From assembly GCF_002863565.1 (NCBI RefSeq), contig NZ_PGUW01000015.1, forward strand, positions 62,001-126,000: a stretch of DNA of 64,000 bases. Direction: 5' to 3'. The notes below the pieces were generated by a model. That model did no database searches. It saw nothing but the letters and a program-made list of their open reading frames with translations, and was not told where the DNA came from. The position numbers were made by a program, and so were the translations under genes. This document shows, one piece after another, positions 1 to 64,000 of this stretch (position 1 is the first letter of the stretch; each line of letters opens with the position of its first letter). The stretch is from Bacillus sp. V5-8f (GTDB lineage Bacteria > Bacillota > Bacilli > Bacillales > DSM-1321).

Positions 1-473
1 AACGGATAGTAGAGGGGCGCAACGATGTATTGGTTTATACAACGGATACACTTACTGAAGATTTAGAGGTGACCGGACCAGTCCAGGCTATTATTTATGC
101 CTCTTCCTCTGTTGACGATACTGATTTTACTGTAAAACTTGTGGATGTTCATCCAGATGGAAAGGCTATCAATCTATTGGAAGGCATTCAAAGGGCCAGC
201 TATAGAGATTCTAATGAAGATCCAAAACCAATTACTCCAGGAGAAATTTATGAATACCGCTTCCATGTAGGAAGCACGAGCAATTTATTCAAAAAAGGCC
301 ATAAAATCCGCGTCGAAATTTCAAGCAGCAACTTTCCTGCATTTGACGTAAACTTAAACTCATTTAGAATAGACAAATCTGGAACTTATGCAGATAGCAA
401 GCTAGCTACCCAAAAAATATATCATGACGAGAAATATCCAACGCATGTTGTTCTACCAATCATTCCAAGATAA
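1..473 (+). CDS. CocE/NonD family hydrolase, C-terminal part (gene starts left of window)
   Basis: The frame is open from the first full codon at position 3, so the gene begins outside the window and the TTG at 30 is internal. The 157 visible residues look like the C-terminal beta-sandwich of CocE/NonD and X-Pro dipeptidyl-peptidase (S15) hydrolases: VEGRNDVLVYTTD, LEVTGPVQAIIYASSS, FTVKLVDVHPDG and RVEISSSNFPAFDVN are family-typical blocks. The catalytic alpha/beta-hydrolase part is not in view, so substrate (acyl peptide, cocaine-like ester or other) cannot be judged. A hairpin follows 40 bases after the stop. Confidence 0.85.
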   Translation, partial: RIVEGRNDVLVYTTDTLTEDLEVTGPVQAIIYASSSVDDTDFTVKLVDVHPDGKAINLLEGIQRASYRDSNEDPKPITPGEIYEYRFHVGSTSNLFKKGHKIRVEISSSNFPAFDVNLNSFRIDKSGTYADSKLATQKIYHDEKYPTHVVLPIIPR

Positions 474-503
474 GCGAAGTCTATAATCAATAATCTACGG
501 TCA

Positions 504-731
504 TTAAACTAACAAAGACAACTGCTCCTTATGATATGGGACAGTTGTCTTTTTGCTGGGCTTAAATTCCACCTCATACCAGTCTCGTGTGATTGGTTTC
601 TCTGTTCCCGGTTTTACGGCTCCTTCGTGTTCAACTAGTTTGGCGGTACCAGAGGACAATTTACCCTTTATTATTATCCACTGTATTTCTCTACGGTTTC
701 CTATGGTCCATTTTGACGAATGTACAAGCAA
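504..731 (-). CDS. Doubtful 75-codon reading frame or gene remnant
   Basis: The frame encodes a charged, protein-like sequence (for example IQWIIIKGKLSSGTAKLVEH and ITRDWYEVEFKPSKK). It starts at a TTG with no ribosome site, and its last dozen codons run through the terminator hairpin of the upstream gene. It is not recognised. It may be the remains of an older gene rather than an expressed one. Confidence 0.2.
   Translation of the reverse strand: MLVHSSKWTIGNRREIQWIIIKGKLSSGTAKLVEHEGAVKPGTEKPITRDWYEVEFKPSKKTTVPYHKEQLSLLV
514..555. terminator. Intrinsic terminator after the hydrolase gene
   Basis: AAAGACAACTG pairs with CAGTTGTCTTT around a roughly 16-base loop, followed by a T-run. It lies 40 bases after the hydrolase stop. 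Confidence 0.8.
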
Positions 732-836
732 TAAACGCTCTTAAAGAATATATTGTTCTAGATTAATGGTCAGGAGTGAGCATTATTACGCATTTTTTTG
801 CAAGATTAACCGGAAGAAATGAAGTTCCGCCAAGAA

Positions 837-885
837 GGACTAATCTCGTTGTTTTCAAATGAAGCACCGGAGATTAGTTCTTTTT
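837..885 (+). terminator. Orphan hairpin with T-run
   Basis: GGACTAATCTC pairs with GAGATTAGTTC (one wobble) and is followed by TTTTT. No gene precedes it directly. It is the only structure seen in the 745-1000 gap and may be left from a lost gene. Confidence 0.5.
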
Positions 886-1013
886 GAGGTGTTTTTAAAA
901 TGATGTCCGATGGAAGTTACTTCTTGGATATATCTTCTTTTGTCAGCACACTATAAAATAAAGGAATCGGGGTACCCATTATTATGGAAATATATTGTGA
1001 ATTGTTAAGGATT

Positions 1014-1071
1014 TTTACAAAAGCTTAACCATCGTCCGGTTTTTTTACATTCAATACATAGCTACTTAACA
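1014..1071 (+). promoter_or_regulatory. Putative PhoP boxes of the alkaline phosphatase gene
   Basis: Hexamers close to the PhoP consensus TT(A/T)ACA occur as TTTACA at 1014, TTAACC at 1025, TTTACA at 1044 and TTAACA at 1066. The first two are exactly 11 bases apart and the last two 22 apart, the helical phasing of Bacillus Pho boxes. They sit 50-107 bases before the start codon of a phosphatase gene, which is where such control is expected. Confidence 0.6.
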
Positions 1072-1120
1072 ATCATATATTACTATGTTTTCATAGATAA
1101 CACGAGTGGGGGAAACATAA

Positions 1121-2761
1121 TTGAGTAAAATCAGCAAAAAAGTAGCAGGACTTACTCTAGCAGGAGCTGTAGCGATTTCATCTCTTGCGTTAGCTCCAAA
1201 AAAAGAGGAAGTTGAGGCACAGGATAAAAAGAAACAGCCTACAAATGTAATTATGATGGTTATGGACGGAACCAGTTCCACTGCTACCACATTGTCTAGA
1301 TGGTACAAGGGCGGGAATCTTGCCATGGATCAAATGATGGCTGGTGGAGTAAGAACATATTCAGCCGAGTCTGCCATCACAGATTCAGCACCAGCTGGTA
1401 CGGCACTGGCAACCGGACATAAATCAGATGATAAATATATTGGCATATTGCCTTCAGTAGTTACATCACCAGGCTTGGAACAGGTTAGTGAAAAAGATGC
1501 ACAAAGACCGGTTGCAAATGTATTGGAAGGTGCAAAGCAGCAAGGTAAAGCAACGGGGCTTATCGCCACATCGGAAATTCAGCATGCAACGCCAGCTGAT
1601 TTTTCAGCCCATACTACACATCGCAGCAATTATGGTGACATTGCAGAACAGCAAGTCTACCAAAACATTGATGTAGTATTAGGCGGCGGTAAAGAATCAC
1701 TCTCTCCAGGAACTGGGAAGAATGCCAGAAAAGATGGAGAAGATCTTCTTCAACAACTGGAAAGAAAAAAATATGATTTTGTAGAAAATCGTGATGAGCT
1801 TTTAAATACTAAATCAAATAAAATCTGGGGAAGCTTTGCTCCTGGAGCACTTGCCTATGATATGGACCGTGCAACTACAAAGCCATCTGAGCCTACTCTT
1901 GCGGACATGACTGGTAAGGCTATTGATACACTGAAAAAAGACAAAGATGGATTCTTCCTATTCGTGGAAGGAAGCAAACCGGACTGGGCGGCACATGCGA
2001 ATGATCCGGTAGGTATGATCAGTGATGTCTTGGCTTTTGATGCTGCTGTCAAAAAAGCTGTAGACTTTGCGAAGAAAGACGGCAATACGATGGTTATCGC
2101 AGTAGCAGACCACGGAAACAGCGGTCTGTCCATTGGTAGCCAGAACACGAATTCAACTTACCCTCATACGCCTGTATCAGCTTATATTGATCCGTTGAAG
2201 AAAGCGAAGATGACGGTCGAAGGTGCACTAAGCCAGTTGAAGCCAGATAAATCAAACCTTAAAGAAGTTGCTGCTCTTTACGGGTTAGATGACTTAACGG
2301 CTGAAGAAGAACGAAAATTAATGGAATCCAAAAATCTAGGTCTTGAGATGGCACATATGCTTGCAAACCGTGCAAACCTTGGAATCACATCTACAGGTCA
2401 CACTGGTGAAGATGTATTCTTATATTCTTACGGACCAGAAAGACTATTTGGATTGGTTGAGAACACGGACTTACCTAAGAAAATGGCAAAATTCATGGGC
2501 TTTGACCTAGGTCAGCTAACGAACAAATTGTACGCTAATGCAAAAGAAGGTTTCGAGAAGAAAGGCTATACAACACGTATTGACACTACTGATGCCAATA
2601 ATCCGGTTTTTGTAGCGGAAAAAGGAAACCAAAAGGTTGAGCTTCCAGCTAACAAAAACATCGTGAAGGTTTCAGGTGTTGCAAATGAATTGACTGGTAT
2701 CAACGTATACAACGGAAAAGACTTCTATGTTTCAGAAAGTGTATTCAAGCTAGTTAAATAA
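1121..2761 (+). CDS. Secreted alkaline phosphatase
   Basis: It hydrolyses phosphate monoesters outside the membrane to release inorganic phosphate. The 546-residue product begins with a signal peptide (residues 1 to about 34, KK then a hydrophobic core). The alkaline phosphatase metal and catalytic sites are all visible: D49 in MDGTSS, nucleophile S89 in TDSAPAGTA, D288 and H292 in KPDWAAH, D330-H331 in VADHG and H427 in STGHTGED. It starts at TTG, chosen because GTGGGGGA lies 7-8 bases before it. It is about 85 residues longer than B. subtilis PhoA/PhoB, with the extra length mostly after the DH motif. PhoP-like boxes upstream suggest induction by phosphate starvation. A hairpin closes the unit. 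Confidence 0.93.
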   Translation: MSKISKKVAGLTLAGAVAISSLALAPKKEEVEAQDKKKQPTNVIMMVMDGTSSTATTLSRWYKGGNLAMDQMMAGGVRTYSAESAITDSAPAGTALATGHKSDDKYIGILPSVVTSPGLEQVSEKDAQRPVANVLEGAKQQGKATGLIATSEIQHATPADFSAHTTHRSNYGDIAEQQVYQNIDVVLGGGKESLSPGTGKNARKDGEDLLQQLERKKYDFVENRDELLNTKSNKIWGSFAPGALAYDMDRATTKPSEPTLADMTGKAIDTLKKDKDGFFLFVEGSKPDWAAHANDPVGMISDVLAFDAAVKKAVDFAKKDGNTMVIAVADHGNSGLSIGSQNTNSTYPHTPVSAYIDPLKKAKMTVEGALSQLKPDKSNLKEVAALYGLDDLTAEEERKLMESKNLGLEMAHMLANRANLGITSTGHTGEDVFLYSYGPERLFGLVENTDLPKKMAKFMGFDLGQLTNKLYANAKEGFEKKGYTTRIDTTDANNPVFVAEKGNQKVELPANKNIVKVSGVANELTGINVYNGKDFYVSESVFKLVK

Positions 2762-2771
2762 TATCCTTTAA

Positions 2772-2802
2772 AACAACCCCCGGTTTTCACGGGGGATTGT
2801 TG
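2772..2802 (+). terminator. Terminator of the phosphatase gene
   Basis: AACAACCCCCG pairs with CGGGGGATTGTT 11 bases after the stop. The stem is GC-rich; only a short T-tract follows. Confidence 0.75.
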
Positions 2803-3100
2803 TATTTATCAGAGAATAGATACATAAATAACACAGCATACATAAATTAAAAAGAAGAGGAAAGTTGGACCAATTTGACCTTTCGAGGAAGCGGTGAAAG
2901 TATCGTTTAAGCTGACCTGAGAAAATCTGGTTTATAGTATCAATAAAAAAACCTCCAAATATGGTCCCTAACTCGGTTAATGTCAGGACAAGCATTTAAA
3001 AAATAATGTTGGGAAAAATAAATAACATTATATATAAAAATTGTCCAACTGTTGTTAGAATCCTACGTAATATTCTAGTTATTAAGGTGTGAGAAGAGAA

Positions 3101-5211
3101 ATGCCAGAAAACATTAATTTAAATGATCCGGCGTATTATAATAATCGCGAATTGAGCTGGTTAGCTTTTAATCAACGTGTGTTGGAAGAATCAGAAGACA
3201 ATCGGAACCCTTTACTGGAGAAGCTTAAATTTTTTTCAGTTCGAATTTGGACGAGTTCTTTATGGTCCGGGTCGCTGGTCTTAAAGACCAGATACACGCA
3301 GGGTTTACAAAGCCTGATAATAAATCCGGGTTGACTCCCAAACAACAAATGCAAAAAATCTCAAAGCTGACACACGACATGGTAGCAAGACAATATGATC
3401 GTTACAAAGAGCTATTATCCCTATTATGGAAAGAGAATGTAACTTTTCTTTCCATTCATGACCTTTCGCCAGAAAGTTTAATCAAACTAGAAAGGCACTT
3501 TGATGAAGTTGTTTTTCCGGTGTTAACACCTATGGGTATTGATGCTTATCGTCCTTTTCCAATGCTCGCTAATAAACGTATCAATCTTGCGGTTGTTCTT
3601 ACTGATGAAAAGGAAATGCCCCCTTTAGAAAAGAAAGTGGCGATTGTTCAAGTACCTAAAGGATTTAACAGGTTTGTGGAAGTGTCGAATCAAACGGAAA
3701 CTGGCGAGAGACAATTTATTTTAATTGAGGATTTGATCAGCCATTTCGTTTATAAGCTGTTTCGAGGTTTTCAGGTAAAATCCGTAACACCATTCAGGAT
3801 TACTAGAAACGCTGACTTAGAATTACAAGAGGAGGGAGCAAGGGATCTCCTTAAAGAAATTGAAGAAGAGCTTAAATTCAGGAACTGGGGAGAAACAGTA
3901 CGATTAGAGCTTTCAAAGGAATTAGTTGACGAAGAAATATTTGACTACTTGTTGAATCAGCATAACATTCATGTGAGCGATTCGTATTTGGTATCAGGGC
4001 CTCTGGATTTAACCTTTTTATTTAGTTTTTATAAACACATTGCTCCTATTAAGGAACATTTAGTTTTTGAAAAGTTAATCCCTCATCCCTCAAAGACGCT
4101 AATTAGGGATATCAGCGAGGAAAAGCAAAGTATTTTTGATGTTGTGGCACGGAAGGATATCCTGCTCCATCATCCATAAGAATCGTTCGAGCCTGTCATT
4201 GATTTTATCAGATGCGCTGCTGAAGATCCCGATGTTTTGGCAATCAAACAAACTCTTTACCGTGTAAGTGAGCATTCTCCAATCATTGAGAATTTAAAAA
4301 AGGCTGCAGAACGGGGGAAGCAAGTGTTAGTGCTTGTTGAACTAAAAGCGCGATTTGACGAGGAGCATAATGTTCATTGGGCTAAAGAGCTTGAAAAATC
4401 TGGATGCCACGTGATTTATGGTAAGACACTTTTAAAAACTCATAGCAAGATCACTCTCGTTGTCCGGAAATCAGACAGCAACATTCAACGGTTTGTGCAT
4501 TTGGGAACCGGTAATTATAATGAAGAAACAGCCAAAATATATACGGATTTAGGATTTATTACATCACATCCTGAGTTTGGAATTGATGCAACAAACTTTT
4601 TCAATTATCTGAGCGGTTTTATGGAGAAGCCCAATTTTGAGCATTTTTCTTTGGCTCCCTTTCACATTCGCAATGATTTTCTTCAGTTAGTAGAGGAAGA
4701 AATCAAGTACCATGAACAATATGGCAATGGCAGGATTATTGCAAAAATAAACTCATTGACAGAAAAACAAATCATCAAACAATTGTATGAGGCCTCCCGT
4801 GCCGGAGTTAAGATTGACTTGATTATCAGAGGCATTTGCTGTCTTCGTCCAGGTATAGAAGGGGTTAGCGAAAATATTAGGGTTCGAAGCATAGTGGGAC
4901 GCTTATTGGAACATAGTCGGATCTTTTATTTTCACCATAACGGAGAAGAAAAAACTTTTCTTTCGTCAGCTGATTTGATGACACGAAATTTGGAAAAACG
5001 AGTGGAAATTGCCTTTCCCATATATGATGAGGATCTTAAATACCGGATCAAACATATTCTTTTAACTCTGCTTAGTGATAATGTAAAAGCACGTGAACAA
5101 GACTCTAACGGTTGTTATTTGTATGTAGAAAAAGCGCCCGATGAAGAAGAGATTGACAGCCAAATGATGCTGTTTGAAATGGCTTACGATAAAAAGGATG
5201 ACGAAGAATAG
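3101..5211 (+). pseudogene. ppk1: Polyphosphate kinase Ppk1, broken by a frameshift and a nonsense codon
   Basis: Intact Ppk1 transfers the gamma-phosphate of ATP to polyphosphate through a phosphohistidine. Three consecutive pieces cover the whole family: [16 protein letters not shown] at the N-terminus, [15 protein letters not shown] after a frame change near 3238, and a third piece after an in-frame TAA at 4177. The TAA replaces the usual Tyr of HHPYESFEP; the text reads HHP-stop-ESFEP. The frame change is best explained by loss of 7 bases between TTCAGTT repeats, because restoring them gives the usual five residues between LK and SSNLDEF. Both catalytic histidine contexts survive ([12 protein letters not shown] and [12 protein letters not shown]). 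Start at ATG 3101 is favoured over GTG 3089, which overlaps the AAGGTG ribosome site. Two lesions make sequencing error unlikely but not excluded. Confidence 0.88.
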
Positions 5212-5324
5212 AAAGTCAGAAATAAAAAATGCTTTCCCCAAAATACATATGTTTCCTCGGTTCCTTTTTGTTTACATGGTTCTTCATCAATATGGAAATA
5301 GTAAAAGGGAAAGGACGGTGCTAT

Positions 5325-5696
5325 ATGTTTAAAGGGGTATCATTTTGGGCAGGTGTATTATCTGGAGGCATGGCTCAAATAAATGACACGCGGGCATTGG
5401 CGGCTGGTGCTATGGACAAAAAAGTGTATGCTATTCAAACCACCAAAAATGTCACGGGCAGTTTTGGTACTATGGCTGGACTGGAATATGGTGCAATCCT
5501 TGGATCAGCGATCATTCCGGGAGTGGGAACAATCATTGGATCTATGATCGGGAGCATGATTGGCGGTCGGATTGGTACTTATGTCGGTCATAATGCAGGA
5601 AGCATACTATTTAACAACCCAAATGGGACAAACTACCGATTGTTACATAATGAAATGCCAAAACTCACTCACTCTGAAAATTGCATCACATGTTAA
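5325..5696 (+). CDS. Small glycine-zipper membrane protein
   Basis: The 123-residue product has a central hydrophobic stretch rich in GxxxG spacing (GSAIIPGVGTIIGSMIGSMI then GGRIGTYVGHNAGS), typical of glycine-zipper proteins that pack closely in membranes. Start ATG 5325 is chosen for GGGAAAGGA 10 bases upstream; the frame is open further upstream but without a better site. A CxxC sits at the extreme C-terminus (NCITC). No enzymatic motif is visible. It lies upstream of a P-type ATPase locus, but strand changes between them make shared function only a guess. Confidence 0.65.
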   Translation: MFKGVSFWAGVLSGGMAQINDTRALAAGAMDKKVYAIQTTKNVTGSFGTMAGLEYGAILGSAIIPGVGTIIGSMIGSMIGGRIGTYVGHNAGSILFNNPNGTNYRLLHNEMPKLTHSENCITC

Positions 5697-6052
5697 CTAG
5701 AATCATCAATTGAGTTCTTATAAAAAGTTGGCTAAAAGCAAAAGGCAATAGGGTCGCAATATATTGAAAGACAAAATTGGAGAACCAGGCTAGTAAAAAG
5801 TCCTTCATCCTGGCCAAGAAAGACAAAATTCAAGAACCAGGCAAGTAAAATGTCCTTAACCGTAGATCTGAAACAGGCTCCTTTTCGATTTTATTTCTCC
5901 TATATTACCATGAACGAAACACTTCGTTACTACTTGCTTTGCTAACAGCTTCGTTCAATAACGTGTTAATAAACAATAAGAGAACCGAGAGTGTTTTCGA
6001 CTTACGTTTTAATGTAAATACTTTTTAATACTAGTAGAATACATAAAAAATT
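5697..6052. other. Intergenic stretch with the repeat and no gene
   Basis: Apart from the duplicated 43-44 bp element, only a loose inverted pair GAACGAA...TTCGTTC (about 5912 to 5956) is seen. No ribosome site followed by an open frame was found. Confidence 0.5.
5767..5861. repeat. Two imperfect copies of a 43-44 bp direct repeat, period 52
   Basis: Copy 1 (5767-5810) and copy 2 (5819-5861) share AAAGACAAAATT, AGAACCAGGC and AGTAAAA.GTCCTT with few changes. No reading frame is supported across them. Confidence 0.7.
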
Positions 6053-6091
6053 AACAAGGTACACTACTATAAGATAGTAATGTACCTTGTT
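6053..6091 (-). terminator. Strong terminator for the minus-strand gene ending at 6144
   Basis: AACAAGGTACACTACTAT pairs with ATAGTAATGTACCTTGTT around a 3-base loop. On the minus strand it is followed by TTAATTTTTT. Confidence 0.85.
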
Positions 6092-6143
6092 ATGGATTGT
6101 CTCTTGTTTTTCCTGGCCTTTATGATGAGTGATTTCTCTTTTT

Positions 6144-6689
6144 CTATTCAATTGTTGGTTTGCTTATCAGCGTATTAAAAGCTTGGTCACTCAGAACATT
6201 TGGTGCATTATGCTGTACGTGAATATTTTTCTTTTTTACGGCGACTTTCTTAGCTGGCTTCTTGGTAACCGTACCATTAGTGAGATCATCATTCAATTCT
6301 CTAAAGTTATGATCCATAAATTCTTCACTGGTTTCCATAGCGTGAGATAAGCCTGACAGAGGTTTTTCTACCGGGAACTTCATATCATCAAATACTGAGT
6401 TCATTTTTGTTTTTGTATTTTGTCCAACATTCTTCATCATCTCTGAAAAATCTGGCAAGGCCATTTGTTCTTTTTCCACTTTTGCTTCATCAACAAATGT
6501 GCCCAGTTCTTTTCTCGCCCCGAGCGTTAACATTTTTACTTGATCGCCAACGGAAAGCAAAGCCCCAGCACCCTTAACCAGCATTTTACGCGTTCCTTTC
6601 CTGGCTTCAGGTGACACAGTCAATATAATAGCGGCTGCTGTGAAGGCTATTCCCAATGGATTGCTAAATGATAATAAACGCTTTAACAT
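6144..6689 (-). CDS. Small membrane-anchored protein beside the P-type ATPase
   Basis: The 181-residue product starts with one hydrophobic segment (NPLGIAFTAAAIILTVSPEA, about residues 9-30), then SPEARKGTRKMLVKGAGALL, an amphipathic helical region, and a Lys-rich C-terminal part (KKPAKKVAVKKK). Start ATG 6689 is supported by GAGGAGG 9 bases upstream; the frame extends 16 codons further without a site. It is divergent from the large ATPase gene with about 160 bases between them. The N-terminal half resembles small proteins (DUF5132-like) that accompany P-type ATPases; this is from memory of the family and not proven here. Confidence 0.6.
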   Translation of the reverse strand: MLKRLLSFSNPLGIAFTAAAIILTVSPEARKGTRKMLVKGAGALLSVGDQVKMLTLGARKELGTFVDEAKVEKEQMALPDFSEMMKNVGQNTKTKMNSVFDDMKFPVEKPLSGLSHAMETSEEFMDHNFRELNDDLTNGTVTKKPAKKVAVKKKNIHVQHNAPNVLSDQAFNTLISKPTIE

Positions 6690-6851
6690 GTTGAAAAACC
6701 TCCTCTTTTTCATTAAAGTTTGCCCCAAAAAAGACAATTTTATCCCCAGAAAATATGTAAAACCGACTTTCCGGTTTTGGCGCCGATGAATAAATCAGCT
6801 ACAAAAGAAAAGAATAATTCTATTATCTAACCGGGGAGGTGCCAAAAGCAT

Positions 6852-9800
6852 ATGGAATTATCTTTTAAGAAAAGAGCCTACCATGCTTTGTCAGGGAGGA
6901 TCCGTACAGAATTGTATGGGCTGAAAAACAATCCCGAAGTAGGACTTCGCTTTACAGATATTTTCTCCTCAATAGAAGGAATTCTCCATGTGGAAGCAAG
7001 TATCATCACAGGCAAGGTTCTTGTCTATTATGATGAAAATATTCTTCCGCTCGCTCAATTGTGCTCCTATATCGCACGCTTTGAACAAGCCCTGTTTACT
7101 CACCATTTGGGTGTAAATGGTCCAGTAGACAAGGAACCTCATAAACATGGCATGGAAACAACACAAGAAGATTCCATGGTCTTTAATGAAGTAGCTGTAT
7201 CGCATGAACTTCCGTTAGGGAGAGGTGGACAGGCTCCGCAACAAATGTTTGGGTCCATGTTACGAAACCTTCCAAGCCATTCTAGAGCCCGGGCACCTTC
7301 AGATGATAAAGTGCCCTTGCCCCTAGCCTTATCGGTTGGGGGGCTAGCAATTCTGGGTATAAAACAATTATTTTTCGGTAGGTGGCAATGGGGAAGGCAC
7401 CCTGTTCCTTTTTATATTGCGGCGGGGTTGTCGATTGCAACAGGTTACCCATTTATAAAGAAGAGACTTAAGATGCTATGGCGAGAAAAGAAGGTTAATG
7501 TAGATGTTCTATTATCAGCAAGTGCTATCACTTTGGCATTGATTCGTGAAAATTTGATTGTGTTAGCTGGCTTAAGCTTGATACAGTACTTAAATTGGAA
7601 AAGAAGAGCAACAGTCCGTAACGACCTGATGGATCAGGAATTCGTTTTAGAGGAGATTGAAGCATACAGCCGTATTTCATCAAAGCTTGGGTTTCTCGGA
7701 GCAGCAGCTGCATTTGCAGTCACTCGAAACCCGATGGTGTTTTTAGCTGTTTTGCTTGCTGCAAATCCACGTCCAATCACTGTTTCCACTGAATATGCGT
7801 GGAAACAGGCAGAGCATGCGGCCAGAGAAAATAAGAAAGCCATTCCTAAGAATGGGTCTGTGTATCAGTTAACAAAACTAAACACGATTGTGTTTGAAGA
7901 TGCTTCACTTTTATCCACAGAAGGATCTATTTTAAAAGAGTGCATTCCCCTGTTGACTCTTTTAGCAGGTGGGAAAGTTTCATTTATCAATAACGAATAT
8001 AAAATTAATCCTAATCGTTTAGCAGAAAGCCTAAAAGAATTCAGGATCGAGTTGATCCCGCATGATCAACTTCAAATACAAAAGCGCGAAGATGTACTTG
8101 TAGTTGTCAAGGAAGAGGCTCTTGAAAAGAATAAAGTGATTTCCTTTTATCCATACTGCACATTTGACGAAATACGGGACGTAACAAAAACGATGGATTA
8201 TAGCCTGGGTCTAAAGAGGTTGGTTAAACAAAACGGATTATTAACCAAGCTTTGGAACGTAACAGGGTCCATTTTGGCGATGCCTCTAGTCATTAGTGCC
8301 CCGCTTATAAATTTAATAGGTGATGTATTATCTTTACAGTTCATGTCGAGAGCAAAGGTTTGGACGGAACGCCAGTTATCTAGTTCTGGTATCCGCGGAA
8401 GTGGACTTTCCAAGACAGGTAAAACACCATGGCATTCAATGCAAGCTGGTAAAATTTTGCGTCACTTTAAGACGGATACTGAGAATGGCCTAAGCGATGA
8501 ACAAGTAAATGAGGCACTTAAGCTGTATGGCAAAAACCAGCTTATATCGAAAGCCCGTCCTCATTGGATAACAACCTACTTAGCCCAGTTTAAAGAATTT
8601 ACCACGCAGGTATTGGGTGCGACCGCGCTTCTTAGCATGTTTACAGGCCATTTGTTTGATGGTCTTATCATGGGTACTATTCTTTTGGTTAACGCCGGAA
8701 TTGGCACATTCCAAGAAAGAAAAGCAGATCGCGCAGTTGAAATGATGAGCCAATTTGTTCCTCCAACCTGCCGGGTCATTCGCGAGGGTGAGGTAAGTGA
8801 TATTGCAGCGCACGAACTAGTGCCTGGAGATATTGTTGAGCTCGAATCTGGTGACCGAGTGCCTGCTGATCTTCGGATAATCCAATCCTGGAGCTTAGAG
8901 GTTAATGAATCAGCATTGACTGGCGAATCGCTCCCAGTTGCAAAGCAGGAGTCCCACATAAAGGAAACTGTGCCGATTACAGACAGAACTAACATGATCT
9001 ATATGGGTACGCATATTACTCGTGGAAAGTGTAAGGCGGTTGTTGTCCAAACAGGCAAACATACAGAAATGGGCCATCTGTTAACCCTTTTAACCGAGGA
9101 TGAAGATCATGCCACACCGCTTCAAAAGCAAGTGACATCCATAAGTAAGAAATTTATGAAAGGTGCTCTGGCAGTGGGGGTACTTGTTTTTGTCTCGGGA
9201 TTATTAAGGGGAGTGCCAATTACGCAGATGGTTAATACCTCCCTGGCTCTCACAGCTTCAGCGATACCGGAAGGACTCCCGATGACCATTACCTTTGCCC
9301 TGACAGCAGGCATTTTCCGTATGGCAAAAAATAAAGCACTGGTACGAAAATTATCCGCCCTGGAAACATTGGGGAGGACGACCGTAATATGTACTGATAA
9401 AACTGGTACTTTAACGAAAAATGAAATGACTGTCAAACGGATTTTAACTCTAGACAAAGAGTTTCTGGTTACTGGAGATGGTTATAACCCAGTTGGTGGA
9501 ATTATGGAAAATGGGGTAACTGAAACAGAGTGTCCCGATGTAGAGCAGCTATTGAAGATAGGTCTGGCCTGCAATAATGCTCACATCTATGAAGTTGAGG
9601 GGAAATGGAATGTTAAAGGTGATCCTACTGAAGGGGCGCTTCTTTCGCTTGCCGAAAAATCTGGGTTAACAAAAAATAACCATCGCTTTAAACGGCTTGA
9701 AGAAATTCCTTTTGACTCAAGCAGTGGAAAAATGAGTGTTGTTTGCCATGAAGAAAATAACGAGAACCAATGCTTTGTTATGACAAAGGGTTCTGTTGAA

Positions 9801-11117
9801 AAGCTCTTAAATATTTGTACACACTATCAGAAAAACGGCAAAATCTATCAGTTAAATGAAAAGATTCGTTCGAAAATTATGGAACAAAATAATGCACTGG
9901 CAAGTCACGCCTTACGTGTTTTAGGTTTTGCATATCGTAAAATAGACAAACCGGTGGGCAAGCAAGTCATGGAGGACATAGATTCAGGACTCATTTATGT
10001 TGGACTTGTCGGAATGATGGATCCTCCAAAGCCGGAGGTCGAAAAAAGCATCCGTGAAGCTGTTGAGCTAGGAATTAAGCCTGTTATGATCACCGGGGAC
10101 CATCCGCTAACAGCGCTGGCAATAGCTAAACAAATCGGTATATATGATGCCAACAAAAAAGTGCTGACAGGCCACGAATTGGATCGCCTATCGGATGAAG
10201 AGTTGAAGAATATCATAGAGGACGTTGTCATATATGCGAGAGTTAGCCCTGAACATAAGCTGAGGATTGTAACGATGCTTCAGAAAAAAGGGCATATCGT
10301 AGCGATGACGGGTGATGGGGTAAATGATTCCCCGGCAATAAAAAAAGCAGATGTAGGAATTGCAATGGGACAAACCGGTACACAGGTAACAAAAGAAACG
10401 GCTGACATGGTTCTAAAAGAAGATCATTTCGGTTCCATTGTAGATGGAGTAAAAGAAGGCCGGACCATTATCGGAAATATTCGAAAAGCGATTGGATGTC
10501 TTTTGAGCGGAAACCTGGCCGAGATTCTTGTGACTTCGATGGCTGTTATTGCGGGGTTACCATTGCCAGTGGTTCCGGTACAAATTCTATTAATGAATAT
10601 GCTTACTGATGCTCTACCTGCCATGATTCTTGCTGTAAACCCAGGCAGCAAGAAGAAAGAAACAAAACGCCAGGATATTGTGGACCGGAAATTATACCGA
10701 GAAGTTCTAACACGAGGGGCTATGTTAGGAACCGGATCATTAGGTTTGTTTATTTGGAGTCTAAGGGTTGGAATGTCTTTGGGGGCTGCACAAACTATTG
10801 CATTTGCTACGTTAGTGGCAGGCCAGCTTATCCAGACATTCTCATGGAGGCAAGCTAATTCAGGCGAATCCCTAAAAGATTTAACAAATGACCGCTTTTT
10901 GATAGGAGCCCTTGGAATCTCTTGGCTATCCTTATTAAGTGTGGTTTATCTTCCCCCATTATCGGGGATTTTTAAAACGGTTTCATTGCCATTGTGGAGC
11001 TGGGGCCCAATTCTTCTAGTAGCAACAGCTGCCGCGCGGATCGCAAGCCCTGTTTTAAATTTACGCTTCTTCCCGACTTCCCTGAAAGGCCATGAAGAAA
11101 TGGAGGCAGCCGCTTAG
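6852..11117 (+). CDS. Large cation-transporting P-type ATPase with a degenerate N-terminal ATPase-like half
   Basis: The 1421-residue membrane pump has two unequal halves. Residues 1-90 look like a divergent metal-binding-type domain lacking CxxC. Residues about 150-510 contain hydrophobic segments and a relic of a phosphorylation loop, VFEDASLLS at 346-354, where a working pump has FDKTGTLT. Residues about 525-1410 are a complete P2-type ATPase: TGES at 690-693, PEGLP at 806-810 in M4, catalytic D849 in CTDKTGTLT, TGDGVNDSPA from 1153, and NMLTD (N1249, D1253) in M6, the residues that bind Ca2+ or Mn2+ in SERCA/PMR1-type pumps. The architecture recalls mycobacterial CtpH/CtpI. GGGGAGGTG lies 10 bases before the ATG. 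Two small genes follow on the same strand. The ion is not certain; a divalent cation is most likely. Confidence 0.88.
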   Translation: MELSFKKRAYHALSGRIRTELYGLKNNPEVGLRFTDIFSSIEGILHVEASIITGKVLVYYDENILPLAQLCSYIARFEQALFTHHLGVNGPVDKEPHKHGMETTQEDSMVFNEVAVSHELPLGRGGQAPQQMFGSMLRNLPSHSRARAPSDDKVPLPLALSVGGLAILGIKQLFFGRWQWGRHPVPFYIAAGLSIATGYPFIKKRLKMLWREKKVNVDVLLSASAITLALIRENLIVLAGLSLIQYLNWKRRATVRNDLMDQEFVLEEIEAYSRISSKLGFLGAAAAFAVTRNPMVFLAVLLAANPRPITVSTEYAWKQAEHAARENKKAIPKNGSVYQLTKLNTIVFEDASLLSTEGSILKECIPLLTLLAGGKVSFINNEYKINPNRLAESLKEFRIELIPHDQLQIQKREDVLVVVKEEALEKNKVISFYPYCTFDEIRDVTKTMDYSLGLKRLVKQNGLLTKLWNVTGSILAMPLVISAPLINLIGDVLSLQFMSRAKVWTERQLSSSGIRGSGLSKTGKTPWHSMQAGKILRHFKTDTENGLSDEQVNEALKLYGKNQLISKARPHWITTYLAQFKEFTTQVLGATALLSMFTGHLFDGLIMGTILLVNAGIGTFQERKADRAVEMMSQFVPPTCRVIREGEVSDIAAHELVPGDIVELESGDRVPADLRIIQSWSLEVNESALTGESLPVAKQESHIKETVPITDRTNMIYMGTHITRGKCKAVVVQTGKHTEMGHLLTLLTEDEDHATPLQKQVTSISKKFMKGALAVGVLVFVSGLLRGVPITQMVNTSLALTASAIPEGLPMTITFALTAGIFRMAKNKALVRKLSALETLGRTTVICTDKTGTLTKNEMTVKRILTLDKEFLVTGDGYNPVGGIMENGVTETECPDVEQLLKIGLACNNAHIYEVEGKWNVKGDPTEGALLSLAEKSGLTKNNHRFKRLEEIPFDSSSGKMSVVCHEENNENQCFVMTKGSVEKLLNICTHYQKNGKIYQLNEKIRSKIMEQNNALASHALRVLGFAYRKIDKPVGKQVMEDIDSGLIYVGLVGMMDPPKPEVEKSIREAVELGIKPVMITGDHPLTALAIAKQIGIYDANKKVLTGHELDRLSDEELKNIIEDVVIYARVSPEHKLRIVTMLQKKGHIVAMTGDGVNDSPAIKKADVGIAMGQTGTQVTKETADMVLKEDHFGSIVDGVKEGRTIIGNIRKAIGCLLSGNLAEILVTSMAVIAGLPLPVVPVQILLMNMLTDALPAMILAVNPGSKKKETKRQDIVDRKLYREVLTRGAMLGTGSLGLFIWSLRVGMSLGAAQTIAFATLVAGQLIQTFSWRQANSGESLKDLTNDRFLIGALGISWLSLLSVVYLPPLSGIFKTVSLPLWSWGPILLVATAAARIASPVLNLRFFPTSLKGHEEMEAAA

Positions 11118-11184
11118 TTCGGGGGTATAAAAAAACAAAAACATGACCAAATAAGTAATAACGTTCAATAAAGGAGGCCTGCTC

Positions 11185-11454
11185 ATGCTAGAAAGGAATT
11201 TACAACGCATTGTGATTGGATCTGCAATGGTTCTGGCTACATCGGCACTATTGCCTGTTGTAAAAAACTCCATGCGCCCGATCGTCAGGGATGTATCGAG
11301 ACAAATGAAGTATTTGATCGTTATGACCAAAGAAGGAATTGAAGATTTTGCGGCAGAGGTTAAATTTGAACGAATTCGAAAAAGCCTGGATAAAGATATT
11401 TTTATCGATGGGGAAGCATATGAATCTGAAAACCAGAACCGTATCTTTCATTAA
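11185..11454 (+). CDS. Small membrane protein downstream of the ATPase (DUF5132-like)
   Basis: The 89-residue product has one hydrophobic segment (VIGSAMVLATSALLPVV, about residues 10-26), then RPIVRDVSRQMKYLIVMTKE and a charged helix. The pattern of a hydrophobic start, a conserved P..RP motif and a charged tail resembles DUF5132 proteins near P-type ATPases. AAGGAGG is 7 bases before the ATG. It lies 67 bases after the ATPase gene and 33 bases before the next one, so the three are probably cotranscribed. Accessory-subunit function is inference. Confidence 0.65.
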   Translation: MLERNLQRIVIGSAMVLATSALLPVVKNSMRPIVRDVSRQMKYLIVMTKEGIEDFAAEVKFERIRKSLDKDIFIDGEAYESENQNRIFH

Positions 11455-11487
11455 AAGTAAGATGTATGGCATTGAAGGAGAGATAAA

Positions 11488-11727
11488 ATGGAAAAAAATC
11501 AGGATAATGAAGTAATTGGCCATTTGAAACAAGCCCTTACGCATCTTGATCAGGCATTGCATGCAACCATTGCATCACTCCGGGATGATCCTTCTGCAAA
11601 AAAAAGCCTTGGCCCCCTTTGGGAAGAATTTCTTGGTGCCTTTTTTGGTCGCGTACGTTCAGTGGGGAAAGAAAATAAAATCAATTTATTAAACCTGATT
11701 TCATTTGCAAAGCTAAGAAAATTTTAA
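11488..11727 (+). CDS. Small helical protein, last gene of the ATPase operon
   Basis: The 79-residue product is predicted helical with an N-terminal acidic/polar part (GHLKQALTHLDQALHATIAS) and a basic C-terminus (ISFAKLRKF). There is no signal peptide or recognised domain. GAAGGAGA precedes the ATG by 6 bases. A terminator follows about 115 bases downstream. Confidence 0.6.
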   Translation: MEKNQDNEVIGHLKQALTHLDQALHATIASLRDDPSAKKSLGPLWEEFLGAFFGRVRSVGKENKINLLNLISFAKLRKF

Positions 11728-11843
11728 TGAAAGCCGGATCCATTCGAAACCTGAGGTATCGTGCAGGGGAATGGCTAAATGCACGTACCTTGAGTATATT
11801 AAGCTTCAGGCGACAGTTCCATAACAATTATTGGACAAGTAAT

Positions 11844-11884
11844 AAAACCCTCGTTGACTCCAATTAGAGTGATCGAGGGTTTTT
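11844..11884. terminator. Terminator between the ATPase operon and the receptor fragment
   Basis: AAAACCCTCG pairs with CGAGGGTTTT around a 20-base loop, with T/A tracts on both sides, so it can serve both strands. Confidence 0.8.
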
Positions 11885-11910
11885 CGTAACAAGGCTGGAA
11901 AATAATGTCT

Positions 11911-12090
11911 CTAGGATTTAAAGATCCCTATAGCTTGCTTCAGTTTTTCTGTAGAAGAAGCCAGCTCGGCCATTTTACTGTTGATTTCCGCCATGGATGC
12001 TGTTTGCTGCTGTACTGCTGCTGAAACCTCCTCAGAAGAAGCGGCTGTCTCTTCTGTAACGGCACTAATAGTAAGTAAAGACTCCAAATA
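11911..12090 (-). pseudogene. 3' fragment of a methyl-accepting chemotaxis receptor
   Basis: The minus strand encodes TISAVTEETAASSEEVSAAV, QQQTASMAEINSKMAEL and a natural end QAIGIFKS-stop. This is the typical last coiled-coil segment of MCPs. Upstream, a stop follows within a few codons of LESLL, and nothing receptor-like continues, so only about 58 codons remain. A short frame with its own AAGGAG site (MDVAKDVVFGVF, near 12110) abuts it in another phase. Confidence 0.75.
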
Positions 12091-12404
12091 CTACATCTTT
12101 TGCTACATCCATCATCTCCTTATAATTTTCATCTTTACAAATGCTCCTTGCGGGTTGTTTGATATAAAAAAAACCTTGTGCGATGAGGGCTTTTTTTATT
12201 GAGTGGATGCTCTGCTAGGGTTTATTTTGTTGCCTTAAAACTGCAAGAATAATTGGAAACAGACCTATTAAATGTAATTTGTAAATTGGATAACCTGCAA
12301 CGGTTTTATATTTTTTGCAAGAATTAACAAGCTTATATGTGCACTTTGCTTATTTTTACTTCAATACTTATACTAGGTTTAGACTCTATTTTCTTAAGGC
12401 ATAC
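12091..12404. other. Intergenic stretch without supported gene
   Basis: Only a weak A-rich/T-rich hairpin near 12165-12200 is seen. Open frames here are short and lack ribosome sites. Confidence 0.4.
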
Positions 12405-12662
12405 CTATTTATATTCCTCGCTAGTGTCTATTGCTGCTATTATAGAGTAATCCAATGTCTCAACACCTATGGTTTTCCACTCATTGGAAATTTTTTCAAT
12501 GGAGTCCTTCGGTAACTTGCCATAGTGCTTTGTTGCAATGCAAGATAGCAGAACATTAATTACTGGATCTGAAAATTTTTGCCGTAGTGAATGGATTATT
12601 TCATATTATTCGGGAGTTGTTTTTTTAAACATTTCCTTAATGAATGCATCGACATTTTGCAT
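12405..12662 (-). pseudogene. DnaB/DnaD-like replication protein fragment with an in-frame stop
   Basis: From an ATG preceded by GAGAGGCGG, the frame reads MQNVDAFIKEMFKKTTPE, a TAA at 12606-12608, and then continues in the same frame for 66 codons. The second part contains DPVINVLLSCIATKHYGKLP and KISNEWKTIGVETLDYSI. This spacing matches the conserved end of DnaB_2/DnaD C-terminal domains, which remodel DNA at replication origins (INVL..Y......KL....VE.IA..W....V.T). The piece is only a domain long, so it is a remnant, possibly from a mobile element. Confidence 0.55.
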
Positions 12663-12795
12663 TGATATGGACCGCCTCTCTTACTATAAAATATGGGTAA
12701 TTTTGCCTATATAATGATATGCTCAATAATTAAGAAATAAAAGATTAATATTTTAATATACAAACGATTTTTTTTTAGGAGGAGACACCAAATTC

Positions 12796-12918
12796 ATAAA
12801 CTTTTCTGAAGCTAAAAATATTCTCGACAAGTTAATTATATCAGTGCAGAAAGTTCAGAAATTGGACAATGGAATAAGGATACACTCAAACAATAACGGG
12901 TTCATTTTCAAGAAGTAA
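12796..12918 (+). CDS. Possible 40-residue protein with an ATA start codon
   Basis: A near-perfect AGGAGGAG (12777-12784) precedes a frame with no ATG, GTG or TTG near it. The in-frame ATA at 12796 is 11 bases away and opens 40 codons (starting NFSEAKNILDKLIISVQKV after the initiator) before TAA. It is either a start-lost remnant or a rare near-cognate start. The product is not recognised. Confidence 0.3.
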   Translation: MNFSEAKNILDKLIISVQKVQKLDNGIRIHSNNNGFIFKK

Positions 12919-13021
12919 TCACTAAGGATAATTAAAGAAGGAATACAGAAAAACAAAACACTTCAAAATCCGAACTTAACATGCTAAATTATAAAAATAT
13001 GAATTAAGGGGAGTTTTTCAG

Positions 13022-13255
13022 ATGAGTAATATTACTGTATACACTAAAAATGGTTGCCCTAGGTGCGATATGACAAAGAATGTTTTACAGGGTGAAGGTA
13101 TTGAATTTCAAACATTCAATGTTGAAGAAGATGAAAAGGCATATGACTTCGTGGTAAATACATTAGGGTTGCGTGAAATGCCGGTAGTTGTTGTAGAGGG
13201 GCAAGAACCTTTCACTGGTTTTCAACCGGATAAATTACAAGCGTTAAAGAAGTAA
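13022..13255 (+). CDS. nrdH: Glutaredoxin-like protein NrdH
   Basis: This 77-residue thioredoxin-fold redoxin supplies electrons to class Ib ribonucleotide reductase. The active site is CPRC at residues 12-15 inside VYTKNGCPRCDMTK, and REMPVVVVEG carries the cis-proline. The C-terminal GFQPDKL is also NrdH-typical. AAGGGGAG lies 8 bases before the ATG. Its stop overlaps the start of nrdI by one base (TAATG), so the two are translationally coupled. Confidence 0.95.
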   Translation: MSNITVYTKNGCPRCDMTKNVLQGEGIEFQTFNVEEDEKAYDFVVNTLGLREMPVVVVEGQEPFTGFQPDKLQALKK

Positions 13256-13644
13256 TGTTAATCGTTTATCTTTCTTTAACAGGTAATGTAAAAAACTTTG
13301 TAGAGCGGGTTGGGATGGATTCCGTAGAATTAAATTACTCCAACCCTCTTACAGAGGTTGATCAAGAATTTATTGTGATAGCCCCTACCTACGATGATGA
13401 TATTACAGATGTGATAAGCAGCTTTATTGAACATAAAAAGAATATTCACTTTTTAAAAGGCTTTGTTGGAAGCGGGAATAAAAACTTTGATATGAGCTAT
13501 TGTTTTAATGCAGAAGAGTTATCAAAGAAATACGGCAAGCCTCTGATATTCAAATTTGAATTTAGCGGTACCGACAAAGATATCATGCAATTTAAGAAGG
13601 AAGTGTCATCGATTGAAGAGTCCAGAGCTCAGCCTCAAAGTTAA
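13255..13644 (+). CDS. nrdI: Flavodoxin-like protein NrdI
   Basis: NrdI is an FMN protein that feeds superoxide to NrdF to build its dimanganese-tyrosyl cofactor. The 129 residues show the FMN phosphate loop (YLSLTGNVKNFV) and the FMN ring loop (APTYDDDITD). The family's GSGNKNFDMSYCFNAEEL block is also present. Its start overlaps the nrdH stop, and its 3' end overlaps the proposed nrdE start by 32 bases. Confidence 0.95.
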   Translation: MLIVYLSLTGNVKNFVERVGMDSVELNYSNPLTEVDQEFIVIAPTYDDDITDVISSFIEHKKNIHFLKGFVGSGNKNFDMSYCFNAEELSKKYGKPLIFKFEFSGTDKDIMQFKKEVSSIEESRAQPQS

Positions 13645-15796
13645 AGAAGATACATATTTTAAATTAAATAACTTATTAAACATACCAAAGGGCAATAAGA
13701 TACAGCTGGATAAGGATAAAGAAGCTGCAAAAGCATACTTCTTGGAGTATGTAAATCCGAATACTGTTTTCTTTCATACGTTAGATGAAAAGCTAGATTA
13801 TTTAATCGAAAACAATTTCATCAAAGAAGATTTTTTAAATCTATACAGCAGGAAATTCGTGAAGGAACTATTTAAAAAAATCTACAAGCATAAATTCCGT
13901 TTTCGATCTTTCATGGGTGCCTATAAATTTTATCAGCAATATGCGTTGAAGACAGATGATAAACAACGCTTTCTGGAACGATTTGAAGACCGGCTGGCTT
14001 TTAATGCACTGGCGCTCGCAAACGGTAATGAACAATTGGCTCTTGACTTGGCAGATGAATTGATAAACCAGCGCTATCAGCCTGCAACTCCTACTTTCTT
14101 GAATATTGGTAAGAAACGTGCAGGGGAAATGGTTTCATGCTTCTTATTAACTGTTTCGGATGACATGAATTCCATTGGCCGTTCTATTAACTCTGCATTA
14201 CAGTTATCAAAACTAGGCGGCGGCGTAGGGATCAGCTTAACCAATATTCGTGCAAACAATGATCCAATCAAGGGAATATATGGACTTGCAGATGGTGTCG
14301 TTCCTGTGATGAAAATGTTCGAAGATGCCTTCTCATATGCTAATCAGGGCGGAGCGAGAGATGGAGCAGGTGTGGTTTATCTAAGCATCTTCCACCCAGA
14401 CGTTGTTGACTTCCTTTCTGTACGAAAAGAAAATGCAGATGAAAAAGTACGAATCAAAACTCTTTCACTAGGCTTGGTAGTGCCAGATAAATTTTATGAA
14501 TTAACAAAAAATAACGAAAATATGTATCTGTTTTCACCACATGATGTTGAAAAGGAATACGGTGTACCATTCTCGCATGTTGATATAACCAAAGAATATG
14601 ACAGCATGGTAAACAACCCTAACATTCGCAAGTCGAAAATCAAGGCACGAGAGCTTGAAACAGAGATTAGCAATCTGCAAAATGAAAGTGGATATCCGTA
14701 TATAATCAATATAGATACTGCCAACAATGCCAATCCTATCAGCGGAAGAATCGTAATGAGCAATCTTTGTACAGAAATATTCCAGGTCATGAAAGATTCA
14801 ATCATTCGTGATGACCAGAACTATGAGTTTTTAGGTCACGATATCAGCTGTAATTTAGGATCAACTAATGTTGTTAATCTGATGGATTCGCCGGATTTTG
14901 GAAAATCCGTAAGAGTAATGCTTCGTGCGTTAACATATGTTTCAGATGAATCTAATATCGATGTAGTCCCTACCGTTAAGAATGGTAACGATATGTATCA
15001 TTCTGTCGGCCTCGGAGCAATGAACCTGCATGGATACTTCGCCAAGAACCAAATCATGTATGGTTCACCGGAATCCATTGAGATTACAGATTTGTACTTC
15101 TTGCTGTTAAATTATTGGACCTTGGTGGAGAGTAACAATATCTCAATTGAGACCGGCAAGAAATTTTATGAATTTGAAAAGTCCACTTATGCAACAGGTG
15201 AATACTTTGAGCACTATTTACAAACCGATTACACGCCAAAGCATCCTAGAGTGGCAGAGCTGTTTGCGCATATTCAGATTCCGACAAAAGAAGATTGGGC
15301 GCGGCTTAAGGAATCAGTGCAGAAACATGGTATTTACAATGCATATCGACTGGCTGTAGCACCTACAGGTTCCATTTCATATGTAAATGAAGCTACAGCA
15401 TCGATTCACCCTATCACGCAGCGCATTGAAGAAAGGACAGAAGGCAAGCGTGGTAAAGTTTATTATCCTGCACCATACTTATCGGATGATACTATTAAAT
15501 ATTATCAATCAGCGTACGACATTGATCAGCGAAAGATCATTGATATTTATGCTACCGCACAAAAGCATGTTGACCAGGGATTGAGCATGACTCTATTCAT
15601 GAGATCGGAACTTCCTGAGGGATTGTATGAATGGAAAGCCAATAGTGAATATCCAACAAAGAAAACAACACGTGATTTAAATATCTTGCGTAATTACGCC
15701 TGGAAGCAAGGTATTAAATCAGTCTACTACATTAGAACCTATACCGATGATGGCGATGAGGTTGGGGCTAACTATTGTGAATCGTGCTCAATCTAA
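13613..15796 (+). CDS. nrdE: Class Ib ribonucleoside-diphosphate reductase alpha subunit
   Basis: NrdE reduces ribonucleoside diphosphates to deoxy forms. The 727-residue frame has substrate-binding and radical-site blocks: PATPTFLNIGKKRAGEMVSC, LGGGVGISL, NLCTEIFQ, LGAMNLHGYF, APTGSISYV, and the C-terminal Cys pair YCESCSI that accepts electrons from NrdH. TTG 13613 is the preferred start because AAGGAAG lies 9 bases upstream within nrdI; the frame is open further upstream. The product differs considerably from the usual B. subtilis-type NrdE and is closer in flavour to lactococcal or phage types, which suits a transferred cassette. Confidence 0.93.
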   Translation: MKSPELSLKVKEDTYFKLNNLLNIPKGNKIQLDKDKEAAKAYFLEYVNPNTVFFHTLDEKLDYLIENNFIKEDFLNLYSRKFVKELFKKIYKHKFRFRSFMGAYKFYQQYALKTDDKQRFLERFEDRLAFNALALANGNEQLALDLADELINQRYQPATPTFLNIGKKRAGEMVSCFLLTVSDDMNSIGRSINSALQLSKLGGGVGISLTNIRANNDPIKGIYGLADGVVPVMKMFEDAFSYANQGGARDGAGVVYLSIFHPDVVDFLSVRKENADEKVRIKTLSLGLVVPDKFYELTKNNENMYLFSPHDVEKEYGVPFSHVDITKEYDSMVNNPNIRKSKIKARELETEISNLQNESGYPYIINIDTANNANPISGRIVMSNLCTEIFQVMKDSIIRDDQNYEFLGHDISCNLGSTNVVNLMDSPDFGKSVRVMLRALTYVSDESNIDVVPTVKNGNDMYHSVGLGAMNLHGYFAKNQIMYGSPESIEITDLYFLLLNYWTLVESNNISIETGKKFYEFEKSTYATGEYFEHYLQTDYTPKHPRVAELFAHIQIPTKEDWARLKESVQKHGIYNAYRLAVAPTGSISYVNEATASIHPITQRIEERTEGKRGKVYYPAPYLSDDTIKYYQSAYDIDQRKIIDIYATAQKHVDQGLSMTLFMRSELPEGLYEWKANSEYPTKKTTRDLNILRNYAWKQGIKSVYYIRTYTDDGDEVGANYCESCSI

Positions 15797-15813
15797 GGAG
15801 GATTTGTTCAAAC

Positions 15814-16764
15814 ATGAATCGATATAAAGCTATAAACTGGAATGCGTTAGAAGATATAATGGACAAGAAAACATATGAGAAGTTAACGGAACAGTTTTGG
15901 TTGGCAACTCGGATGCCTGTATCAAAAGACAAGGCAGATTGGACAAATCTTCCTGATAACGAAAAGCGCCTGGTGGAGAGAGTATTCGTTGGGTTAACCA
16001 TGCTAGATACGCTTCAATCTGAAATAGGTATAGATGCATTGAAGCCGGATGCCAGGACGAAGCATGAAATTGCTGTATTGAATAATATCGCCTTCATGGA
16101 ATCTGAGCATGCTCGCAGTTACTCATCTATCTTTAGTACATTAAATACAAATAAAGAAATCCGTGAAATCTTCGAATGGTCCGAAACACATGAAACGTTA
16201 CAAATTAAAGCAAGTATCATCGATGAAATTTATAAAAATGGAACAGGCTTGGAGAAGAAAGTAGCTAGCGTATTCCTGGAATCATTCCTGTTTTACTCCG
16301 GATTTTATACACCATTATATTATTTAGGAAAATCTAAGCTTATGAACGTTGCAGAGGTCATTAAGCTTATTATTCGTGATGAGTCACAGCATGGAGGATA
16401 TATTGGATATAAGTTCAAATTAGGTTATAACGAGCTGACACCAGAGGAACAAGAAGAAATCAAAGCCTGGACTTACAATCTATTATTCCAGTTGTATCAA
16501 AACGAAGTGAAATACACGGAGTATCTTTATGATGAAGTTGGCTGGACAGAGGATGTAAAAGTGTTCCTGCGCTATAACGCCAATAAAGCATTGATGAACT
16601 TAGGCTTATCGCCTTTATTCAATGATACAGCAGATGACGTCAACCCAATTGTCATAAATGGCTTATCAACTGGAACAACGAATCATGACTTCTTCTCGGC
16701 TGTTGGTAATGGCTACCTTATGTCAGTTGTCGAACAAATGAATGATGAAGATTATGATTATTGA
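15814..16764 (+). CDS. nrdF: Class Ib ribonucleoside-diphosphate reductase beta subunit
   Basis: This 316-residue ferritin-like subunit houses the dimetal-tyrosyl radical. Metal ligands are visible in AFMESEHARSYSSIF (ExxH) and IIRDESQHGGYIG (ExxH), with further helices matching NrdF. ATG 15814 is chosen because AAGGAGG (15795-15801) lies 12 bases upstream, directly after the nrdE stop. The protein ends in the family-typical Asp/Tyr tail (MNDEDYDY) that docks on NrdE. Confidence 0.95.
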   Translation: MNRYKAINWNALEDIMDKKTYEKLTEQFWLATRMPVSKDKADWTNLPDNEKRLVERVFVGLTMLDTLQSEIGIDALKPDARTKHEIAVLNNIAFMESEHARSYSSIFSTLNTNKEIREIFEWSETHETLQIKASIIDEIYKNGTGLEKKVASVFLESFLFYSGFYTPLYYLGKSKLMNVAEVIKLIIRDESQHGGYIGYKFKLGYNELTPEEQEEIKAWTYNLLFQLYQNEVKYTEYLYDEVGWTEDVKVFLRYNANKALMNLGLSPLFNDTADDVNPIVINGLSTGTTNHDFFSAVGNGYLMSVVEQMNDEDYDY

Positions 16765-16779
16765 TAGTGAGGATAGGTT

Positions 16780-17220
16780 GTGGATCAGAATATGAAAATC
16801 AGAATTAAATACTTCAATAAAGACCTGCCAAAAATCACGAAAATCGAAAAGGGAGATTGGATCGATTTACGTGCAGCAAAAACAATGGAGCTTAAAAAAG
16901 ATGAGTTCACCCTCATTCCTTTAGGAATAGGCATGGAGCTGCCCAATAATTTCGAAGCGCATGTTGTGCCACGTTCAAGCACATTTAAGAACTACGGAAT
17001 TATCCAAACGAACTCCATGGGAGTAGTTGACGAATCCTACAAGGGTGACAATGACCAATGGTTCTTTCCTGCTTATGCATTGCGTGATTCTAAGATTGAG
17101 TTTGGGGAGCGTATTTGCCAATTCAGGATTATGGAGAAAATGCCTAAAATAGAATTTATAGAAGTGGATCAGCTCGGGAATGAAGATCGTGGAGGCCACG
17201 GCTCAACTGGAACGAAGTAG
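16780..17220 (+). CDS. dut: dUTP diphosphatase
   Basis: It hydrolyses dUTP to dUMP and keeps uracil out of DNA. The trimeric dUTPase motifs are present in the 146 residues: [46 protein letters not shown] and the C-terminal arm [12 protein letters not shown] 16780 is preferred because GTGAGGA lies 6 bases upstream; ATG 16792 would be too far. It follows nrdF by 15 bases, making one operon for dNTP supply. Confidence 0.95.
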
Positions 17221-17744
17221 AAAAATGTATGTTTTAAGAGCAGCGCGCTAAGAGCATTTGTGTATTTTGTTAGCTATGGATGAGGGCAGCCAAAACTTGT
17301 CACTTCCTCTGGATAAGCTACAGGAGAATGATCGAATTATGATGATGAGATGCTGATAGCCATTGACTTTATCAATCATACAAAGTATACAAGACTACTA
17401 TCGAGCTAAGCTAAGACGATAAGGTATTGTGTTTTTAAGCAATAGGAGTCAATGGTGCTAAGAAGAAAAAGGGCCATTGGCTCTTTTTCTTCTTAGCATT
17501 TAACTTTATTCATCTATCTTTGATAAAAGTTTAGCAGCTTTTTATATTAGGCTAGATGTGGAAAAAGAACACAAGTTTCGGATATGGTAATCAAGTATAG
17601 AATAATTTTCTCGCATGTTGACTTTTTTTGATCGGTTTTCAAAAAAAGGCCCGGTACAAAGATTAACCGCAGCATTAATACTGTGTACAAAACAAGTACC
17701 GAACCTTACCTTACCAGGTGATTGTAGTTATATCCTTAACTGAT
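17221..17744. other. Gap with a terminator and possible small remnant
   Basis: Two short frames (SLPLDKLQENDRI, then DDEMLIAIDFINHTKYTRLL in another phase, 17275-17412) read like one broken small protein, but this is weak. The rest, apart from the terminator at 17456-17499, shows no gene. Confidence 0.35.
17456..17499 (+). terminator. Terminator of the nrdHIEF-dut operon
   Basis: A nearly perfect stem of about 19 base pairs is seen: GCTAAGAAGAAAAAGGGCC on the left matches GGCTCTTTTTCTTCTTAGC on the right. It is unusually long for a plain terminator. Confidence 0.8.
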
Positions 17745-17906
17745 TTACTTGTCTGTTGATTCTGTCTGATCTTGTTTTGATTGTGTTCCTTCATGTGCAG
17801 CCAAAGTCCATGACAAACCTGGTCTTTCAAAATCTGGTCCTTGCATTGATTCACCGTTTGTGTTTTCAGCGGCTTCCTTTAGCATTTTTTCCTTATTGTT
17901 TGGCAA
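17745..17906 (-). CDS. Small 53-residue polar protein, possibly spore-related
   Basis: A strong GGAGGTGA is 5-6 bases before TTG 17904-17906, which opens 53 codons: PNNKEKMLKEAAENTNGE, then MQGPDFERPGLSWTLAAHEG and a Gln/Ser/Thr-rich tail. It has no membrane segment or cysteine. No family was recognised. The size and composition resemble many small proteins of sporulating bacilli, but that is only an impression. Confidence 0.55.
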   Translation of the reverse strand: MPNNKEKMLKEAAENTNGESMQGPDFERPGLSWTLAAHEGTQSKQDQTESTDK

Positions 17907-18068
17907 TATCGTCACCTCCGTTATTTGCTATTTTCTGTTTGAGCAGTTGAAAATATTCCAGTACGATTAGGGATAAGGACTAGATTTATATTTCTTAACC
18001 ATAATGTTTACCATTTTGTGAGGGTCGGTAAAAAGTTTGTTAGAATTCAATAAGGGGGAAAGGTGTAT

Positions 18069-18512
18069 ATGAAAGTTGTTGAAGCGAACATTGAGGTATT
18101 AGAAGATATTGTACCTTTATTTAATGCATACCGTATGTTTTACGGTCAACCGAACGATGAGATGGGAGCAAGAGAATTTATTCAGGAACGAATAACAAAT
18201 CAGGAATCAGTTATTTTTGTTGCTTATGATGATGATCCTCAAGCAGTTGGCTTTGTACAAGTGTATCCTACTTTTTCATCTGTGGGTATGCAAAGAGCTT
18301 ACATACTAAATGATTTGTTTGTAAAGGAGTCCGGGAGAAAAAAAGGAGCTGCCAGGTCGCTGATTAAGCGAGTATACCAGTTTTGTGAAGAAAAGAATGC
18401 AAGGTATGTGACATTACAGACAGCACCCGATAATCACCCTGCAAAAGCGTTATATGAGGACATGGGGATGTCTATAGATAACGTATATCATAGTTATATT
18501 AAATATTTTTAG
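18069..18512 (+). CDS. GNAT family N-acetyltransferase
   Basis: It probably transfers an acetyl group from acetyl-CoA to an amine. The 147 residues show the GNAT order: variable N-terminus, VGFVQVYPTFSS (beta 4), ILNDLFVKESGRKKGAARSL with a modified CoA pyrophosphate loop (usually Q/RxxGxG/A), and NHPAKALYEDMGM at the C-terminus. ATG 18069 is chosen over GTG 18063 because the latter lies inside the AAGGGGGAAAGG ribosome site. The substrate is not predictable. A terminator follows. Confidence 0.85.
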   Translation: MKVVEANIEVLEDIVPLFNAYRMFYGQPNDEMGAREFIQERITNQESVIFVAYDDDPQAVGFVQVYPTFSSVGMQRAYILNDLFVKESGRKKGAARSLIKRVYQFCEEKNARYVTLQTAPDNHPAKALYEDMGMSIDNVYHSYIKYF

Positions 18513-18520
18513 TTATTTCG

Positions 18521-18548
18521 AAAAAGCTGCTGCCTGAGCAGCTTTTTT
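18521..18548 (+). terminator. Terminator of the acetyltransferase gene
   Basis: AAAAAGCTGCT pairs with AGCAGCTTTTTTT, 9 bases after the stop. Confidence 0.9.
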
Positions 18549-18875
18549 TGATGATGGACACTTATATTAAATTAGGGAGCGACAACTTATTCTATGACGT
18601 TCGTAACGCTTTCAGGGATTTGCAACTAATGCAATAAATTTCGTACCAAACTGGGCTCATTTCGCAACAAACTGCGGAAAATCCGCAACAAACACACATT
18701 GACGCGGCTGGAAAAATGTCAATTTGATGGGAAGCAAGTTTACATATATTAGTTCATCATTGAGTTGTAAAAATATCGATGTACTATCCGATATAAAACA
18801 GAGGGAAATGAATTTTTTATCACCTTTTGTAAATAGGTTGATTGTATTTTTTGTTGTTTTCATGGAGTGGGGTTT
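18549..18875. other. Gap with short CGCAACAAAC-type repeats
   Basis: Between 18620 and 18700 the words TTGCAACTAA, TTCGTACCAAACTGGG, TTCGCAACAAACTGCGG and CCGCAACAAACAC follow each other as degenerate repeats. No gene is supported. Confidence 0.4.
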
Positions 18876-20516
18876 ATGGGTGTGTCTAACAGTCTGCGTG
18901 CACGGTTATCCATCACTTTTGGATTAATGGTGTTTATTTTAATTTGTACATTAAGCATAATTATAGGACAGCGTTCTGTTAAGGAAGTCGAGACAGAAAT
19001 CGGTAATTCGCTTGGAGAAGCTGCTTATACAATGGGAGAAAATTTGGATCAATACATGTGGTCCAGATATGGAGAAGTATCTCTTCTTAGTGAATTAAAG
19101 GAATTAAGGGATCCACAGGATGTAGAAAGTATTGAAAATTTACTAAATAAATTACAAGAAAATTTTCCGTCCTTCGCTTGGGTAGGATTTACGGATAAAG
19201 ACGGAAATGTACTTGCTTCAACACACGGTATTCTTAGAGATGCTGATATTTCTGCCCGGCCAGTATACAGAGAGGCGTTAGAGGAGACGTTTATAGGCGA
19301 TGTACATGAGGCAGTGCTCCTTGCGAAATTATTGCCTAATCCTTCAGGCGAAGAATTGAAGTTTGTCGATATAAGTACACCTGTTTATGGCTATGATAAT
19401 CAATTCATTGGGGTGTTAGCTACTCATTTAAGCAGGGAATGGATGAAAGAAGTAAAAGGAACCATGGTAGATTCTTTAGAAAATCGAAAAGGAATTGAAT
19501 TTTTTATAGTTAGTGAAAAAAACAATGATGTAATACTAGGACCCAACGACATGCTAGGCAAACCTTTGAATATAAAAAGTGTCGGTTTAGCCGGAAGCGA
19601 AAAAAAGGGTTGGACGATTGAAACATGGGAGGATGGAAAACAGTACCTAACAGGATATGTCCGAGCGGATGGCTATAAAAACTATAAAGGTTTAGGCTGG
19701 ACCGTTTTAGTTAGGCAGCCTGTGGAGGTTGCTTATGCACCAGTAAAAGAAGAATTAAAACACTACTATGTTATAACTGGAATGGTGTTTGTTATTCTTT
19801 TTGCGTTAGGCGGATGGTTAATTGCTGCCCAAATTACACAGCCTTTGAAAAGAATAACGAAAGTGGCGGACCGCCTGAGTGAGGGAGATACAGTTGAAAT
19901 TCCGCCATATAAAGGAATCAACGAGATAGAAAGCTTGTCAAATTCATTAAGGAATCTTATTACAAATCTAACGAAGACAGAGACTGCCTTAGAGAAAATG
20001 GAGATTGTTGCCCACCATGATCATCTTACAGGCCTTCCAAACCGAAAGGCCCTTGATATATATTTAGAAAGCGCAACCCGAACATATGAAACCTTAACGA
20101 TTTTGTATTTAGATTTAGACGGCTTCAAAGCTGTAAATGATAAACTTGGCCATGACGCTGGGGATATACTTCTTAAACAAGTAGCCTTACGTTTAAGACA
20201 AAATATAACAAGTGACGAGTACGTTTCAAGACTTGGCGGCGATGAATTCATTATTGTTTTAACCTCAATAAATGACCCAATCAAACAAGCAAAAATCATA
20301 GGTGAAAAAATCATCTCAATGATAAATAAACCATACTACATAAATGGTGAAACCGTCCATGTCGGTTGTAGTGTTGGAGGAGCAGTGTGGGATGGCCTAA
20401 AGTATCCTGGAGTACATGAAACTATTAAACAGGCTGATCAGGCTTTGTATAATGTTAAGCGTACAGGAAAAAACCGAGTTTATATATACGAAAAAAACAT
20501 TGATTTTGCTTCATAA
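18876..20516 (+). CDS. Membrane-bound diguanylate cyclase with extracellular Cache sensor
   Basis: It makes cyclic di-GMP. The 546-residue order is: membrane segment (about residues 10-33), extracellular double-Cache-type sensor (about 35-295, with FAWVGFTDKDGNVLAST and LTGYVRADGYKNYKGLGW), second membrane segment (about 304-324), HAMP (ITQPLKRITKVADRLSEGD), and GGDEF domain with DLDGFKAVND and RLGGDEF (GGDEF at 454-458). The RxxD inhibitory site expected just upstream is absent (TSDEYVSRL), so product inhibition is probably weak. ATG 18876 is used because GGAG lies 8 bases upstream; GTG 18867 overlaps it. No EAL domain is present. Confidence 0.9.
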   Translation: MGVSNSLRARLSITFGLMVFILICTLSIIIGQRSVKEVETEIGNSLGEAAYTMGENLDQYMWSRYGEVSLLSELKELRDPQDVESIENLLNKLQENFPSFAWVGFTDKDGNVLASTHGILRDADISARPVYREALEETFIGDVHEAVLLAKLLPNPSGEELKFVDISTPVYGYDNQFIGVLATHLSREWMKEVKGTMVDSLENRKGIEFFIVSEKNNDVILGPNDMLGKPLNIKSVGLAGSEKKGWTIETWEDGKQYLTGYVRADGYKNYKGLGWTVLVRQPVEVAYAPVKEELKHYYVITGMVFVILFALGGWLIAAQITQPLKRITKVADRLSEGDTVEIPPYKGINEIESLSNSLRNLITNLTKTETALEKMEIVAHHDHLTGLPNRKALDIYLESATRTYETLTILYLDLDGFKAVNDKLGHDAGDILLKQVALRLRQNITSDEYVSRLGGDEFIIVLTSINDPIKQAKIIGEKIISMINKPYYINGETVHVGCSVGGAVWDGLKYPGVHETIKQADQALYNVKRTGKNRVYIYEKNIDFAS

Positions 20517-20527
20517 TAGTTAAGATT

Positions 20528-20552
20528 AGCTGCCTTATTTGGCGGCTTTTTT
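20528..20552 (+). terminator. Terminator of the GGDEF gene
   Basis: AGCTGCC pairs with GGCGGCT, followed by TTTTTT, 11 bases after the stop. Confidence 0.88.
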
Positions 20553-20662
20553 CTGTTGACGGAAGTTTAGTTTTTGCAAAACCAGAAATGAAGAGTTTCT
20601 AAGCATGGAAAATTTTATAAAAACGCATGCACGCGAACTCCCATAAACTTCATATGCCAAAC

Positions 20663-20681
20663 AAACGTAATCATTTTAATT
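20663..20681. promoter_or_regulatory. Half-conserved Zur-like site
   Basis: AAACGTAATCATTTTAATT has an intact left half (CGTAAT) and a poor right half. It lies 8 bases before a perfect palindrome of the same kind. Confidence 0.35.
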
Positions 20682-20688
20682 TATAAAG

Positions 20689-20701
20689 CGTAATGATTAC
20701 G
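20689..20701. promoter_or_regulatory. Zur box, perfect core palindrome
   Basis: CGTAATGATTACG is a perfect 6-1-6 palindrome matching the core of the Bacillus Zur box (consensus AAATCGTAATnATTACGATTT), with A/T flanks. It lies 90 bases upstream of a zinc-independent L31 gene, a classic Zur target. Confidence 0.75.
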
Positions 20702-20746
20702 AATTAAAATGTTTACAATATGCCGATAATAGTATAGACTATAAAA

Positions 20747-20759
20747 CGTAATGATTTCG
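20747..20759. promoter_or_regulatory. Second Zur box close to the L31 start
   Basis: AACGTAATGATTTCGATT matches the Zur consensus with one core mismatch (CGTAATGATTTCG). It ends about 30 bases before the start codon, where bound Zur would block transcription. Confidence 0.75.
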
Positions 20760-20790
20760 ATTATCATTAAATAAATTTTGAGGTGATAGC

Positions 20791-21045
20791 ATGAAACCAA
20801 ATATTCATCCAAACTATCGTAAAGTAGTATTTATGGATTCCAACACGGGGTTTAAGTTTTTGACTGGTTCTACAAAGGCATCCAATGAAATGATCGATTG
20901 GGAAGACGGGAATTCTTACCCTCTAATTAAAGTCGAGGTTAGCTCAGATACTCATCCGTTTTACACAGGAAAGCAAAAATTTGCTGACAAAGGAGGAAGA
21001 GTGGATCGATTCTTGCAAAAGTATAATTTGAAAGATAAAGAATAA
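20791..21045 (+). CDS. rpmEB: Ribosomal protein L31 type B, zinc-independent
   Basis: This is the cysteine-free alternative to L31 used when zinc is scarce, freeing zinc from the ribosome. The 84 residues carry the type B signature: [41 protein letters not shown] and [11 protein letters not shown], with no Cys at all. TGAGGTGA is 6 bases before the ATG. Zur boxes directly upstream fit de-repression in low zinc. The alternative S14 gene follows 110 bases later. Confidence 0.96.
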
Positions 21046-21155
21046 TCAAACACTAGGTTAGATTGAATTTTAATGTTTCACGTCTATTGAACTGGAAGTA
21101 CTTGAAGTGTATTAAGTAAAAGGGGATAGCCCTAAATGTCTAGGAGGATTTCCAA

Positions 21156-21425
21156 GTGGCAAAGAAGTCAAAAGTTGTTAAAGAGATAAAGAGACAACAA
21201 TTGGTTGACAAGTATGCGGAATTAAGAAAAGAATTGAAGCAAAAGGGAGATTACGTTGCGCTGAGCAGACTTCCTCGTGATTCTGCTCCCGGGAGGCTTC
21301 ATAACCGATGCCAAGTTACCGGAAGACCACGAGGGTACTTAAGAAAGTTTAAGATGTCTCGTATCGCTTTCCGTGAATTAGCACATAAGGGACAGATCCC
21401 AGGTGTTAAGAAATCGAGCTGGTAA
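21156..21425 (+). CDS. rpsN: Ribosomal protein S14, zinc-independent paralogue
   Basis: The long (89-residue) S14 form lacks the two CxxC zinc motifs of the 61-residue zinc S14; only one Cys is left, in [12 protein letters not shown]. It ends with the standard [22 protein letters not shown]-type tail. The start is GTG, with AGGAGG 8 bases upstream. It corresponds to B. subtilis rpsN2 (yhzA), which is also Zur-controlled. Cotranscription with rpmEB is likely because no terminator is seen between them. Confidence 0.96.
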
Positions 21426-21564
21426 TCAAAGATACTGGCATGTGTAGGGTTTCCTATCTGTCTGCATTTAATCGTAGTTACTGACATAGGAATAATCAGT
21501 ATACAAGAATGAATATACAATAAGGAAAGACTCGGCGTAGAAGAAAAGACGGGGGGTGTTTGTA

Positions 21565-21921
21565 TTGAATGAAAGAATGATGGAAACTTTTGCAAGGCAT
21601 ATTGTTGCTTCTCTGCCAAGGAAAAAAAGGCGGGTTTATCAATTTATAGAAACTATAGAAGATATGCTTGCCCAACAATCTGAAACAAAGGAGCAATTTT
21701 TATCCCTTTTGAAAGAACAGTCACCCCACCATCAGGCAGCCAATCACTTTAAAATGACAATTAATGAAACAATTACATTAATGTATGATATTGAAGATGA
21801 AATAACCAAGAAACTGGATAAGAAATTAAGGAATTATAAATGGATTGACTATACCGACGAGGTAAGAAAAATTGATGCTGAGGCAAATAGCAACAAACAG
21901 TATTTCTTGATTATATCGTAG
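21565..21921 (+). CDS. Conserved-looking hypothetical helical protein
   Basis: The 118-residue product is largely alpha-helical and charged (LPRKKRRVYQFIETIEDML, then HFKMTINETITLMYDIEDEI). It resembles a small DNA-binding or sigma-like regulator in helix pattern, but no family is recognised. TTG 21565 is chosen because GGGGGGTG lies 7 bases upstream; ATG 21577 is possible. A loose hairpin is present at about 22075-22103. Confidence 0.55.
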   Translation: MNERMMETFARHIVASLPRKKRRVYQFIETIEDMLAQQSETKEQFLSLLKEQSPHHQAANHFKMTINETITLMYDIEDEITKKLDKKLRNYKWIDYTDEVRKIDAEANSNKQYFLIIS

Positions 21922-22286
21922 TATAGGATCGCTTCCAATGCTGCTTGGAATAAAGTTAGTAAAATCAAATATTCAGAAAGCCAACAATTAATAGTACCGG
22001 GTAAACGATATAGTTGAAGGTTTGCAATACTTTTTAGAGACATAACTATTCTATTTATATTTTGTATTACTCTATGAGGGCATCCATTTATGGGTGCTCT
22101 TTCCATATGCAATCAATCATGTTGTTACCTCTTTACTGTTTTAATTTTTAGTTATTTATCAATAGTAAATTAGTCTGTGTTTCGTGAAGCTAGTTACAAG
22201 AATTTGTTGATTTACAGTAAATTTATCCCTAACTAAATGTGTTTCCCATATAATGTCCTTAAGCACATTGAAAAGAGGCGAATATT

Positions 22287-22474
22287 ATGAAAACCTTTAA
22301 ATATGCTAAAGAATTAACCTATCTAATGACGAAATTAAACATCCATGTTTCTGAGGCAAAAGAGTATTCCGGGCAATCAATGAATTAAAAATGGCATTGG
22401 TGAAAAATGAAGGAGACTGTAATAGGGTTGAACGTAAGCTTCAAACTTTATTCAAAAAAAAATCATTCAGGTAA
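22287..22474 (+). pseudogene. Small gene with a one-base frameshift
   Basis: ATG 22287, preceded by AAGAGGCG, reads MKTFKYAKELTYLMTKLN then IHVSEAK. Near an AAAA run (about 22360) the coding sense moves to another frame: RVFRAINELKMALVKNEG, then NRVERKLQTLFKKK to a stop at 22472. Adding one A to the run restores a continuous frame of about 62 codons. The family is unknown. Confidence 0.45.
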
Positions 22475-22565
22475 TGGTGAGCACTGGAAACACTGCTTCA
22501 TAATCCTCGATTACGCTTTCTGTGACTTCTACCTCCAAACTACAATAATAACTATTTATTTAGAG

Positions 22566-22598
22566 AGCAGTACTCGCTTACTTACGAGTGCTGTTTTT
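22566..22598 (+). terminator. Terminator after the small frameshifted gene
   Basis: AGCAGTACTCG pairs (with wobbles) with CGAGTGCTGTT, followed by a run of T. Confidence 0.7.
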
Positions 22599-22760
22599 TA
22601 TTGTAAAACGATTCTTTAATTTTATTCTTTTTTAATGGATAATAGGCAATTAAGCCAAAAAGCTAGTACATTGTACTGTAGGAGTACAGAATCAAATTGC
22701 GTGTAAAAACCTGGTCAAACCCCTATACTATAGAAGATTAAAAAATTGGAGGGATAAAAT

Positions 22761-23393
22761 ATGCATATTGAAATGTGGACCGATTTTGCTTGACCATTTT
22801 GCTATATTGGCAAACGGCGTCTGGAAGACGCCATTCAGAAGATTGACCATGTAATTGAAGTGACCTACAGGTGTTTTGAATTGGATCCGACAATGGGACG
22901 GGACATAAAAGAAAACATGTATGAAATGTTATCCAAGAAATATGGCATGAGTATAGACCAAGCAAAGGCAAATACGGCTAATATGGTCCAGATGGCGAAG
23001 GAAGTCGGATTGGATTATCAGTTGGATACCCTAATCTTAACGAACACCTTTGATGCTCACCGTTTGACGATGTTTGCGAAAAAGCATGGGTTAATGAAAG
23101 AGATGACTGACCGTATTTTACGTGCATATTTCACCGAATCCAAGCATATTGGTGACCATGAAACATTAACGGAGTTGGCAGCGGAAGTGGGCTTAAACCG
23201 GGAAGCTGTTGCAAAAATGCTTTCAAGCGATGAGATGGCCGACGAAGTTCACGCTGATGAGCAAACCGCACAACAGTACGGGGTTTCAGGGGTCCCATTC
23301 TATCTTATAAATAAAAAGTACGCCCTTACTGGTGCTCAGCCAACTGAGGTGTTCGTACAGGCATTGCAAAAAATCCTTGCAGAAGAAGAATAA
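22761..23393 (+). CDS. DsbA/FrnE-like thiol oxidoreductase with TGA at the first active-site Cys (candidate selenoprotein)
   Basis: The 211-codon frame starts at ATG 22761 with GGAGGG 7 bases upstream. It reads MHIEMWTDFA-TGA-PFCYIGKRRLEDAI, where the FrnE/2-hydroxychromene isomerase-like DsbA family has CPFCYIGKRR. The only defect is TGA at codon 11, exactly at the redox Cys. C14 and the cis-Pro loop GVSGVPFYLINKKYALTG are intact. The rest is full length with no other lesion, including the helical insertion (MAKEVGLDYQLDTLILTNTF). A 7-bp hairpin with a GGA loop lies 29 bases after the TGA. Either TGA is read as selenocysteine or this is a single nonsense mutation. The annotated span assumes readthrough; without it, no useful product forms. 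Confidence 0.75.
22816..22832 (+). promoter_or_regulatory. SECIS-like hairpin inside the oxidoreductase gene
   Basis: GGCGTCT, loop GGA, AGACGCC forms a perfect 7-bp stem. From the end of TGA to the loop is 29 bases, inside the 16-37 base range described for bacterial SECIS elements, and the loop begins with G. It also encodes the conserved RRLEDA residues, so chance is possible. Confidence 0.5.
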
Positions 23394-23758
23394 CTGTTTT
23401 AAACAACCAAGATGGCCTATCTGTGATGACGATGGATGTGAAATCCCTAAAAGATAGGAGTTAGTTAAATAACTCATGCCTATACATTGTAAAATAAGAA
23501 GTGGTCTCCGTGAACCTGTAAACAAGGAAATCGGAGGCTTATTCTGTTTTTGAGAGGCATGTTTTCATTTGTTTTTTTTCTAATATTGCCAAGGGACATT
23601 TTGTGGGTATCGTTGAATATATTCGGGCTGTGTTTGGCACCTATTTCGTTGGGGAATGATTTCTCTTACTCTATTGCAGTCCTTGTAAGGACCAATATAT
23701 GTTGATAAAAAACGGATAACAAACCTATGGCAGTTAAGTGCCGCTATTTGCTAATAAG
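23394..23758. other. Intergenic stretch without supported gene
   Basis: A weak inverted pair (GTCTCCG...CGGAGGC, about 23503-23540) could end the oxidoreductase transcript. Nothing else is seen. Confidence 0.4.
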
Positions 23759-23796
23759 AAAAGCCCGATAATAGGTTCGACCGATTACCAGGCTTT
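23759..23796 (-). terminator. Terminator of the YjcZ-like gene
   Basis: AAAGCCCGATAAT and ATTACCAGGCTTT form an interrupted stem 10 bases beyond the minus-strand stop, with TTTTC following on that strand. Confidence 0.7.
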
Positions 23797-23805
23797 AAAT
23801 GAGGA

Positions 23806-23910
23806 TTAATAACCTCCGCAAACTGTGCAGCCAATAATCACCAGTAATACGAAGATTACAAGGATAAAAGCAAATTGACCGCCGTAGCCGCCGCAAGAGT
23901 ATCCACTCAT
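23806..23910 (-). CDS. YjcZ family sporulation protein
   Basis: This 34-residue protein has the family layout: MSGYSCGGYGGQFAFI, a single hydrophobic span (LVIFVLLVIIGCTV), and a short CGGY end. AAGGAGG lies 7 bases before the ATG. Members are small membrane peptides made during sporulation; the molecular role is unknown. It is too short for most gene finders. It has its own terminator. Confidence 0.85.
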   Translation of the reverse strand: MSGYSCGGYGGQFAFILVIFVLLVIIGCTVCGGY

Positions 23911-24155
23911 ATAGTATCCTCCTTTGTGAGTTAGTGAAAAAGCGATCCTTACACTTTTCATACTATGTACAAACCAATCAATAGGACAGGGGAGAAAGTT
24001 TGTCCTATTAAAAAATGTGTCTTTTCATCAGTTAAACTAATGTAAAGACTCAGCCACCTTACGAGCTTGTACATACTATAAACGCGGAAGAGAAAAAACG
24101 TTTACATCAAAAAAATTACAAATTCTTAATGGATATTTTAATCGGTTAAAAGTAA

Positions 24156-24194
24156 AAAAGGGACGACATATTTTATGTAAAATGTCGTCCCTTT
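24156..24194. terminator. Strong hairpin downstream of the Asn/Gln-rich gene
   Basis: AAAAGGGACGACAT pairs with ATGTCGTCCCTTT around a 12-base loop. A/T tracts on both sides allow termination in both directions. Confidence 0.85.
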
Positions 24195-24255
24195 GATTTT
24201 ATTGACCTTGCCTTACCCTATCTAGAGATAAGAGTAATGGCGTTTTTATATAAAA

Positions 24256-24435
24256 TTATCTGTTTTGATTATTGTTTCCTTGGTTGTTGCGGTTATTATT
24301 TCTATTTTGGCCAGTTATAGTATCAACCACATTTTCCAACCCTTGCCCAATTGCGCCAAGAAAACCGTTTTGTTGGTTATTGTTTTGGCCATTATTATTG
24401 TTGCGTTGGCCTTGATTTTGATTTTGATTTTCCAT
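24256..24435 (-). CDS. Small Asn/Gln-rich low-complexity protein
   Basis: The 59 residues consist of an N/Q/R-rich head (NQNQNQGQRNNNNGQNNN), a hydrophobic core (GFLGAIGQGLENVVDTITG), and an N/R-rich tail. ATG 24435 is fixed by GGGGAGGTGA 6 bases upstream; the frame is open further. There is no signal peptide. Prion-like composition around a short amphipathic core suggests self-assembly, perhaps in the spore coat, but this is inference. Confidence 0.65.
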   Translation of the reverse strand: MENQNQNQGQRNNNNGQNNNQQNGFLGAIGQGLENVVDTITGQNRNNNRNNQGNNNQNR

Positions 24436-24556
24436 GCGTATCACCTCCCCTAAGTGTATGATGTACAATATTGATGTAATTTATTTAGAGTATAACAGTC
24501 GTTGCTTTTATTAATATTGGGCGTGCATTGCGTAGTTAGATTGTTGATAACCAAGC

Positions 24557-24766
24557 TTATATTTGGTCACCCATTTGTGCTCTGTATTCATAACCTTGGG
24601 CTTTATGTTCGCTTGCCCTTGCTCGGTTACTATAATAAGAACGAGCATCATGTGCTGACGCTTCCTTCATCCGTTTATACTCCTCGCTTTGTGAAAGATG
24701 ATACATAAATGCGCTGTAAAGATCCTGTTGACAAGTTTGGTTTCGATATGGATTTTGATTAGCCAT
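24557..24766 (-). CDS. Small polar protein, unrecognised
   Basis: The 69-residue product (MANQNPYRNQTCQQDLYSAF, then SEEYKRMKEASAHDARSYYS and a Tyr/Arg/Ala-rich end) is hydrophilic and rich in Tyr, Ser and Gln. AAGGAGG lies 8 bases before the ATG. It sits beside other small, possibly spore-related genes. Function is unknown. Confidence 0.6.
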   Translation of the reverse strand: MANQNPYRNQTCQQDLYSAFMYHLSQSEEYKRMKEASAHDARSYYSNRARASEHKAQGYEYRAQMGDQI

Positions 24767-25202
24767 AATTTTTCCTCCTTATTAAATCCTCAAAGGACCC
24801 ATGAACCACAGTCAGTAGAGGCTAACTGCTACTTGTTTAAGAAGAAAAAAATTTCAGCTAACTTCCTAATATAACTGCGGATTTTTCAGTGTATCAGCGA
24901 AGAAAGATTTATCAATCGATTTTCCGAGGATAAAAATAAAGGAAATAGAGTACCCGATCAACCATTTTACAAAGAAAACGTATTTGGCCCCGCCTTCGCC
25001 AAATACTATAGTAGCCACTCTTGCTACCTCACCTAAATGTAATTGCAACATGGTAAACCGCTGTGAGTGATAAACTTTCCCTTTCTGCTTGAAAATAAAA
25101 CATGGGAATTTTTTCAAAAAAAGCCTGACACATCCTGATAGAGAATTGTTGATATATGTAAAGGAAAAATTTTCGAATGTTAAACCGAAATACTACATAT
25201 GT
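24767..25202. other. Gap holding one copy of a dispersed GGCGAAGG repeat
   Basis: At about 24988-25012 the sequence ATTTGGCCCCGCCTTCGCCA can fold with ATTTGGC/GCCAAAT arms. A close relative lies at about 29088-29112. An open minus-strand frame across it is judged spurious. Confidence 0.45.
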
Positions 25203-25454
25203 CTAATTAAAGTAAATCAGAAGTTCTTGCATCATCCGAATTCCGTTTGAAGAGCTTTTTCCCAAGAAATTTTCGCTCACTACTTGGTAGTTCTTATGAT
25301 TAACCACTGTTCTTTCACTTAAAAATTCAAAATCTGTAGGATTGCTAATAATCCTAACAATAACTGAATTCATGTTAACTTTTTCGATTACTCCTCTGAC
25401 TGCTTGTTTGAAAATGATTTCATCCCCGATTTTAGCTTGCAATTGTTGTGCCAT
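25203..25454 (-). CDS. DUF2187 (YkvS-like) protein
   Basis: The 83 residues carry the DUF2187 pattern: KIGDEIIFKQAVRGVIEKVN, NSVIVRI and ERTVVNHKNYQVV. This resembles a small KOW/SH3-like barrel. B. subtilis YkvS has the same core but is shorter; this copy has extra residues in the middle and a C-terminal extension. GGGGCTG precedes the ATG. Function is not known. Confidence 0.8.
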   Translation of the reverse strand: MAQQLQAKIGDEIIFKQAVRGVIEKVNMNSVIVRIISNPTDFEFLSERTVVNHKNYQVVSENFLGKSSSNGIRMMQELLIYFN

Positions 25455-26042
25455 GTGTTCAGCCCCTACATAAAAAATTCACCATTTGTTTGTAAACCCT
25501 TACATGTGTTTCTTGTGGTTTACTTCTTAATAAAGAACTCCGCCGTTCGTTTGATGGCAGAGTTCCTTGAGGAGGTGTTGCATATTTTTACCCTGTATTG
25601 TTTTGTGTTAAACATAGTTACAAGATTATACTCACCTTTAGGACCTGAAATGCCTGAGATGTTGGTGCAAAGATAAATCCCTTGTAGAAAAAATCAGGAC
25701 TCATTAAAAAAGATTTTAGAGAAACCCATCCATTCTGATTCATTTCGGTATGGCGGATGGGGTTGGATCGTTCTTCCCATTATTTTTATCACGACTATTT
25801 TCTTAGCTGGGATTAATGTTGGAATAAGAATGTCAGAATAGAGTAATGAAAAGGTAGAAGGGATGAATAACGCCAATCCCTTTTTGATTTCGCAAATGAT
25901 GAGATGGTTAGTGTCCAAAAGATATTAAAATATTTATGAATGCAAGCAGCTAAATTGTATGGTTCCCAACATAATATCTTGGCCGTTAAAAATAGATAGA
26001 AAGAAGCACACTATTTAAAAAGTACATGAAAGGGTTTCGAGT
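25455..26042. other. Gap with a small membrane-type frame lacking a start
   Basis: Between about 25690 and 25841 one frame reads KILEKPIHSDSFRYGGWGW, then IVLPIIFITTIFLAGINVGI to a stop. It has no ATG/GTG/TTG and no ribosome site, so it is noted as a possible truncated membrane peptide only. Confidence 0.35.
25532..25568. terminator. Hairpin upstream of the DUF2187 gene
   Basis: AAAGAACTCCGCC pairs with GGCAGAGTTCCTT with one mismatch. The stem is good but the T-run is weak. Confidence 0.5.
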
Positions 26043-26555
26043 ATGCATATTACAGTTGCCATTCTAACGATTATGGCTTCTTTTAAGTGGGGAAAGTGGA
26101 ATACCTGGAGAGAATACCATGCAAGTATGCTATTTATTGCCACAGGAGGTCTGCTTTACGAATATATAGTAAGAGACTATTCTTTATGGAAATTCCATCC
26201 GGATTTTCTGTTGGGACATGATATGACTGTGATTGTTTATGCTCTTATTACTATGCCTGTTAGCGTTTTTCTATATCTTTCTCACTTTCCTATACACTGG
26301 GTTGATCGACTTCGTTACATATTTCTTTGGTCAGGAATTTATATTGCGGTAGAGTGGATTTTATTAGCATTAGGGGGAATCACATATGCTCACGGATGGA
26401 CCTTTTGGTATTCCTTTTTATTTGACCTTGTTATGTTTTCAGTGATTGCATTGCATCATCGATATCCTTTACCTACATATGTCTTGTCAATATTTATTAT
26501 CTATTTCTTAATATCTTACTTCCACGTACCGTTTAAGCTTTTTAAAAATGATTAG
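26043..26555 (+). CDS. CBO0543 family membrane protein
   Basis: The 170-residue product has about five membrane spans. It shows the family's features: WNTWREYHASMLFIATGGLL near residues 17-36, then an LLGHD motif before MTVIVYALITMPVSVFLYLS. Members are uncharacterised integral membrane proteins common in Bacillaceae. The ribosome site (GAAAGGG) is weak. It stands alone between two gaps. Confidence 0.8.
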   Translation: MHITVAILTIMASFKWGKWNTWREYHASMLFIATGGLLYEYIVRDYSLWKFHPDFLLGHDMTVIVYALITMPVSVFLYLSHFPIHWVDRLRYIFLWSGIYIAVEWILLALGGITYAHGWTFWYSFLFDLVMFSVIALHHRYPLPTYVLSIFIIYFLISYFHVPFKLFKND

Positions 26556-27021
26556 CAAAAGATTAATCAAACGATCTTTGTGGATCATAACGAAAAAATT
26601 AAAGGTTAAGCTTATGACGGGGTTGATTATCTCACATTCATCTTTTATTTCATTGCTTTTTTTATGCCTAAATACAGAACGAATTCATTGGTACTCCACT
26701 CGCTGTAGCTACTTTCACCATATTTTCAACTCTGTTCGAGATTCCTTTTTCTACAAAGAGTTTTTCGTCTGCATCGTCCATAACGAGTTCTTTTGCAACA
26801 AAGTCATCCAAAATTTTAGGTTAAGCAAATATACTGTGGTATGCTCGACCAAAAGCTTATACTAAGGAAGTTAAACTGGACTAGTTAGGCTTCATGCAAT
26901 TGCCTATTAGAAGCTATTGATCCTTATATACAGATCATTGTTTTATCTAGCTTTCTTCCTGGAAATTACATAAAAGCATTGATCACGTACGCACAAAAAG
27001 AAAAGGGGGAGAGCAAATAGC
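26556..27021. other. Gap holding the gene tail and no other supported gene
   Basis: Plus-strand frames here lack ribosome sites. Confidence 0.35.
26668..26811 (-). pseudogene. 47-codon gene tail
   Basis: The minus strand reads DDFVAKELVMDDADEKLFVE, then KGISNRVENMVKVATASGVP to a stop. Its composition is clearly protein-like, but there is only a TTG without a ribosome site and an upstream stop a few codons away. It looks like the 3' end of a lost gene; the family is unknown. Confidence 0.4.
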
Positions 27022-28419
27022 ATGGTTGAGGTAGAATTAAAGCCAGGAAATGTTACAGAAATGCTTAAGGAACATCAAAATTTCTTTCATACCAACCAAA
27101 CAAAAGATATAAATTTCCGTTTGCGCCAACTACAAAGATTAAAAGAAGGAATTATGAAGTACGAATCTAAAATAACCGAGGCTCTCGAGCATGACCTGGG
27201 AAAACATCCTTTCGAATCCTACACTTCCGAAATCGGATTTGTGTTAAATAGTATAACCCATACGATGAAGCGTTTAAGAAAATGGGCGAAGCCGAAAAAG
27301 GTAAAAACACCGTTGGCGCTGTTCCCGTCAAAAAGCATGATTAGGTACGAACCATATGGAACAGTATTAATAATTGGTCCATTTAATTATCCTTTCCAGC
27401 TTCTGATAGAACCGCTTATTGGTGCCATTGCCGCTGGAAACTGTGTCGTTCTTAAGCCTTCGGAGGTGGTGCCAAATGTCTCTCGGGCCATCACAGACAT
27501 GATCGAAACGATTTTTGACAAATCCTATATACGTTCGGTTCAAGGTGGAATCGAAACAAACACATCTTTAATCCATGCACCTTTCGACTATATTTTTTTC
27601 ACAGGCAGTGTACCAGTAGGAAAAATTGTCATGGAGGCAGCCGCCAAAAACCTTGTGCCCGTTACGCTTGAATTAGGCGGCAAAAGTCCTGTTATTGTAG
27701 ATAAGACTGCAGAAGTAAAAGTTGCAGCACATCGAATCGTATGGGGCAAGACATTAAACTCGGGACAAACGTGTGTTGCACCTGATTATCTGATAGTCCA
27801 TGAAGAGATAAAAAAAGAACTGATTGAGGAAATGAAGCAAACTCTTAATGCCTTTTATGGTTCCAATATTGAAGATAGTACCCATTTTGGTCGTATCGTT
27901 AATGATAAACATTTTAATCGGTTAAAGACAATCCTAGAAAAGGATAGGGATCAAATCATTTTCGGAGGAGCAATGAACTCGAATACACGTTTTATTGAGC
28001 CAGCATTAATCGAAGCCAATTGGAATTCCGCTTCAATGGAAGATGAAATATTCGGACCGCTTGTTCCAATTTTAACGTACAGAGATTTAAATGATGCGAT
28101 CAAATCGATTAACAAGCTCTCTAAACCACTGGCACTTTACCTGTTTACATCTGACAAACAAGTGGAAGAAAAAGTGCTAAGGGAAATTTCATCAGGAGGG
28201 GTAAGCATCAATAATACCATAACGCATTTGGCAAACCCTGAGTTGCCTTTTGGCGGGGTGGGAAACTCCGGAATAGGCGCTTACCATGGTCATTATAGCT
28301 TTATAACGTTTTCCCATGAAAGAAGTATTCTCAAAACTAGTACGAAGTTAAATGTGAAACTGCTTTTCCCGCCATACAATGACAAAAATCTTAAGCTGGT
28401 TCGCCGTTTTTTGAAATAA
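27022..28419 (+). CDS. Aldehyde dehydrogenase (class 3 type)
   Basis: It oxidises aldehydes to acids with NAD(P)+. The 465 residues match the ALDH3-type group (YwdH in B. subtilis): YEPYGTVLIIGPFNYPFQL for cofactor binding, FFTGSVPVGKIV, catalytic E217 in LELGGKSPVIVD, nucleophile C251 in NSGQTCVAPDY, and EDEIFGPLVPIL. The C-terminal half keeps ELPFGGVGNSGIGAYHG. Group members act on fatty and aromatic aldehydes; the exact substrate is open. GGGGGA lies 11-12 bases before the ATG. It appears monocistronic. Confidence 0.93.
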   Translation: MVEVELKPGNVTEMLKEHQNFFHTNQTKDINFRLRQLQRLKEGIMKYESKITEALEHDLGKHPFESYTSEIGFVLNSITHTMKRLRKWAKPKKVKTPLALFPSKSMIRYEPYGTVLIIGPFNYPFQLLIEPLIGAIAAGNCVVLKPSEVVPNVSRAITDMIETIFDKSYIRSVQGGIETNTSLIHAPFDYIFFTGSVPVGKIVMEAAAKNLVPVTLELGGKSPVIVDKTAEVKVAAHRIVWGKTLNSGQTCVAPDYLIVHEEIKKELIEEMKQTLNAFYGSNIEDSTHFGRIVNDKHFNRLKTILEKDRDQIIFGGAMNSNTRFIEPALIEANWNSASMEDEIFGPLVPILTYRDLNDAIKSINKLSKPLALYLFTSDKQVEEKVLREISSGGVSINNTITHLANPELPFGGVGNSGIGAYHGHYSFITFSHERSILKTSTKLNVKLLFPPYNDKNLKLVRRFLK

Positions 28420-28626
28420 TATCCATTGTTTCTGATGGACTTCGATGCGATGAGTTTCCGGGATATAAAGATAAATGGATCTTTTGTGTATGAAGTTTGA
28501 AGCGATATTTGGAAGAGGGAATAGAAATTATCGAATGAAATCTAAAAAATATGTGGCCCTATACATAATGATGATGGAAACCTTGATACTGAGTTTCGAA
28601 ATAATGAATACGTTAATCTAAAATTT
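28420..28626. other. Short intergenic stretch, nothing seen
   Basis: No ribosome site, hairpin or remnant was found apart from the terminator that follows. Confidence 0.3.
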
Positions 28627-28649
28627 AAACCGCATTTGTGGCGGCTTTT
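28627..28649 (-). terminator. Terminator overlapping the end of the minus-strand gene
   Basis: AAACCGC pairs with GCGGCTTT, with AAATTTT on the minus strand after it. The stop codon of the gene lies in the stem. Confidence 0.6.
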
Positions 28650-28908
28650 AGTAATGCAAGGCGGCAAATCCATTATCTTCACTAGTGTTTTCTACTAATT
28701 CATCGATCACACGAGCAGCTGTTTCTAAATCAGTTAATAGTTCAGCATTTTGTTCATCCATGAAGGTGATTAGGAATCGGTATGGATTTTTCCCCTTTTT
28801 CAACGTAACGGAAAAAGGGACTTCATACTTTGAAAAGAAATAAGTGATATCCGTATCCTTATATTGGATTAACTCATTTAACATGTATTTAATGTGATTT
28901 AAAGGCAT
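28648..28908 (-). CDS. Hypothetical protein, 86 residues
   Basis: ATG 28908 is preferred because GGAGA lies 8 bases upstream; the longer open frame lacks a site. The product (MPLNHIKYMLNELIQYKDTD, then YFFSKYEVPFSVTLKKGKNP and RFLITFMDEQNAELL) suggests a small alpha/beta fold. It is not recognised with certainty. It is soluble and acidic at the C-terminus. Confidence 0.6.
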   Translation of the reverse strand: MPLNHIKYMLNELIQYKDTDITYFFSKYEVPFSVTLKKGKNPYRFLITFMDEQNAELLTDLETAARVIDELVENTSEDNGFAALHY

Positions 28909-29487
28909 CTTATTATCTCCTAACTTAAAGGACAAGTAAATAAATAGACTTGAGGATATAAAATTTGATAAGTTATATAATGCCAATCCCAACAAACCTG
29001 GCAAATAATTGTTTGCGTAAACCGTAATAATAAATTGTATGGAATCGAAGAGTGTAAATGTCTTTGGGAAAGCGGAAAAAGATATTTGGCACCACCTTCG
29101 CCCAATATCATGTTTGCCACCCCGCTATCCAACCTCGTCTACTACCTGGGTACTTTTCCCGTATGTTTAATAATAGTAAACTAGGAAAACTTGACTATAT
29201 TTTTGTCTTTTGGAAAAAGGGAAGATGATATCTCCCTGCAATCTTTTAATTGAACACCATCTTTACCTGAGAGGGCGTACAGTATAAAATTGAATGCAGG
29301 TTCAGCATTAAATAAACAGAAGATTAAGAGAGAACTTTATCTTATGATAATCCACTGTCTTTTGTCATGTTAGTTATAAAAGCGAACCTTGTAATAGGTA
29401 AGAAGAAAGATGTGCAACATAAATGTACCTTTTTGTATGTACTTGAATTGTTTAAAACAGATATCTATTTCGGAGGTTATGAAAGAA
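28909..29487. other. Gap with the second GGCGAAGG repeat copy
   Basis: ATTTGGCACCACCTTCGCCC at about 29088-29112 matches the copy near 24988. No gene is supported. Confidence 0.4.
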
Positions 29488-30336
29488 ATGGAAAGTGAAT
29501 TAAAAATTCTCGGGGAAGCAATATTAGAAGCCAAGCATGATATAGCTAAAAGAGTTCATGAAAATAGAATTGCTGAGGCTAATGAGATACAAAAACAACT
29601 CATCTCACAATTGGATGTAGAAGAAGTTATAAAGATTAGGGCCAATTTTGTTGCACTTTTTGGCGAAGCCCTTGTATATGGAATAGATAAAGAAAAAGCT
29701 TATGATAATATAGAAAAATGGGGCAAAGAAACAGGGCAATTTGTTTACAGTTTAGGTATTCCATTAGATGAGGCACTGAGAGATACTGCGTATTATCGAA
29801 GTTTTATAAGTGAAGTCCTAGAAAAAGGAATACTAAAACATAATATGTCAGTTCAAACAGTGTTTGCAGCTTCCAGGGCTATTGATCCACTTCTTGACCA
29901 TGCTGTTTATTGTTTTAGTTTGACCTATGTGGATTACTATAAGAAAACCATTGATAATGCAAAAACTGCCTTTATGGAGTTATCAGTTCCAGTTGTTCCA
30001 CTGTCTAAGGGTATTGCTGTTTTGCCTTTGATCGGCAACATAGATACAGAAAGAGCTGGACTATTAATGGAACAAACATTGCAAGAAGCTGGAAGATTAC
30101 ACTTATCGCATCTAATCCTTGATCTATCTGGGGTAGTAATGGTTGACACAATGGTAGCAGACCAAATTTTTAAAGTTATGGATGCATTAAAACTGCTTGG
30201 AGTAAAAACCATTGTAACAGGAATTCGCCCTGAAATCGCACAAACTGTTGTAAGTCTTGGATTGGATTTCAGTAAGCAGGTAACTAGAGCTAATCTGGAA
30301 CAGGCATTAGCCGATATTCACCTTTTCCGTGATTAA
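29488..30336 (+). CDS. RsbR-type stressosome protein (N-terminal sensor plus STAS domain)
   Basis: RsbR paralogues form the stressosome shell with RsbS and RsbT and control sigma-B release. The 282-residue product has an all-helical N-terminal domain (about 1-140) and a C-terminal STAS domain (VVPLSKGIAVLPLIGNID, LILDLSGVVMVDTMVAD, TGIRPEIAQTVVSLGLDF). Both threonines targeted by RsbT in the family are present: T221 in DTMVAD and T253 in IAQT. ATG 29488 is chosen because GGAGG is 11 bases upstream; ATG 29479 is too close. It is a single-gene unit far from any rsbST. Confidence 0.9.
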   Translation: MESELKILGEAILEAKHDIAKRVHENRIAEANEIQKQLISQLDVEEVIKIRANFVALFGEALVYGIDKEKAYDNIEKWGKETGQFVYSLGIPLDEALRDTAYYRSFISEVLEKGILKHNMSVQTVFAASRAIDPLLDHAVYCFSLTYVDYYKKTIDNAKTAFMELSVPVVPLSKGIAVLPLIGNIDTERAGLLMEQTLQEAGRLHLSHLILDLSGVVMVDTMVADQIFKVMDALKLLGVKTIVTGIRPEIAQTVVSLGLDFSKQVTRANLEQALADIHLFRD

Positions 30337-31211
30337 TAAACATAATTTTTCTACAAAAAAATGGATGAAACGATAGCGCCTATTTCTGAGTAGTTGTTAT
30401 GCATGGTAATGATTACTTTAAAGAAAACTTATTGAAACAACTGGAAAAACGACTAGAAAGCTAATTTAGCATATTGAAAATTTTGTTCTAGAAGATTAAA
30501 TGCCCCTAATCATGCTAATGGGGCTAACATATTTAATAAATTTATAAATGCATTCACCTATGTGGGGAAGCGGATAAATTTACGAAATAGCGGGTACTTC
30601 TTTCTTCAAAGACATGACTTTCTGGCATAATCAACTTTTAAGTTAATTTACAAAGTTGCCGCAGAAGACATTGATGGATTTTATATCCGATTTTTCTCCT
30701 GATTTAACTTTTTCTCGTTGTATTACCTTTCAATAGTATGCATGGGATGTTCATGCAGTAAAAGGCCGGTAGATAAACTTTGGGTAATAAATAACGATTA
30801 GTTTGTCCCTCAAAACAGCAATAACTTCAGTCTTTAACCTCCACCATTTTATTTCATAAATCATCTCCTTCAAAAAACCACTATAAAATATTACTTTTAA
30901 ACCGAAGGGACAACATTTTATGACTGAATAACATTTTCTACGAAATTCATACCCAACTAAACCATCAAATACGATCATCCCTAACTCTCACTATAGTTAA
31001 TCGATATGTACCTATTTAGAAAAAACTTTTATTGACAGAGTAATAGAGATCGATTGGACATTACTAAAAATGAAGGATGAATTGAAATATATAGCTGAAA
31101 CCAATAGAACAGCTTACCCATGCCATTATTAATACCAGAATTGGAATAGGGCTAATCGTTTCACTTTAAATGGAAATACTAAAAGAATAAAACGAAAAAA
31201 GGAGGAACATT
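30337..31211. other. Long gap with small remnants
   Basis: A hairpin (GCCCC...GGGGC, about 30500-30525) may end the rsbR-like transcript. A short frame GNDYFKENLLKQLEKRLES (30400-30465) and MKDELKYIAETNRTAY (31070-31132) are protein-like; the latter resembles the first residues of the RsbR paralogues nearby. Neither is supported as a gene. Confidence 0.35.
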
Positions 31212-31535
31212 ATGCCGCGCAAACCTGCAGCAATCAATAATGATCCAGAGAAGGAAACGAACAAGCCTTCACCAAGCAACGATACAAACAAAGATGAAAT
31301 CAGTAACCTGAATCGTATGTTAGCCGCTGTATTAAATTATCTTTCAGATGATGAAGTAGAAGAGATAGATTTTGACTATATTGTCGATAAAACGGAAGGA
31401 CTTCGAGATTGGTGGGATCGTTACCGAGAAAGCAACAGAAAAAATATCGAGGAAGAGATTCGAAAATCGTTAGGGGAACTGTCCTTGGAAGAACTGGAAA
31501 AGATTCGTGAACAGATCAAAGAAAAACAGGATTAA
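31212..31535 (+). CDS. Hypothetical acidic, coiled-coil protein
   Basis: The 107 residues have a disordered Pro/Asn/Lys head, a helix NLNRMLAAVLNYLSDDEVEE, and an acidic/basic coiled coil (EEIRKSLGELSLEELEKIRE). AAAAGGAGG lies 8 bases before the ATG. No domain is recognised. The C-terminal heptads suggest self-association. Confidence 0.65.
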   Translation: MPRKPAAINNDPEKETNKPSPSNDTNKDEISNLNRMLAAVLNYLSDDEVEEIDFDYIVDKTEGLRDWWDRYRESNRKNIEEEIRKSLGELSLEELEKIREQIKEKQD

Positions 31536-31920
31536 CCAAAAGATGTTCATTCAAACAGTGTAAAAAGCAATAAAAATGGTTTTGGTTAATAATTATTTGT
31601 CGGAGCAGGATCCAAAAAAACATTAGTACCAGCTCAGTCCTGTTTCATTGGAAATTAATCTTTATCTAATTCTGTATGATATGATTTAAATGTATGTTCC
31701 ATACTAAAGAAATCTATCATTACAATCTAATTAAAGACGGATTTTTCAAATCCCATAAAAAATCTGACTAGACTATGGAGTGAAGGACTGAATATATCAG
31801 TTACATTTGGTATATACCAGCGAAATCCAATTGTATCGGTTAAAATCAGCATATGCAAAGTGAAACTTCCGGATATAAGCGTCCCTACTTTTAGATATTA
31901 CCGGGGTACAATAATAGATT
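31536..31920. other. Gap with one copy of an ATATAAGCG repeat word
   Basis: ATATAAGCGTCC at 31873 matches the word repeated at 45391-45471. No gene was found. Confidence 0.4.
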
Positions 31921-31944
31921 AAAAAAGAGTCGCCGAAGCAACTC
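31921..31944 (-). terminator. Terminator of the divergent RsbR paralogue
   Basis: On the minus strand GAGTTGC-TTCG-GCGACTC is followed by TTTTTT. It is a perfect 7-bp stem with a stable TTCG loop. Confidence 0.92.
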
Positions 31945-31976
31945 CCCAAGTATATATATAACGTGAAAAATTCTAT

Positions 31977-32798
31977 TCAAGTTGTTAAGTACTGTTTCAA
32001 TGCCTGTTGTAGAGTTCCTAATGTTTGGGTGTTGTTATCAAACCTGAAGCCTAAGCGGATCATTTTTCTAACTACCTCAGCTCGCAATCCTGTAATTACT
32101 GTTTGACATCCCATCATGGCACTTCCATCAATAATCTTAAGTAAATGATCAATCACTTCAATGTCCATCTCTGCAATACCGGACAAGTCCATAATCAAAG
32201 TTTGGATATGTAACTTTCCAATCTCCACCAAAACCTTTTCTTCAATGACATTGGTTCGAAAAGTATCTACCGAACCAATTAAAGGTAAGATACAAATACT
32301 TGGTGTAATTGGAATGATAGGTACCGATAAATTTTCCACCAATTCTCGTTGAGCCTTTATCAATGAATCCTTGTAATTAGTATAATTGATAAAGAAAACA
32401 TTCAAAAATTGGTCGATCAGGCTGTTAATTTGTTTTTCCATTAAAAAAAATTCCTCGTATGGAATATTATTTGTAAAATCATTATATTTTTGTAGAAATT
32501 CCCATAGGGTTCTTCGAATAGCTTGAACCCACTCTAATTTAAAAGCTAACGTGAGTTCGAATGTAGCCCACGCGATACCCTCTTGTTTAGCGAAGGATTC
32601 AAGTTCCTTATCCTGCGCATCCACAACGTAGCGAACTAACTTATGTGCATTATTTACTAGGTCAATGTTTCCTAGTGTTAAAATGTCATCGATTTTTTCT
32701 CTTACATTCGACGCTTCGTTTAGTAAATCGTTCTCAAAATTCTGTTTATTTTCTTGGAGGAAAGTCATTAATTTATCTGTTTCTAGGACCTTTTCCAT
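31977..32798 (-). CDS. Divergent RsbR paralogue lacking the phosphorylated threonines
   Basis: The 273-residue product has the same plan as the neighbours: helical sensor domain, then STAS domain (VPIIPITPSICILPLIGSVD, LIMDLSGIAEMDIEVIDHLL). At the two positions where RsbT phosphorylates RsbR proteins it has I213 (usually Thr, in MDIEVID) and K245 (usually Thr, in VVRKMIRLG), 32 residues apart as expected. It therefore cannot be switched in the normal way and may be a structural or constantly unphosphorylated shell member. ATG 32798 follows GGGGAGAA by 5-6 bases. Confidence 0.85.
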   Translation of the reverse strand: MEKVLETDKLMTFLQENKQNFENDLLNEASNVREKIDDILTLGNIDLVNNAHKLVRYVVDAQDKELESFAKQEGIAWATFELTLAFKLEWVQAIRRTLWEFLQKYNDFTNNIPYEEFFLMEKQINSLIDQFLNVFFINYTNYKDSLIKAQRELVENLSVPIIPITPSICILPLIGSVDTFRTNVIEEKVLVEIGKLHIQTLIMDLSGIAEMDIEVIDHLLKIIDGSAMMGCQTVITGLRAEVVRKMIRLGFRFDNNTQTLGTLQQALKQYLTT

Positions 32799-33031
32799 GT
32801 TTTTCTCCCCTTTTTTAAGTGAAATAAAACACCGCAAAATTATTATACCCAATTTTTAAAGAAATAAACTATATACTAAAAATTTATTTCATAATAATAA
32901 ATGTAGTATTTTTTTGTATTATTTTATTACAAAGTGCATGTATTGCAATTCAATACCTAGACCTGTATTTAATTGGGGTAACATACATCTTCTTTAAAAT
33001 CCGACTTTCATGAGGTGATTGTTGGCATCTA

Positions 33032-33376
33032 ATGGAAGCTAAACCAGTATAATTAGAAAATTTAAAATTTATTTTCATGGAACTGGGACAAAGCATATTA
33101 GAAGAAATTTATTGCCAGGCTTTGGACTACCAAGCTTTGATAGATAGTCATTTTCGTTACTTATACAATCCTAAAGCAAACGATTTGGTGGCGAACAGAT
33201 AAAACACTTTAAGATTCTATCGCAAACCACCCGGTCCATTTCTTTCTTTTGATATTCTTTATCATGAAGGGAAGCCTGTCTTCCTTTATGAAAGAGAAAA
33301 GAGATTTCGTGTAAAGTTTCGAAATTACAAAAAGAAATCGCTATTACGGCAACCAAGTTTTGTAGAGTGGGTTTGA
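33032..33376 (+). pseudogene. Small gene with two in-frame TAA codons
   Basis: One frame reads MEAKPV, TAA (33050), LENLKFIFMELGQSILEEIY, CQALDYQALIDSHFRYLYNP, TAA (33200), NTLRFYRKPPGPFLSFDILY, and FRNYKKKSLLRQPSFVEWV to a natural TGA followed by a terminator. The frame stays constant for 115 codons and the gene still has its terminator, so this was one gene now carrying two nonsense codons. The family is not recognised. Confidence 0.55.
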
Positions 33377-33397
33377 AGCCACTCTTTTTATTTTTTC
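33364..33397 (+). terminator. Terminator of the broken gene
   Basis: AGAGTGG pairs with CCACTCT, followed by a T-rich tail; it overlaps the stop codon. Confidence 0.8.
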
Positions 33398-33493
33398 AAT
33401 GTTTATTGCTGTTCATCAATAAAAAATTTTTATTAAATGTTAGGGTAACTATGGTAAAATAATATAAATTATTTTAAATTTCTGGAGAAAGTA

Positions 33494-33706
33494 ATGAGGG
33501 TTTATAGGCTAAAAAAGAATTATAAGGATTTGTACAAAAAAGGCGCTAAATTTTTTCTTATTGCGCATTCTGAATTCATTGGAATCAAAGAGTTTGTACT
33601 ACAATCCCAAGACTTGGAGACCAAAATAAATGTAAGTGATGAAGAACTTACTACTTATTTTGTATTACTAAATGAAAAAAAATCTTTTATACAGGAGAGT
33701 AAATAA
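33494..33706 (+). CDS. Hypothetical protein, 70 residues
   Basis: The Lys- and Phe-rich product (MRVYRLKKNYKDLYKKGAKF, then FFLIAHSEFIGIKEF) is probably a small alpha/beta protein. GGAGAAAG lies 5 bases before the ATG. Its stop overlaps the next start by one base (TAATG), so the two form a coupled pair. No family is recognised. Confidence 0.55.
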   Translation: MRVYRLKKNYKDLYKKGAKFFLIAHSEFIGIKEFVLQSQDLETKINVSDEELTTYFVLLNEKKSFIQESK

Positions 33707-33897
33707 TGAGAGAATTAATCAGCGATTGTATTATCGATGCGTTAGGAATGCCCCCAAGTGACGAACAAATCGACACTGTTATTAAAAATATGCCATCGGA
33801 GTTAGTCAGCTTAGCCGAACAAAAGGGGGAAAATGACCAGGAAGTAAAAGAAAAAGTTTACGTTTGGGTAAATGAAAACATTAATGACTTTTTATAA
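33706..33897 (+). CDS. Hypothetical acidic protein, 63 residues
   Basis: The acidic helical product (MRELISDCIIDALGMPPSDE, then QIDTVIKNMPSELVSLAEQK) begins in the stop of the previous gene, with CAGGAGAG upstream. It is followed by a terminator. The small size and coupling of the pair recall toxin-antitoxin or phage accessory genes, but no motif supports that. Confidence 0.55.
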   Translation: MRELISDCIIDALGMPPSDEQIDTVIKNMPSELVSLAEQKGENDQEVKEKVYVWVNENINDFL

Positions 33898-33925
33898 AAG
33901 TCGATTCGCCTAAAAAGGAAAGCCA

Positions 33926-33958
33926 AAAGAGCATGAGGGATCAGCCCCATGCTTTTTT
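33926..33958. terminator. Terminator between the small gene pair and the MFS gene
   Basis: AGAGCATG..GG pairs with CC.CATGCTTTTTT. The T-run is on the plus strand. Confidence 0.85.
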
Positions 33959-33961
33959 CTA

Positions 33962-35365
33962 TTAATCTGCTTGCTGCTTAAGCGGCTTCCTGCTTTTGAT
34001 AAAGAAGGATAAGAACAAGCTTATTGCCGAAAGGACAGCAACGACAATAAAGGAAATATTGACTCCGTATATATCGGGATGGGGAATATCCGGACGATGC
34101 TTTGCCAATTCAGTGCTTGTGGTCATTACTGTGATAAGGATTGCTGTTCCAACCGATGCGGCAATCATTTTCATCGTATTGTCCATGGCAGCGCCGTGCG
34201 GAAGTAATCGATTCGGGAGAAGATTTAAGGCGGCTGTGGAAATCGGCATCATGACCATAGACAGTCCGAGCATCCGGATGCTGTACATGACTGTGATATA
34301 GGTAATAGTGGTTGCTGGCCCTAAGTCGATAAATGCAAAGGAAGATAGTGTAATAATGAACAGCCCTGTAATGACCAGCCACCTTGCTCCGACTTTATCG
34401 AAAATCCGACCGATAAAGGGCGCAAGAATACCGGTTATCAAGGCTCCAGGCAATATAGCAATCCCTGCTTCAAACGCTGTGAAGCCACGCATGTTTTGCA
34501 TGAAAAGGGGAATTAGCGTTTCGGCTCCAATAAGTCCCATAAAGGCTATCATCCCAATCAGGATCGCTAGCGGGAAAAAAGAATATTTAAACACCCGGAA
34601 CTCAAGCATAGGTTGTTCCAGCCGCAGCTGCCTTACAATAAAGCAAGTCAGGGCTACAATTCCAATGAATAGGGACAATATCGTATTTTGTTCCGTCCAG
34701 CCATAGTTGCCCGCGCTAGTGAAGCCGTATAGCAATCCGCCAAACCCAAACGATGATAAAACAATGGAAAGAACATCCACTTTAGGTTTAGTAACTTCTG
34801 TAACATTCCGTAGTGCCTTCATTGCAATTAAAATATCAATCAAAGCGATGGGAAGTATGATGAAAAACAATAGTCTCCAGGAGTAATGTTCCGTAACCCA
34901 GCCAGACAATGCGGGACCAATCGCCGGTGCAAATGAGATAACAAGACCCACTAATCCCATAGCCGCCCCGCGTTTATGTACAGGAAAGATCATCAAGAAG
35001 ACAGTCTGCATAAGCGGCAGCATGACACCAGCCCCGCTGGACTGGATCATCCTTCCAAGTAAGAGCATTCCAAAATTGGGTGCAAGCCCTGCAACCAGTG
35101 TTCCAAAGGCAAATATACTCATCGCAGAAATAAACAGCTGCCTAGTCGTAAAACGCTCCAATAAAAAGGCGCTGACAGGAATCATGATCCCATTTACAAG
35201 CATAAAAACAGTCGTCAGCCACTGTGCACTGTTAGCGGTAATGTTCATTTCAGCCATCACCGGCGGTATTGCTGTTATCATCAATGTTTGATTCAAGATC
35301 GCGATGAACGTTCCAGCAAGCAGCAGAGCAACAATTGTTGACTGATTATACGTTGGTTTCTCCAT
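33962..35365 (-). CDS. MFS transporter, DHA2 (EmrB/LmrB-type) drug exporter
   Basis: It is a proton-driven multidrug antiporter of the inner membrane. The 467 residues form about 14 membrane spans, with the DHA2 start motif LNQTLMITAIPPVMAEM, motif A region (LLERFTTRQLFI) and antiporter motif C (FAPAIGPALSGWV). ATG 35365 is chosen because GGGAGAA lies 8 bases upstream; the frame is open 11 codons further. No regulator gene is adjacent. Closest in type to B. subtilis LmrB; the substrate is unknown. Confidence 0.9.
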   Translation of the reverse strand: MEKPTYNQSTIVALLLAGTFIAILNQTLMITAIPPVMAEMNITANSAQWLTTVFMLVNGIMIPVSAFLLERFTTRQLFISAMSIFAFGTLVAGLAPNFGMLLLGRMIQSSGAGVMLPLMQTVFLMIFPVHKRGAAMGLVGLVISFAPAIGPALSGWVTEHYSWRLLFFIILPIALIDILIAMKALRNVTEVTKPKVDVLSIVLSSFGFGGLLYGFTSAGNYGWTEQNTILSLFIGIVALTCFIVRQLRLEQPMLEFRVFKYSFFPLAILIGMIAFMGLIGAETLIPLFMQNMRGFTAFEAGIAILPGALITGILAPFIGRIFDKVGARWLVITGLFIITLSSFAFIDLGPATTITYITVMYSIRMLGLSMVMMPISTAALNLLPNRLLPHGAAMDNTMKMIAASVGTAILITVMTTSTELAKHRPDIPHPDIYGVNISFIVVAVLSAISLFLSFFIKSRKPLKQQAD

Positions 35366-35715
35366 TCTTCTGTTCTCCCATCTGTTGTGTTTGTTCAATT
35401 TTATCCTCAGGGACTATTAGGTATCCCATTTGTCATAATAGCTAAGACCCTTTGTAGTTTACATGAATTGATTTCAAGATTCCATGAAATTGCGCGATAA
35501 CGGCCAAGATTTTTCGAACAATAGAATATTGTAGTAAAACATAACAAAACCAGGCCCCTAAGTTAAATAGAATCAGTTACAACAAGGGATATTAAAACCT
35601 CTTTTTGTCCAGTAATAATTGTTTCCGAATTAGATTTGTAATCATACATAAAATAAAAACAGCCTATTTGGCTGTTCTGTATCCGGGTTATCTTACATTA
35701 TTTATATTTTAATAT
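35366..35715. other. Gap between the MFS and RsbR-type genes
   Basis: It should hold the MFS promoter, but none is obvious. The only structure is the hairpin at 35658-35676. Confidence 0.3.
35658..35676 (-). terminator. Terminator of the third RsbR paralogue
   Basis: AACAGCC-TATTT-GGCTGTT is a perfect 7-bp stem with TTTTATTTT following on the minus strand. Confidence 0.88.
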
Positions 35716-36591
35716 TTAAGACCCATGGATCGTGTTCGCCATTTTCTGTGACTTTGGTTGAATTACAAGGCCTAATTGATTGAGAGCCTGCTGCATAGTC
35801 GCTGCCGTTTTAATGTCCTTAAAATCTAAGCCCAATCTTACAATGGTTTGTGCTATTTCTGGTCTTATACCGGTTATCATTGCTTCTATACCAGTCAACC
35901 TCAACGCAGTTATGATTTTAAAAATTTGATCAGCAACCATTGTGTCAATGATCGGGACACCAGAGACATCGAAAATGATGGTTTTTAGATTAAGCCGGGA
36001 ACCTTCAGATAATGAGGTTTCCATCATTAATTGAGCACGGTTGGTATCAATGGCACCGACTATCGGAATAGCAGCGATCCCTTCTATGATAGGAACAACA
36101 GGCACTGATAATTCTTCTAAAGCGCTATAAGCTATCTTCATTAATTCGTTGCTTCTGTTTTCATACACCTCACCCATCACACTAAAAACCTTATCAAGCA
36201 ATGGATCAATAATCTTGGATACATCGAGCATAGTAATAGCCGCAAATTGTTTTTTCTTCAATTCCTCAGTAAAGACATCCCAAATCACAGTCCTATAAAA
36301 AGAAACGGCTCTTAATGAATTACTTAATGAGACATCGTATTGTATCGCAAATGCCGCCGCCTTTTTGCCCCAGTCAATCACTTTTTTAGAAATTAATTCT
36401 CTATCCTCGTATAGCGCCTCTCCAAAATATCTAACTAATTCTCCTCTATATTCAATAAGTGTTGATGTCGGAGCACCGGCATTTTTTAAACCTTTCGTAT
36501 AGTCTGAGTCGATAAGTTCAGTTATCTTTTTGGCTAAAATTGATTCATTTTCAACGATTTTATGGCCAATATATTGTAATTCTTCCTTCAC
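35716..36591 (-). CDS. RsbR-type stressosome protein with intact phosphorylation sites
   Basis: The 291 residues consist of a helical sensor domain (KEELQYIGHKIVENESILAK, then YRGELVRYFGEALYEDRELI) and a STAS domain (VPVVPIIEGIAAIPIVGAID, FDVSGVPIIDTMVADQ). T217 in IDTMVAD and T249 in IAQTIVRLG are the family's RsbT targets. It resembles the protein at 29488 closely in the STAS part but differs in the sensor, as expected for alternative stress inputs. Only weak ribosome signals (AAGGGG) precede the ATG. Confidence 0.9.
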   Translation of the reverse strand: MKEELQYIGHKIVENESILAKKITELIDSDYTKGLKNAGAPTSTLIEYRGELVRYFGEALYEDRELISKKVIDWGKKAAAFAIQYDVSLSNSLRAVSFYRTVIWDVFTEELKKKQFAAITMLDVSKIIDPLLDKVFSVMGEVYENRSNELMKIAYSALEELSVPVVPIIEGIAAIPIVGAIDTNRAQLMMETSLSEGSRLNLKTIIFDVSGVPIIDTMVADQIFKIITALRLTGIEAMITGIRPEIAQTIVRLGLDFKDIKTAATMQQALNQLGLVIQPKSQKMANTIHGS

Positions 36592-36813
36592 TATAAAATC
36601 CCCTTATAAATTTACATATTTGAATCTACTATACAATTTATTCCTCTGAAGATAAAGACTTGGAATATTAATCTGTGTCCTAGATTGTATAGCTAAAGTT
36701 AGAAATAAAACGCTATATTGCGTAAAAATGTAAAGTGGTGCATCAAGAATGGAGTTTTTTAAATCCGCATTTTACTTTATTCCTTATTATAGATGATATT
36801 TGGGGGGAGTATA

Positions 36814-37011
36814 ATGGATAGCAGATATCCGATTGGAGAATTTAGAGTAAATGAAAATATAACCAAAGATGATGTGCAACACTGGATAAATGATATAGAA
36901 GCTGCACCGAATCACTTATTTGAAGCAGTAAAAGGATTAACAGACCATGAGAGTGGTATAGAAATAAAGATAAAGAAAAGGCTGCTTGTTGGCAGCCTTT
37001 TTAAAATATGA
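36814..37011 (+). pseudogene. 5' fragment of a DinB-like (YfiT/BstA-type) putative metal hydrolase
   Basis: GGGGGGAG precedes ATG 36814, which opens DSRYPIGEFRVNENITKDDV, then WINDIEAAPNHLFEAVKGLT. This is the conserved first 45 residues of YfiT/BstA-type DinB-superfamily proteins. Afterwards the family similarity is lost and the frame runs into a terminator (36976-37002). The metal-binding histidines are missing, so about two-thirds of the gene is deleted. Confidence 0.7.
36976..37002 (+). terminator. Terminator inside the end of the truncated gene
   Basis: AAAAGGCTGC pairs with GGCAGCCTTTTT around a 5-base loop. Confidence 0.88.
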
Positions 37012-37119
37012 TGGGAGGTTGTTAACGTACATTAGATTGCGGTTTTAGCCATATAGTGTTTTTGTTATAACCTGTAAAGACGGCTTGATCGCAGTAGTCA
37101 AGGCGTTTCCAGTTAAACC

Positions 37120-37890
37120 TTATAAGTGGTTGTTTTCTCTTTTCCTTGTTAAAAAATAAGCATTAATCCATGAAGTTATTGGGATAATCAGACCAATACC
37201 AATTCCAGCACAAAATATAGATATTATTTCAGCACTAAATATTTTAGAATTTATAATCTGGCCCAAAGAATAGGATAATTCCTCATACCATATAAGTAAA
37301 CCCATATAGCCTCCAATGAATGCGAAAAATAAAGTATTCGTATTTGTCCCCAAGATATCCTTTCCAATATTAAATCCAGAAGTGAATAATTCATGCCTGC
37401 TAATTAAGGGATTATGATAAAAGATTTCACGCATGGGAGATGTAATAGAAATGGCAACGTCAGTAATGGCACCTATTGTACTCATAATCATAACGGCTGC
37501 CCCAATTTTAACAAAATCTACTCCTATATAAAGGGAAAAGATACTTAATTCCTCTATTTCTTCTTTACCAAAACCCTGAATCATGGAAATTCTTGTCACG
37601 ATGTTAATAAAAAAAAGCAAAATGATTATCGTGATCATCGTAGAAATGAATGCTGTTATTGTTTTACTATTCACTTCGTTAATATAAAAAAGATTAATAC
37701 AACTAATTACTGTACATGCAATCAACGTTAAGATAATCGGATCAGCATTTGGGTCTGCCATAAAAATAACTGTGATAATTACCACAACAAAATTTAAGAA
37801 TAACGAAATAAAAGACCGTGCTCCTTTTTTACCGCCAACAACCACCATGAGTAAAAATAAAATAGACGCCAGCCAAACTAGTACATTCAT
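37120..37890 (-). CDS. YibE/F family membrane protein (YibF-like)
   Basis: The 256-residue integral membrane protein has about seven spans and the family blocks VGGKKGARSFISLFLNFV and MIMSTIGAITDVAISITSPM, then FNIGKDILGTNTNTLFFAFI. YibE/F proteins are always membrane-embedded and usually paired; their transport substrate is unknown. It starts 4 bases before the stop of the larger partner (ATGA overlap), so the pair is translationally coupled. Confidence 0.88.
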   Translation of the reverse strand: MNVLVWLASILFLLMVVVGGKKGARSFISLFLNFVVVIITVIFMADPNADPIILTLIACTVISCINLFYINEVNSKTITAFISTMITIIILLFFINIVTRISMIQGFGKEEIEELSIFSLYIGVDFVKIGAAVMIMSTIGAITDVAISITSPMREIFYHNPLISRHELFTSGFNIGKDILGTNTNTLFFAFIGGYMGLLIWYEELSYSLGQIINSKIFSAEIISIFCAGIGIGLIIPITSWINAYFLTRKRENNHL

Positions 37891-39026
37891 TGTCTTGCCC
37901 TCTTTCGGTTAATGAAAAAAATAGACGTATAGAGTCCTATGGGGATAGTTAACACGATTCCAATTCCACCTGCTAGGGCTCGAGCCAATTCTAATGAAAG
38001 GTTCATGGAAAGAGTATAACCAAATGCAGAAGCATTTTTGAAATACAGTATTAACATTGGAATGGAACCACTTATATAAGCAAAAAATAAAATATTTGTC
38101 ATGGTTCCCATAACATCTTTTCCAATCTCCATCCCTGAAGTCTTAAGTGCTTTCACTGGTATGTTGTTATTTGTTTCATATAAACCGAATATGGAAGAAG
38201 ACATTGTAATGGCTACATCCATTACGGCACCTAATGATCCTATTAGTAACCCTGCCATAAACACCATTTGATATTTAGAAGTTAGAAATTGCATTTCTTC
38301 ATACCGAAGCCCATTTCCGGAAGTGATCCACATAATCATATAAGTAATTACAATTGTGGAAAAAGTGGCTAATAAAGTAGCAACAATAGCAGCATAAGTT
38401 TTTTCATTAAAACCGCTGACAAGTAATAAAGAAAGAATAGTAAAAAAGATAACACTTACACTGCAAATCAATACCAAACTAATGTTTGATGTGTTTAGAT
38501 AAATATCTAACGCATACGACAATATAACGGCATTAGCTACCAAGCTTATGATAGAAAAAAATCCATGTTTTTTTCCAACGATAAGTAGAGTAAAGATAAA
38601 AATCCATGCAATCATTAAAACATATTGATCACGTTTTACATCTTTTATGGTTCCAGTAAAATCCGAGTTTTCAACTTTTTTTGAATTAATCGCAACAAAC
38701 AACTCATCTCCAACCTGATATTTTTGATCATAAGCACCTGAAGATGAATACTCATTAGTTAAATGGATAAGATGTCCCTTTTCTCCTCCATTTTTTAACT
38801 CGGCTATTATACTCTGTTCGAATAGATTATCTTTATTATCGTGTACATCAATCATATTAGTTTTATTAGTCAACGTAACTTTAATTACTTCGGCTATGGG
38901 ACGATCATAGAATGAATAATTATGATTAACGAAAAAAACAGAGGCGGCAAAACAAAAGCCTAATATGCCATACATAAAAATCTGTTTATAAGTCATTGCT
39001 TTTATTTTGTTTACTGTGTTGTTCAA
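37887..39026 (-). CDS. YibE/F family membrane protein (YibE-like)
   Basis: The 379-residue partner has an N-terminal span, an extracytoplasmic beta-rich domain of about 90 residues (RPIAEVIKVTLTNKTNMIDV, then YQVGDELFVAI), and about seven more spans with LIVGKKHGFFSIISLVANAV and LIGSLGAVMDVAITMSSS. TTG 39026 is the start, with GGAGGAA 6 bases upstream. The order large-small matches typical yibEF pairs. Confidence 0.9.
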   Translation of the reverse strand: MNNTVNKIKAMTYKQIFMYGILGFCFAASVFFVNHNYSFYDRPIAEVIKVTLTNKTNMIDVHDNKDNLFEQSIIAELKNGGEKGHLIHLTNEYSSSGAYDQKYQVGDELFVAINSKKVENSDFTGTIKDVKRDQYVLMIAWIFIFTLLIVGKKHGFFSIISLVANAVILSYALDIYLNTSNISLVLICSVSVIFFTILSLLLVSGFNEKTYAAIVATLLATFSTIVITYMIMWITSGNGLRYEEMQFLTSKYQMVFMAGLLIGSLGAVMDVAITMSSSIFGLYETNNNIPVKALKTSGMEIGKDVMGTMTNILFFAYISGSIPMLILYFKNASAFGYTLSMNLSLELARALAGGIGIVLTIPIGLYTSIFFINRKRARQ

Positions 39027-39297
39027 AAAAATTCCTCCAACGATAAGAATGGGATTGTGTTACAAAGTTTGGATTTATTGTTGTCCAAGTTCAATTAAAA
39101 ATTTAAATCCTTAACTTCCCCTATGGATGGTGCAAATCAGCAGATATGCAATCTCACCAACGAGCGTACTCGGTTAACACAGGACATAGAATAACAATTG
39201 ACTTTTCAAATCGCAAGAAAATGTCTTCCACCTGGTTTCCTTTAATGATGATAGGTTATATTTCATAATGAAAGTAATTATTATACATGTTAAATAA

Positions 39298-39326
39298 TTG
39301 ACTATCTTATGCATTCACCTTAAAAT
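39298..39326 (+). promoter_or_regulatory. Sigma-A promoter of the ZIP transporter gene
   Basis: TTGACT (39298-39303), a 17-base spacer and TAAAAT (39321-39326) form a near-consensus promoter. The gene starts about 60 bases downstream. Confidence 0.7.
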
Positions 39327-39349
39327 GTTTCCTAAGGTAAACATTTTAA
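39320..39349. promoter_or_regulatory. MntR-like operator overlapping the promoter
   Basis: TTAAAATGTTT and AAACATTTTAA are perfect inverted arms around CCTAAGGT. The reverse strand core TTTACCTTAGGAAAC is very close to the Bacillus MntR box (TTTGCCTTAAGGAAAC). It covers the -10 and start region, as a repressor site would. Confidence 0.6.
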
Positions 39350-39386
39350 ACTTCATCTATATGGGAATAAAAGGAGAGTTTCCGTC

Positions 39387-40202
39387 ATGGTTCATTTTTT
39401 TCAAGATTTTAACCCTGTCACACAAGCATTCATCGCTACTTTATTTACTTGGGGAATGACGGCTTTGGGAGCTGCTCTCGTGTTCGCAACAAAAACATTA
39501 AATCAGCGGCTGTTGGATAGTATGTTAGGGTTTGCTGGCGGGGTCATGATTGCAGCCAGTTACTGGTCCTTACTATCTCCAGCGATTGAAATGTCGAATG
39601 ACAATCCAATAGGGGCTTGGTTTCCAGCGGCCTTTGGTTTTTTACTAGGAGGTATATTTTTATGGGGGGTTAATAAAGTCATTCCCCACCAGCATCCGAA
39701 TGCCGACATCAGCAAAGCGGAAGGATATCGTTCAAAAGGGAGAAAAAGAAGCACATTGTTGGTACTTGCGATAACGCTCCATAATATCCCTGAAGGATTA
39801 GCGGTTGGTATTGCTTTCGGTGCACTTGCAAATGGGGGAACCGAAGCCTCTTTAGCTGGGGCTGTGACTCTGGCCCTTGGAATCGGTATTCAAAACTTCC
39901 CAGAAGGTGTTGCGGTTTCCATGCCTTTAAGAGGTGAGGGAATGTCCCGAAGAAAAAGCTTCTTGTATGGACAATTTTCAGGAATGGTCGAGCCAATTGC
40001 TGCGGTGATCGGTGCAATTGCGGTTTCATTTATTGAACCATTACTACCTTATGCATTAAGTTTTGCGGCCGGAGCAATGATCTTTGTTGTAGCAGAAGAA
40101 GTTATCCCTGGTTCACAAGAGAATGGCCATAAAGATTTGGCATCTATGAGTTTAATGGTTGGATTTGTGTTGATGATGATATTAGATGTAGCATTGGGGT
40201 AA
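39387..40202 (+). CDS. ZIP family divalent metal transporter
   Basis: It moves Zn2+, Mn2+ or Fe2+ across the membrane. The 271 residues have about eight spans and the two metal-site motifs ITLHNIPEGLAVGIAFG (M4) and GIGIQNFPEGVAVSMPL (M5), with a His-containing loop IPHQHPNAD between M3 and M4. It belongs to the GufA-type ZIP branch. AAGGAGAG lies 9 bases before the ATG. The MntR-like operator points to manganese, while the Zur sites elsewhere show zinc control is separate. Confidence 0.92.
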   Translation: MVHFFQDFNPVTQAFIATLFTWGMTALGAALVFATKTLNQRLLDSMLGFAGGVMIAASYWSLLSPAIEMSNDNPIGAWFPAAFGFLLGGIFLWGVNKVIPHQHPNADISKAEGYRSKGRKRSTLLVLAITLHNIPEGLAVGIAFGALANGGTEASLAGAVTLALGIGIQNFPEGVAVSMPLRGEGMSRRKSFLYGQFSGMVEPIAAVIGAIAVSFIEPLLPYALSFAAGAMIFVVAEEVIPGSQENGHKDLASMSLMVGFVLMMILDVALG

Positions 40203-40477
40203 ATCAACTATCGGGATAGGTAATTTTGATAGAATAAAATAGAAACAACTATATATGTAACGCTTAGACATTCTTCGACCAATTTTTAAACTTAAGGACC
40301 GATAATGTTAAACTGGTTCGAAAACAGCTTGTTTACTTAAAGAACAATACAACAATGAAGGAGTGTATCTTTAATAATATTCCTGCCTACAACACATTTT
40401 GAATTTGCATGAACATTAATAATTCGTTATCCTGAACAAAAATGGTTTTTCCACAACAATGAATGGAGGAAAGAGTT
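40203..40477. other. Intergenic stretch, nothing recognised
   Basis: No hairpin with a T-run, operator or remnant gene was seen. Confidence 0.3.
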
Positions 40478-41347
40478 ATGAAAATATTAGTAACTGGAGC
40501 AACAGGGAAGCTGGGTACCAAGATTGTCGAAACGTTACTGAAGACTGTGCCAGCGAATCAATTGGCTGTCAGCGTCCGTGATCCAGAGAAAGCAGAAGGG
40601 CTAAGAGCACGCGGGGTAGAAGTCCGCCAAGGTAATTTTGACAATCCGCAAACTTTGGATTCTGCTTTTGCAGGGATTGACCGCTTATTAATTATTTCAG
40701 CGGATGGAGACAACGAAACTAGAATTAGACAACACACGAATGCAGTAGGCGCGGCAGAGCGGGCAGGAGTTCAATTTATTGCATATACCAGTATCGTTAA
40801 TGCACAGAAAAGCAATATCTTCCTTGCACCGACTCATAAGGCAACAGAGGAAGCCATCTTGAAAACAGGTATTACTTACTCGTTTTTACGCAATAACTGG
40901 TACTTAGAGAATGAAATTTCAAGTATTCAGGGGGTCATGGCAGATGCTCCTTGGGTAACCTCTGCGGGAAAAGGAAAGGTAGGCTGGGCACTCCAGCAAG
41001 AATACGCTGAGGCTGCAGCGGCGGTACTGTCAGGCAACGGGCACGAAAACACAATTTACGAGCTTTCCGGAAAGTTATTGACACAGGAAGAACTAGCAGC
41101 GGCTCTTGGCGAAGTATTGGCAAAAGAAGTATCTGTACAGCAAGTTGATGATGCTGCTTACGCCGACATAATGAAAGGAGCGGGTGTACCGGATTTCCTT
41201 ATTCCAATGCTGGAAGATATCCAGAAAGGTATTCGTGAAGGCGAACTGGCGATTGAAAGCAATGATTTCAAAAAACTTCTCGGACGACCACTTACCCCCA
41301 TCAAAGAAGCTCTGGCACAAGTGATAAAAGAAATACCAAAACAATAA
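40478..41347 (+). CDS. NmrA/SDR-type NAD(P)H-dependent oxidoreductase (QorB-like)
   Basis: The 289-residue product is an atypical short-chain dehydrogenase with the Rossmann motif GATGKLG (residues 7-13), the block RLLIISADGDNETRIRQHTN, and AYTSIVNAQKSN. The spacing suits NAD(P)H:quinone oxidoreductase 2 / YesF-type proteins, which reduce quinones or sense NADP(H). ATG 40478 is chosen for GGAGGAAAG 7 bases upstream. It has its own terminator. Confidence 0.88.
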   Translation: MKILVTGATGKLGTKIVETLLKTVPANQLAVSVRDPEKAEGLRARGVEVRQGNFDNPQTLDSAFAGIDRLLIISADGDNETRIRQHTNAVGAAERAGVQFIAYTSIVNAQKSNIFLAPTHKATEEAILKTGITYSFLRNNWYLENEISSIQGVMADAPWVTSAGKGKVGWALQQEYAEAAAAVLSGNGHENTIYELSGKLLTQEELAAALGEVLAKEVSVQQVDDAAYADIMKGAGVPDFLIPMLEDIQKGIREGELAIESNDFKKLLGRPLTPIKEALAQVIKEIPKQ

Positions 41348-41362
41348 TTCAATGTTTGAAAG

Positions 41363-41397
41363 CCGACCTCCACACAGAATTGGGAGGTCGGTTTTTT
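41363..41397 (+). terminator. Terminator of the SDR gene
   Basis: CCGACCTCC pairs with GGGAGGTCGG, followed by TTTTTT. Confidence 0.92.
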
Positions 41398-41582
41398 CAT
41401 AGGCGTTAGTCCCAGTTACAGGTGCGTCCTAAATGGATAAATATTACATTGAAATTTTTATATAATCTTCCTAATTCTTAACGATATAATGTTGTTATGT
41501 TCTTTTCGTAGAATAGCAAAATTTACTAAGCAGGTTTATTTAAAAGATTAACACGGCGACACAACAGAAGGGGATATCAGCC

Positions 41583-43184
41583 TTGAGTGAATTAAGACAC
41601 ATAGGTGAACAAATAATTCAAAATAACCAGAAACTGGTACGAACCATTGATGAACTTCAGAACAAATACAGGCAAGATGCCGGTAAAAAGTGGTATTTTT
41701 TTTTAGAAACAATCGATAGGGCAGAAATCATCAACTTTTTTGGGCGGGCTTTATATGAGGATTATAACGAGTTAATGCCTTGTGCGATTAAATTTGGCAA
41801 GAATGTGGCTAAACTTGCGGTTCAGTATCATTTTTCATTAAGTGATTCACTTCGTGTAATTAACACATACAGAAAAGTCATATGGGACATCATTGTTGAA
41901 ATCGTGCAAAAAGAACAATTTCAAACGAGAACAACTTTATCCGTGTGCAGTATTATTGAACCCATGGTAGATGATATTACCGCTATTTTTGTGGAAACAT
42001 ATGAAATGCATAGTAATAATATTAGGCGTGAAAAAGAAGCGGCTGAAAAAGCGAATTTGGCAAAAACGGAATTTTTGTCCAAAATGAGCCATGAATTACG
42101 GACACCTCTTAATGCAATTCTTGGCTTTGCGCAAATTCTGGAGATGGATCAAGAGTTAAATCAACAACAAATTAGCTGCATATCTGAAATTTTGACCAAT
42201 GGAAATCACTTATTATCTCTAATTAATGAAATATTAGACCTATCTTCCATTGAAGCGGGGAAATTGAGGCTATGTTTCGATGAAATTAACATACATGCCA
42301 TCGCACAGGAGAGTATTCGATCTGTTCAACCAATGGCAGCAAAGAAGAATATAACTCTTCGTAGCCAGCTTGATCTTCTGCAAGAAGTTACTATTTTGGC
42401 AGACCCAATCCGTATAAAACAAATCCTGCTTATTTTGTTGGATAATGCCATTAAATATACACCAGTTAATGGAATGGTCACGATGTACACAGTAATAGAA
42501 AAAGAAAGTCTTATCATTCATATTAAAGATAGTGGACAGGGATTCTCTATTGATGAATATAAAAAAATATTTGAACCATTTTATCGGATTGAGGGAACTC
42601 TAGAAGACGGAGTAGGGATAGGCTTATCGATCGTTAAACAACTGGTTCATTTAATGGAAGGGCAAATTGGAGTAAAAAGCATCATTGGAAAGGGAAGCGA
42701 TTTTTGGGTTCAGTTTCCTTTAATTGTTAAGGAATCAACTGATTTACACGGTGTTGCTCTAACTGAGGATATTGTATATGAACCCTGTCTTTCGGCAGGC
42801 CGTGTTCTATATATTGAAGATAACGAGTCCAATTTAAACTTGGTCGGTCATATAATGAATTCTCAAAACATTGAGCTCATAACTGCACGAAATGGCAAAG
42901 AAGGTATTATAAATGCCCAAGGGGGAAACATTCATGTAATCTTGTTAGATCTCAATCTTCCAGATTTAAGTGGCTTTGAGGTGTTTGATATTTTAAAAGC
43001 TAACCCTTTATTAAAGGATACGCCCATTATAGCCTTAAGTGCCAATGCTATGGAGAAAGACATTGAAATTGCTTTAGCTAGGGGATTTGACAGTTACGTA
43101 ACAAAGCCGATAAATGTTCGTGAATTTATTGCGACTGTGACAAAGCTACTCTCACATAAGAAACTGGAACATCTTCTTGATTGA
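41583..43184 (+). CDS. Hybrid histidine kinase with an RsbR-type N-terminal domain and a receiver
   Basis: The 533-residue soluble product joins three modules. Residues 1-140 resemble the helical sensor domain of the nearby RsbR paralogues (LRHIGEQIIQNNQKLVRTID, then INFFGRALYEDYNELM). Residues about 155-385 are HisKA and ATPase domains, with H170 in KMSHELRTPLNAIL, DNAIKYTPVNG and GVGIGLSIVKQLV. Residues about 405-525 are a receiver with D456 in LLDLNLPDLSG. It starts at TTG with AGAAGGGG 9-10 bases upstream. No DNA-binding output is fused or adjacent, so a phosphorelay partner is expected elsewhere. Confidence 0.9.
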   Translation: MSELRHIGEQIIQNNQKLVRTIDELQNKYRQDAGKKWYFFLETIDRAEIINFFGRALYEDYNELMPCAIKFGKNVAKLAVQYHFSLSDSLRVINTYRKVIWDIIVEIVQKEQFQTRTTLSVCSIIEPMVDDITAIFVETYEMHSNNIRREKEAAEKANLAKTEFLSKMSHELRTPLNAILGFAQILEMDQELNQQQISCISEILTNGNHLLSLINEILDLSSIEAGKLRLCFDEINIHAIAQESIRSVQPMAAKKNITLRSQLDLLQEVTILADPIRIKQILLILLDNAIKYTPVNGMVTMYTVIEKESLIIHIKDSGQGFSIDEYKKIFEPFYRIEGTLEDGVGIGLSIVKQLVHLMEGQIGVKSIIGKGSDFWVQFPLIVKESTDLHGVALTEDIVYEPCLSAGRVLYIEDNESNLNLVGHIMNSQNIELITARNGKEGIINAQGGNIHVILLDLNLPDLSGFEVFDILKANPLLKDTPIIALSANAMEKDIEIALARGFDSYVTKPINVREFIATVTKLLSHKKLEHLLD

Positions 43185-43427
43185 AAAATTTAACAGGATT
43201 GAAAGACTGCATCATATCTGGTGCGGTCTTGTTTTGTTTGACGTGTTTACCTATTGTTTCAAGTCATGTAATCCTTTATTGTTTGGTATTTCTCGGGGTA
43301 TTTTGCAAAAAATAATTTAGTATGAAAGAATTTTTTAGGGCTGATCGATCAGCCTGGTTCGTAAGAAGATCCTAGCTCTACTGTAATAATAGTCTATTTA
43401 CCATCTATACATGAAGGAGGAATCAAT
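43185..43427. other. Gap with terminator; nothing else
   Basis: The hairpin at 43203-43239 ends the kinase gene. The upstream region of the next small gene shows no clear promoter. Confidence 0.4.
43203..43239 (+). terminator. Terminator of the hybrid kinase gene
   Basis: AAGACTGCA pairs with TGCGGTCTT, followed by GTTTTGTTT. Confidence 0.8.
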
Positions 43428-43595
43428 ATGAGTGATGAACAATATAACTGCCACAACATAACCAAAAGAAAAGACATTAGTAAAGATGAATTGAATCAGT
43501 ATTTAAGTGAAGGATGGAAACTCATTAAGATAACAGTGGGAGAAAAGGAAACGCCATTTACAGTTGGGTGGGAAGAGGCAGGGAATTATCATTAA
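43428..43595 (+). CDS. Small hypothetical protein, 55 residues
   Basis: GAAGGAGG lies 7 bases before ATG 43428, opening 55 codons: SDEQYNCHNITKRKDISK, then LNQYLSEGWKLIKITVGE and an aromatic end. The pattern 'L..YL.EGWKLI' resembles DUF4177-like small domains. It is too short for most gene finders but well supported by its ribosome site. Confidence 0.6.
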   Translation: MSDEQYNCHNITKRKDISKDELNQYLSEGWKLIKITVGEKETPFTVGWEEAGNYH

Positions 43596-43692
43596 TTTTG
43601 GAAGATGAAAAGACAGGTGACCAATAAGCAGCTACCTCTTCGAGTCCCGGAGAAGTCCCTTTCCATCCGTTCTGTTTCGAACTGTATATCCC

Positions 43693-44427
43693 TCATGAAA
43701 ACAAGTCCATCGTTTTAAAAAGGAGAGGGTTGAAATCATTTCTGTTGCTTTGCATGGAGCGCCATAGATTTCCCAATAAACGCGGCATCATTTGTTTAGA
43801 AGGTATTTTTCCATATTCCATAAAATAGAGATAAAAGTTCAAATATAAAATACTTGTATTAGGAAGATGGATTTTATAGAAATACTCTTCATTTTCCGAA
43901 ATGGTTGCAAATGAAAAAGATTCAGCACCTGCTAGAAAGCGGGTTTCTTTTTTATTATAAAAATTTGAAATGTAATTAAGCTTATCAATGACAATCGGGT
44001 CGTCATCTCCGTCAGCATTGGCAAAGCGGGACTGCTGTTTTGGGGACAATGATTGGATGTCCGTTAGGAAAACAGACACGTGAGCAAAAGCTTTGTCAAA
44101 GCCATCTGAAATGGGGGTCAGCTTCAAATGGTTCATTTTTTCAATAAGAGGGTATTTTAAATCTTGATCAAGATATTCCGGTATAAAGGCCTGCCTTGCT
44201 AATTTTAATTCTGCGAGAGTTTGCACCTGAAAGCTGGTTATAAAAAAGCAATCACCATTGTGATTAATTGATAACCAAGCCTGTTCTTTCTCATTTATTA
44301 CGTAATCATTGTAAACATTTTGGTCAAAGGCAAAGGGCTCTATTTCTTTTCTGTTTAATTTGTTTAAATACTCTGGTACGCTCACTTTGATTCCAGTGTG
44401 TAAATATATTTCCATTTGTTTACTCAT
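43693..44427 (-). CDS. Hypothetical cytoplasmic protein, 244 residues
   Basis: The product has no signal peptide or membrane span and no family recognised by eye. It is rich in Phe, Tyr and Asn (AWLSINHNGDCFFITSF, ISNFYNKKETRFLAGAESFS, LYLNFYLYFMEYGKIPSKQM). AAGGTGG lies 8 bases before ATG 44427. It stands alone, convergent with the small gene on the other strand. Confidence 0.6.
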   Translation of the reverse strand: MSKQMEIYLHTGIKVSVPEYLNKLNRKEIEPFAFDQNVYNDYVINEKEQAWLSINHNGDCFFITSFQVQTLAELKLARQAFIPEYLDQDLKYPLIEKMNHLKLTPISDGFDKAFAHVSVFLTDIQSLSPKQQSRFANADGDDDPIVIDKLNYISNFYNKKETRFLAGAESFSFATISENEEYFYKIHLPNTSILYLNFYLYFMEYGKIPSKQMMPRLLGNLWRSMQSNRNDFNPLLFKTMDLFS

Positions 44428-44646
44428 TGAGGACCACCTTGTTCATCTTTAGGTTTGAAACAAATTGTAACCATGTTGCTGCTATAATTTACCCGTTACA
44501 AAGGAAATGTAATCAGCTTATTGCATGATTGATCTAGTAATAGTAACCTTTGGGTGTTCCATTTTTTGAACAGATTATTTGATACGGGGTTTATTTTACG
44601 AAATAATTTTAGTGCACAATATAGTAGATCGAAAGGAGTTTGAGGA

Positions 44647-45291
44647 ATGAAGGTATTCGTAGTCGGAGCGAACGGACAAATTGGCCGTCACCTAATTCAG
44701 TTATTGAGTGAAAGTAAGGAACATACAGCAAGAGCTATGGTTCGAAAGGAAGAACAGGAAGAGGTTTTTCGTAAAATAGGGGTGGAAACCACAATTGTCA
44801 ATTTAGAAGGCAGTGTGAACGAAATCGCAGAGGGAGCAAGAGGCTGCGATGCGATTGTTTTTACTGCGGGATCCGGCGGGCACACCGGCATGGACAAAAC
44901 GCTTCTCATCGATTTGGATGGAGCTGTGAAAACGATGGAAGCTGCCGAAAAAATAGGAATTCAAAGGTTCTTAATGGTAAGTGCATTACAGGCTCATCAT
45001 AGGGAAAACTGGAACGAAAAAATCAAGCCGTATTATGTAGCGAAGCATTATGCAGACAGAGTGCTAGAGCAAAGCAGTCTGATATATACCATCATTCGTC
45101 CAGGCGGCCTTCTGAACGATCCGGGGACAGGAAAAGTTTCAGCCGCCGAGAATTTAGAAAGAGGATCTATCCCTCGTGAAGATGTGGCCAAAACTATCAT
45201 GCTGGCTTTAGATGAGGAACGTACTTACAAACGTTCATTTGATCTTGTGTCTGGAGAAACTCCGATTTCTGAAGCATTGAAGTCGATTTAA
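44647..45291 (+). CDS. yhfK: Atypical SDR NAD(P)-binding protein YhfK
   Basis: The 214-residue product matches the length and sequence pattern of B. subtilis YhfK: MKVFVVGANGQIGRHLIQLL, CDAIVFTAGSGGHTGMDKTL, SALQAHHRENWNE and YYVAKHYADRVLEQS. The GANGQIG loop binds the dinucleotide, and Y-x3-K is in YVAKHYAD. The physiological substrate is unknown. AAAGGAG lies 6-8 bases before the ATG. A terminator follows. Confidence 0.92.
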   Translation: MKVFVVGANGQIGRHLIQLLSESKEHTARAMVRKEEQEEVFRKIGVETTIVNLEGSVNEIAEGARGCDAIVFTAGSGGHTGMDKTLLIDLDGAVKTMEAAEKIGIQRFLMVSALQAHHRENWNEKIKPYYVAKHYADRVLEQSSLIYTIIRPGGLLNDPGTGKVSAAENLERGSIPREDVAKTIMLALDEERTYKRSFDLVSGETPISEALKSI

Positions 45292-45325
45292 TTCTTATTT
45301 AGGAAAACCAATAAGGATAAAAAAT

Positions 45326-45350
45326 AGGCTGCTTTGTCCGGCAGCCTTTC
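45326..45350 (+). terminator. Terminator of yhfK
   Basis: AGGCTGC pairs with GGCAGCCT around a 7-base loop, with a short T-tract. Confidence 0.7.
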
Positions 45351-45390
45351 TGCTTGTAATGAGACAGTATTAATTTTTGAAACAATTAGG

Positions 45391-45471
45391 ATATAAGCGG
45401 AAATTTGGAAATATAAGCGAAAATTGAAATATATAAGCGTCCGACTACTTAAGAGAACAGTCATATAAGCG
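45391..45471. repeat. Four copies of ATATAAGCG, three at exact 20-base spacing
   Basis: ATATAAGCG starts at 45391, 45411, 45431 and 45463. The third copy continues as GTCCGACTACTT, matching the single copy at 31873. No gene covers the array. Confidence 0.8.
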
Positions 45472-45596
45472 CAAAACATTGTAGAACGATTATCTTATTA
45501 AAAACCTCGATAGAATATATCCAATAAATTACTAAATCCACATTATGTACGGATTTACACTTATCAAAAAAAGATTAAACGCTTTTCTTTCCATCC

Positions 45597-46055
45597 TTAA
45601 TCCACCCGAATGACCGGCAAAGTCTCTCCAGTTTCGAGGAAACTCTTCAGATTACTGAGTACGGCTGGCCATCCATTATTATATCCCTCAAAGGTATCAT
45701 CATTTTCTACGAAATCTGCTGCCAATAGATTTTCATGCTTAAGCGTAAGTTTTACAGTTTTATCCATTGGTTTGAGTGTAAAAGTGACTCGTGTTGGACT
45801 CTGACGGGGTGTGTTATCCCCCTTATAGGTCCATGTAAACGAAAGCAGGCTTTGTGGCTCATATTTTAGAACATTTCCATAGTCGCTAACCATCCCGTTA
45901 CGGGAGTATGTGACTGGCGAACCTACTTTCCAGTCAGAATCAACCCTGGTCCCGAAAAAGTATTTTTGGCTGATATCTCCGTTAGTAAGACCTTCCCATA
46001 TCTTCTCGGGCGTTGTTGAAATGTAAGTTACATAGACAAATGTTCGATTATCCAT
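45597..46055 (-). CDS. SRPBCC/AHSA1 domain protein
   Basis: The 152 residues form a START-like ligand-binding fold (AHSA1 group): VYVTYISTTPEKIWEGLTNG, SQKYFFGTRVDSDWKVGSPV, SFTWTYKGDN and FEGYNNGWPAVLSNLKSFLE. Such proteins bind hydrophobic ligands or modulate partner proteins; the ligand is unknown. ATG 46055 is chosen because AGGAGG lies 9 bases upstream; the frame is open six codons further. Confidence 0.88.
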   Translation of the reverse strand: MDNRTFVYVTYISTTPEKIWEGLTNGDISQKYFFGTRVDSDWKVGSPVTYSRNGMVSDYGNVLKYEPQSLLSFTWTYKGDNTPRQSPTRVTFTLKPMDKTVKLTLKHENLLAADFVENDDTFEGYNNGWPAVLSNLKSFLETGETLPVIRVD

Positions 46056-46268
46056 CACTTTTAACCTCCTCATCTTATTTTTAACATAATGTATTTTTAT
46101 ATTCCATGCAATCCTTTATACAATACATGCAAAGTTACCATTCCCAGGCATAATTATATTTTATAAGAAACCTCGTTAGAATATTTGTTACGAATCATAA
46201 CGCCCGAAAAAATTTCTTACCATTTTAAGAGAAATCATTAAGCGTTCATACACATGTGATTAAATACA

Positions 46269-46299
46269 ACAAACGCGAAGAGGATTTCTTCGCGTTTGT
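46269..46299 (-). terminator. Terminator of the siderophore-binding protein gene
   Basis: ACAAACGCGAAG pairs with CTTCGCGTTTGT, a perfect 12-bp stem with a 7-base loop. It lies 20 bases beyond the minus-strand stop. Confidence 0.85.
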
Positions 46300-46318
46300 A
46301 AACTACCATGCTATAAAA

Positions 46319-47266
46319 TTATTTTGTAAGAGATTCTTCAATTCGATCTATGGAAAGTTCATTGGCAATCAAACCGTTTATTGTCCAATGGCTAGGGTCA
46401 TCCATTTTATAGACATGGCCCTTTTTAACCGAAGGAAGACCTTTATATATATTGCTTTGTTCTAATTTTGAAAGGCCGGGCTCCTCTGGTTTGCTGACTA
46501 AAAAGAGGTGATCGGCATCAAGTCCGGATAGAGACTCGAGTGAAATGGGCTGCCAAGCGGCTTCTGCTTTTGGCAGTTTTTGTACCATCTCAGGTTGGGA
46601 TACACCCAAGTCATTGTAGAGAACATTTGCTGCAAATCTAGTATTTTCAAATAAGTAATATTTATCTCCTGCAATCCAGATCAATGCAGCTGTTTCTTCT
46701 CCAATTGCCTTTTTGATCTTTTCGGATGCGTTTTTTGTTTTCTCTTCATATTGTGCTATTTTTTCTGTTGCAAGCTTTTCTTTTCCTGTTATTTTTCCCA
46801 TTATTTCCAGCTGTTTTTTCCAATCAGCGCTGTCTTGATCTTTGTATACGTAAGTTGGGGCGATTTTCTTATATTCTTCATATTGTCCGTTTTGAATTGA
46901 ACCAGCGGAGCTGAAGATGATTAAATCGGGTTGAGCCTTAATTGTCTGTTCTAGAGGCAAATCCCAGCCGATTTTCGGTACATCTTGTAAATCAGATTGA
47001 AGGTACTCTAGAACCGTCGTTCCAATTGACCACTGGGCAGCCGGAGTTACATCAAGCGCAACAAGGGAATCTTCCAAATAAGGTGCAAGAATCCTTTTAG
47101 GCTCAGATGGAATGGTTACTTTTCCGTTTGCATCTGTTATAGTGATTTGTTTTGGTGCGTTATTTGTTTCTTCAGCTCCATTTTCATTCTTACCGCAGGC
47201 TGAAGCAAGTAGTAGAATAGAAAGCAGAGCAGCAATTGCCCCTATGTATTTTTTCTGGGATCTCAT
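46319..47266 (-). CDS. Iron-siderophore ABC transporter substrate-binding lipoprotein
   Basis: This 315-residue lipoprotein captures Fe-siderophore outside the membrane. The signal peptide ends in the lipobox LLASAC with C24 as the lipid site. The mature part is a class III binding protein (FecB/FeuA-type): PSEPKRILAPYLEDSLVAL, QPDLIIFSSAG, and LPKAEAAWQPISLESLSGLD. GAGGAGGA lies 9-10 bases before the ATG. It is divergent from its permease operon, with a Fur box near its start. The pattern is like B. subtilis YfiY with YfiZ-YfhA. Confidence 0.93.
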   Translation of the reverse strand: MRSQKKYIGAIAALLSILLLASACGKNENGAEETNNAPKQITITDANGKVTIPSEPKRILAPYLEDSLVALDVTPAAQWSIGTTVLEYLQSDLQDVPKIGWDLPLEQTIKAQPDLIIFSSAGSIQNGQYEEYKKIAPTYVYKDQDSADWKKQLEIMGKITGKEKLATEKIAQYEEKTKNASEKIKKAIGEETAALIWIAGDKYYLFENTRFAANVLYNDLGVSQPEMVQKLPKAEAAWQPISLESLSGLDADHLFLVSKPEEPGLSKLEQSNIYKGLPSVKKGHVYKMDDPSHWTINGLIANELSIDRIEESLTK

Positions 47267-47303
47267 AAGTCGTTTTCCTCCTCATAAAGCATATACATGG
47301 AAA

Positions 47304-47318
47304 TGATAATCATTCTCA
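47304..47318. promoter_or_regulatory. Fur box near the binding-protein gene
   Basis: TGATAAT-C-ATTCTCA matches the Bacillus Fur 7-1-7 box (TGATAATnATTATCA) with one mismatch. It lies about 40 bases upstream of the lipoprotein gene. Confidence 0.85.
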
Positions 47319-47409
47319 CATTAAAAGTCAATATAATCATAGGATAAATATTATTATTTTACACAAATATCTTGTAAATACTATTGAATTAATTTTATAC
47401 TTACTACAT

Positions 47410-47424
47410 TGAAAACGATTCTCA
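47410..47424. promoter_or_regulatory. Fur box near the permease operon
   Basis: TGAAAAC-G-ATTCTCA matches the Fur box with three mismatches. It lies 35 bases before the first permease gene, so each divergent transcript has its own site. Confidence 0.7.
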
Positions 47425-47458
47425 ATATATAAAAACAACAATAGGAAGGCTGAATGTA

Positions 47459-48493
47459 GTGGGGAAGGACCAAATGGAAGAAACCAATATACCAGCAGGG
47501 CGAACTGTACGAACGGGATGGATTATGCTAGCTGGAATCATTTTTCTTGCTGCAGCCTTTGTTATTTCTCTCAGTTACGGCTCAACAAATATTGAAATAA
47601 AAACGGTTTGGCAGGCTATTTTTAATTTTCATCCGGAGCTCAAGGAACATCAGGTGGTTCATGAAATTCGATTGCCAAGAGCCATAACAGCGGCCATAAT
47701 TGGGGCTTTTCTTGCGCTTTCTGGGGCAATTATGCAGGCTTTGACTCGAAACCCCTTAGCTGAGCCCGCAATAATAGGAGTATCACACGGAGCTGCCTTT
47801 GCACTAGTAGTTAGTTTAACGATTTTCCCTGGCATTTCCCGGTCGGGATCTATTCTAATATCCATGGCAGGGGCAGGAGCCGCCGTGGTGCTTGTCTTTT
47901 CCCTTACAGCTGTCTCAAGAGGAGGAATCGCGCCGGTAAAACTGGCTCTTGCCGGGGTTGCGATTGGCATGTTTCTTAGCTCTTTAACTTCTGTGATTGC
48001 CATCCATTTTGATGTCGCGAAGGAGCTTAGTTTTTGGTATGCCGGTAGTTTAGAGGCTTCTGATTGGGACGGCATTAAGATGCTTGGAGTGGTCGGAGCA
48101 ATAGGGATAGCGATCGTTATGATCCTGGCCCGAGCTTTAACCATATTAAGTCTGGGAGCTGAAGTGACGAAAGGTCTTGGAATCAACCTACAAATCGTGA
48201 ACATGCTGGGGGTCTTTGCCGTTCTTCTGTTGACTGGGAGTTCAGTTGCTGCTGCCGGAACGGTTTCCTTTGTCGGTCTTGTTGTTCCACATATAAGCCG
48301 GATGCTGGTTGGTCCGGATTACCGTTTTTCCCTTCCTGTAACAGCGGTCTTTGGCAGTTTGCTGTTGGTACTGGGGGATATTGGCTCAAGAATGATCAAT
48401 CCGCCTTACGAAACGCCAATTGGAGTAGTGACTGCGGCAATAGGTGTTCCATTCTTTCTATATTTGGTTAGAAGCGGAAGGAGCAGATTATGA
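47459..48493 (+). CDS. Iron-siderophore ABC transporter permease 1 (FecCD)
   Basis: One half of the membrane channel for Fe-siderophore import. The 344 residues show about nine to ten spans and FecCD motifs: VHEIRLPRAITAAIIGAFLA, ALTRNPLAEPAIIGVSHGAA, and GTVSFVGLVVPHISRMLVGP, the loop that contacts the ATPase. GTG 47459 is chosen because AGGAAGG lies 9 bases upstream; ATG 47474 is possible. It overlaps permease 2 by 4 bases. Confidence 0.93.
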   Translation: MGKDQMEETNIPAGRTVRTGWIMLAGIIFLAAAFVISLSYGSTNIEIKTVWQAIFNFHPELKEHQVVHEIRLPRAITAAIIGAFLALSGAIMQALTRNPLAEPAIIGVSHGAAFALVVSLTIFPGISRSGSILISMAGAGAAVVLVFSLTAVSRGGIAPVKLALAGVAIGMFLSSLTSVIAIHFDVAKELSFWYAGSLEASDWDGIKMLGVVGAIGIAIVMILARALTILSLGAEVTKGLGINLQIVNMLGVFAVLLLTGSSVAAAGTVSFVGLVVPHISRMLVGPDYRFSLPVTAVFGSLLLVLGDIGSRMINPPYETPIGVVTAAIGVPFFLYLVRSGRSRL

Positions 48494-49503
48494 TAAAACA
48501 GAAAAAAGACCGTTTCAAGTGGAATATCCTGATTTTGCTTGGCCTCCTTTTGCTATCCTGTCTTATAAGCCTGAATCTTGGTGCTGTATCTATCGCCCCA
48601 ACGGAAGTGTTTCAGACTTTCCTTGGAAACGGATCAGCTCAGCAGGAATTAATTTTGTTTCAATTTCGTCTTCCTGCCATTGTATTAGCGATTATGGTTG
48701 GCGCGGGGATGGCTATATCCGGCTCGATTTTACAAAGCATTACTCGGAATGAACTTGCTGATCCAGGTATCCTGGGCATTAATTCAGGTTCAGGGCTTGC
48801 CGTTATTATTTATATCACTTTTTTTCAAACTGTAGCTGGAGGTCTCAGTTTGGCAGGTACCTTCATTCTGCCTATTTTTGCATTTCTGGGAGCCCTATTG
48901 ACAGGCGGCCTCATTATGGGGCTGTCATGGAAGAAGGGGATTCATTCTAGCCGTTTGATACTGGTGGGAATCGGCATAAACGCAGGATTAAGTGCCGTTA
49001 TCATCGCCTTGCAATTAAGATTAGAACCCAATGATTTTGTAAAGGCCATGGTTTGGCTGTCAGGTGACCTGTGGGCGACCCAATGGCCGTATGTATGGGC
49101 GTTATTTCCTTGGTTTATGATTTTATCTATATATGCACTATTAAAAGCTCATACCCTAAATATCATGAATCTCGGAAGCCAAATGGCGAGCGCTCTTGGT
49201 ATCCGTTCATTGCGAGAGCGCATCATTCTCCTTATAATTGCAGTCGCACTTGCCGGCCTTGGAGTAGCAGCGGGGGGAGGGATTGCTTTCTTAGGATTGA
49301 TCGCTCCACATATTGCACGCCGCCTAGTTGGTCCAAAACATCAATTATTGCTTCCAATTGCTTCAATAATTGGCGCTATCATATTAGTGCTGGCAGATAC
49401 GATCGGGAAAAATGCATTATCCCCTACGGAAATACCGGCAGGGCTGGTAGTTGCTGTTGTCAGTGTTCCGTATTTTCTAGTTTTATTAATGAAAAGTAAA
49501 TGA
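48490..49503 (+). CDS. Iron-siderophore ABC transporter permease 2 (FecCD)
   Basis: The second membrane subunit, 337 residues and about nine to ten spans. It has FRLPAIVLAIMVGAGMAISG, SITRNELADPGILGINSGSG and GGGIAFLGLIAPHIARRLVG, the family's coupling loop. The ATGA overlap with permease 1 indicates translational coupling, giving the heterodimeric channel in equal amounts. The ATPase gene follows after 12 bases. Confidence 0.93.
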   Translation: MIKQKKDRFKWNILILLGLLLLSCLISLNLGAVSIAPTEVFQTFLGNGSAQQELILFQFRLPAIVLAIMVGAGMAISGSILQSITRNELADPGILGINSGSGLAVIIYITFFQTVAGGLSLAGTFILPIFAFLGALLTGGLIMGLSWKKGIHSSRLILVGIGINAGLSAVIIALQLRLEPNDFVKAMVWLSGDLWATQWPYVWALFPWFMILSIYALLKAHTLNIMNLGSQMASALGIRSLRERIILLIIAVALAGLGVAAGGGIAFLGLIAPHIARRLVGPKHQLLLPIASIIGAIILVLADTIGKNALSPTEIPAGLVVAVVSVPYFLVLLMKSK

Positions 49504-49515
49504 GGAGGTTGACGG

Positions 49516-50301
49516 ATGACAACCCTGTCAGCAGAACAATTAACGATTGGATATGAAGAAACTACGATTGTCCGGGATTTGGACTTGAATGTTAAAGCTG
49601 GCCAAATTACTGCTATTATTGGACCAAATGGCTGTGGAAAATCGACAATCCTGAAAACGATGGCTCGGTTGCACCCGGCAACTTCCGGAGCAATCTATCT
49701 TGACGGGAAAGTAATCCATCAAACTCCTGCAAAGGAAGTCGCAAAAAAACTGGCCATTTTGCCGCAGGGCCCAGAGGCAGCAGAAGGTTTAACAGTTTAT
49801 GATTTAATTTCCTATGGACGTACTCCCCACCAAACCGGGTTTTCACGCCTGAAAAAGCATGATCGGGAAATGATAGATTGGGCACTTGATGTTACAGGCT
49901 TAGTTGATTTGCAGAAACAGGCTGTCGAGACACTTTCCGGGGGACAGCGGCAGCGGGCCTGGATTGCCATGGCCATCGCACAGGAAACGGATTTACTAAT
50001 GCTGGATGAGCCAACAACCTACCTGGATTTAGCCCATCAATTGGAAGTATTACGGCTTTTGGAAAAAATCAACCAGGAGGATGGCAGGACCATCATCATG
50101 GTCATACACGATTTGAATCAAGCTGCAAGATTTGCCCACCAGTTGGTTGCTCTGAAAAATGGAAAAATTGTTAAGGAAGGCTCCGCAGAAGAGGTAATGG
50201 ATCGGGCTGTACTCAAGCAGGTGTTTAATATAGATACAGAGATAGTAGTCGACCCAAGAACCGGGAAGCCAGCCATGATTTCATACGATTTGATTAAATA
50301 A
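49516..50301 (+). CDS. Iron-siderophore ABC transporter ATP-binding protein
   Basis: It powers the permease pair. The 261 residues hold Walker A GPNGCGKST (about 36-44), Q-loop (ILPQGPEA), signature LSGGQRQRAWIAMAIAQ, Walker B LLMLDEPT, and the switch His in MVIHDLNQAARF. It is a FecE/FhuC-type ATPase, like B. subtilis YusV. GAGGAGG lies 7 bases before the ATG. It sits 13 bases before the reductase gene. Confidence 0.95.
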   Translation: MTTLSAEQLTIGYEETTIVRDLDLNVKAGQITAIIGPNGCGKSTILKTMARLHPATSGAIYLDGKVIHQTPAKEVAKKLAILPQGPEAAEGLTVYDLISYGRTPHQTGFSRLKKHDREMIDWALDVTGLVDLQKQAVETLSGGQRQRAWIAMAIAQETDLLMLDEPTTYLDLAHQLEVLRLLEKINQEDGRTIIMVIHDLNQAARFAHQLVALKNGKIVKEGSAEEVMDRAVLKQVFNIDTEIVVDPRTGKPAMISYDLIK

Positions 50302-50314
50302 AGGCGGGAACAAA

Positions 50315-51028
50315 ATGCAAGAAGTAGCGATTTGGAAAGAACTCGAGCGCTTTAATATCCTTTGTGATGAAAAAGTATCAGTTGAAAATTTTGCTAAGGA
50401 TTTATCATCCGTGTTTGAGCTTGCACAGCAAAGAACGAATGCATCAAAGCCTCATGCTATGGCCTCGGTCCTAATGAGAAATGCTGCATTTGTATATGTA
50501 TCCCAATTATTCATCTTAAGCAAGTATCGTATGAAATGGTCAGGAGATTACGGAAAGGTTGGCCTTTTAGATGGGGATGTAAATGGAAGGTGGTCACCTA
50601 TGTGGGTTTTTCCTCAAGGTGAATGGGTTCCCGTGGAAGGAGACGCAGAAACACATTCCGCACTTCAGACATTAATCTGTGATCAATGTAGGCAGCTAAT
50701 AAAAGCAGTAGCGAAGGCTACAAAATCCTCACCATTCGTACTATGGGAAAATGTGTGGGGATATATGCTTTGGATGTACGTGCAGCTATTTCAAGAATCT
50801 AGTGACATTGCGGACCGGGCGAGGAAAGACATTGAATATTTTTTACGGGATGAAACATGGAGGGGGTTGGAACGAAGGTCTCCATTCCAAAAGTTCTTAA
50901 CTGGTCAAACGCCTGAAGAAAGCATGGCAAATTATGCACGGATTACTTGTTGTCTTTATTATATGATTCCAGGCAATGATAAATGCCCGTATTGTCCAAA
51001 GGTTTCAAATGATCGGTGCCTGATATAA
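50315..51028 (+). CDS. FhuF-like siderophore-iron reductase
   Basis: It is predicted to release iron from the imported siderophore by reduction. The 237-residue product ends with the FhuF-type [2Fe-2S] motif, a Cys pair then CxxC (RITCCLYYMIPGNDKCPYCP). The upstream part keeps the IucA/FhuF-type blocks (ASVLMRNAAFVYVSQLFILS, ENVWGYMLWMYVQLF). GGCGGGAAC is a modest ribosome site 5-8 bases before the ATG. As the last operon gene it fits import followed by iron release. Confidence 0.88.
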   Translation: MQEVAIWKELERFNILCDEKVSVENFAKDLSSVFELAQQRTNASKPHAMASVLMRNAAFVYVSQLFILSKYRMKWSGDYGKVGLLDGDVNGRWSPMWVFPQGEWVPVEGDAETHSALQTLICDQCRQLIKAVAKATKSSPFVLWENVWGYMLWMYVQLFQESSDIADRARKDIEYFLRDETWRGLERRSPFQKFLTGQTPEESMANYARITCCLYYMIPGNDKCPYCPKVSNDRCLI

Positions 51029-51068
51029 TCTTCAAATTAATGCAGCTTACTTTTATGAGTTCATGAAA

Positions 51069-51100
51069 CAAAGGAGATCACTTTTATGTGGTCCTTTTTT
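51069..51100 (+). terminator. Terminator of the siderophore uptake operon
   Basis: AAAGGAGATCAC pairs with GTGGTCCTTT (one bulge), followed by TTTTTT. Confidence 0.85.
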
Positions 51101-51370
51101 CTAAGAATTATTGAAGGCATTGGAGAGAAAGGAATAAACGTAATGTTGCTTTGCTTAAGGCCATTCACGGTATTTGATTGATCCTGAACCTATGTATACA
51201 AAATTCACTGAGTAATTGATTATTTGAGGAAAAAGATTGATTAACCGAAAGAGGCGGATTCCATATTCTCGATAAATGATGGAGCAATATGTTTGTATTA
51301 ATGGGTAATATTGGCGTATGATAAATATTATTATTCCTTTACATGGTGAATTTAGATAGGAGGATACAAA
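51101..51370. other. Intergenic stretch before the rhodanese gene
   Basis: No remnant or operator was recognised. Confidence 0.3.
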
Positions 51371-51769
51371 ATGGCAAAAACATTTAGAGAAATGGTGGAA
51401 GAAGCTCGTGAAAATGTTCCAGGCATTAGTTCAGCGGATGCTCGTGAAAAGATAAAGGAGAATCCAAATACTTTAGTAATTGATGTACAAGACGCTGCAG
51501 ATGCAGGTGCGTGCGGGTTAATTCCTAGCAGTCTCAATATTTCACTTGGCATGCTGCCAATCAGGGCAGACCTTGAGCTCCCTGAACATTTGCGGGAACC
51601 ACAGTTAGCTGATCGAAACCGACCTGTATTGGTGACTTGTGGTGCGGGCGGGCAAGCCACACTTGGAGCCTATCTTCTTAAACAAATGGGATTCACTGAT
51701 GTAGCCTACATCCAGGGAGGAACTACAGCTTGGAAAGAGGCTGGTTTTGAGGTAGTCGGAAACGAATAA
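51371..51769 (+). CDS. Rhodanese-like sulfurtransferase
   Basis: The 132-residue single-domain rhodanese has LVIDVQDAADAGACGLIPSS (usual LIDVR and GHIPGA regions), the active-site loop VTCGAGGQATLGAYLLKQMG with the catalytic Cys, and YIQGGTTAWKEAGFEV. The loop CGAGGQA lacks the Arg residues common in thiosulfate transferases, so the sulfur donor may differ. GGAGGA lies 7 bases before the ATG. A terminator follows, so it is transcribed alone. Confidence 0.9.
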   Translation: MAKTFREMVEEARENVPGISSADAREKIKENPNTLVIDVQDAADAGACGLIPSSLNISLGMLPIRADLELPEHLREPQLADRNRPVLVTCGAGGQATLGAYLLKQMGFTDVAYIQGGTTAWKEAGFEVVGNE

Positions 51770-51802
51770 AGAAAATGATTGAATTGAGTATATATAGAGC
51801 AG

Positions 51803-51847
51803 GTTACTCGAAAAGGCTGTAATTATTCCTTTTTGGGTAACCTTTTT
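51803..51847 (+). terminator. Terminator of the rhodanese gene
   Basis: GGTTACTCGAAAAGG pairs with CCTTTTTGGGTAACC (a few mismatches), followed by TTTTT. Confidence 0.8.
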
Positions 51848-52173
51848 CATGCATTACACGAGTTTTTTTACGTGGAAATATTTTATTAAAAACCTCAGCA
51901 GAATATATGATGAGAAATACTGTTCAGTCAGTATATGAATTGGCAGAAGGCTAATTAATAGGGTGATATAAAAGAGGAGAGTTGGGATATCTGAATTAAT
52001 GTTCTGTTAATCAAGCTTTCTGCAATATTCCAGACAACAAGTAACGGGGAGAGATAATGGCATAAATAATTTAATTCGTATAACAATCGGAACCTGAGAA
52101 GCAAGAATGGGTGATTTTCAAATTTCCAATCTTGCCGCTCAGGTTTTTATTTTAGCTTCACAAGAGCGGAAAA
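51848..52173. other. Gap with one dispersed repeat copy and a terminator but no gene
   Basis: TTAAAAACCTCAGCAGAATA at about 51886 belongs to a repeat also seen near 45500 and 46160. GGGGAGAGATAATGG (about 52047) looks like a ribosome site plus ATG but opens only a few codons. Confidence 0.45.
52091..52148 (+). terminator. Large hairpin with T-run, no gene in front
   Basis: AACCTGAG...GCAAGAAT pairs with ATCTTGC...CTCAGGTT, followed by TTT. It ends a plus-strand transcript for which no coding gene is visible. Confidence 0.7.
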
Positions 52174-52365
52174 TTAACCTTGGATATTTGGATATTTCTC
52201 TAAAATATCATTTAAATAACCTAAGTCCTTTACGGGTACATCTTTTTTATGAGGGCATTGTACATGTGTAAGCGCATTAGTTTCATCTATTATAATTAAG
52301 TCGATTGCTTCTAATTCTTTTTGGCATGATGCGCATTTCATAAGCTGTAAGTTATATATATTCAT
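52174..52365 (-). CDS. Small zinc-ribbon-like protein
   Basis: The 63 residues contain MKCASCQKELEAIDLI and later THVQCPHKK, so Cys-x2-Cys and a Cys-Pro-His could bind zinc. ATG 52365 has GGGAGAA 9-10 bases upstream; ATG 52341, just before MKCASC, is an alternative that would remove seven extra residues. No family is recognised. Confidence 0.55.
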   Translation of the reverse strand: MNIYNLQLMKCASCQKELEAIDLIIIDETNALTHVQCPHKKDVPVKDLGYLNDILEKYPNIQG

Positions 52366-52683
52366 AAATAAATATTCTCCCTTTTTTTTCTTAGAAAATT
52401 TATTCTTTATGTTTGATTATTTATCCTGCATGTTCACAAAATTGACAAAACTGAAAATAAGAATTTCATTTGGGTCCTTTGTTTCTAAATGTTGGAGTCT
52501 ATGTACGATTCAAAAAGGGCATGAGTAATGCAATTGTATATACCTGTTAATCTCTGCACCAAGATAAGTGGAAGGGTCCATATATTAGACTATTAAAAAA
52601 TTTCGATTGCCAGAGAATGATAAGTAATCAGACAATGAAGGTTATTTTAGAATACAGTATAAAGACAAAAGGGGATGTTTTCA

Positions 52684-53079
52684 ATGGTTAAACTGCATAT
52701 TAATGCAAATGATTTTGGGTATAGCAGCAGGGTCCATTTGGGATTATCGATAGCCATCTCTAGGGAATCGTAGCATTCAACGACAATTATGTGAAGATTC
52801 CGGGGGCAGAGCATTCGGTTGAATCGGGAAAAAAGAATCCGGGCTTGCAGGTGGATATTTATATTGTCTTCACATACGGATGCTTGCAGGAGCAAATTTT
52901 CCGTCCCAGGTGATCGAAGATCGCAAATTTAAATTGAGGGAACATTGAAAAGCAAGTGATATTTCTATGGAGGAGTTGGAAAGGGAATGGGTCTTCTTAC
53001 AATCTTACCAGATTCTAACGAACTTGAAATAATTACACTCGTTACATTGCCTGAAAATACACGCTTTTTTAATGGGTAA
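52684..53079 (+). pseudogene. Broken ydjC/chbG-type carbohydrate deacetylase gene
   Basis: Pieces in changing frames align with YdjC/ChbG deacetylases: VKLHINANDFGYS, then GIIDSHL-stop-GIVAFNDNYVKIPGAEHSVE, NFPSQVIEDRKFKL, DISMEELEREWVF, and a C-terminal ELEIITLVTLPENTRFF. At least three frame changes, one in-frame TAG and a central deletion (about half the family length, with the catalytic HxxxH part) are visible. The start region still has AAAGGGG and ATG. Confidence 0.8.
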
Positions 53080-53162
53080 ACCGATTAGTACTGCATCGCT
53101 TATTGTACAAAAAAACCGTGAACATAAAAGGTTTTATGTTAGTAAGGATTTTTAAAATATGA

Positions 53163-53194
53163 AAAAGCAAGGTTGTATATTTGACCTTGCTTTT
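53163..53194 (-). terminator. Terminator of the iseA-like gene
   Basis: AAAAGCAAGGT pairs with ACCTTGCTTTT; on the minus strand it is followed by TTTCATATTTT. Confidence 0.85.
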
Positions 53195-53206
53195 CTGGGC
53201 TATTTC

Positions 53207-53737
53207 TTATTGGACCGCATCAAACTTGTTTACCTTCCAGCCAGAGGACGTTTTGTAGAAAGTAACCGTCCGTTTGACGCTTCCTCCTTCTACATCAGGA
53301 ACTGTAAAAAGATAAGAACGGACATTAGATCGCTGATAAACCAATTTGGCCTTTGCTTTCTTCCATTCCAGCATCCCGTAGCCGTCTCCGACAGGGCGGG
53401 CCAAATTTCCCTTATACGTAATATATTTATAGTTTGTTAACCCTTTTTGTATAGCGCTTATAGTAAATGTTGCTGACAGGTATTTAACAAGTTTATCCTT
53501 AGTATTGAATTCAGGGCAAATATATGAATATTCCATGCCTTTGTAATGAAAGCTTTTTTGTAAACAAGAGCGGCTTATGTACCCATGAAGTGCATTCCAG
53601 TAACGGGTGCTGGCATTGTCGGCTATTTTTATCGCGTTTGCGGCAGACAAATTCTGTGCTGAAGAATCTGCTGAAACTCCAGAACTTAGGGAACATAGGA
53701 ATAGAATGGATAATAGGATGGCAGTGAGTCTTTTCAT
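53207..53737 (-). CDS. iseA: IseA family DL-endopeptidase inhibitor
   Basis: IseA (YoeB) is secreted and blocks LytF/CwlO-type DL-endopeptidases, protecting the cell wall from autolysis. The 176-residue product has a signal peptide (residues 1 to about 24, cleavage near SADSS) and family blocks: ASTRYWNALHGYI, FHYKGMEYSYICPEFNTKDK, GDGYGMLEWKKAKAKLV and KRTVTFYKTSSGWKVNKFD. Two Cys in the mature part may form a disulfide. GGAGAGAAA lies 6 bases before the ATG. It has its own terminator. Confidence 0.85.
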   Translation of the reverse strand: MKRLTAILLSILFLCSLSSGVSADSSAQNLSAANAIKIADNASTRYWNALHGYISRSCLQKSFHYKGMEYSYICPEFNTKDKLVKYLSATFTISAIQKGLTNYKYITYKGNLARPVGDGYGMLEWKKAKAKLVYQRSNVRSYLFTVPDVEGGSVKRTVTFYKTSSGWKVNKFDAVQ

Positions 53738-54212
53738 TTTTTTCTCTCCTATCTAAATGAGTTACTGTGTAACATATTTTTTAATAATATTACAAATGTT
53801 ACATTTATATTACAACAATTGAGGGGAAAGAGAAAGAAAAGTTTATTAGTATAAAATATATTTTTGTTATACCCTAAACTCCACGCGTTAAACCTTTTCA
53901 ATATAAACGGAAACTTTTATATAAAGGGAAGCCAAATCATTTCATTATCTAATTCGTAAGTTTTAATGTTGAGATTTTTACTGAAAAAATTAAATGGAAT
54001 CAACAATATTTTAAATACATATGGTGCGTTTTTGAAAAGCTTAGATAAAGAGAAAAGGTGTGTGCTCAAAAGGGTTTTCATATCTTTAGGGATCTCCCCT
54101 TTTATTTTTACGTGAACCCGGATAAAGTCATAATAGTGTTGTCACTGAAATAATGTAAGCTTAGGGAAGTGTTACATTAAGGTGATTTTCCGGGATAGAA
54201 GGTGAATCAATT
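53738..54212. other. Gap without supported gene
   Basis: AAAAGGG...CCCTTTTATTTTT (about 54077-54118) is a possible hairpin with T-run but no gene precedes it. Nothing else was found. Confidence 0.35.
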
Positions 54213-55004
54213 TTGAAGTTAATAAATGAAAAAAGTAGTCCTTGGGGATATAAGAAACACAATGACGAGAGTATTGACCCTTTAGATTTGATTGGAATAC
54301 AGGAAAGGTGTTTATTTATTGGTGTTAGCGTAGGTTGCAGCTACCAGAATGAAAGAGACTGTGTGGTACTCATGTATAAGGATAGAACAAAGTGGGAATT
54401 GAAGGCAAATGAAAATGAAGATGCGTTCGAATTTTTATATCGTAATATTAAAAAATTCTCCAAAAACAGATATAAAAAAACGAATAGTACTTTTTTAAAA
54501 GAATATTTAATTTTGACCTCTAATGCTTGTTTAAACGTACCGGTAAAACCAGAATATTATACTCGTGACGTAGACCTTGTACAGTATGGTAATAATCCGA
54601 TTCGTCAAAGATGGCAGTCTGAAAGTTATCTAAAGATTACTGATTGGTTAAATCATTTTCCAGTATCGGGAGCATCAAAGCGAGTGTTCTTGGAAACTAA
54701 TCCTATTAGTAATTTTCCTTTCTACATTAAGGAAATAAGAGATATTGAGAAAGAAAAGTCTTTTTTAACAGAAGCGTTTATAAAAATCAGTGGGTTGTCC
54801 GGCTCTGTTCCAAACATTAGAGGGTGGAATGAAGAAAATTTTAAAGATGATTTTTTCCGGGATGCTTTTGTATCAATGCTAGTATCCATGGCGTATTCGA
54901 GATGGAAATCAAACGATAAAACAGGAAACGATGACTTTCTGAAAATAATTGTAGATCATGACGGCATTTATTGGCTTCTTGACCACGCACCTATCAATCA
55001 ATAA
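54213..55004 (+). CDS. Hypothetical protein, 263 residues
   Basis: The soluble product is not recognised. It contains IQERCLFIGVSVGCSYQNER, a conserved-looking NPIRQRWQSESYLKITDWLN block, and DFLKIIVDHDGIYWLLDHA at the C-terminus. The early IGV.VGC..........V followed by late Asp residues loosely recalls nuclease-like or DUF429-type folds, without firm support. TTG 54213 is used with AGAAGGTGA 8-9 bases upstream. The codon usage is AT-rich, like neighbouring accessory genes. Confidence 0.6.
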   Translation: MKLINEKSSPWGYKKHNDESIDPLDLIGIQERCLFIGVSVGCSYQNERDCVVLMYKDRTKWELKANENEDAFEFLYRNIKKFSKNRYKKTNSTFLKEYLILTSNACLNVPVKPEYYTRDVDLVQYGNNPIRQRWQSESYLKITDWLNHFPVSGASKRVFLETNPISNFPFYIKEIRDIEKEKSFLTEAFIKISGLSGSVPNIRGWNEENFKDDFFRDAFVSMLVSMAYSRWKSNDKTGNDDFLKIIVDHDGIYWLLDHAPINQ

Positions 55005-55027
55005 TCACATGTATAATGTCCAATATG

Positions 55028-55055
55028 AAAAGCCTCTTTCACATGAAAAAGGCTT
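55028..55055. terminator. Terminator shared by the convergent genes
   Basis: AAGCCTCTTTC pairs with GAAAAAGGCTT (one mismatch) between the two convergent stop codons. Confidence 0.75.
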
Positions 55056-55087
55056 AGTGTTTTCTTTACAGCTTTGATAAACCTCTA

Positions 55088-55621
55088 TTATTTTTTGAAG
55101 TCTGGGTCTTCAAAAGGATGAGCTACCCAGCCAGTGGCATCGATAAATAAACGCACGGCCACTACTTGGCGGTTCTGCATTAAAGTAAAGAAATGGGGAG
55201 TATTGACCGGTACAGAAATCACGTCTCCAGCGGACAATTCTACATCAAAATAACCGTTATCCCCCTTAATTGTAAATACACCATTGCCCGCAGTAATGGC
55301 ACGAACTTCATCTTCGGTATGCACATGAACTTTTTCGAACTTCGTCAGAAGCTCGTCCAAATTAGGAGTTGCTTCCGAAAGGGCAATAATGTCCCATTGT
55401 TCATAGCCGCGCCGTTTGGCAAGAGATCTGACCTCAGAATCAAAGACTGCTAAAATCTCCCTTTTTTGCTCATCGGAAAGGATAAAATTCTCACGTAAAT
55501 GTTTTGGTAACTTGTCCATATCCCAATGCTCGTAAAGAACCCCTTGTTTATCCAAAAATTGTTTTACTTCTTGCTCTTCTGACAATCTTGTATTGGTATT
55601 GCGCAATAGAATGGTTGCCAT
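55088..55621 (-). CDS. mtnD: Acireductone dioxygenase
   Basis: It cleaves acireductone to 2-keto-4-methylthiobutyrate and formate (Fe2+ form), the last oxidative step of methionine salvage. The 177-residue cupin shows the metal site KVHVHTEDEVRAI (HxH....E) and a second His in NTPHFFTL. The N-terminus MATILLRNTNTRLSEEQEVK is family-like. GGAGATTG lies 5-8 bases before the ATG. It is the last gene of the mtnEWXBD operon. Confidence 0.95.
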   Translation of the reverse strand: MATILLRNTNTRLSEEQEVKQFLDKQGVLYEHWDMDKLPKHLRENFILSDEQKREILAVFDSEVRSLAKRRGYEQWDIIALSEATPNLDELLTKFEKVHVHTEDEVRAITAGNGVFTIKGDNGYFDVELSAGDVISVPVNTPHFFTLMQNRQVVAVRLFIDATGWVAHPFEDPDFKK

Positions 55622-55646
55622 TGTAACAATCTCCTTTTATAAGTTT

Positions 55647-56309
55647 TTACAAAGTTTCATTGTTTTTTTTAAAAAGAAGCATGTTAGTTTGATATTCAAA
55701 TAAAAACTCAAATGCTTCTAAATGACGTTTAGCAGCGAAGTCACTGTCTCCCCATACATAGATCCCATGATTATGGATCAATACGCCTGGCACCTTCGGG
55801 TCAATGACTTTCCTGACTTCTTCTGCTAATTTAGGAATATAGGCATGATTTTCTATAATAGGTACGGAAATCGATGCATTTTCTTCCCAAATATCAAAAG
55901 CTTTAATCATTTCGTGTCCCTTAAAGGTCACTTTTCCTTGATGATTGTAAAAGTGGGAAATAAGGTTGTTATAAATGGTATGAATATGAAAGATAGCTTT
56001 ACAATCAGGGACTGATTGATAAATAGAGGTGTGGATTAACGTTTCAGCAGAAGGTATTAACTTGGTAGGGAACACGGGATTTCCATCAAAATTGACTAAA
56101 AGAAAGTCCTCTGGCGTATGGCGCGATTTGTCCTTTCCGCTAGTTGTTATCGCGATAACGTGCTGGTTATTCTCTCGGGAACTGTTCACAAGAATGGATA
56201 AATTCCCGCTTGTTGCCGGAAACCACCTTTTTTCCGATAAGGTTGCTTTAACAGCTTGTAACGTTTTAAAAGCATACTGTATTTCTTCCAGATTGATTTT
56301 TTCAGTTAT
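55647..56309 (-). CDS. mtnB: Methylthioribulose-1-phosphate dehydratase with an ATA start
   Basis: It dehydrates MTRu-1-P to diketomethylthiopentyl-1-P. The family N-terminus (KRWFPATSGNLSILV) lies upstream of the only GTG (56187-56189), so translation must begin earlier. The in-frame ATA at 56309-56307 overlaps the mtnX stop as ATAA, where an ATGA overlap is expected, and has GGGGTGA 6 bases upstream. From there the product is 220 residues, close to the family length, with zinc site AIFHIHTIYNNLI, catalytic Glu region KPSAETL-like (IPSAETLIHTSIY), and NHGIYVWG. No ATG or TTG exists in the first 40 codons. Start loss or a near-cognate start are both possible. Confidence 0.88.
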   Translation of the reverse strand: MTEKINLEEIQYAFKTLQAVKATLSEKRWFPATSGNLSILVNSSRENNQHVIAITTSGKDKSRHTPEDFLLVNFDGNPVFPTKLIPSAETLIHTSIYQSVPDCKAIFHIHTIYNNLISHFYNHQGKVTFKGHEMIKAFDIWEENASISVPIIENHAYIPKLAEEVRKVIDPKVPGVLIHNHGIYVWGDSDFAAKRHLEAFEFLFEYQTNMLLFKKNNETL

Positions 56310-56989
56310 ACGTCTTCACCCCAGTCATCGTTCATCTGGTTTAAGATGGTAACCACATCAAAAAACGAATGGAATTCTTCATAATGAAGAGAATGTTCTT
56401 TACATTTTTGTACGAGAAAATCCCTTGCAATGACAAGGTCAGCCATTTTTGCTACTGCCAGGTCTGTAATACTGTCCCCAATAACAATCTTCATGGAATC
56501 GTCAAACGCAAGTGAACGAAGGATGCTTGGTTTGCACATGCCGCACTTGTTGCTGCATTGCACATCGCAGGGAAAGGGCCAGAGAATTTGTATATGCTTG
56601 CCGCTGAAATCACTGGCATTACAATAAATATCCTGTTTTGACAAGGAAAAGTTTGACAAAATAGGGAAAACGAAAAAGTCTATTCCTCCACTTGTTACGA
56701 GCAAGCGGATGTTCCGTTCTTTACAGTATTGGATAAATTCACGAAATCCTGGTCGAATCTTGGCTGTATTAATAGAAAAACTAGTGATTTCCTCACGGCA
56801 GGATGCAGGCAATAACCCAAACATCCGACCGACTCCTTCACGAATGCTAATTCGTCCACTTAAAATATTATTCTTTATCGGTTCCCAACCGGGAGGATTG
56901 AAATGTTTCATTATTTGAATGATGTTGTCATTTTCGGTAATCGTTCCGTCAAAATCACAAAAGATGATCATTTTTTTAAAGATCGGCAC
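56306..56989 (-). CDS. mtnX: HK-MTPenyl-1-P phosphatase
   Basis: A HAD-superfamily phosphatase that dephosphorylates 2-hydroxy-3-keto-5-methylthiopentenyl-1-phosphate to acireductone. Motif I is IIFCDFDGTITENDN, motif II LLVTSGGIDFFVFP, and motif III VIGDSITDLAVA. The Cys-rich cap (CDVQCSNKCGMCKPS) is MtnX-typical. GTG 56989 is chosen because it yields the family N-terminus MPIFKKMIIF; the frame extends six codons further inside mtnW. There is no strong ribosome site. Its stop TAA overlaps the mtnB start. Confidence 0.93.
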   Translation of the reverse strand: MPIFKKMIIFCDFDGTITENDNIIQIMKHFNPPGWEPIKNNILSGRISIREGVGRMFGLLPASCREEITSFSINTAKIRPGFREFIQYCKERNIRLLVTSGGIDFFVFPILSNFSLSKQDIYCNASDFSGKHIQILWPFPCDVQCSNKCGMCKPSILRSLAFDDSMKIVIGDSITDLAVAKMADLVIARDFLVQKCKEHSLHYEEFHSFFDVVTILNQMNDDWGEDV

Positions 56990-56991
56990 GG

Positions 56992-58212
56992 TTATATTGC
57001 ACCCCATTTATTGATTGCCGCTAGAAGTTCAGGAGATTGTTGTGCTTCTTCTTCAAGTGTACGACCTTTAACGACAGCCTGTACAGCATCAGCAAATGCT
57101 TTCCCTCCAGCTGCGGTTCCTCTAGGATGCCCGTGAATTCCTCCTCCGGCATTCACAATAAAATCTTCACCAAAATCACGGTACAGCGTTGGAACGAGAC
57201 CAGGGTGAATACCTGCGGAAGGTGTTGGAAAAGCGGGAAGATGAATGTTGCTGTGAGATTTCAATTGTTCTGCTATTTTAAGAGCTTCATCTTTGGGAAT
57301 GGCTACTGAACCATAAGGAGAGGGAAAGAGAACTATATCAGAACCTAACAAACGCATTAATTTACCCAAAAGAAGCGGAGTTGATAATCCATAATAACGG
57401 GATGGATAAATAGCACCGGAAAATGCAGGATGTGCCATGATTGGTACATTCACGTCAGGATCAGCGGCTATTCGGTGGAGTATATCAAATCCGTATGGGG
57501 CTACATTCAGCAATAAACAAGAAGCTCCCGCGTTTGAAAAATACTTTGCTTTTTCCACCATCTCAGTAACTGGACCGGTTAAGTTCACCGCATAAAGCAC
57601 TTGCCTTCCGTTTTTTTCTTTTTGGCGTTGATTCCTTTTTTCAAAAGCAGCGATTCGTTTCAAAGCTGGTGCATAATCATCCCGAAAAAAAATCTCGTCG
57701 TCTTTAATTAGATTGACTTGTCCATCCAGCTGGTTTTGATATTCTGTTTCCAGTTCGTCAAAAGGAAGGCCGATACATTGTTTGAAAATGCTCATGAGCA
57801 GTGGACGATCATAAACATTGACCAGCTTTCTAACACCTTTGATACCAAATTTTGGGCCGGGAAACTGTGAGAGGAGCGAATCCGGCAAGTGCAAGTCTAG
57901 CAATTTAATCCGGCCATCCATAGAAAGCTTGCCAAAAACTGTTGTGAGGATAGATGGAATATCCGGATTCAAATTAACAAGCGGGTAACCAATCTTTAAC
58001 ACGGCCTTCGGTAATTCATCTGAATTTTGATTGAAGACACTAATATCTATTACTTTCCCTACATGCGGTTGCATCTGATCTTTTCTTTGCTGTGGGAGTT
58101 CAGTCCAGGTTCCGACCGTAAGTCCTACTGCAATCTCTTGTGCTTTTTTGTGAAAGTTTAGTTGCCCATGAACCAAATAGGTAGCAATGACATAATCCGG
58201 GTCAATTGTCAC
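56992..58212 (-). CDS. mtnW: DK-MTP-1-P enolase, RuBisCO-like protein
   Basis: This RuBisCO-like protein enolises diketomethylthiopentyl-1-P and does not fix CO2. The 406-residue product is family-length, with DYVIATYLVHGQ at the N-terminus, GIKGVRKLVNVYDRPLLM, LKDDEIF-like LIKDDEIFFRDDYAPALKRI around the active lysine region, and phosphate-binding NAGGGIHGHPRGTAAGGKAF. GTG 58212 has AGGAGGTGA 8 bases upstream. It lies 27 bases after mtnE. Confidence 0.94.
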   Translation of the reverse strand: MTIDPDYVIATYLVHGQLNFHKKAQEIAVGLTVGTWTELPQQRKDQMQPHVGKVIDISVFNQNSDELPKAVLKIGYPLVNLNPDIPSILTTVFGKLSMDGRIKLLDLHLPDSLLSQFPGPKFGIKGVRKLVNVYDRPLLMSIFKQCIGLPFDELETEYQNQLDGQVNLIKDDEIFFRDDYAPALKRIAAFEKRNQRQKEKNGRQVLYAVNLTGPVTEMVEKAKYFSNAGASCLLLNVAPYGFDILHRIAADPDVNVPIMAHPAFSGAIYPSRYYGLSTPLLLGKLMRLLGSDIVLFPSPYGSVAIPKDEALKIAEQLKSHSNIHLPAFPTPSAGIHPGLVPTLYRDFGEDFIVNAGGGIHGHPRGTAAGGKAFADAVQAVVKGRTLEEEAQQSPELLAAINKWGAI

Positions 58213-58239
58213 AAATACTTCACCTCCTGAATAAATCGT

Positions 58240-59424
58240 TTAAAAGATAGATAATTTAGAAATGCGTTGCAGAGCTTCCCGAATGCGTTCCTCTTCAGAG
58301 AGCAATCCTACTCGAATATACCCATCTCCATAAGCGCCAAATCCGATTCCTGGAGCAACCATTACTTTTGCTTGTTCCAATAGAATGTCAGCAAACTGGC
58401 TTGAGGTAAATCCCTTTGCGACGGGCAGCCAAGCAAAGAAAGAGCCTTTAGGAAGCGGAGCATCCCAGCACAACTCTTTTAATTCGTCAAACAAGGCATT
58501 GCGCCTCAATTCGTAGGTGTTGACTAGCTCACGGACACATTCCTGTGAGGATGTCAAGGCTGTTACAGCCGCGTCCTGGACCGCTCCGAACAAACTGACG
58601 AAATAATGATCTTGAATTTCATTGATCAAGCGAATCAGCTCTTGGTTTCCAAGGGCGAATCCAACCCTCCAACCAGCCATATTATACGTTTTTGACATCG
58701 TATAAAATTCGATGCCAACATCCTTCGCACCTGGCCGAGATAAATAGCTGATCGGTTTGTGTCCATCAAAGCCAATGGCTCCATAGGCAAAATCATGAGC
58801 AATAATAATATTATGTTTTTCTGCAAAGCGAATGGCTTCATCAAAGAATGTACTGGTTGCACAAGCTCCCGTAGGATTTGAGGGATAATTAAGAAACATT
58901 AATTTTGCCCGTTTGCATTGGTCTGGAGTAAGGATTGAAAAATCGGGAAAAAATTCGTTTGTGGCTTGAAGCGGCATTTGGATCATTTCAGCGCCAGCAA
59001 TGGCAATTCCTGACCAATAATCTGGATAGCAGGGATCTGGTACAAGAGCCGAATCTCCTGGATTTAGCAGGATTTGCGATATTTGGACGAGCCCTGTTTT
59101 TGCTCCAAACAAGATGGCCACTTCTTTTTCAGGATCCAATGTAACACCATGCTCGTTCTGATACCAAGTGCAGATGGCTTTCTTCAATTCTAATTTCCCT
59201 GAAAACGGAGGATATTTATGATTAATAGGATTTTCTGCAGCCCTGTTTAACGAGTGAATAATATGAGACGGGGTAGGCAGGTCTGGATTGCCTTGTCCAA
59301 GATTAATAACATCATAACCAGCCTGAATAAACCCATTCACCTTTCCAACCAATGTAGAGAAAAATTGTTTTGGCAGTCGATTCACTTGTTCAGATGGATA
59401 GATTATAAGTTTTTTATTTAGAAT
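58240..59424 (-). CDS. mtnE: Methionine-forming aminotransferase MtnE with a probable ATT start
   Basis: This PLP enzyme converts 2-keto-4-methylthiobutyrate to methionine. Family blocks are INLGQGNPDLPTPSHI, PSNPTGACA and the PLP Lys in YTMSKTYNMAGWRVGF. GTG 59385 opens 381 codons but lacks a ribosome site. The frame is open to an in-frame ATT (59424-59422), which lies 7 bases after AGAGGGGTG. Starting there adds LNKKLIIYPSEQ before VNRLPKQFF, giving 394 residues; family members also have residues before LPKQFF. It is the first gene of the operon, behind a short leader. Confidence 0.88.
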   Translation of the reverse strand: MLNKKLIIYPSEQVNRLPKQFFSTLVGKVNGFIQAGYDVINLGQGNPDLPTPSHIIHSLNRAAENPINHKYPPFSGKLELKKAICTWYQNEHGVTLDPEKEVAILFGAKTGLVQISQILLNPGDSALVPDPCYPDYWSGIAIAGAEMIQMPLQATNEFFPDFSILTPDQCKRAKLMFLNYPSNPTGACATSTFFDEAIRFAEKHNIIIAHDFAYGAIGFDGHKPISYLSRPGAKDVGIEFYTMSKTYNMAGWRVGFALGNQELIRLINEIQDHYFVSLFGAVQDAAVTALTSSQECVRELVNTYELRRNALFDELKELCWDAPLPKGSFFAWLPVAKGFTSSQFADILLEQAKVMVAPGIGFGAYGDGYIRVGLLSEEERIREALQRISKLSIF

Positions 59425-59449
59425 ATCGATTCACCCCTCTCTTAAAAAT

Positions 59450-59478
59450 AACATATGATACAGTACCTTTTTTGTGAA
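59450..59478 (-). promoter_or_regulatory. Sigma-A promoter of mtnEWXBD
   Basis: On the minus strand TTCACA (59478-59473), 17 bases, TATGTT (59455-59450). The leader to the start codon is only about 20 bases, leaving no room for a SAM riboswitch. Confidence 0.6.
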
Positions 59479-59500
59479 TAATTGGTAAAAAAACAATTAG

Positions 59501-59529
59501 TTGTCCTGCTTTTACTAGAGTAATAAATA
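59501..59529 (+). promoter_or_regulatory. Sigma-A promoter of mtnKA
   Basis: TTGTCC (59501-59506), 17 bases, TAAATA (59524-59529). The leader to mtnK is about 45 bases, again too short for an S-box. ACAATTAGTTGT at 59494-59505 overlaps the -35 and could be an operator. Confidence 0.6.
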
Positions 59530-59580
59530 CACTAGTGGATTTTGCTCAGGAAAAGGTTCAAAAAGGAGAGGGGGACACAA

Positions 59581-60816
59581 ATGTCAAATATAGGTTACCA
59601 TGCACTAAATGAGATGGAGGCTATACAATATGTTAGAAAGATTGCGGGTATATTTCCGGAAAATGCCCAACTTATTTGCAAAGAAATAGGGGATGGGAAT
59701 TTAAATCTAGTATTCCGTATTATGGAACAGGGATCGGCAGGAAAGAGTATTATTATGAAACAAGCCCTCCCATATGCCCGCATTGTAGGGGATTCTTGGC
59801 CTTTAACATTGGACAGGGCGCGTATTGAGAGCGAGGCATTACTGATACAAAATAGTATTTGTCCAGGCTTGGTTCCAAAAGTTTATCATTATGATAATGA
59901 AATGGCGTTAACAATCATGGAGGATTTATCTACCCATATCATTATGCGCAAAGGGCTGACCGCACGTAATCGTTATCCTTATTTTGCAAGACAAATTGGG
60001 ACATTTCTTGCCAGAACTCTGTTTTTTTCCTCAGACTTAATGTTAGATTCCCACCACAAAAAACAGAAAGTGAGGCAATTTATAAATCCTGAATTGTGTA
60101 AAATTACAGAAGAACTTGTTTTTACTGATCCATTCTATGATGCAGAAACGAATCAATTTAACCCGTTAATTAAGGATGATATAAAAGATATTTGGGGTAA
60201 TGACGAGCTCAAACTGGAAATTAGCAAGTTAAAAGAAAAATTCCTCACTCATGCCCAGGCACTCATCCACGGTGATCTTCATACAGGCAGTATAATGGTC
60301 ACCGAAACGGATACGAAAGTGATTGATCCAGAATTTAGCTTTTATGGGCCAATGGGTTTTGACATCGGAGCTTTGATTGCGAACCTTTTACTCAGTTACT
60401 GCTCTCATGAAGGTCATACCCTCGATAAAACAGAACGGCTTCATTATCAGGACTATCTGTTAATGACAATAGAGAATATTTGGACAATTTTTGAAGAAGA
60501 ATTTAAAGCCTTATGGCAGGAAAATGCAAAAGGATTATATGTCTCGATACCGCGATATAAAGAAGATTATTTGCTACGATTGCTACATGATACTGCAGGA
60601 TTTGCAGGGTGTAAAATGATGCGTCGGGTGATCGGACTAGCACATGTTCCTGATTTGGAAAGTATAAAAGATCCAGAATTACGGGCAAGAGGAGAAAGAT
60701 TAGCCCTTGCGGTTGGACAAGTACTAGTACTAAAGCAGGGGACAGTAAGTAAAATTACTGATCTAACAACATTAGTAAGGAACATCGATACTTGGGAGGT
60801 AGGGGACGATTCATAA
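59581..60816 (+). CDS. mtnK: Methylthioribose kinase
   Basis: It phosphorylates methylthioribose with ATP, trapping it for salvage. The 411-residue kinase has [12 protein letters not shown] for nucleotide binding, [20 protein letters not shown], catalytic [11 protein letters not shown] and metal-binding [15 protein letters not shown], then [20 protein letters not shown] 59581 is chosen because AAGGAGAGGGGG lies just upstream; the frame is open 13 codons further. The mtnA gene overlaps its end. Confidence 0.95.
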
Positions 60817-61867
60817 GTCGATTCAATCACTTCAGTGGAAAAATGATCAGCTCATTTTACTGGACCAATCGCTTCTTCCGGAAGAAACGGTGTTCCTGTC
60901 TCTGTCTACTATAGAAGAAGTTTGGGAAGCGATTCGCTATCTTAAGGTACGCGGTGCCCCTGCTATTGGGATGGCAGCAGCTTATGGCCTTTATATAGGG
61001 ATTCAAAACACACAGGAAAGAGATATAAATTCTTTCATTGAGGATTTGGAAAAAAAATCGGACTATTTATCCTCAGCCCGGCCGACGGCAGTTAACTTGT
61101 TCTGGGCACTAAAACGATTAAAAGAGAAAGCTTATGATGGTCAAAAGAAAGGAATAAATGTAGAGAAAATCAAGAAAATTCTTCTTAAAGAGGCTATTGA
61201 GATTCAAGAAGAAGATGAAAAAGTTTGTCGGAAGATTGGTGAACACGCGCTTGGCTTATTTCAAGACGGAATGGGTATTCTCACACATTGTAATGCAGGA
61301 AGCTTGGCAACTGCGCTATATGGAACGGCAACTGCTCCATTTTATATCGCCAAAGAACGAGGGTGGAATCTAAAGATTTTTGTCAATGAAACTCGTCCAG
61401 TTCTTCAGGGGGCACGTCTTACCGCATGGGAATTGCAGCAGGCAGGGATTGATGTCACCCTTATTTGTGATAATATGGCAGCCGTGGTCATGGCAAACCG
61501 TTCTGTACAAGCTGTTATTGTTGGAACAGACCGGGTGGCTGCCAATGGAGATGTTGCCAATAAAATAGGAACCTACATGGTAGCTATTTTAGCGAAAGAG
61601 CATAAACTCCCATTTTATGTCGCCGCTCCATTTTCATCTATTGATTTAAGTACACCAACCGGAACAGAAATTCAAATAGAAGAACGTTCTGGGGATGAAA
61701 TTATATATGGATTAGGGAAAAAAATTGCACCGGAAGGAATCAAAGTGTTTAATCCTGCATTTGATATCACGCCTTATTCACTTGTAACAGCCTTTGTAAC
61801 CGAAAAAGGTATTGTATATCCTGATCAGGCAGGCCGATATGACAACGTTCTTCATAATTTAAAATAG
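60809..61867 (+). CDS. mtnA: Methylthioribose-1-phosphate isomerase with a probable ATT start
   Basis: It converts MTR-1-P to MTRu-1-P. Conserved blocks are [46 protein letters not shown] with the catalytic Cys, and [20 protein letters not shown] with the catalytic Asp. GTG 60890 would remove the conserved N-terminal strand ([20 protein letters not shown]). The frame is open upstream to 60803, where the only plausible start is ATT 60809, overlapping the mtnK stop and 9 bases after GGGAGGT. From ATT the product is 352 residues, the usual family length. Confidence 0.88.
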
Positions 61868-61889
61868 ATGCAGTCATAACTATGATGGT

Positions 61890-62021
61890 GGGGCTGTCCG
61901 AAAAGTAGTGTTTTCAGCACAAATGTTAAAAAAGCAAAACCCAAGAATGCTGTTATATCAACATTCTTGGGTTTTTATTTTGGGAGCATTCTACCCTATA
62001 AAGGACTTTCTGGACAGCCCC
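61890..62021. mobile_element. MITE-like element with IS-type terminal inverted repeats
   Basis: GGGGCTGTCCGAAAAGT at the left end and ACTTTCTGGACAGCCCC at the right end are inverted repeats of 17 bases with two mismatches, 132 bases apart. GGGGCTGTCC ends are typical of IS1182-type insertion sequences. The inside is non-coding and holds a second perfect hairpin. No clear target duplication is visible. It lies 22 bases after mtnA. Confidence 0.65.
61936..61975 (+). terminator. Terminator hairpin inside the MITE-like element
   Basis: AAAACCCAAGAATG pairs perfectly with CATTCTTGGGTTTT around a 12-base loop, followed by T-rich sequence. It can end mtnKA transcription. Confidence 0.85.
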
Positions 62022-62272
62022 TTTTTTAATCTAAAATAATTGAGGTAACCAAATGGTAGACTTTACACTTATTTTTTCTTTCATGGTAAATAGTACAAAC
62101 CCTTCTCAACAGGAAGCCATATCATATGTTATGCAACCATAGTAAACCTGCCGAGGTTTTCCAGAAGTGTTTCATTTCAAGAAAGAAGAAGTTGGACAAA
62201 CCGGTAGCGGGATAAAAAAATGCAATAAAGGTTTAAGTGGGGTCAAAATTTTACTATTTGGGAGGTTAACAT
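62022..62272. other. Leader region of metK, no S-box seen
   Basis: No SAM-I riboswitch landmarks and no terminator precede metK. GGGAGG lies 6-9 bases before the ATG. Confidence 0.4.
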
Positions 62273-63490
62273 ATGATTTATAAAAAACAACGACATCTTT
62301 TTACATCAGAATCGGTTACGGAAGGCCATCCTGATAAAATGTGTGATCAAATATCTGACGCTGTATTAGATGCTATTTTTGAAAAAGACCGAAATGCTCG
62401 TGTTGCTTGTGAATGTTCAGTTAGTTCTGATCTAGTTGTTTTAGCTGGTGAGATTACAGCAAACTGTGAAGTTGATTTCGTGAAAATAGTGAGAGAAACT
62501 ATTCGAAATATCGGTTATACAAACCCCGAATATGGGTTTGATGCTGAAACATGCAAGATTTTAATAGCACTGAATAAACAATCTCCTGATATAGCCCAAG
62601 GTGTTAATCAAGCGCTGGAAGCCCGTGAAGGACTAATAAATGAAGATGAGATAGAAGCAATTGGTGCAGGAGACCAGGGATTAATGTTTGGTTTTGCTTG
62701 CAATGAAACCCAGGAGTTAATGCCGTTGTCAATATCGCTGTCAAATAAACTTGTCAGACGTCTAACAGAAGTGCGGAAAAAAGGGATCATTCCTTACTTA
62801 CGTCCAGACGGAAAGGCTCAGGTGACTGTAGAATACGATGGAGCAAAGCCTGTTCGGATTGACACAGTTGTGATCTCTACACAGCATGGTCCGGAAGCAG
62901 AGTTAGATCAAATTAAACAAGATTTGCATAAATATGTTATTTCTCATGTGATCCCAGCGGAACTGATTGATGAAAATACTAAGTATTTCATTAATCCGAC
63001 TGGCCGTTTCGTGACAGGGGGACCAAAGGGGGATGCGGGCTTAACAGGCCGTAAAATTATTGTTGATACGTATGGAGGATTTTCACGGCATGGGGGAGGA
63101 GCTTTTTCAGGAAAAGATCCAACCAAGGTTGACCGTTCTGCAGCTTATGCCGCACGTTATGTTGCAAAAAATATCGTGGCAGCAGGCCTTGCGGAAAAAT
63201 GTGAAATCCAGCTGGCATACTCCATTGGAGTGGCTACTCCAGTGTCAATAGCAGTTGAAACTTTTGGGACTGGCACATTGGAAGAAAGAGAGATTGTTCA
63301 ACTAATAAGAAAGAGCTTTGACCTTCGTCCTGCCGGTATTATTAAGATGTTAAATCTCCGGCAGCCCATTTATTTTCAAACTGCTTCCTACGGGCACTTT
63401 GGCAGAACGGATATCCAATTGCCTTGGGAAAATACGGATAAAGCAGAGTTGCTGAAAAAAGAAGCAGAAAAAATATCTAAACAGGGATGA
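62273..63490 (+). CDS. metK: S-adenosylmethionine synthetase
   Basis: It makes SAM from ATP and methionine. The 405-residue product is family-length with all signatures: [20 protein letters not shown], the hexapeptide GAGDQG, the P-loop-like [19 protein letters not shown], and [11 protein letters not shown]. It is a complete and probably active copy, but it carries differences from the usual Bacillus MetK (for example [18 protein letters not shown]), so it may be a second, cluster-specific enzyme. Its position beside an aminopropyltransferase and mtn genes suits SAM supply for polyamine-type synthesis. Confidence 0.95.
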
Positions 63491-63642
63491 TACTACAAGA
63501 GCTTAGCTCATATCCAAATCAATAAGACGACTGGGGGAGAAGCCGTTCCACTAGATGTTTAATAGCATTAGTAGAAGATAATTTAAACTTCCCCGATACT
63601 AGCGATAATCGGAAAGAAAATATGACAAAAAGGGAGATGTAT

Positions 63643-64000
63643 ATGAGCAAGTACAGATATTCGAAGGTTTCAGGGGACGCTTCAATAAGGGAATATATCA
63701 GCCTTGAAGAAGACATTGACGGGGAATATACGATTGTAAGTAAATTGAACACTCCGCTCCATAAAATTGCCATCGTTGAACAGGAAGGCAATCTACTGGT
63801 ATACAGTGGCGGGTACGTGATGTTTAGTACAACAGATGATGAGGACAGATACTCAGAAGCTATGGTACACATTGCGATGGCTGCCGCAGCTAAGCGGAAG
63901 CGTGTTCTCATCATTGGCGGCGGTGGAGGAATCACGACCCGGGAGGCACTTCGTTATTCTGATGTAAGGAAAATCACTACTTTAGACCTTGATGAAGTGA
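63643..64000 (+). CDS. Spermidine-synthase-like aminopropyltransferase, N-terminal part (runs off the window)
   Basis: The 119 visible residues match the polyamine synthase fold: an N-terminal beta domain, GGYVMFSTTDDEDRYSEAMV (family GxxQxTxxDExxYxE-like), then the Rossmann start VLIIGGGGGITTREALRY and LDLDEV, which would bind decarboxylated SAM. The central Q is replaced (VMFSTTDDED), so substrate use may deviate. ATG 63643 has AAAGGGAG 6-7 bases upstream. It follows metK by 152 bases on the same strand and would release methylthioadenosine for the mtn pathway. Confidence 0.82.
   Translation, partial: MSKYRYSKVSGDASIREYISLEEDIDGEYTIVSKLNTPLHKIAIVEQEGNLLVYSGGYVMFSTTDDEDRYSEAMVHIAMAAAAKRKRVLIIGGGGGITTREALRYSDVRKITTLDLDEV

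Follow-up and report, generated by a model that had tools for sequence, protein, structure and literature searches.

We identified a gene in Bacillus sp. V5-8f whose product is almost certainly a cytoplasmic thiol-disulfide oxidoreductase of the FrnE family, in which SelB and tRNA-Sec, directed by a downstream hairpin, insert selenocysteine (Sec) at the UGA of codon 11. The gene, which encodes a FrnE-like (DSBA, PF01323) protein of 210 amino acids with Sec at position 11, occupies positions 22761-23393 on the plus strand of the 64,000-nucleotide stretch of DNA that was analysed, here called the window. We favour this reading because the Sec machinery is present in the same genome, the TGA is conserved in selB-containing genomes (two MAGs apart), the hairpin covaries, synonymous change is suppressed around it and the protein has the FrnE fold.

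Between the ATG at 22761 and the TAA at 23391-23393 the frame is interrupted by a single in-frame stop, the TGA of codon 11 (22791-22793, plus strand), which takes the first position of the CPFC redox motif. The resulting U-P-F-C motif (22791-22802, plus strand) sits where the first helix of the thioredoxin fold begins. A Shine-Dalgarno sequence, GGAGGG, is located 7 nt ahead of the ATG (22748-22753, plus strand). Thus, the initial annotation, which had described a full-length gene with a good ribosome site and one defect at codon 11, was accurate. The mechanical ORF call starts at a GTG at 22860 and yields only 177 amino acids, and a search of the gene against NCBIfam gave nothing over the cut-off, with three weak matches; genes of this kind are therefore easily mis-annotated. 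The earlier remark that other genes of the window carry nonsense codons was followed by a crude scan for frames interrupted once, which required 30 or more codons in frame on either side of the stop, 140 or more in total, and a position outside long frames. It gave four places, each with TAA or TAG, and was blind to stops near gene starts.

Pfam assigned the protein to DSBA (PF01323) with an E-value of 6.4e-45, and the best solved relatives are FrnE of D. radiodurans (3.1e-46) and SCO1869 of S. coelicolor (4.7e-46). An AlphaFold model, built from 32 sequences with residue 11 modelled as Cys, reached a pLDDT of 88.9 and a pTM of 0.83, while two of the five models scored poorly (64.5 and 63.7). 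The model places a strand at residues 2-7 and a helix at residues 12-26, with residue 11 directly ahead of the helix, and Foldseek matched it to 5cnw (TM 0.94, rmsd 1.6, 40% identity). Val178-Pro179 (23292-23297, plus strand) is invariant in the 32 aligned sequences, and we take it to be the expected cis-Pro loop of the thioredoxin fold. Sequence and fold therefore both confirm the earlier DsbA/FrnE-like assignment. Membership of the FrnE subfamily was judged by a DSBA thioredoxin domain with an N-terminal UxxC in place of CxxC, and this is the arrangement found here.

If codon 11 is read as Sec, the genome should encode the decoding machinery, and this had been named as the check to make. We found all of it: selA (491.8 bits), selB (371.5 bits) and selD (365.9 bits) lie side by side on contig C15, above curated cut-offs, and a tRNA-Sec is encoded on the same contig (C15:83462-83554; 62.4 bits against a gathering score of 47), where ARAGORN agreed in calling tRNA-SeC(tca). 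The window itself is part of contig C7. By eye, a recombinase-like minus-strand frame (L012:1501-2871) ends 120 nt past the tRNA-Sec, an arrangement that would fit an element integrated at this site.

Further candidates for Sec decoding lie in the same genome. Its selD itself carries a TGA in an AGUGCK motif (L003, about 11264-12315), and the selD TGA also occurs at all six selB loci L050-L055, one of which (L051) is the genome's own. Beside selD, a SelW-like Rdx frame of about 80 codons runs from L003:11137 downwards on the minus strand and contains a CxxU with TGA (Pfam PF10262, 9.1e-22); its TGA is shared by L050 and L052, and a motif search did not find the CxxU frame in L053-L055. Together with the FrnE gene, these bring the candidate selenoprotein genes of the genome to at least three. 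A Sec-containing formate dehydrogenase was considered and rejected, as none of the four molybdopterin-family matches had an internal stop (open frames of 687-1002 amino acids).

To follow codon 11 through related bacteria we used 70 named loci, found with short peptides of the window protein, so that this sample favours close kin. The codon was TGA in 69 of the 70, in records titled, among others, Neobacillus, Mesobacillus, Cytobacillus, Fictibacillus, Planomicrobium, Planococcus and Aquibacillus, which answers the earlier question whether close relatives carry TGA or TGC/TGT here. The exception is Paenibacillus agricola (L120) with TGT, whose protein is 57% identical and whose genome gave no selB match; after its motif (L120:5001-5100) a stem-like CGCCGC..GCGGCG can be seen by eye, either a remnant or chance. 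Two of the records (L093 and L101) are titled Chryseobacterium sp. ISL-80 and Pseudomonas sp. ISL-84 and hold genes typical of the Bacillaceae clade; they are probably mislabelled. Within the GTDB genus, 34 of 36 genomes had a homologue at E <= 1e-20 and two had none. The TGA form occurred in three (that of the window, G009 at 86% identity and G015 at 85%), and 31 had only Cys-type frames. Thirty of these genus loci were fetched, with 26 TGT, one TGC and three TGA at codon 11.

The TGA form goes together with selB. Among the 70 named genomes, 50 were searched (49 TGA, one TGT), and selB was matched in 47 of the 49 with TGA, one of them a MAG (L067) with a partial match and an internal TAG; the two misses are MAGs (L068 and L083). 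The single TGT genome searched had no selB match. In the GTDB family (43 genomes), the three TGA genomes all fall within the 14 that have selB, and 29 of the 31 genus genomes with only Cys forms are without it. In an order-level sample of 150 genomes, scored with at most 8 candidates per genome, 121 had a homologue at E <= 1e-45, and all 26 genomes whose homologue held one TGA were among the 75 with selB (Fisher P=2e-9 over all 150 genomes including the 29 without a homologue, not phylogenetically corrected). We fetched 17 of these 26 genes (18 with that of the window), and none of them had a stop within its first 205 codons other than the TGA of codon 11; this codon was thus inspected in 18 of the 26, the other eight being counted on a single internal TGA. 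Two further order homologues had a TAA. Some genes occur both in the order sample and among the named loci (L142 and L116, for instance, encode an identical protein), and hence the two samples are not independent. Many selB-containing genomes of the order have only a Cys-form FrnE or no homologue, so the Sec form is not obligatory.

A bacterial SECIS (bSECIS) hairpin follows the TGA at 22816-22832 (plus strand). Its stem pairs GGCGTCT (22816-22822) with AGACGCC (22826-22832) around a GGA loop (22823-22825), and stem and loop begin 22 nt and 29 nt after the TGA, in agreement with the 7-bp stem and spacing originally reported. Published constraints ask for a loop of 3-9 nt, a stem of 4-16 bp, a spacing of 16-37 nt, a G in the first two loop positions and a minimum free energy of at most -7.5 kcal/mol, according to the available text of the source (PMC13188914). 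The hairpin lies within all of them, with a loop of 3 nt that starts with G, a stem of 7 bp, 29 nt of spacing and -9.9 kcal/mol. The 60 nt from the TGA onwards fold with -16.1 kcal/mol (z -2.35), and four of 200 shuffles were at least as stable; folding energy alone is modest support for the hairpin. A chance origin is excluded by the conservation of the TGA in the named loci. The 17-nt cores were weaker than -7.5 kcal/mol in two of 72 TGA rows (-6.4 and -6.8). Among 16 further genes of the main clade (L127-L142, one duplicate), the hairpin was part of the predicted fold in 15, shortened to 5 bp in L131; in L140 another fold was preferred. A small upstream hairpin (22798-22814, plus strand) is predicted only, and we do not claim it as part of the signal: it had no two-sided changes, and one of its pairs was unpaired in 23 of 63 distinct rows.

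Comparison of 70 aligned TGA genes (63 distinct) revealed compensatory changes in the stem. Pair 32-48 is GC in 39 genes, GU in 18, AU in nine and unpaired in four, and pair 35-45 is GC in 52, AU in 15 and GU in three. For example, a change of codon 20 from Arg to His is accompanied by GAC to GAT in codon 23, and a change of codon 19 from Arg to Lys by GCC to GCT in codon 24. The 18 two-sided cells and the covariation score exceeded 500 of 500 shuffles, which ignore relatedness, and every slid version of the hairpin, while the numbers of pairs with two-sided change and of further pair types did not stand above the shuffles (reached by 437 and 442 of 500). With published constraints and compensatory change in agreement, the SECIS-like hairpin of the initial annotation is borne out. 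Synonymous diversity was measured in 68 genes (L071, L111, L022 as a duplicate of L058, the Cys form L120 and the partial L125 were left out). In codons 12-25 it dropped to 0.42 of the gene mean, the fifth lowest of 191 windows of codons, and the four lower ones all overlap this segment; codons 14, 15, 17, 20 and 21 had no synonymous diversity at all. Since the hairpin sequence doubles as coding sequence for conserved residues, and diversity is reduced in codons 2-10 as well (0.57), part of this constraint may reflect the protein or the 5' end of the gene.

These data bear on three other explanations of the TGA. It could be a nonsense mutation or a sequencing error in a dying gene, a view to which the window copy lends something, as it has no in-frame C-terminal tail and the tail sequence lies downstream in other frames. 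But the identical TGA in 69 of the 70 named relatives, from several genera, the grouping of 72 TGA rows (two of them duplicates) in one clade against 28 Cys rows, and the restriction of TGA forms to genomes with selB, two MAGs apart, make this extremely unlikely. The core of the window copy remains an open frame, and its identity to relatives reaches 88%. Alternatively, translation could start later, at the GTG where the mechanical ORF begins, with the TGA region as a leader and a protein without redox motif. A protein begun there would lack the fold's first strand and helix. The Cys forms share the conserved N-terminal segment that holds the U/CPFC motif, and GGAGGG precedes the ATG at 22761; we consider a late start very improbable.

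Finally, generic read-through of UGA is known, and ribosomes might insert Trp or Cys at codon 11 without SelB. This would leave unaccounted for the covariation of the hairpin and its synonymous constraint in TGA forms, as well as the company that TGA forms keep with selB, and we give it hardly any credence. Each kind of computational test applied here points to Sec at codon 11, subject to the weak points already given.

To trace the origin of the Sec form we computed trees with the codon-11 column masked. The 72 Sec rows (two duplicates) formed one clade against 28 Cys rows in a tree rooted on a Cys row, with a printed support of 0.0; after 20 sequences had been added and the root placed at the midpoint, a clade of 88 Sec rows had a support of 0.81 and no Cys form inside. 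One FrnE homologue with TGA at codon 11 (L126; G123:C32:45017-46252), 51% identical and from a genome with selB, is instead placed among Cys forms, together with two of them (support 0.96). The weak hairpin predicted for it (-8.3 kcal/mol) has an 8-nt loop with no G in the first two positions. Judged from these features, L126 possibly represents a second independent Cys-to-Sec event, or else a nonsense mutation.

The Sec forms also differ in their C-terminus. Of 86 unique Sec forms, 66 have a tail with two Cys and 65 the CX4C motif, while both counts are 29 among the 31 Cys forms (Fisher P=0.058 for the two-Cys counts, uncorrected). Counting losses only, the two-Cys tail is absent in eight groups of Sec forms (among L059-L136) versus two of Cys forms. 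In the window copy CX4C is missing from the frame; tail sequence lies downstream of its stop in other frames (23391-23457), and comparison with the tails of relatives revealed an out-of-frame remnant, ICDDDGCEIPKR, at 23419-23457 (plus strand). This may be either a real loss or a sequencing error, and with its CX4C tail lost in frame the window copy could be decaying. One might speculate that FrnE exchanged Cys for Sec on two or more occasions, in the main clade and in L126, and that Sec forms then repeatedly shed the resolving CX4C since selenium makes the tail dispensable. We hold this to be doubtful; if true, the exchanges and tail losses would amount to a natural experiment on the benefit of Sec to an enzyme.

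How might the protein work? FrnE of D. radiodurans has disulfide isomerase activity and reduces insulin, and its C-terminal CXXXXC, a motif found in many but not all FrnE members, is proposed to regenerate the active site (PMC8945050, section 2.4, as far as the available text goes). By analogy, we infer that Sec11 is the attacking and Cys14 the resolving residue. After SelB and tRNA-Sec have decoded the UGA, as the hairpin 29 nt downstream would direct, the selenolate of Sec11 would attack disulfides of small thiols or proteins and then form a selenenylsulfide with Cys14. In most relatives the CX4C tail would regenerate the site, as proposed for D. radiodurans, and in tail-less copies, that of the window included, thioredoxin or a low-molecular-weight thiol may do so directly.

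The surroundings of the gene added no partner. We took the frames of 70 or more codons up to 5 kb away from each of 69 named loci (less at contig ends), clustered them by blastp and rejected a conserved operon: the gene itself and overlapping antisense frames aside, the largest cluster occurred at 13 of the 69 loci, with no constant partner. In the window, 22113-22859 and 23394-24865 hold no other mechanical ORF of at least 80 amino acids. Rfam at gathering scores gave no match over 22000-23900, and the promoter and terminator scan found 3 and 1 sites versus 6.2 and 1.1 in shuffles.

DsbA-like selenoproteins with UxxC are already in print, and the clade described here appears to be a new lineage of this known kind. 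The accessible parts of the literature describe nine DsbA-like UXXC selenoproteins of COG2761 (PMC1088965), DsbA 1 and DsbA 2 with UxxC (PMC2398784), 45 DsbA-like selenoproteins from 41 organisms (PMC5029168), a DsbA-like protein form 1 (PF01323, UxxC; PMC13188914) and three selenoprotein families in Bacillales (PMC1794560). Compared by description only, these proteins are alike in a UxxC read with Sec within a DSBA-domain protein, whereas the consulted portions of the accounts mention neither a Bacillaceae and Planococcaceae clade nor a covarying hairpin nor the CX4C tail. The literature searched, mostly outside subscription journals and without supplements, likewise contained no account of such a FrnE Sec clade. 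We take COG2761, to which published marine selenoproteins belong, to be the FrnE group. D. radiodurans FrnE (DR_0659; 5cnw, 5xwh) shares the fold and a CPxC-type site, and has a CX4C like most relatives of the window protein; it carries Cys where the window protein has Sec, and the window copy lacks the in-frame CX4C. Cys-form FrnE proteins of the same genus belong to the same family, with CPFC at the same codons (best copies 49-56% identical), but codon 11 is TGT or TGC in all 27 that were fetched. No hairpin was found in three order-level Cys genes that were folded; other Cys genes were judged by eye only. Lmo1059 of Listeria, a DsbA-family Cys enzyme with a CPFC motif, reduces GSSG and insulin and is linked to diamide tolerance (PMC10715225, from the available text); likened by its description, it may serve as a guide to the likely role of the window protein.

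Because dozens of related bacteria have kept both the codon and the RNA signal, the predicted selenoprotein of the window is very likely real. It adds a well-supported clade of predicted selenoproteins in Bacillaceae and Planococcaceae. Since relatives hold Sec and Cys forms, with and without the resolving tail, why selenium is used in this family is directly testable.
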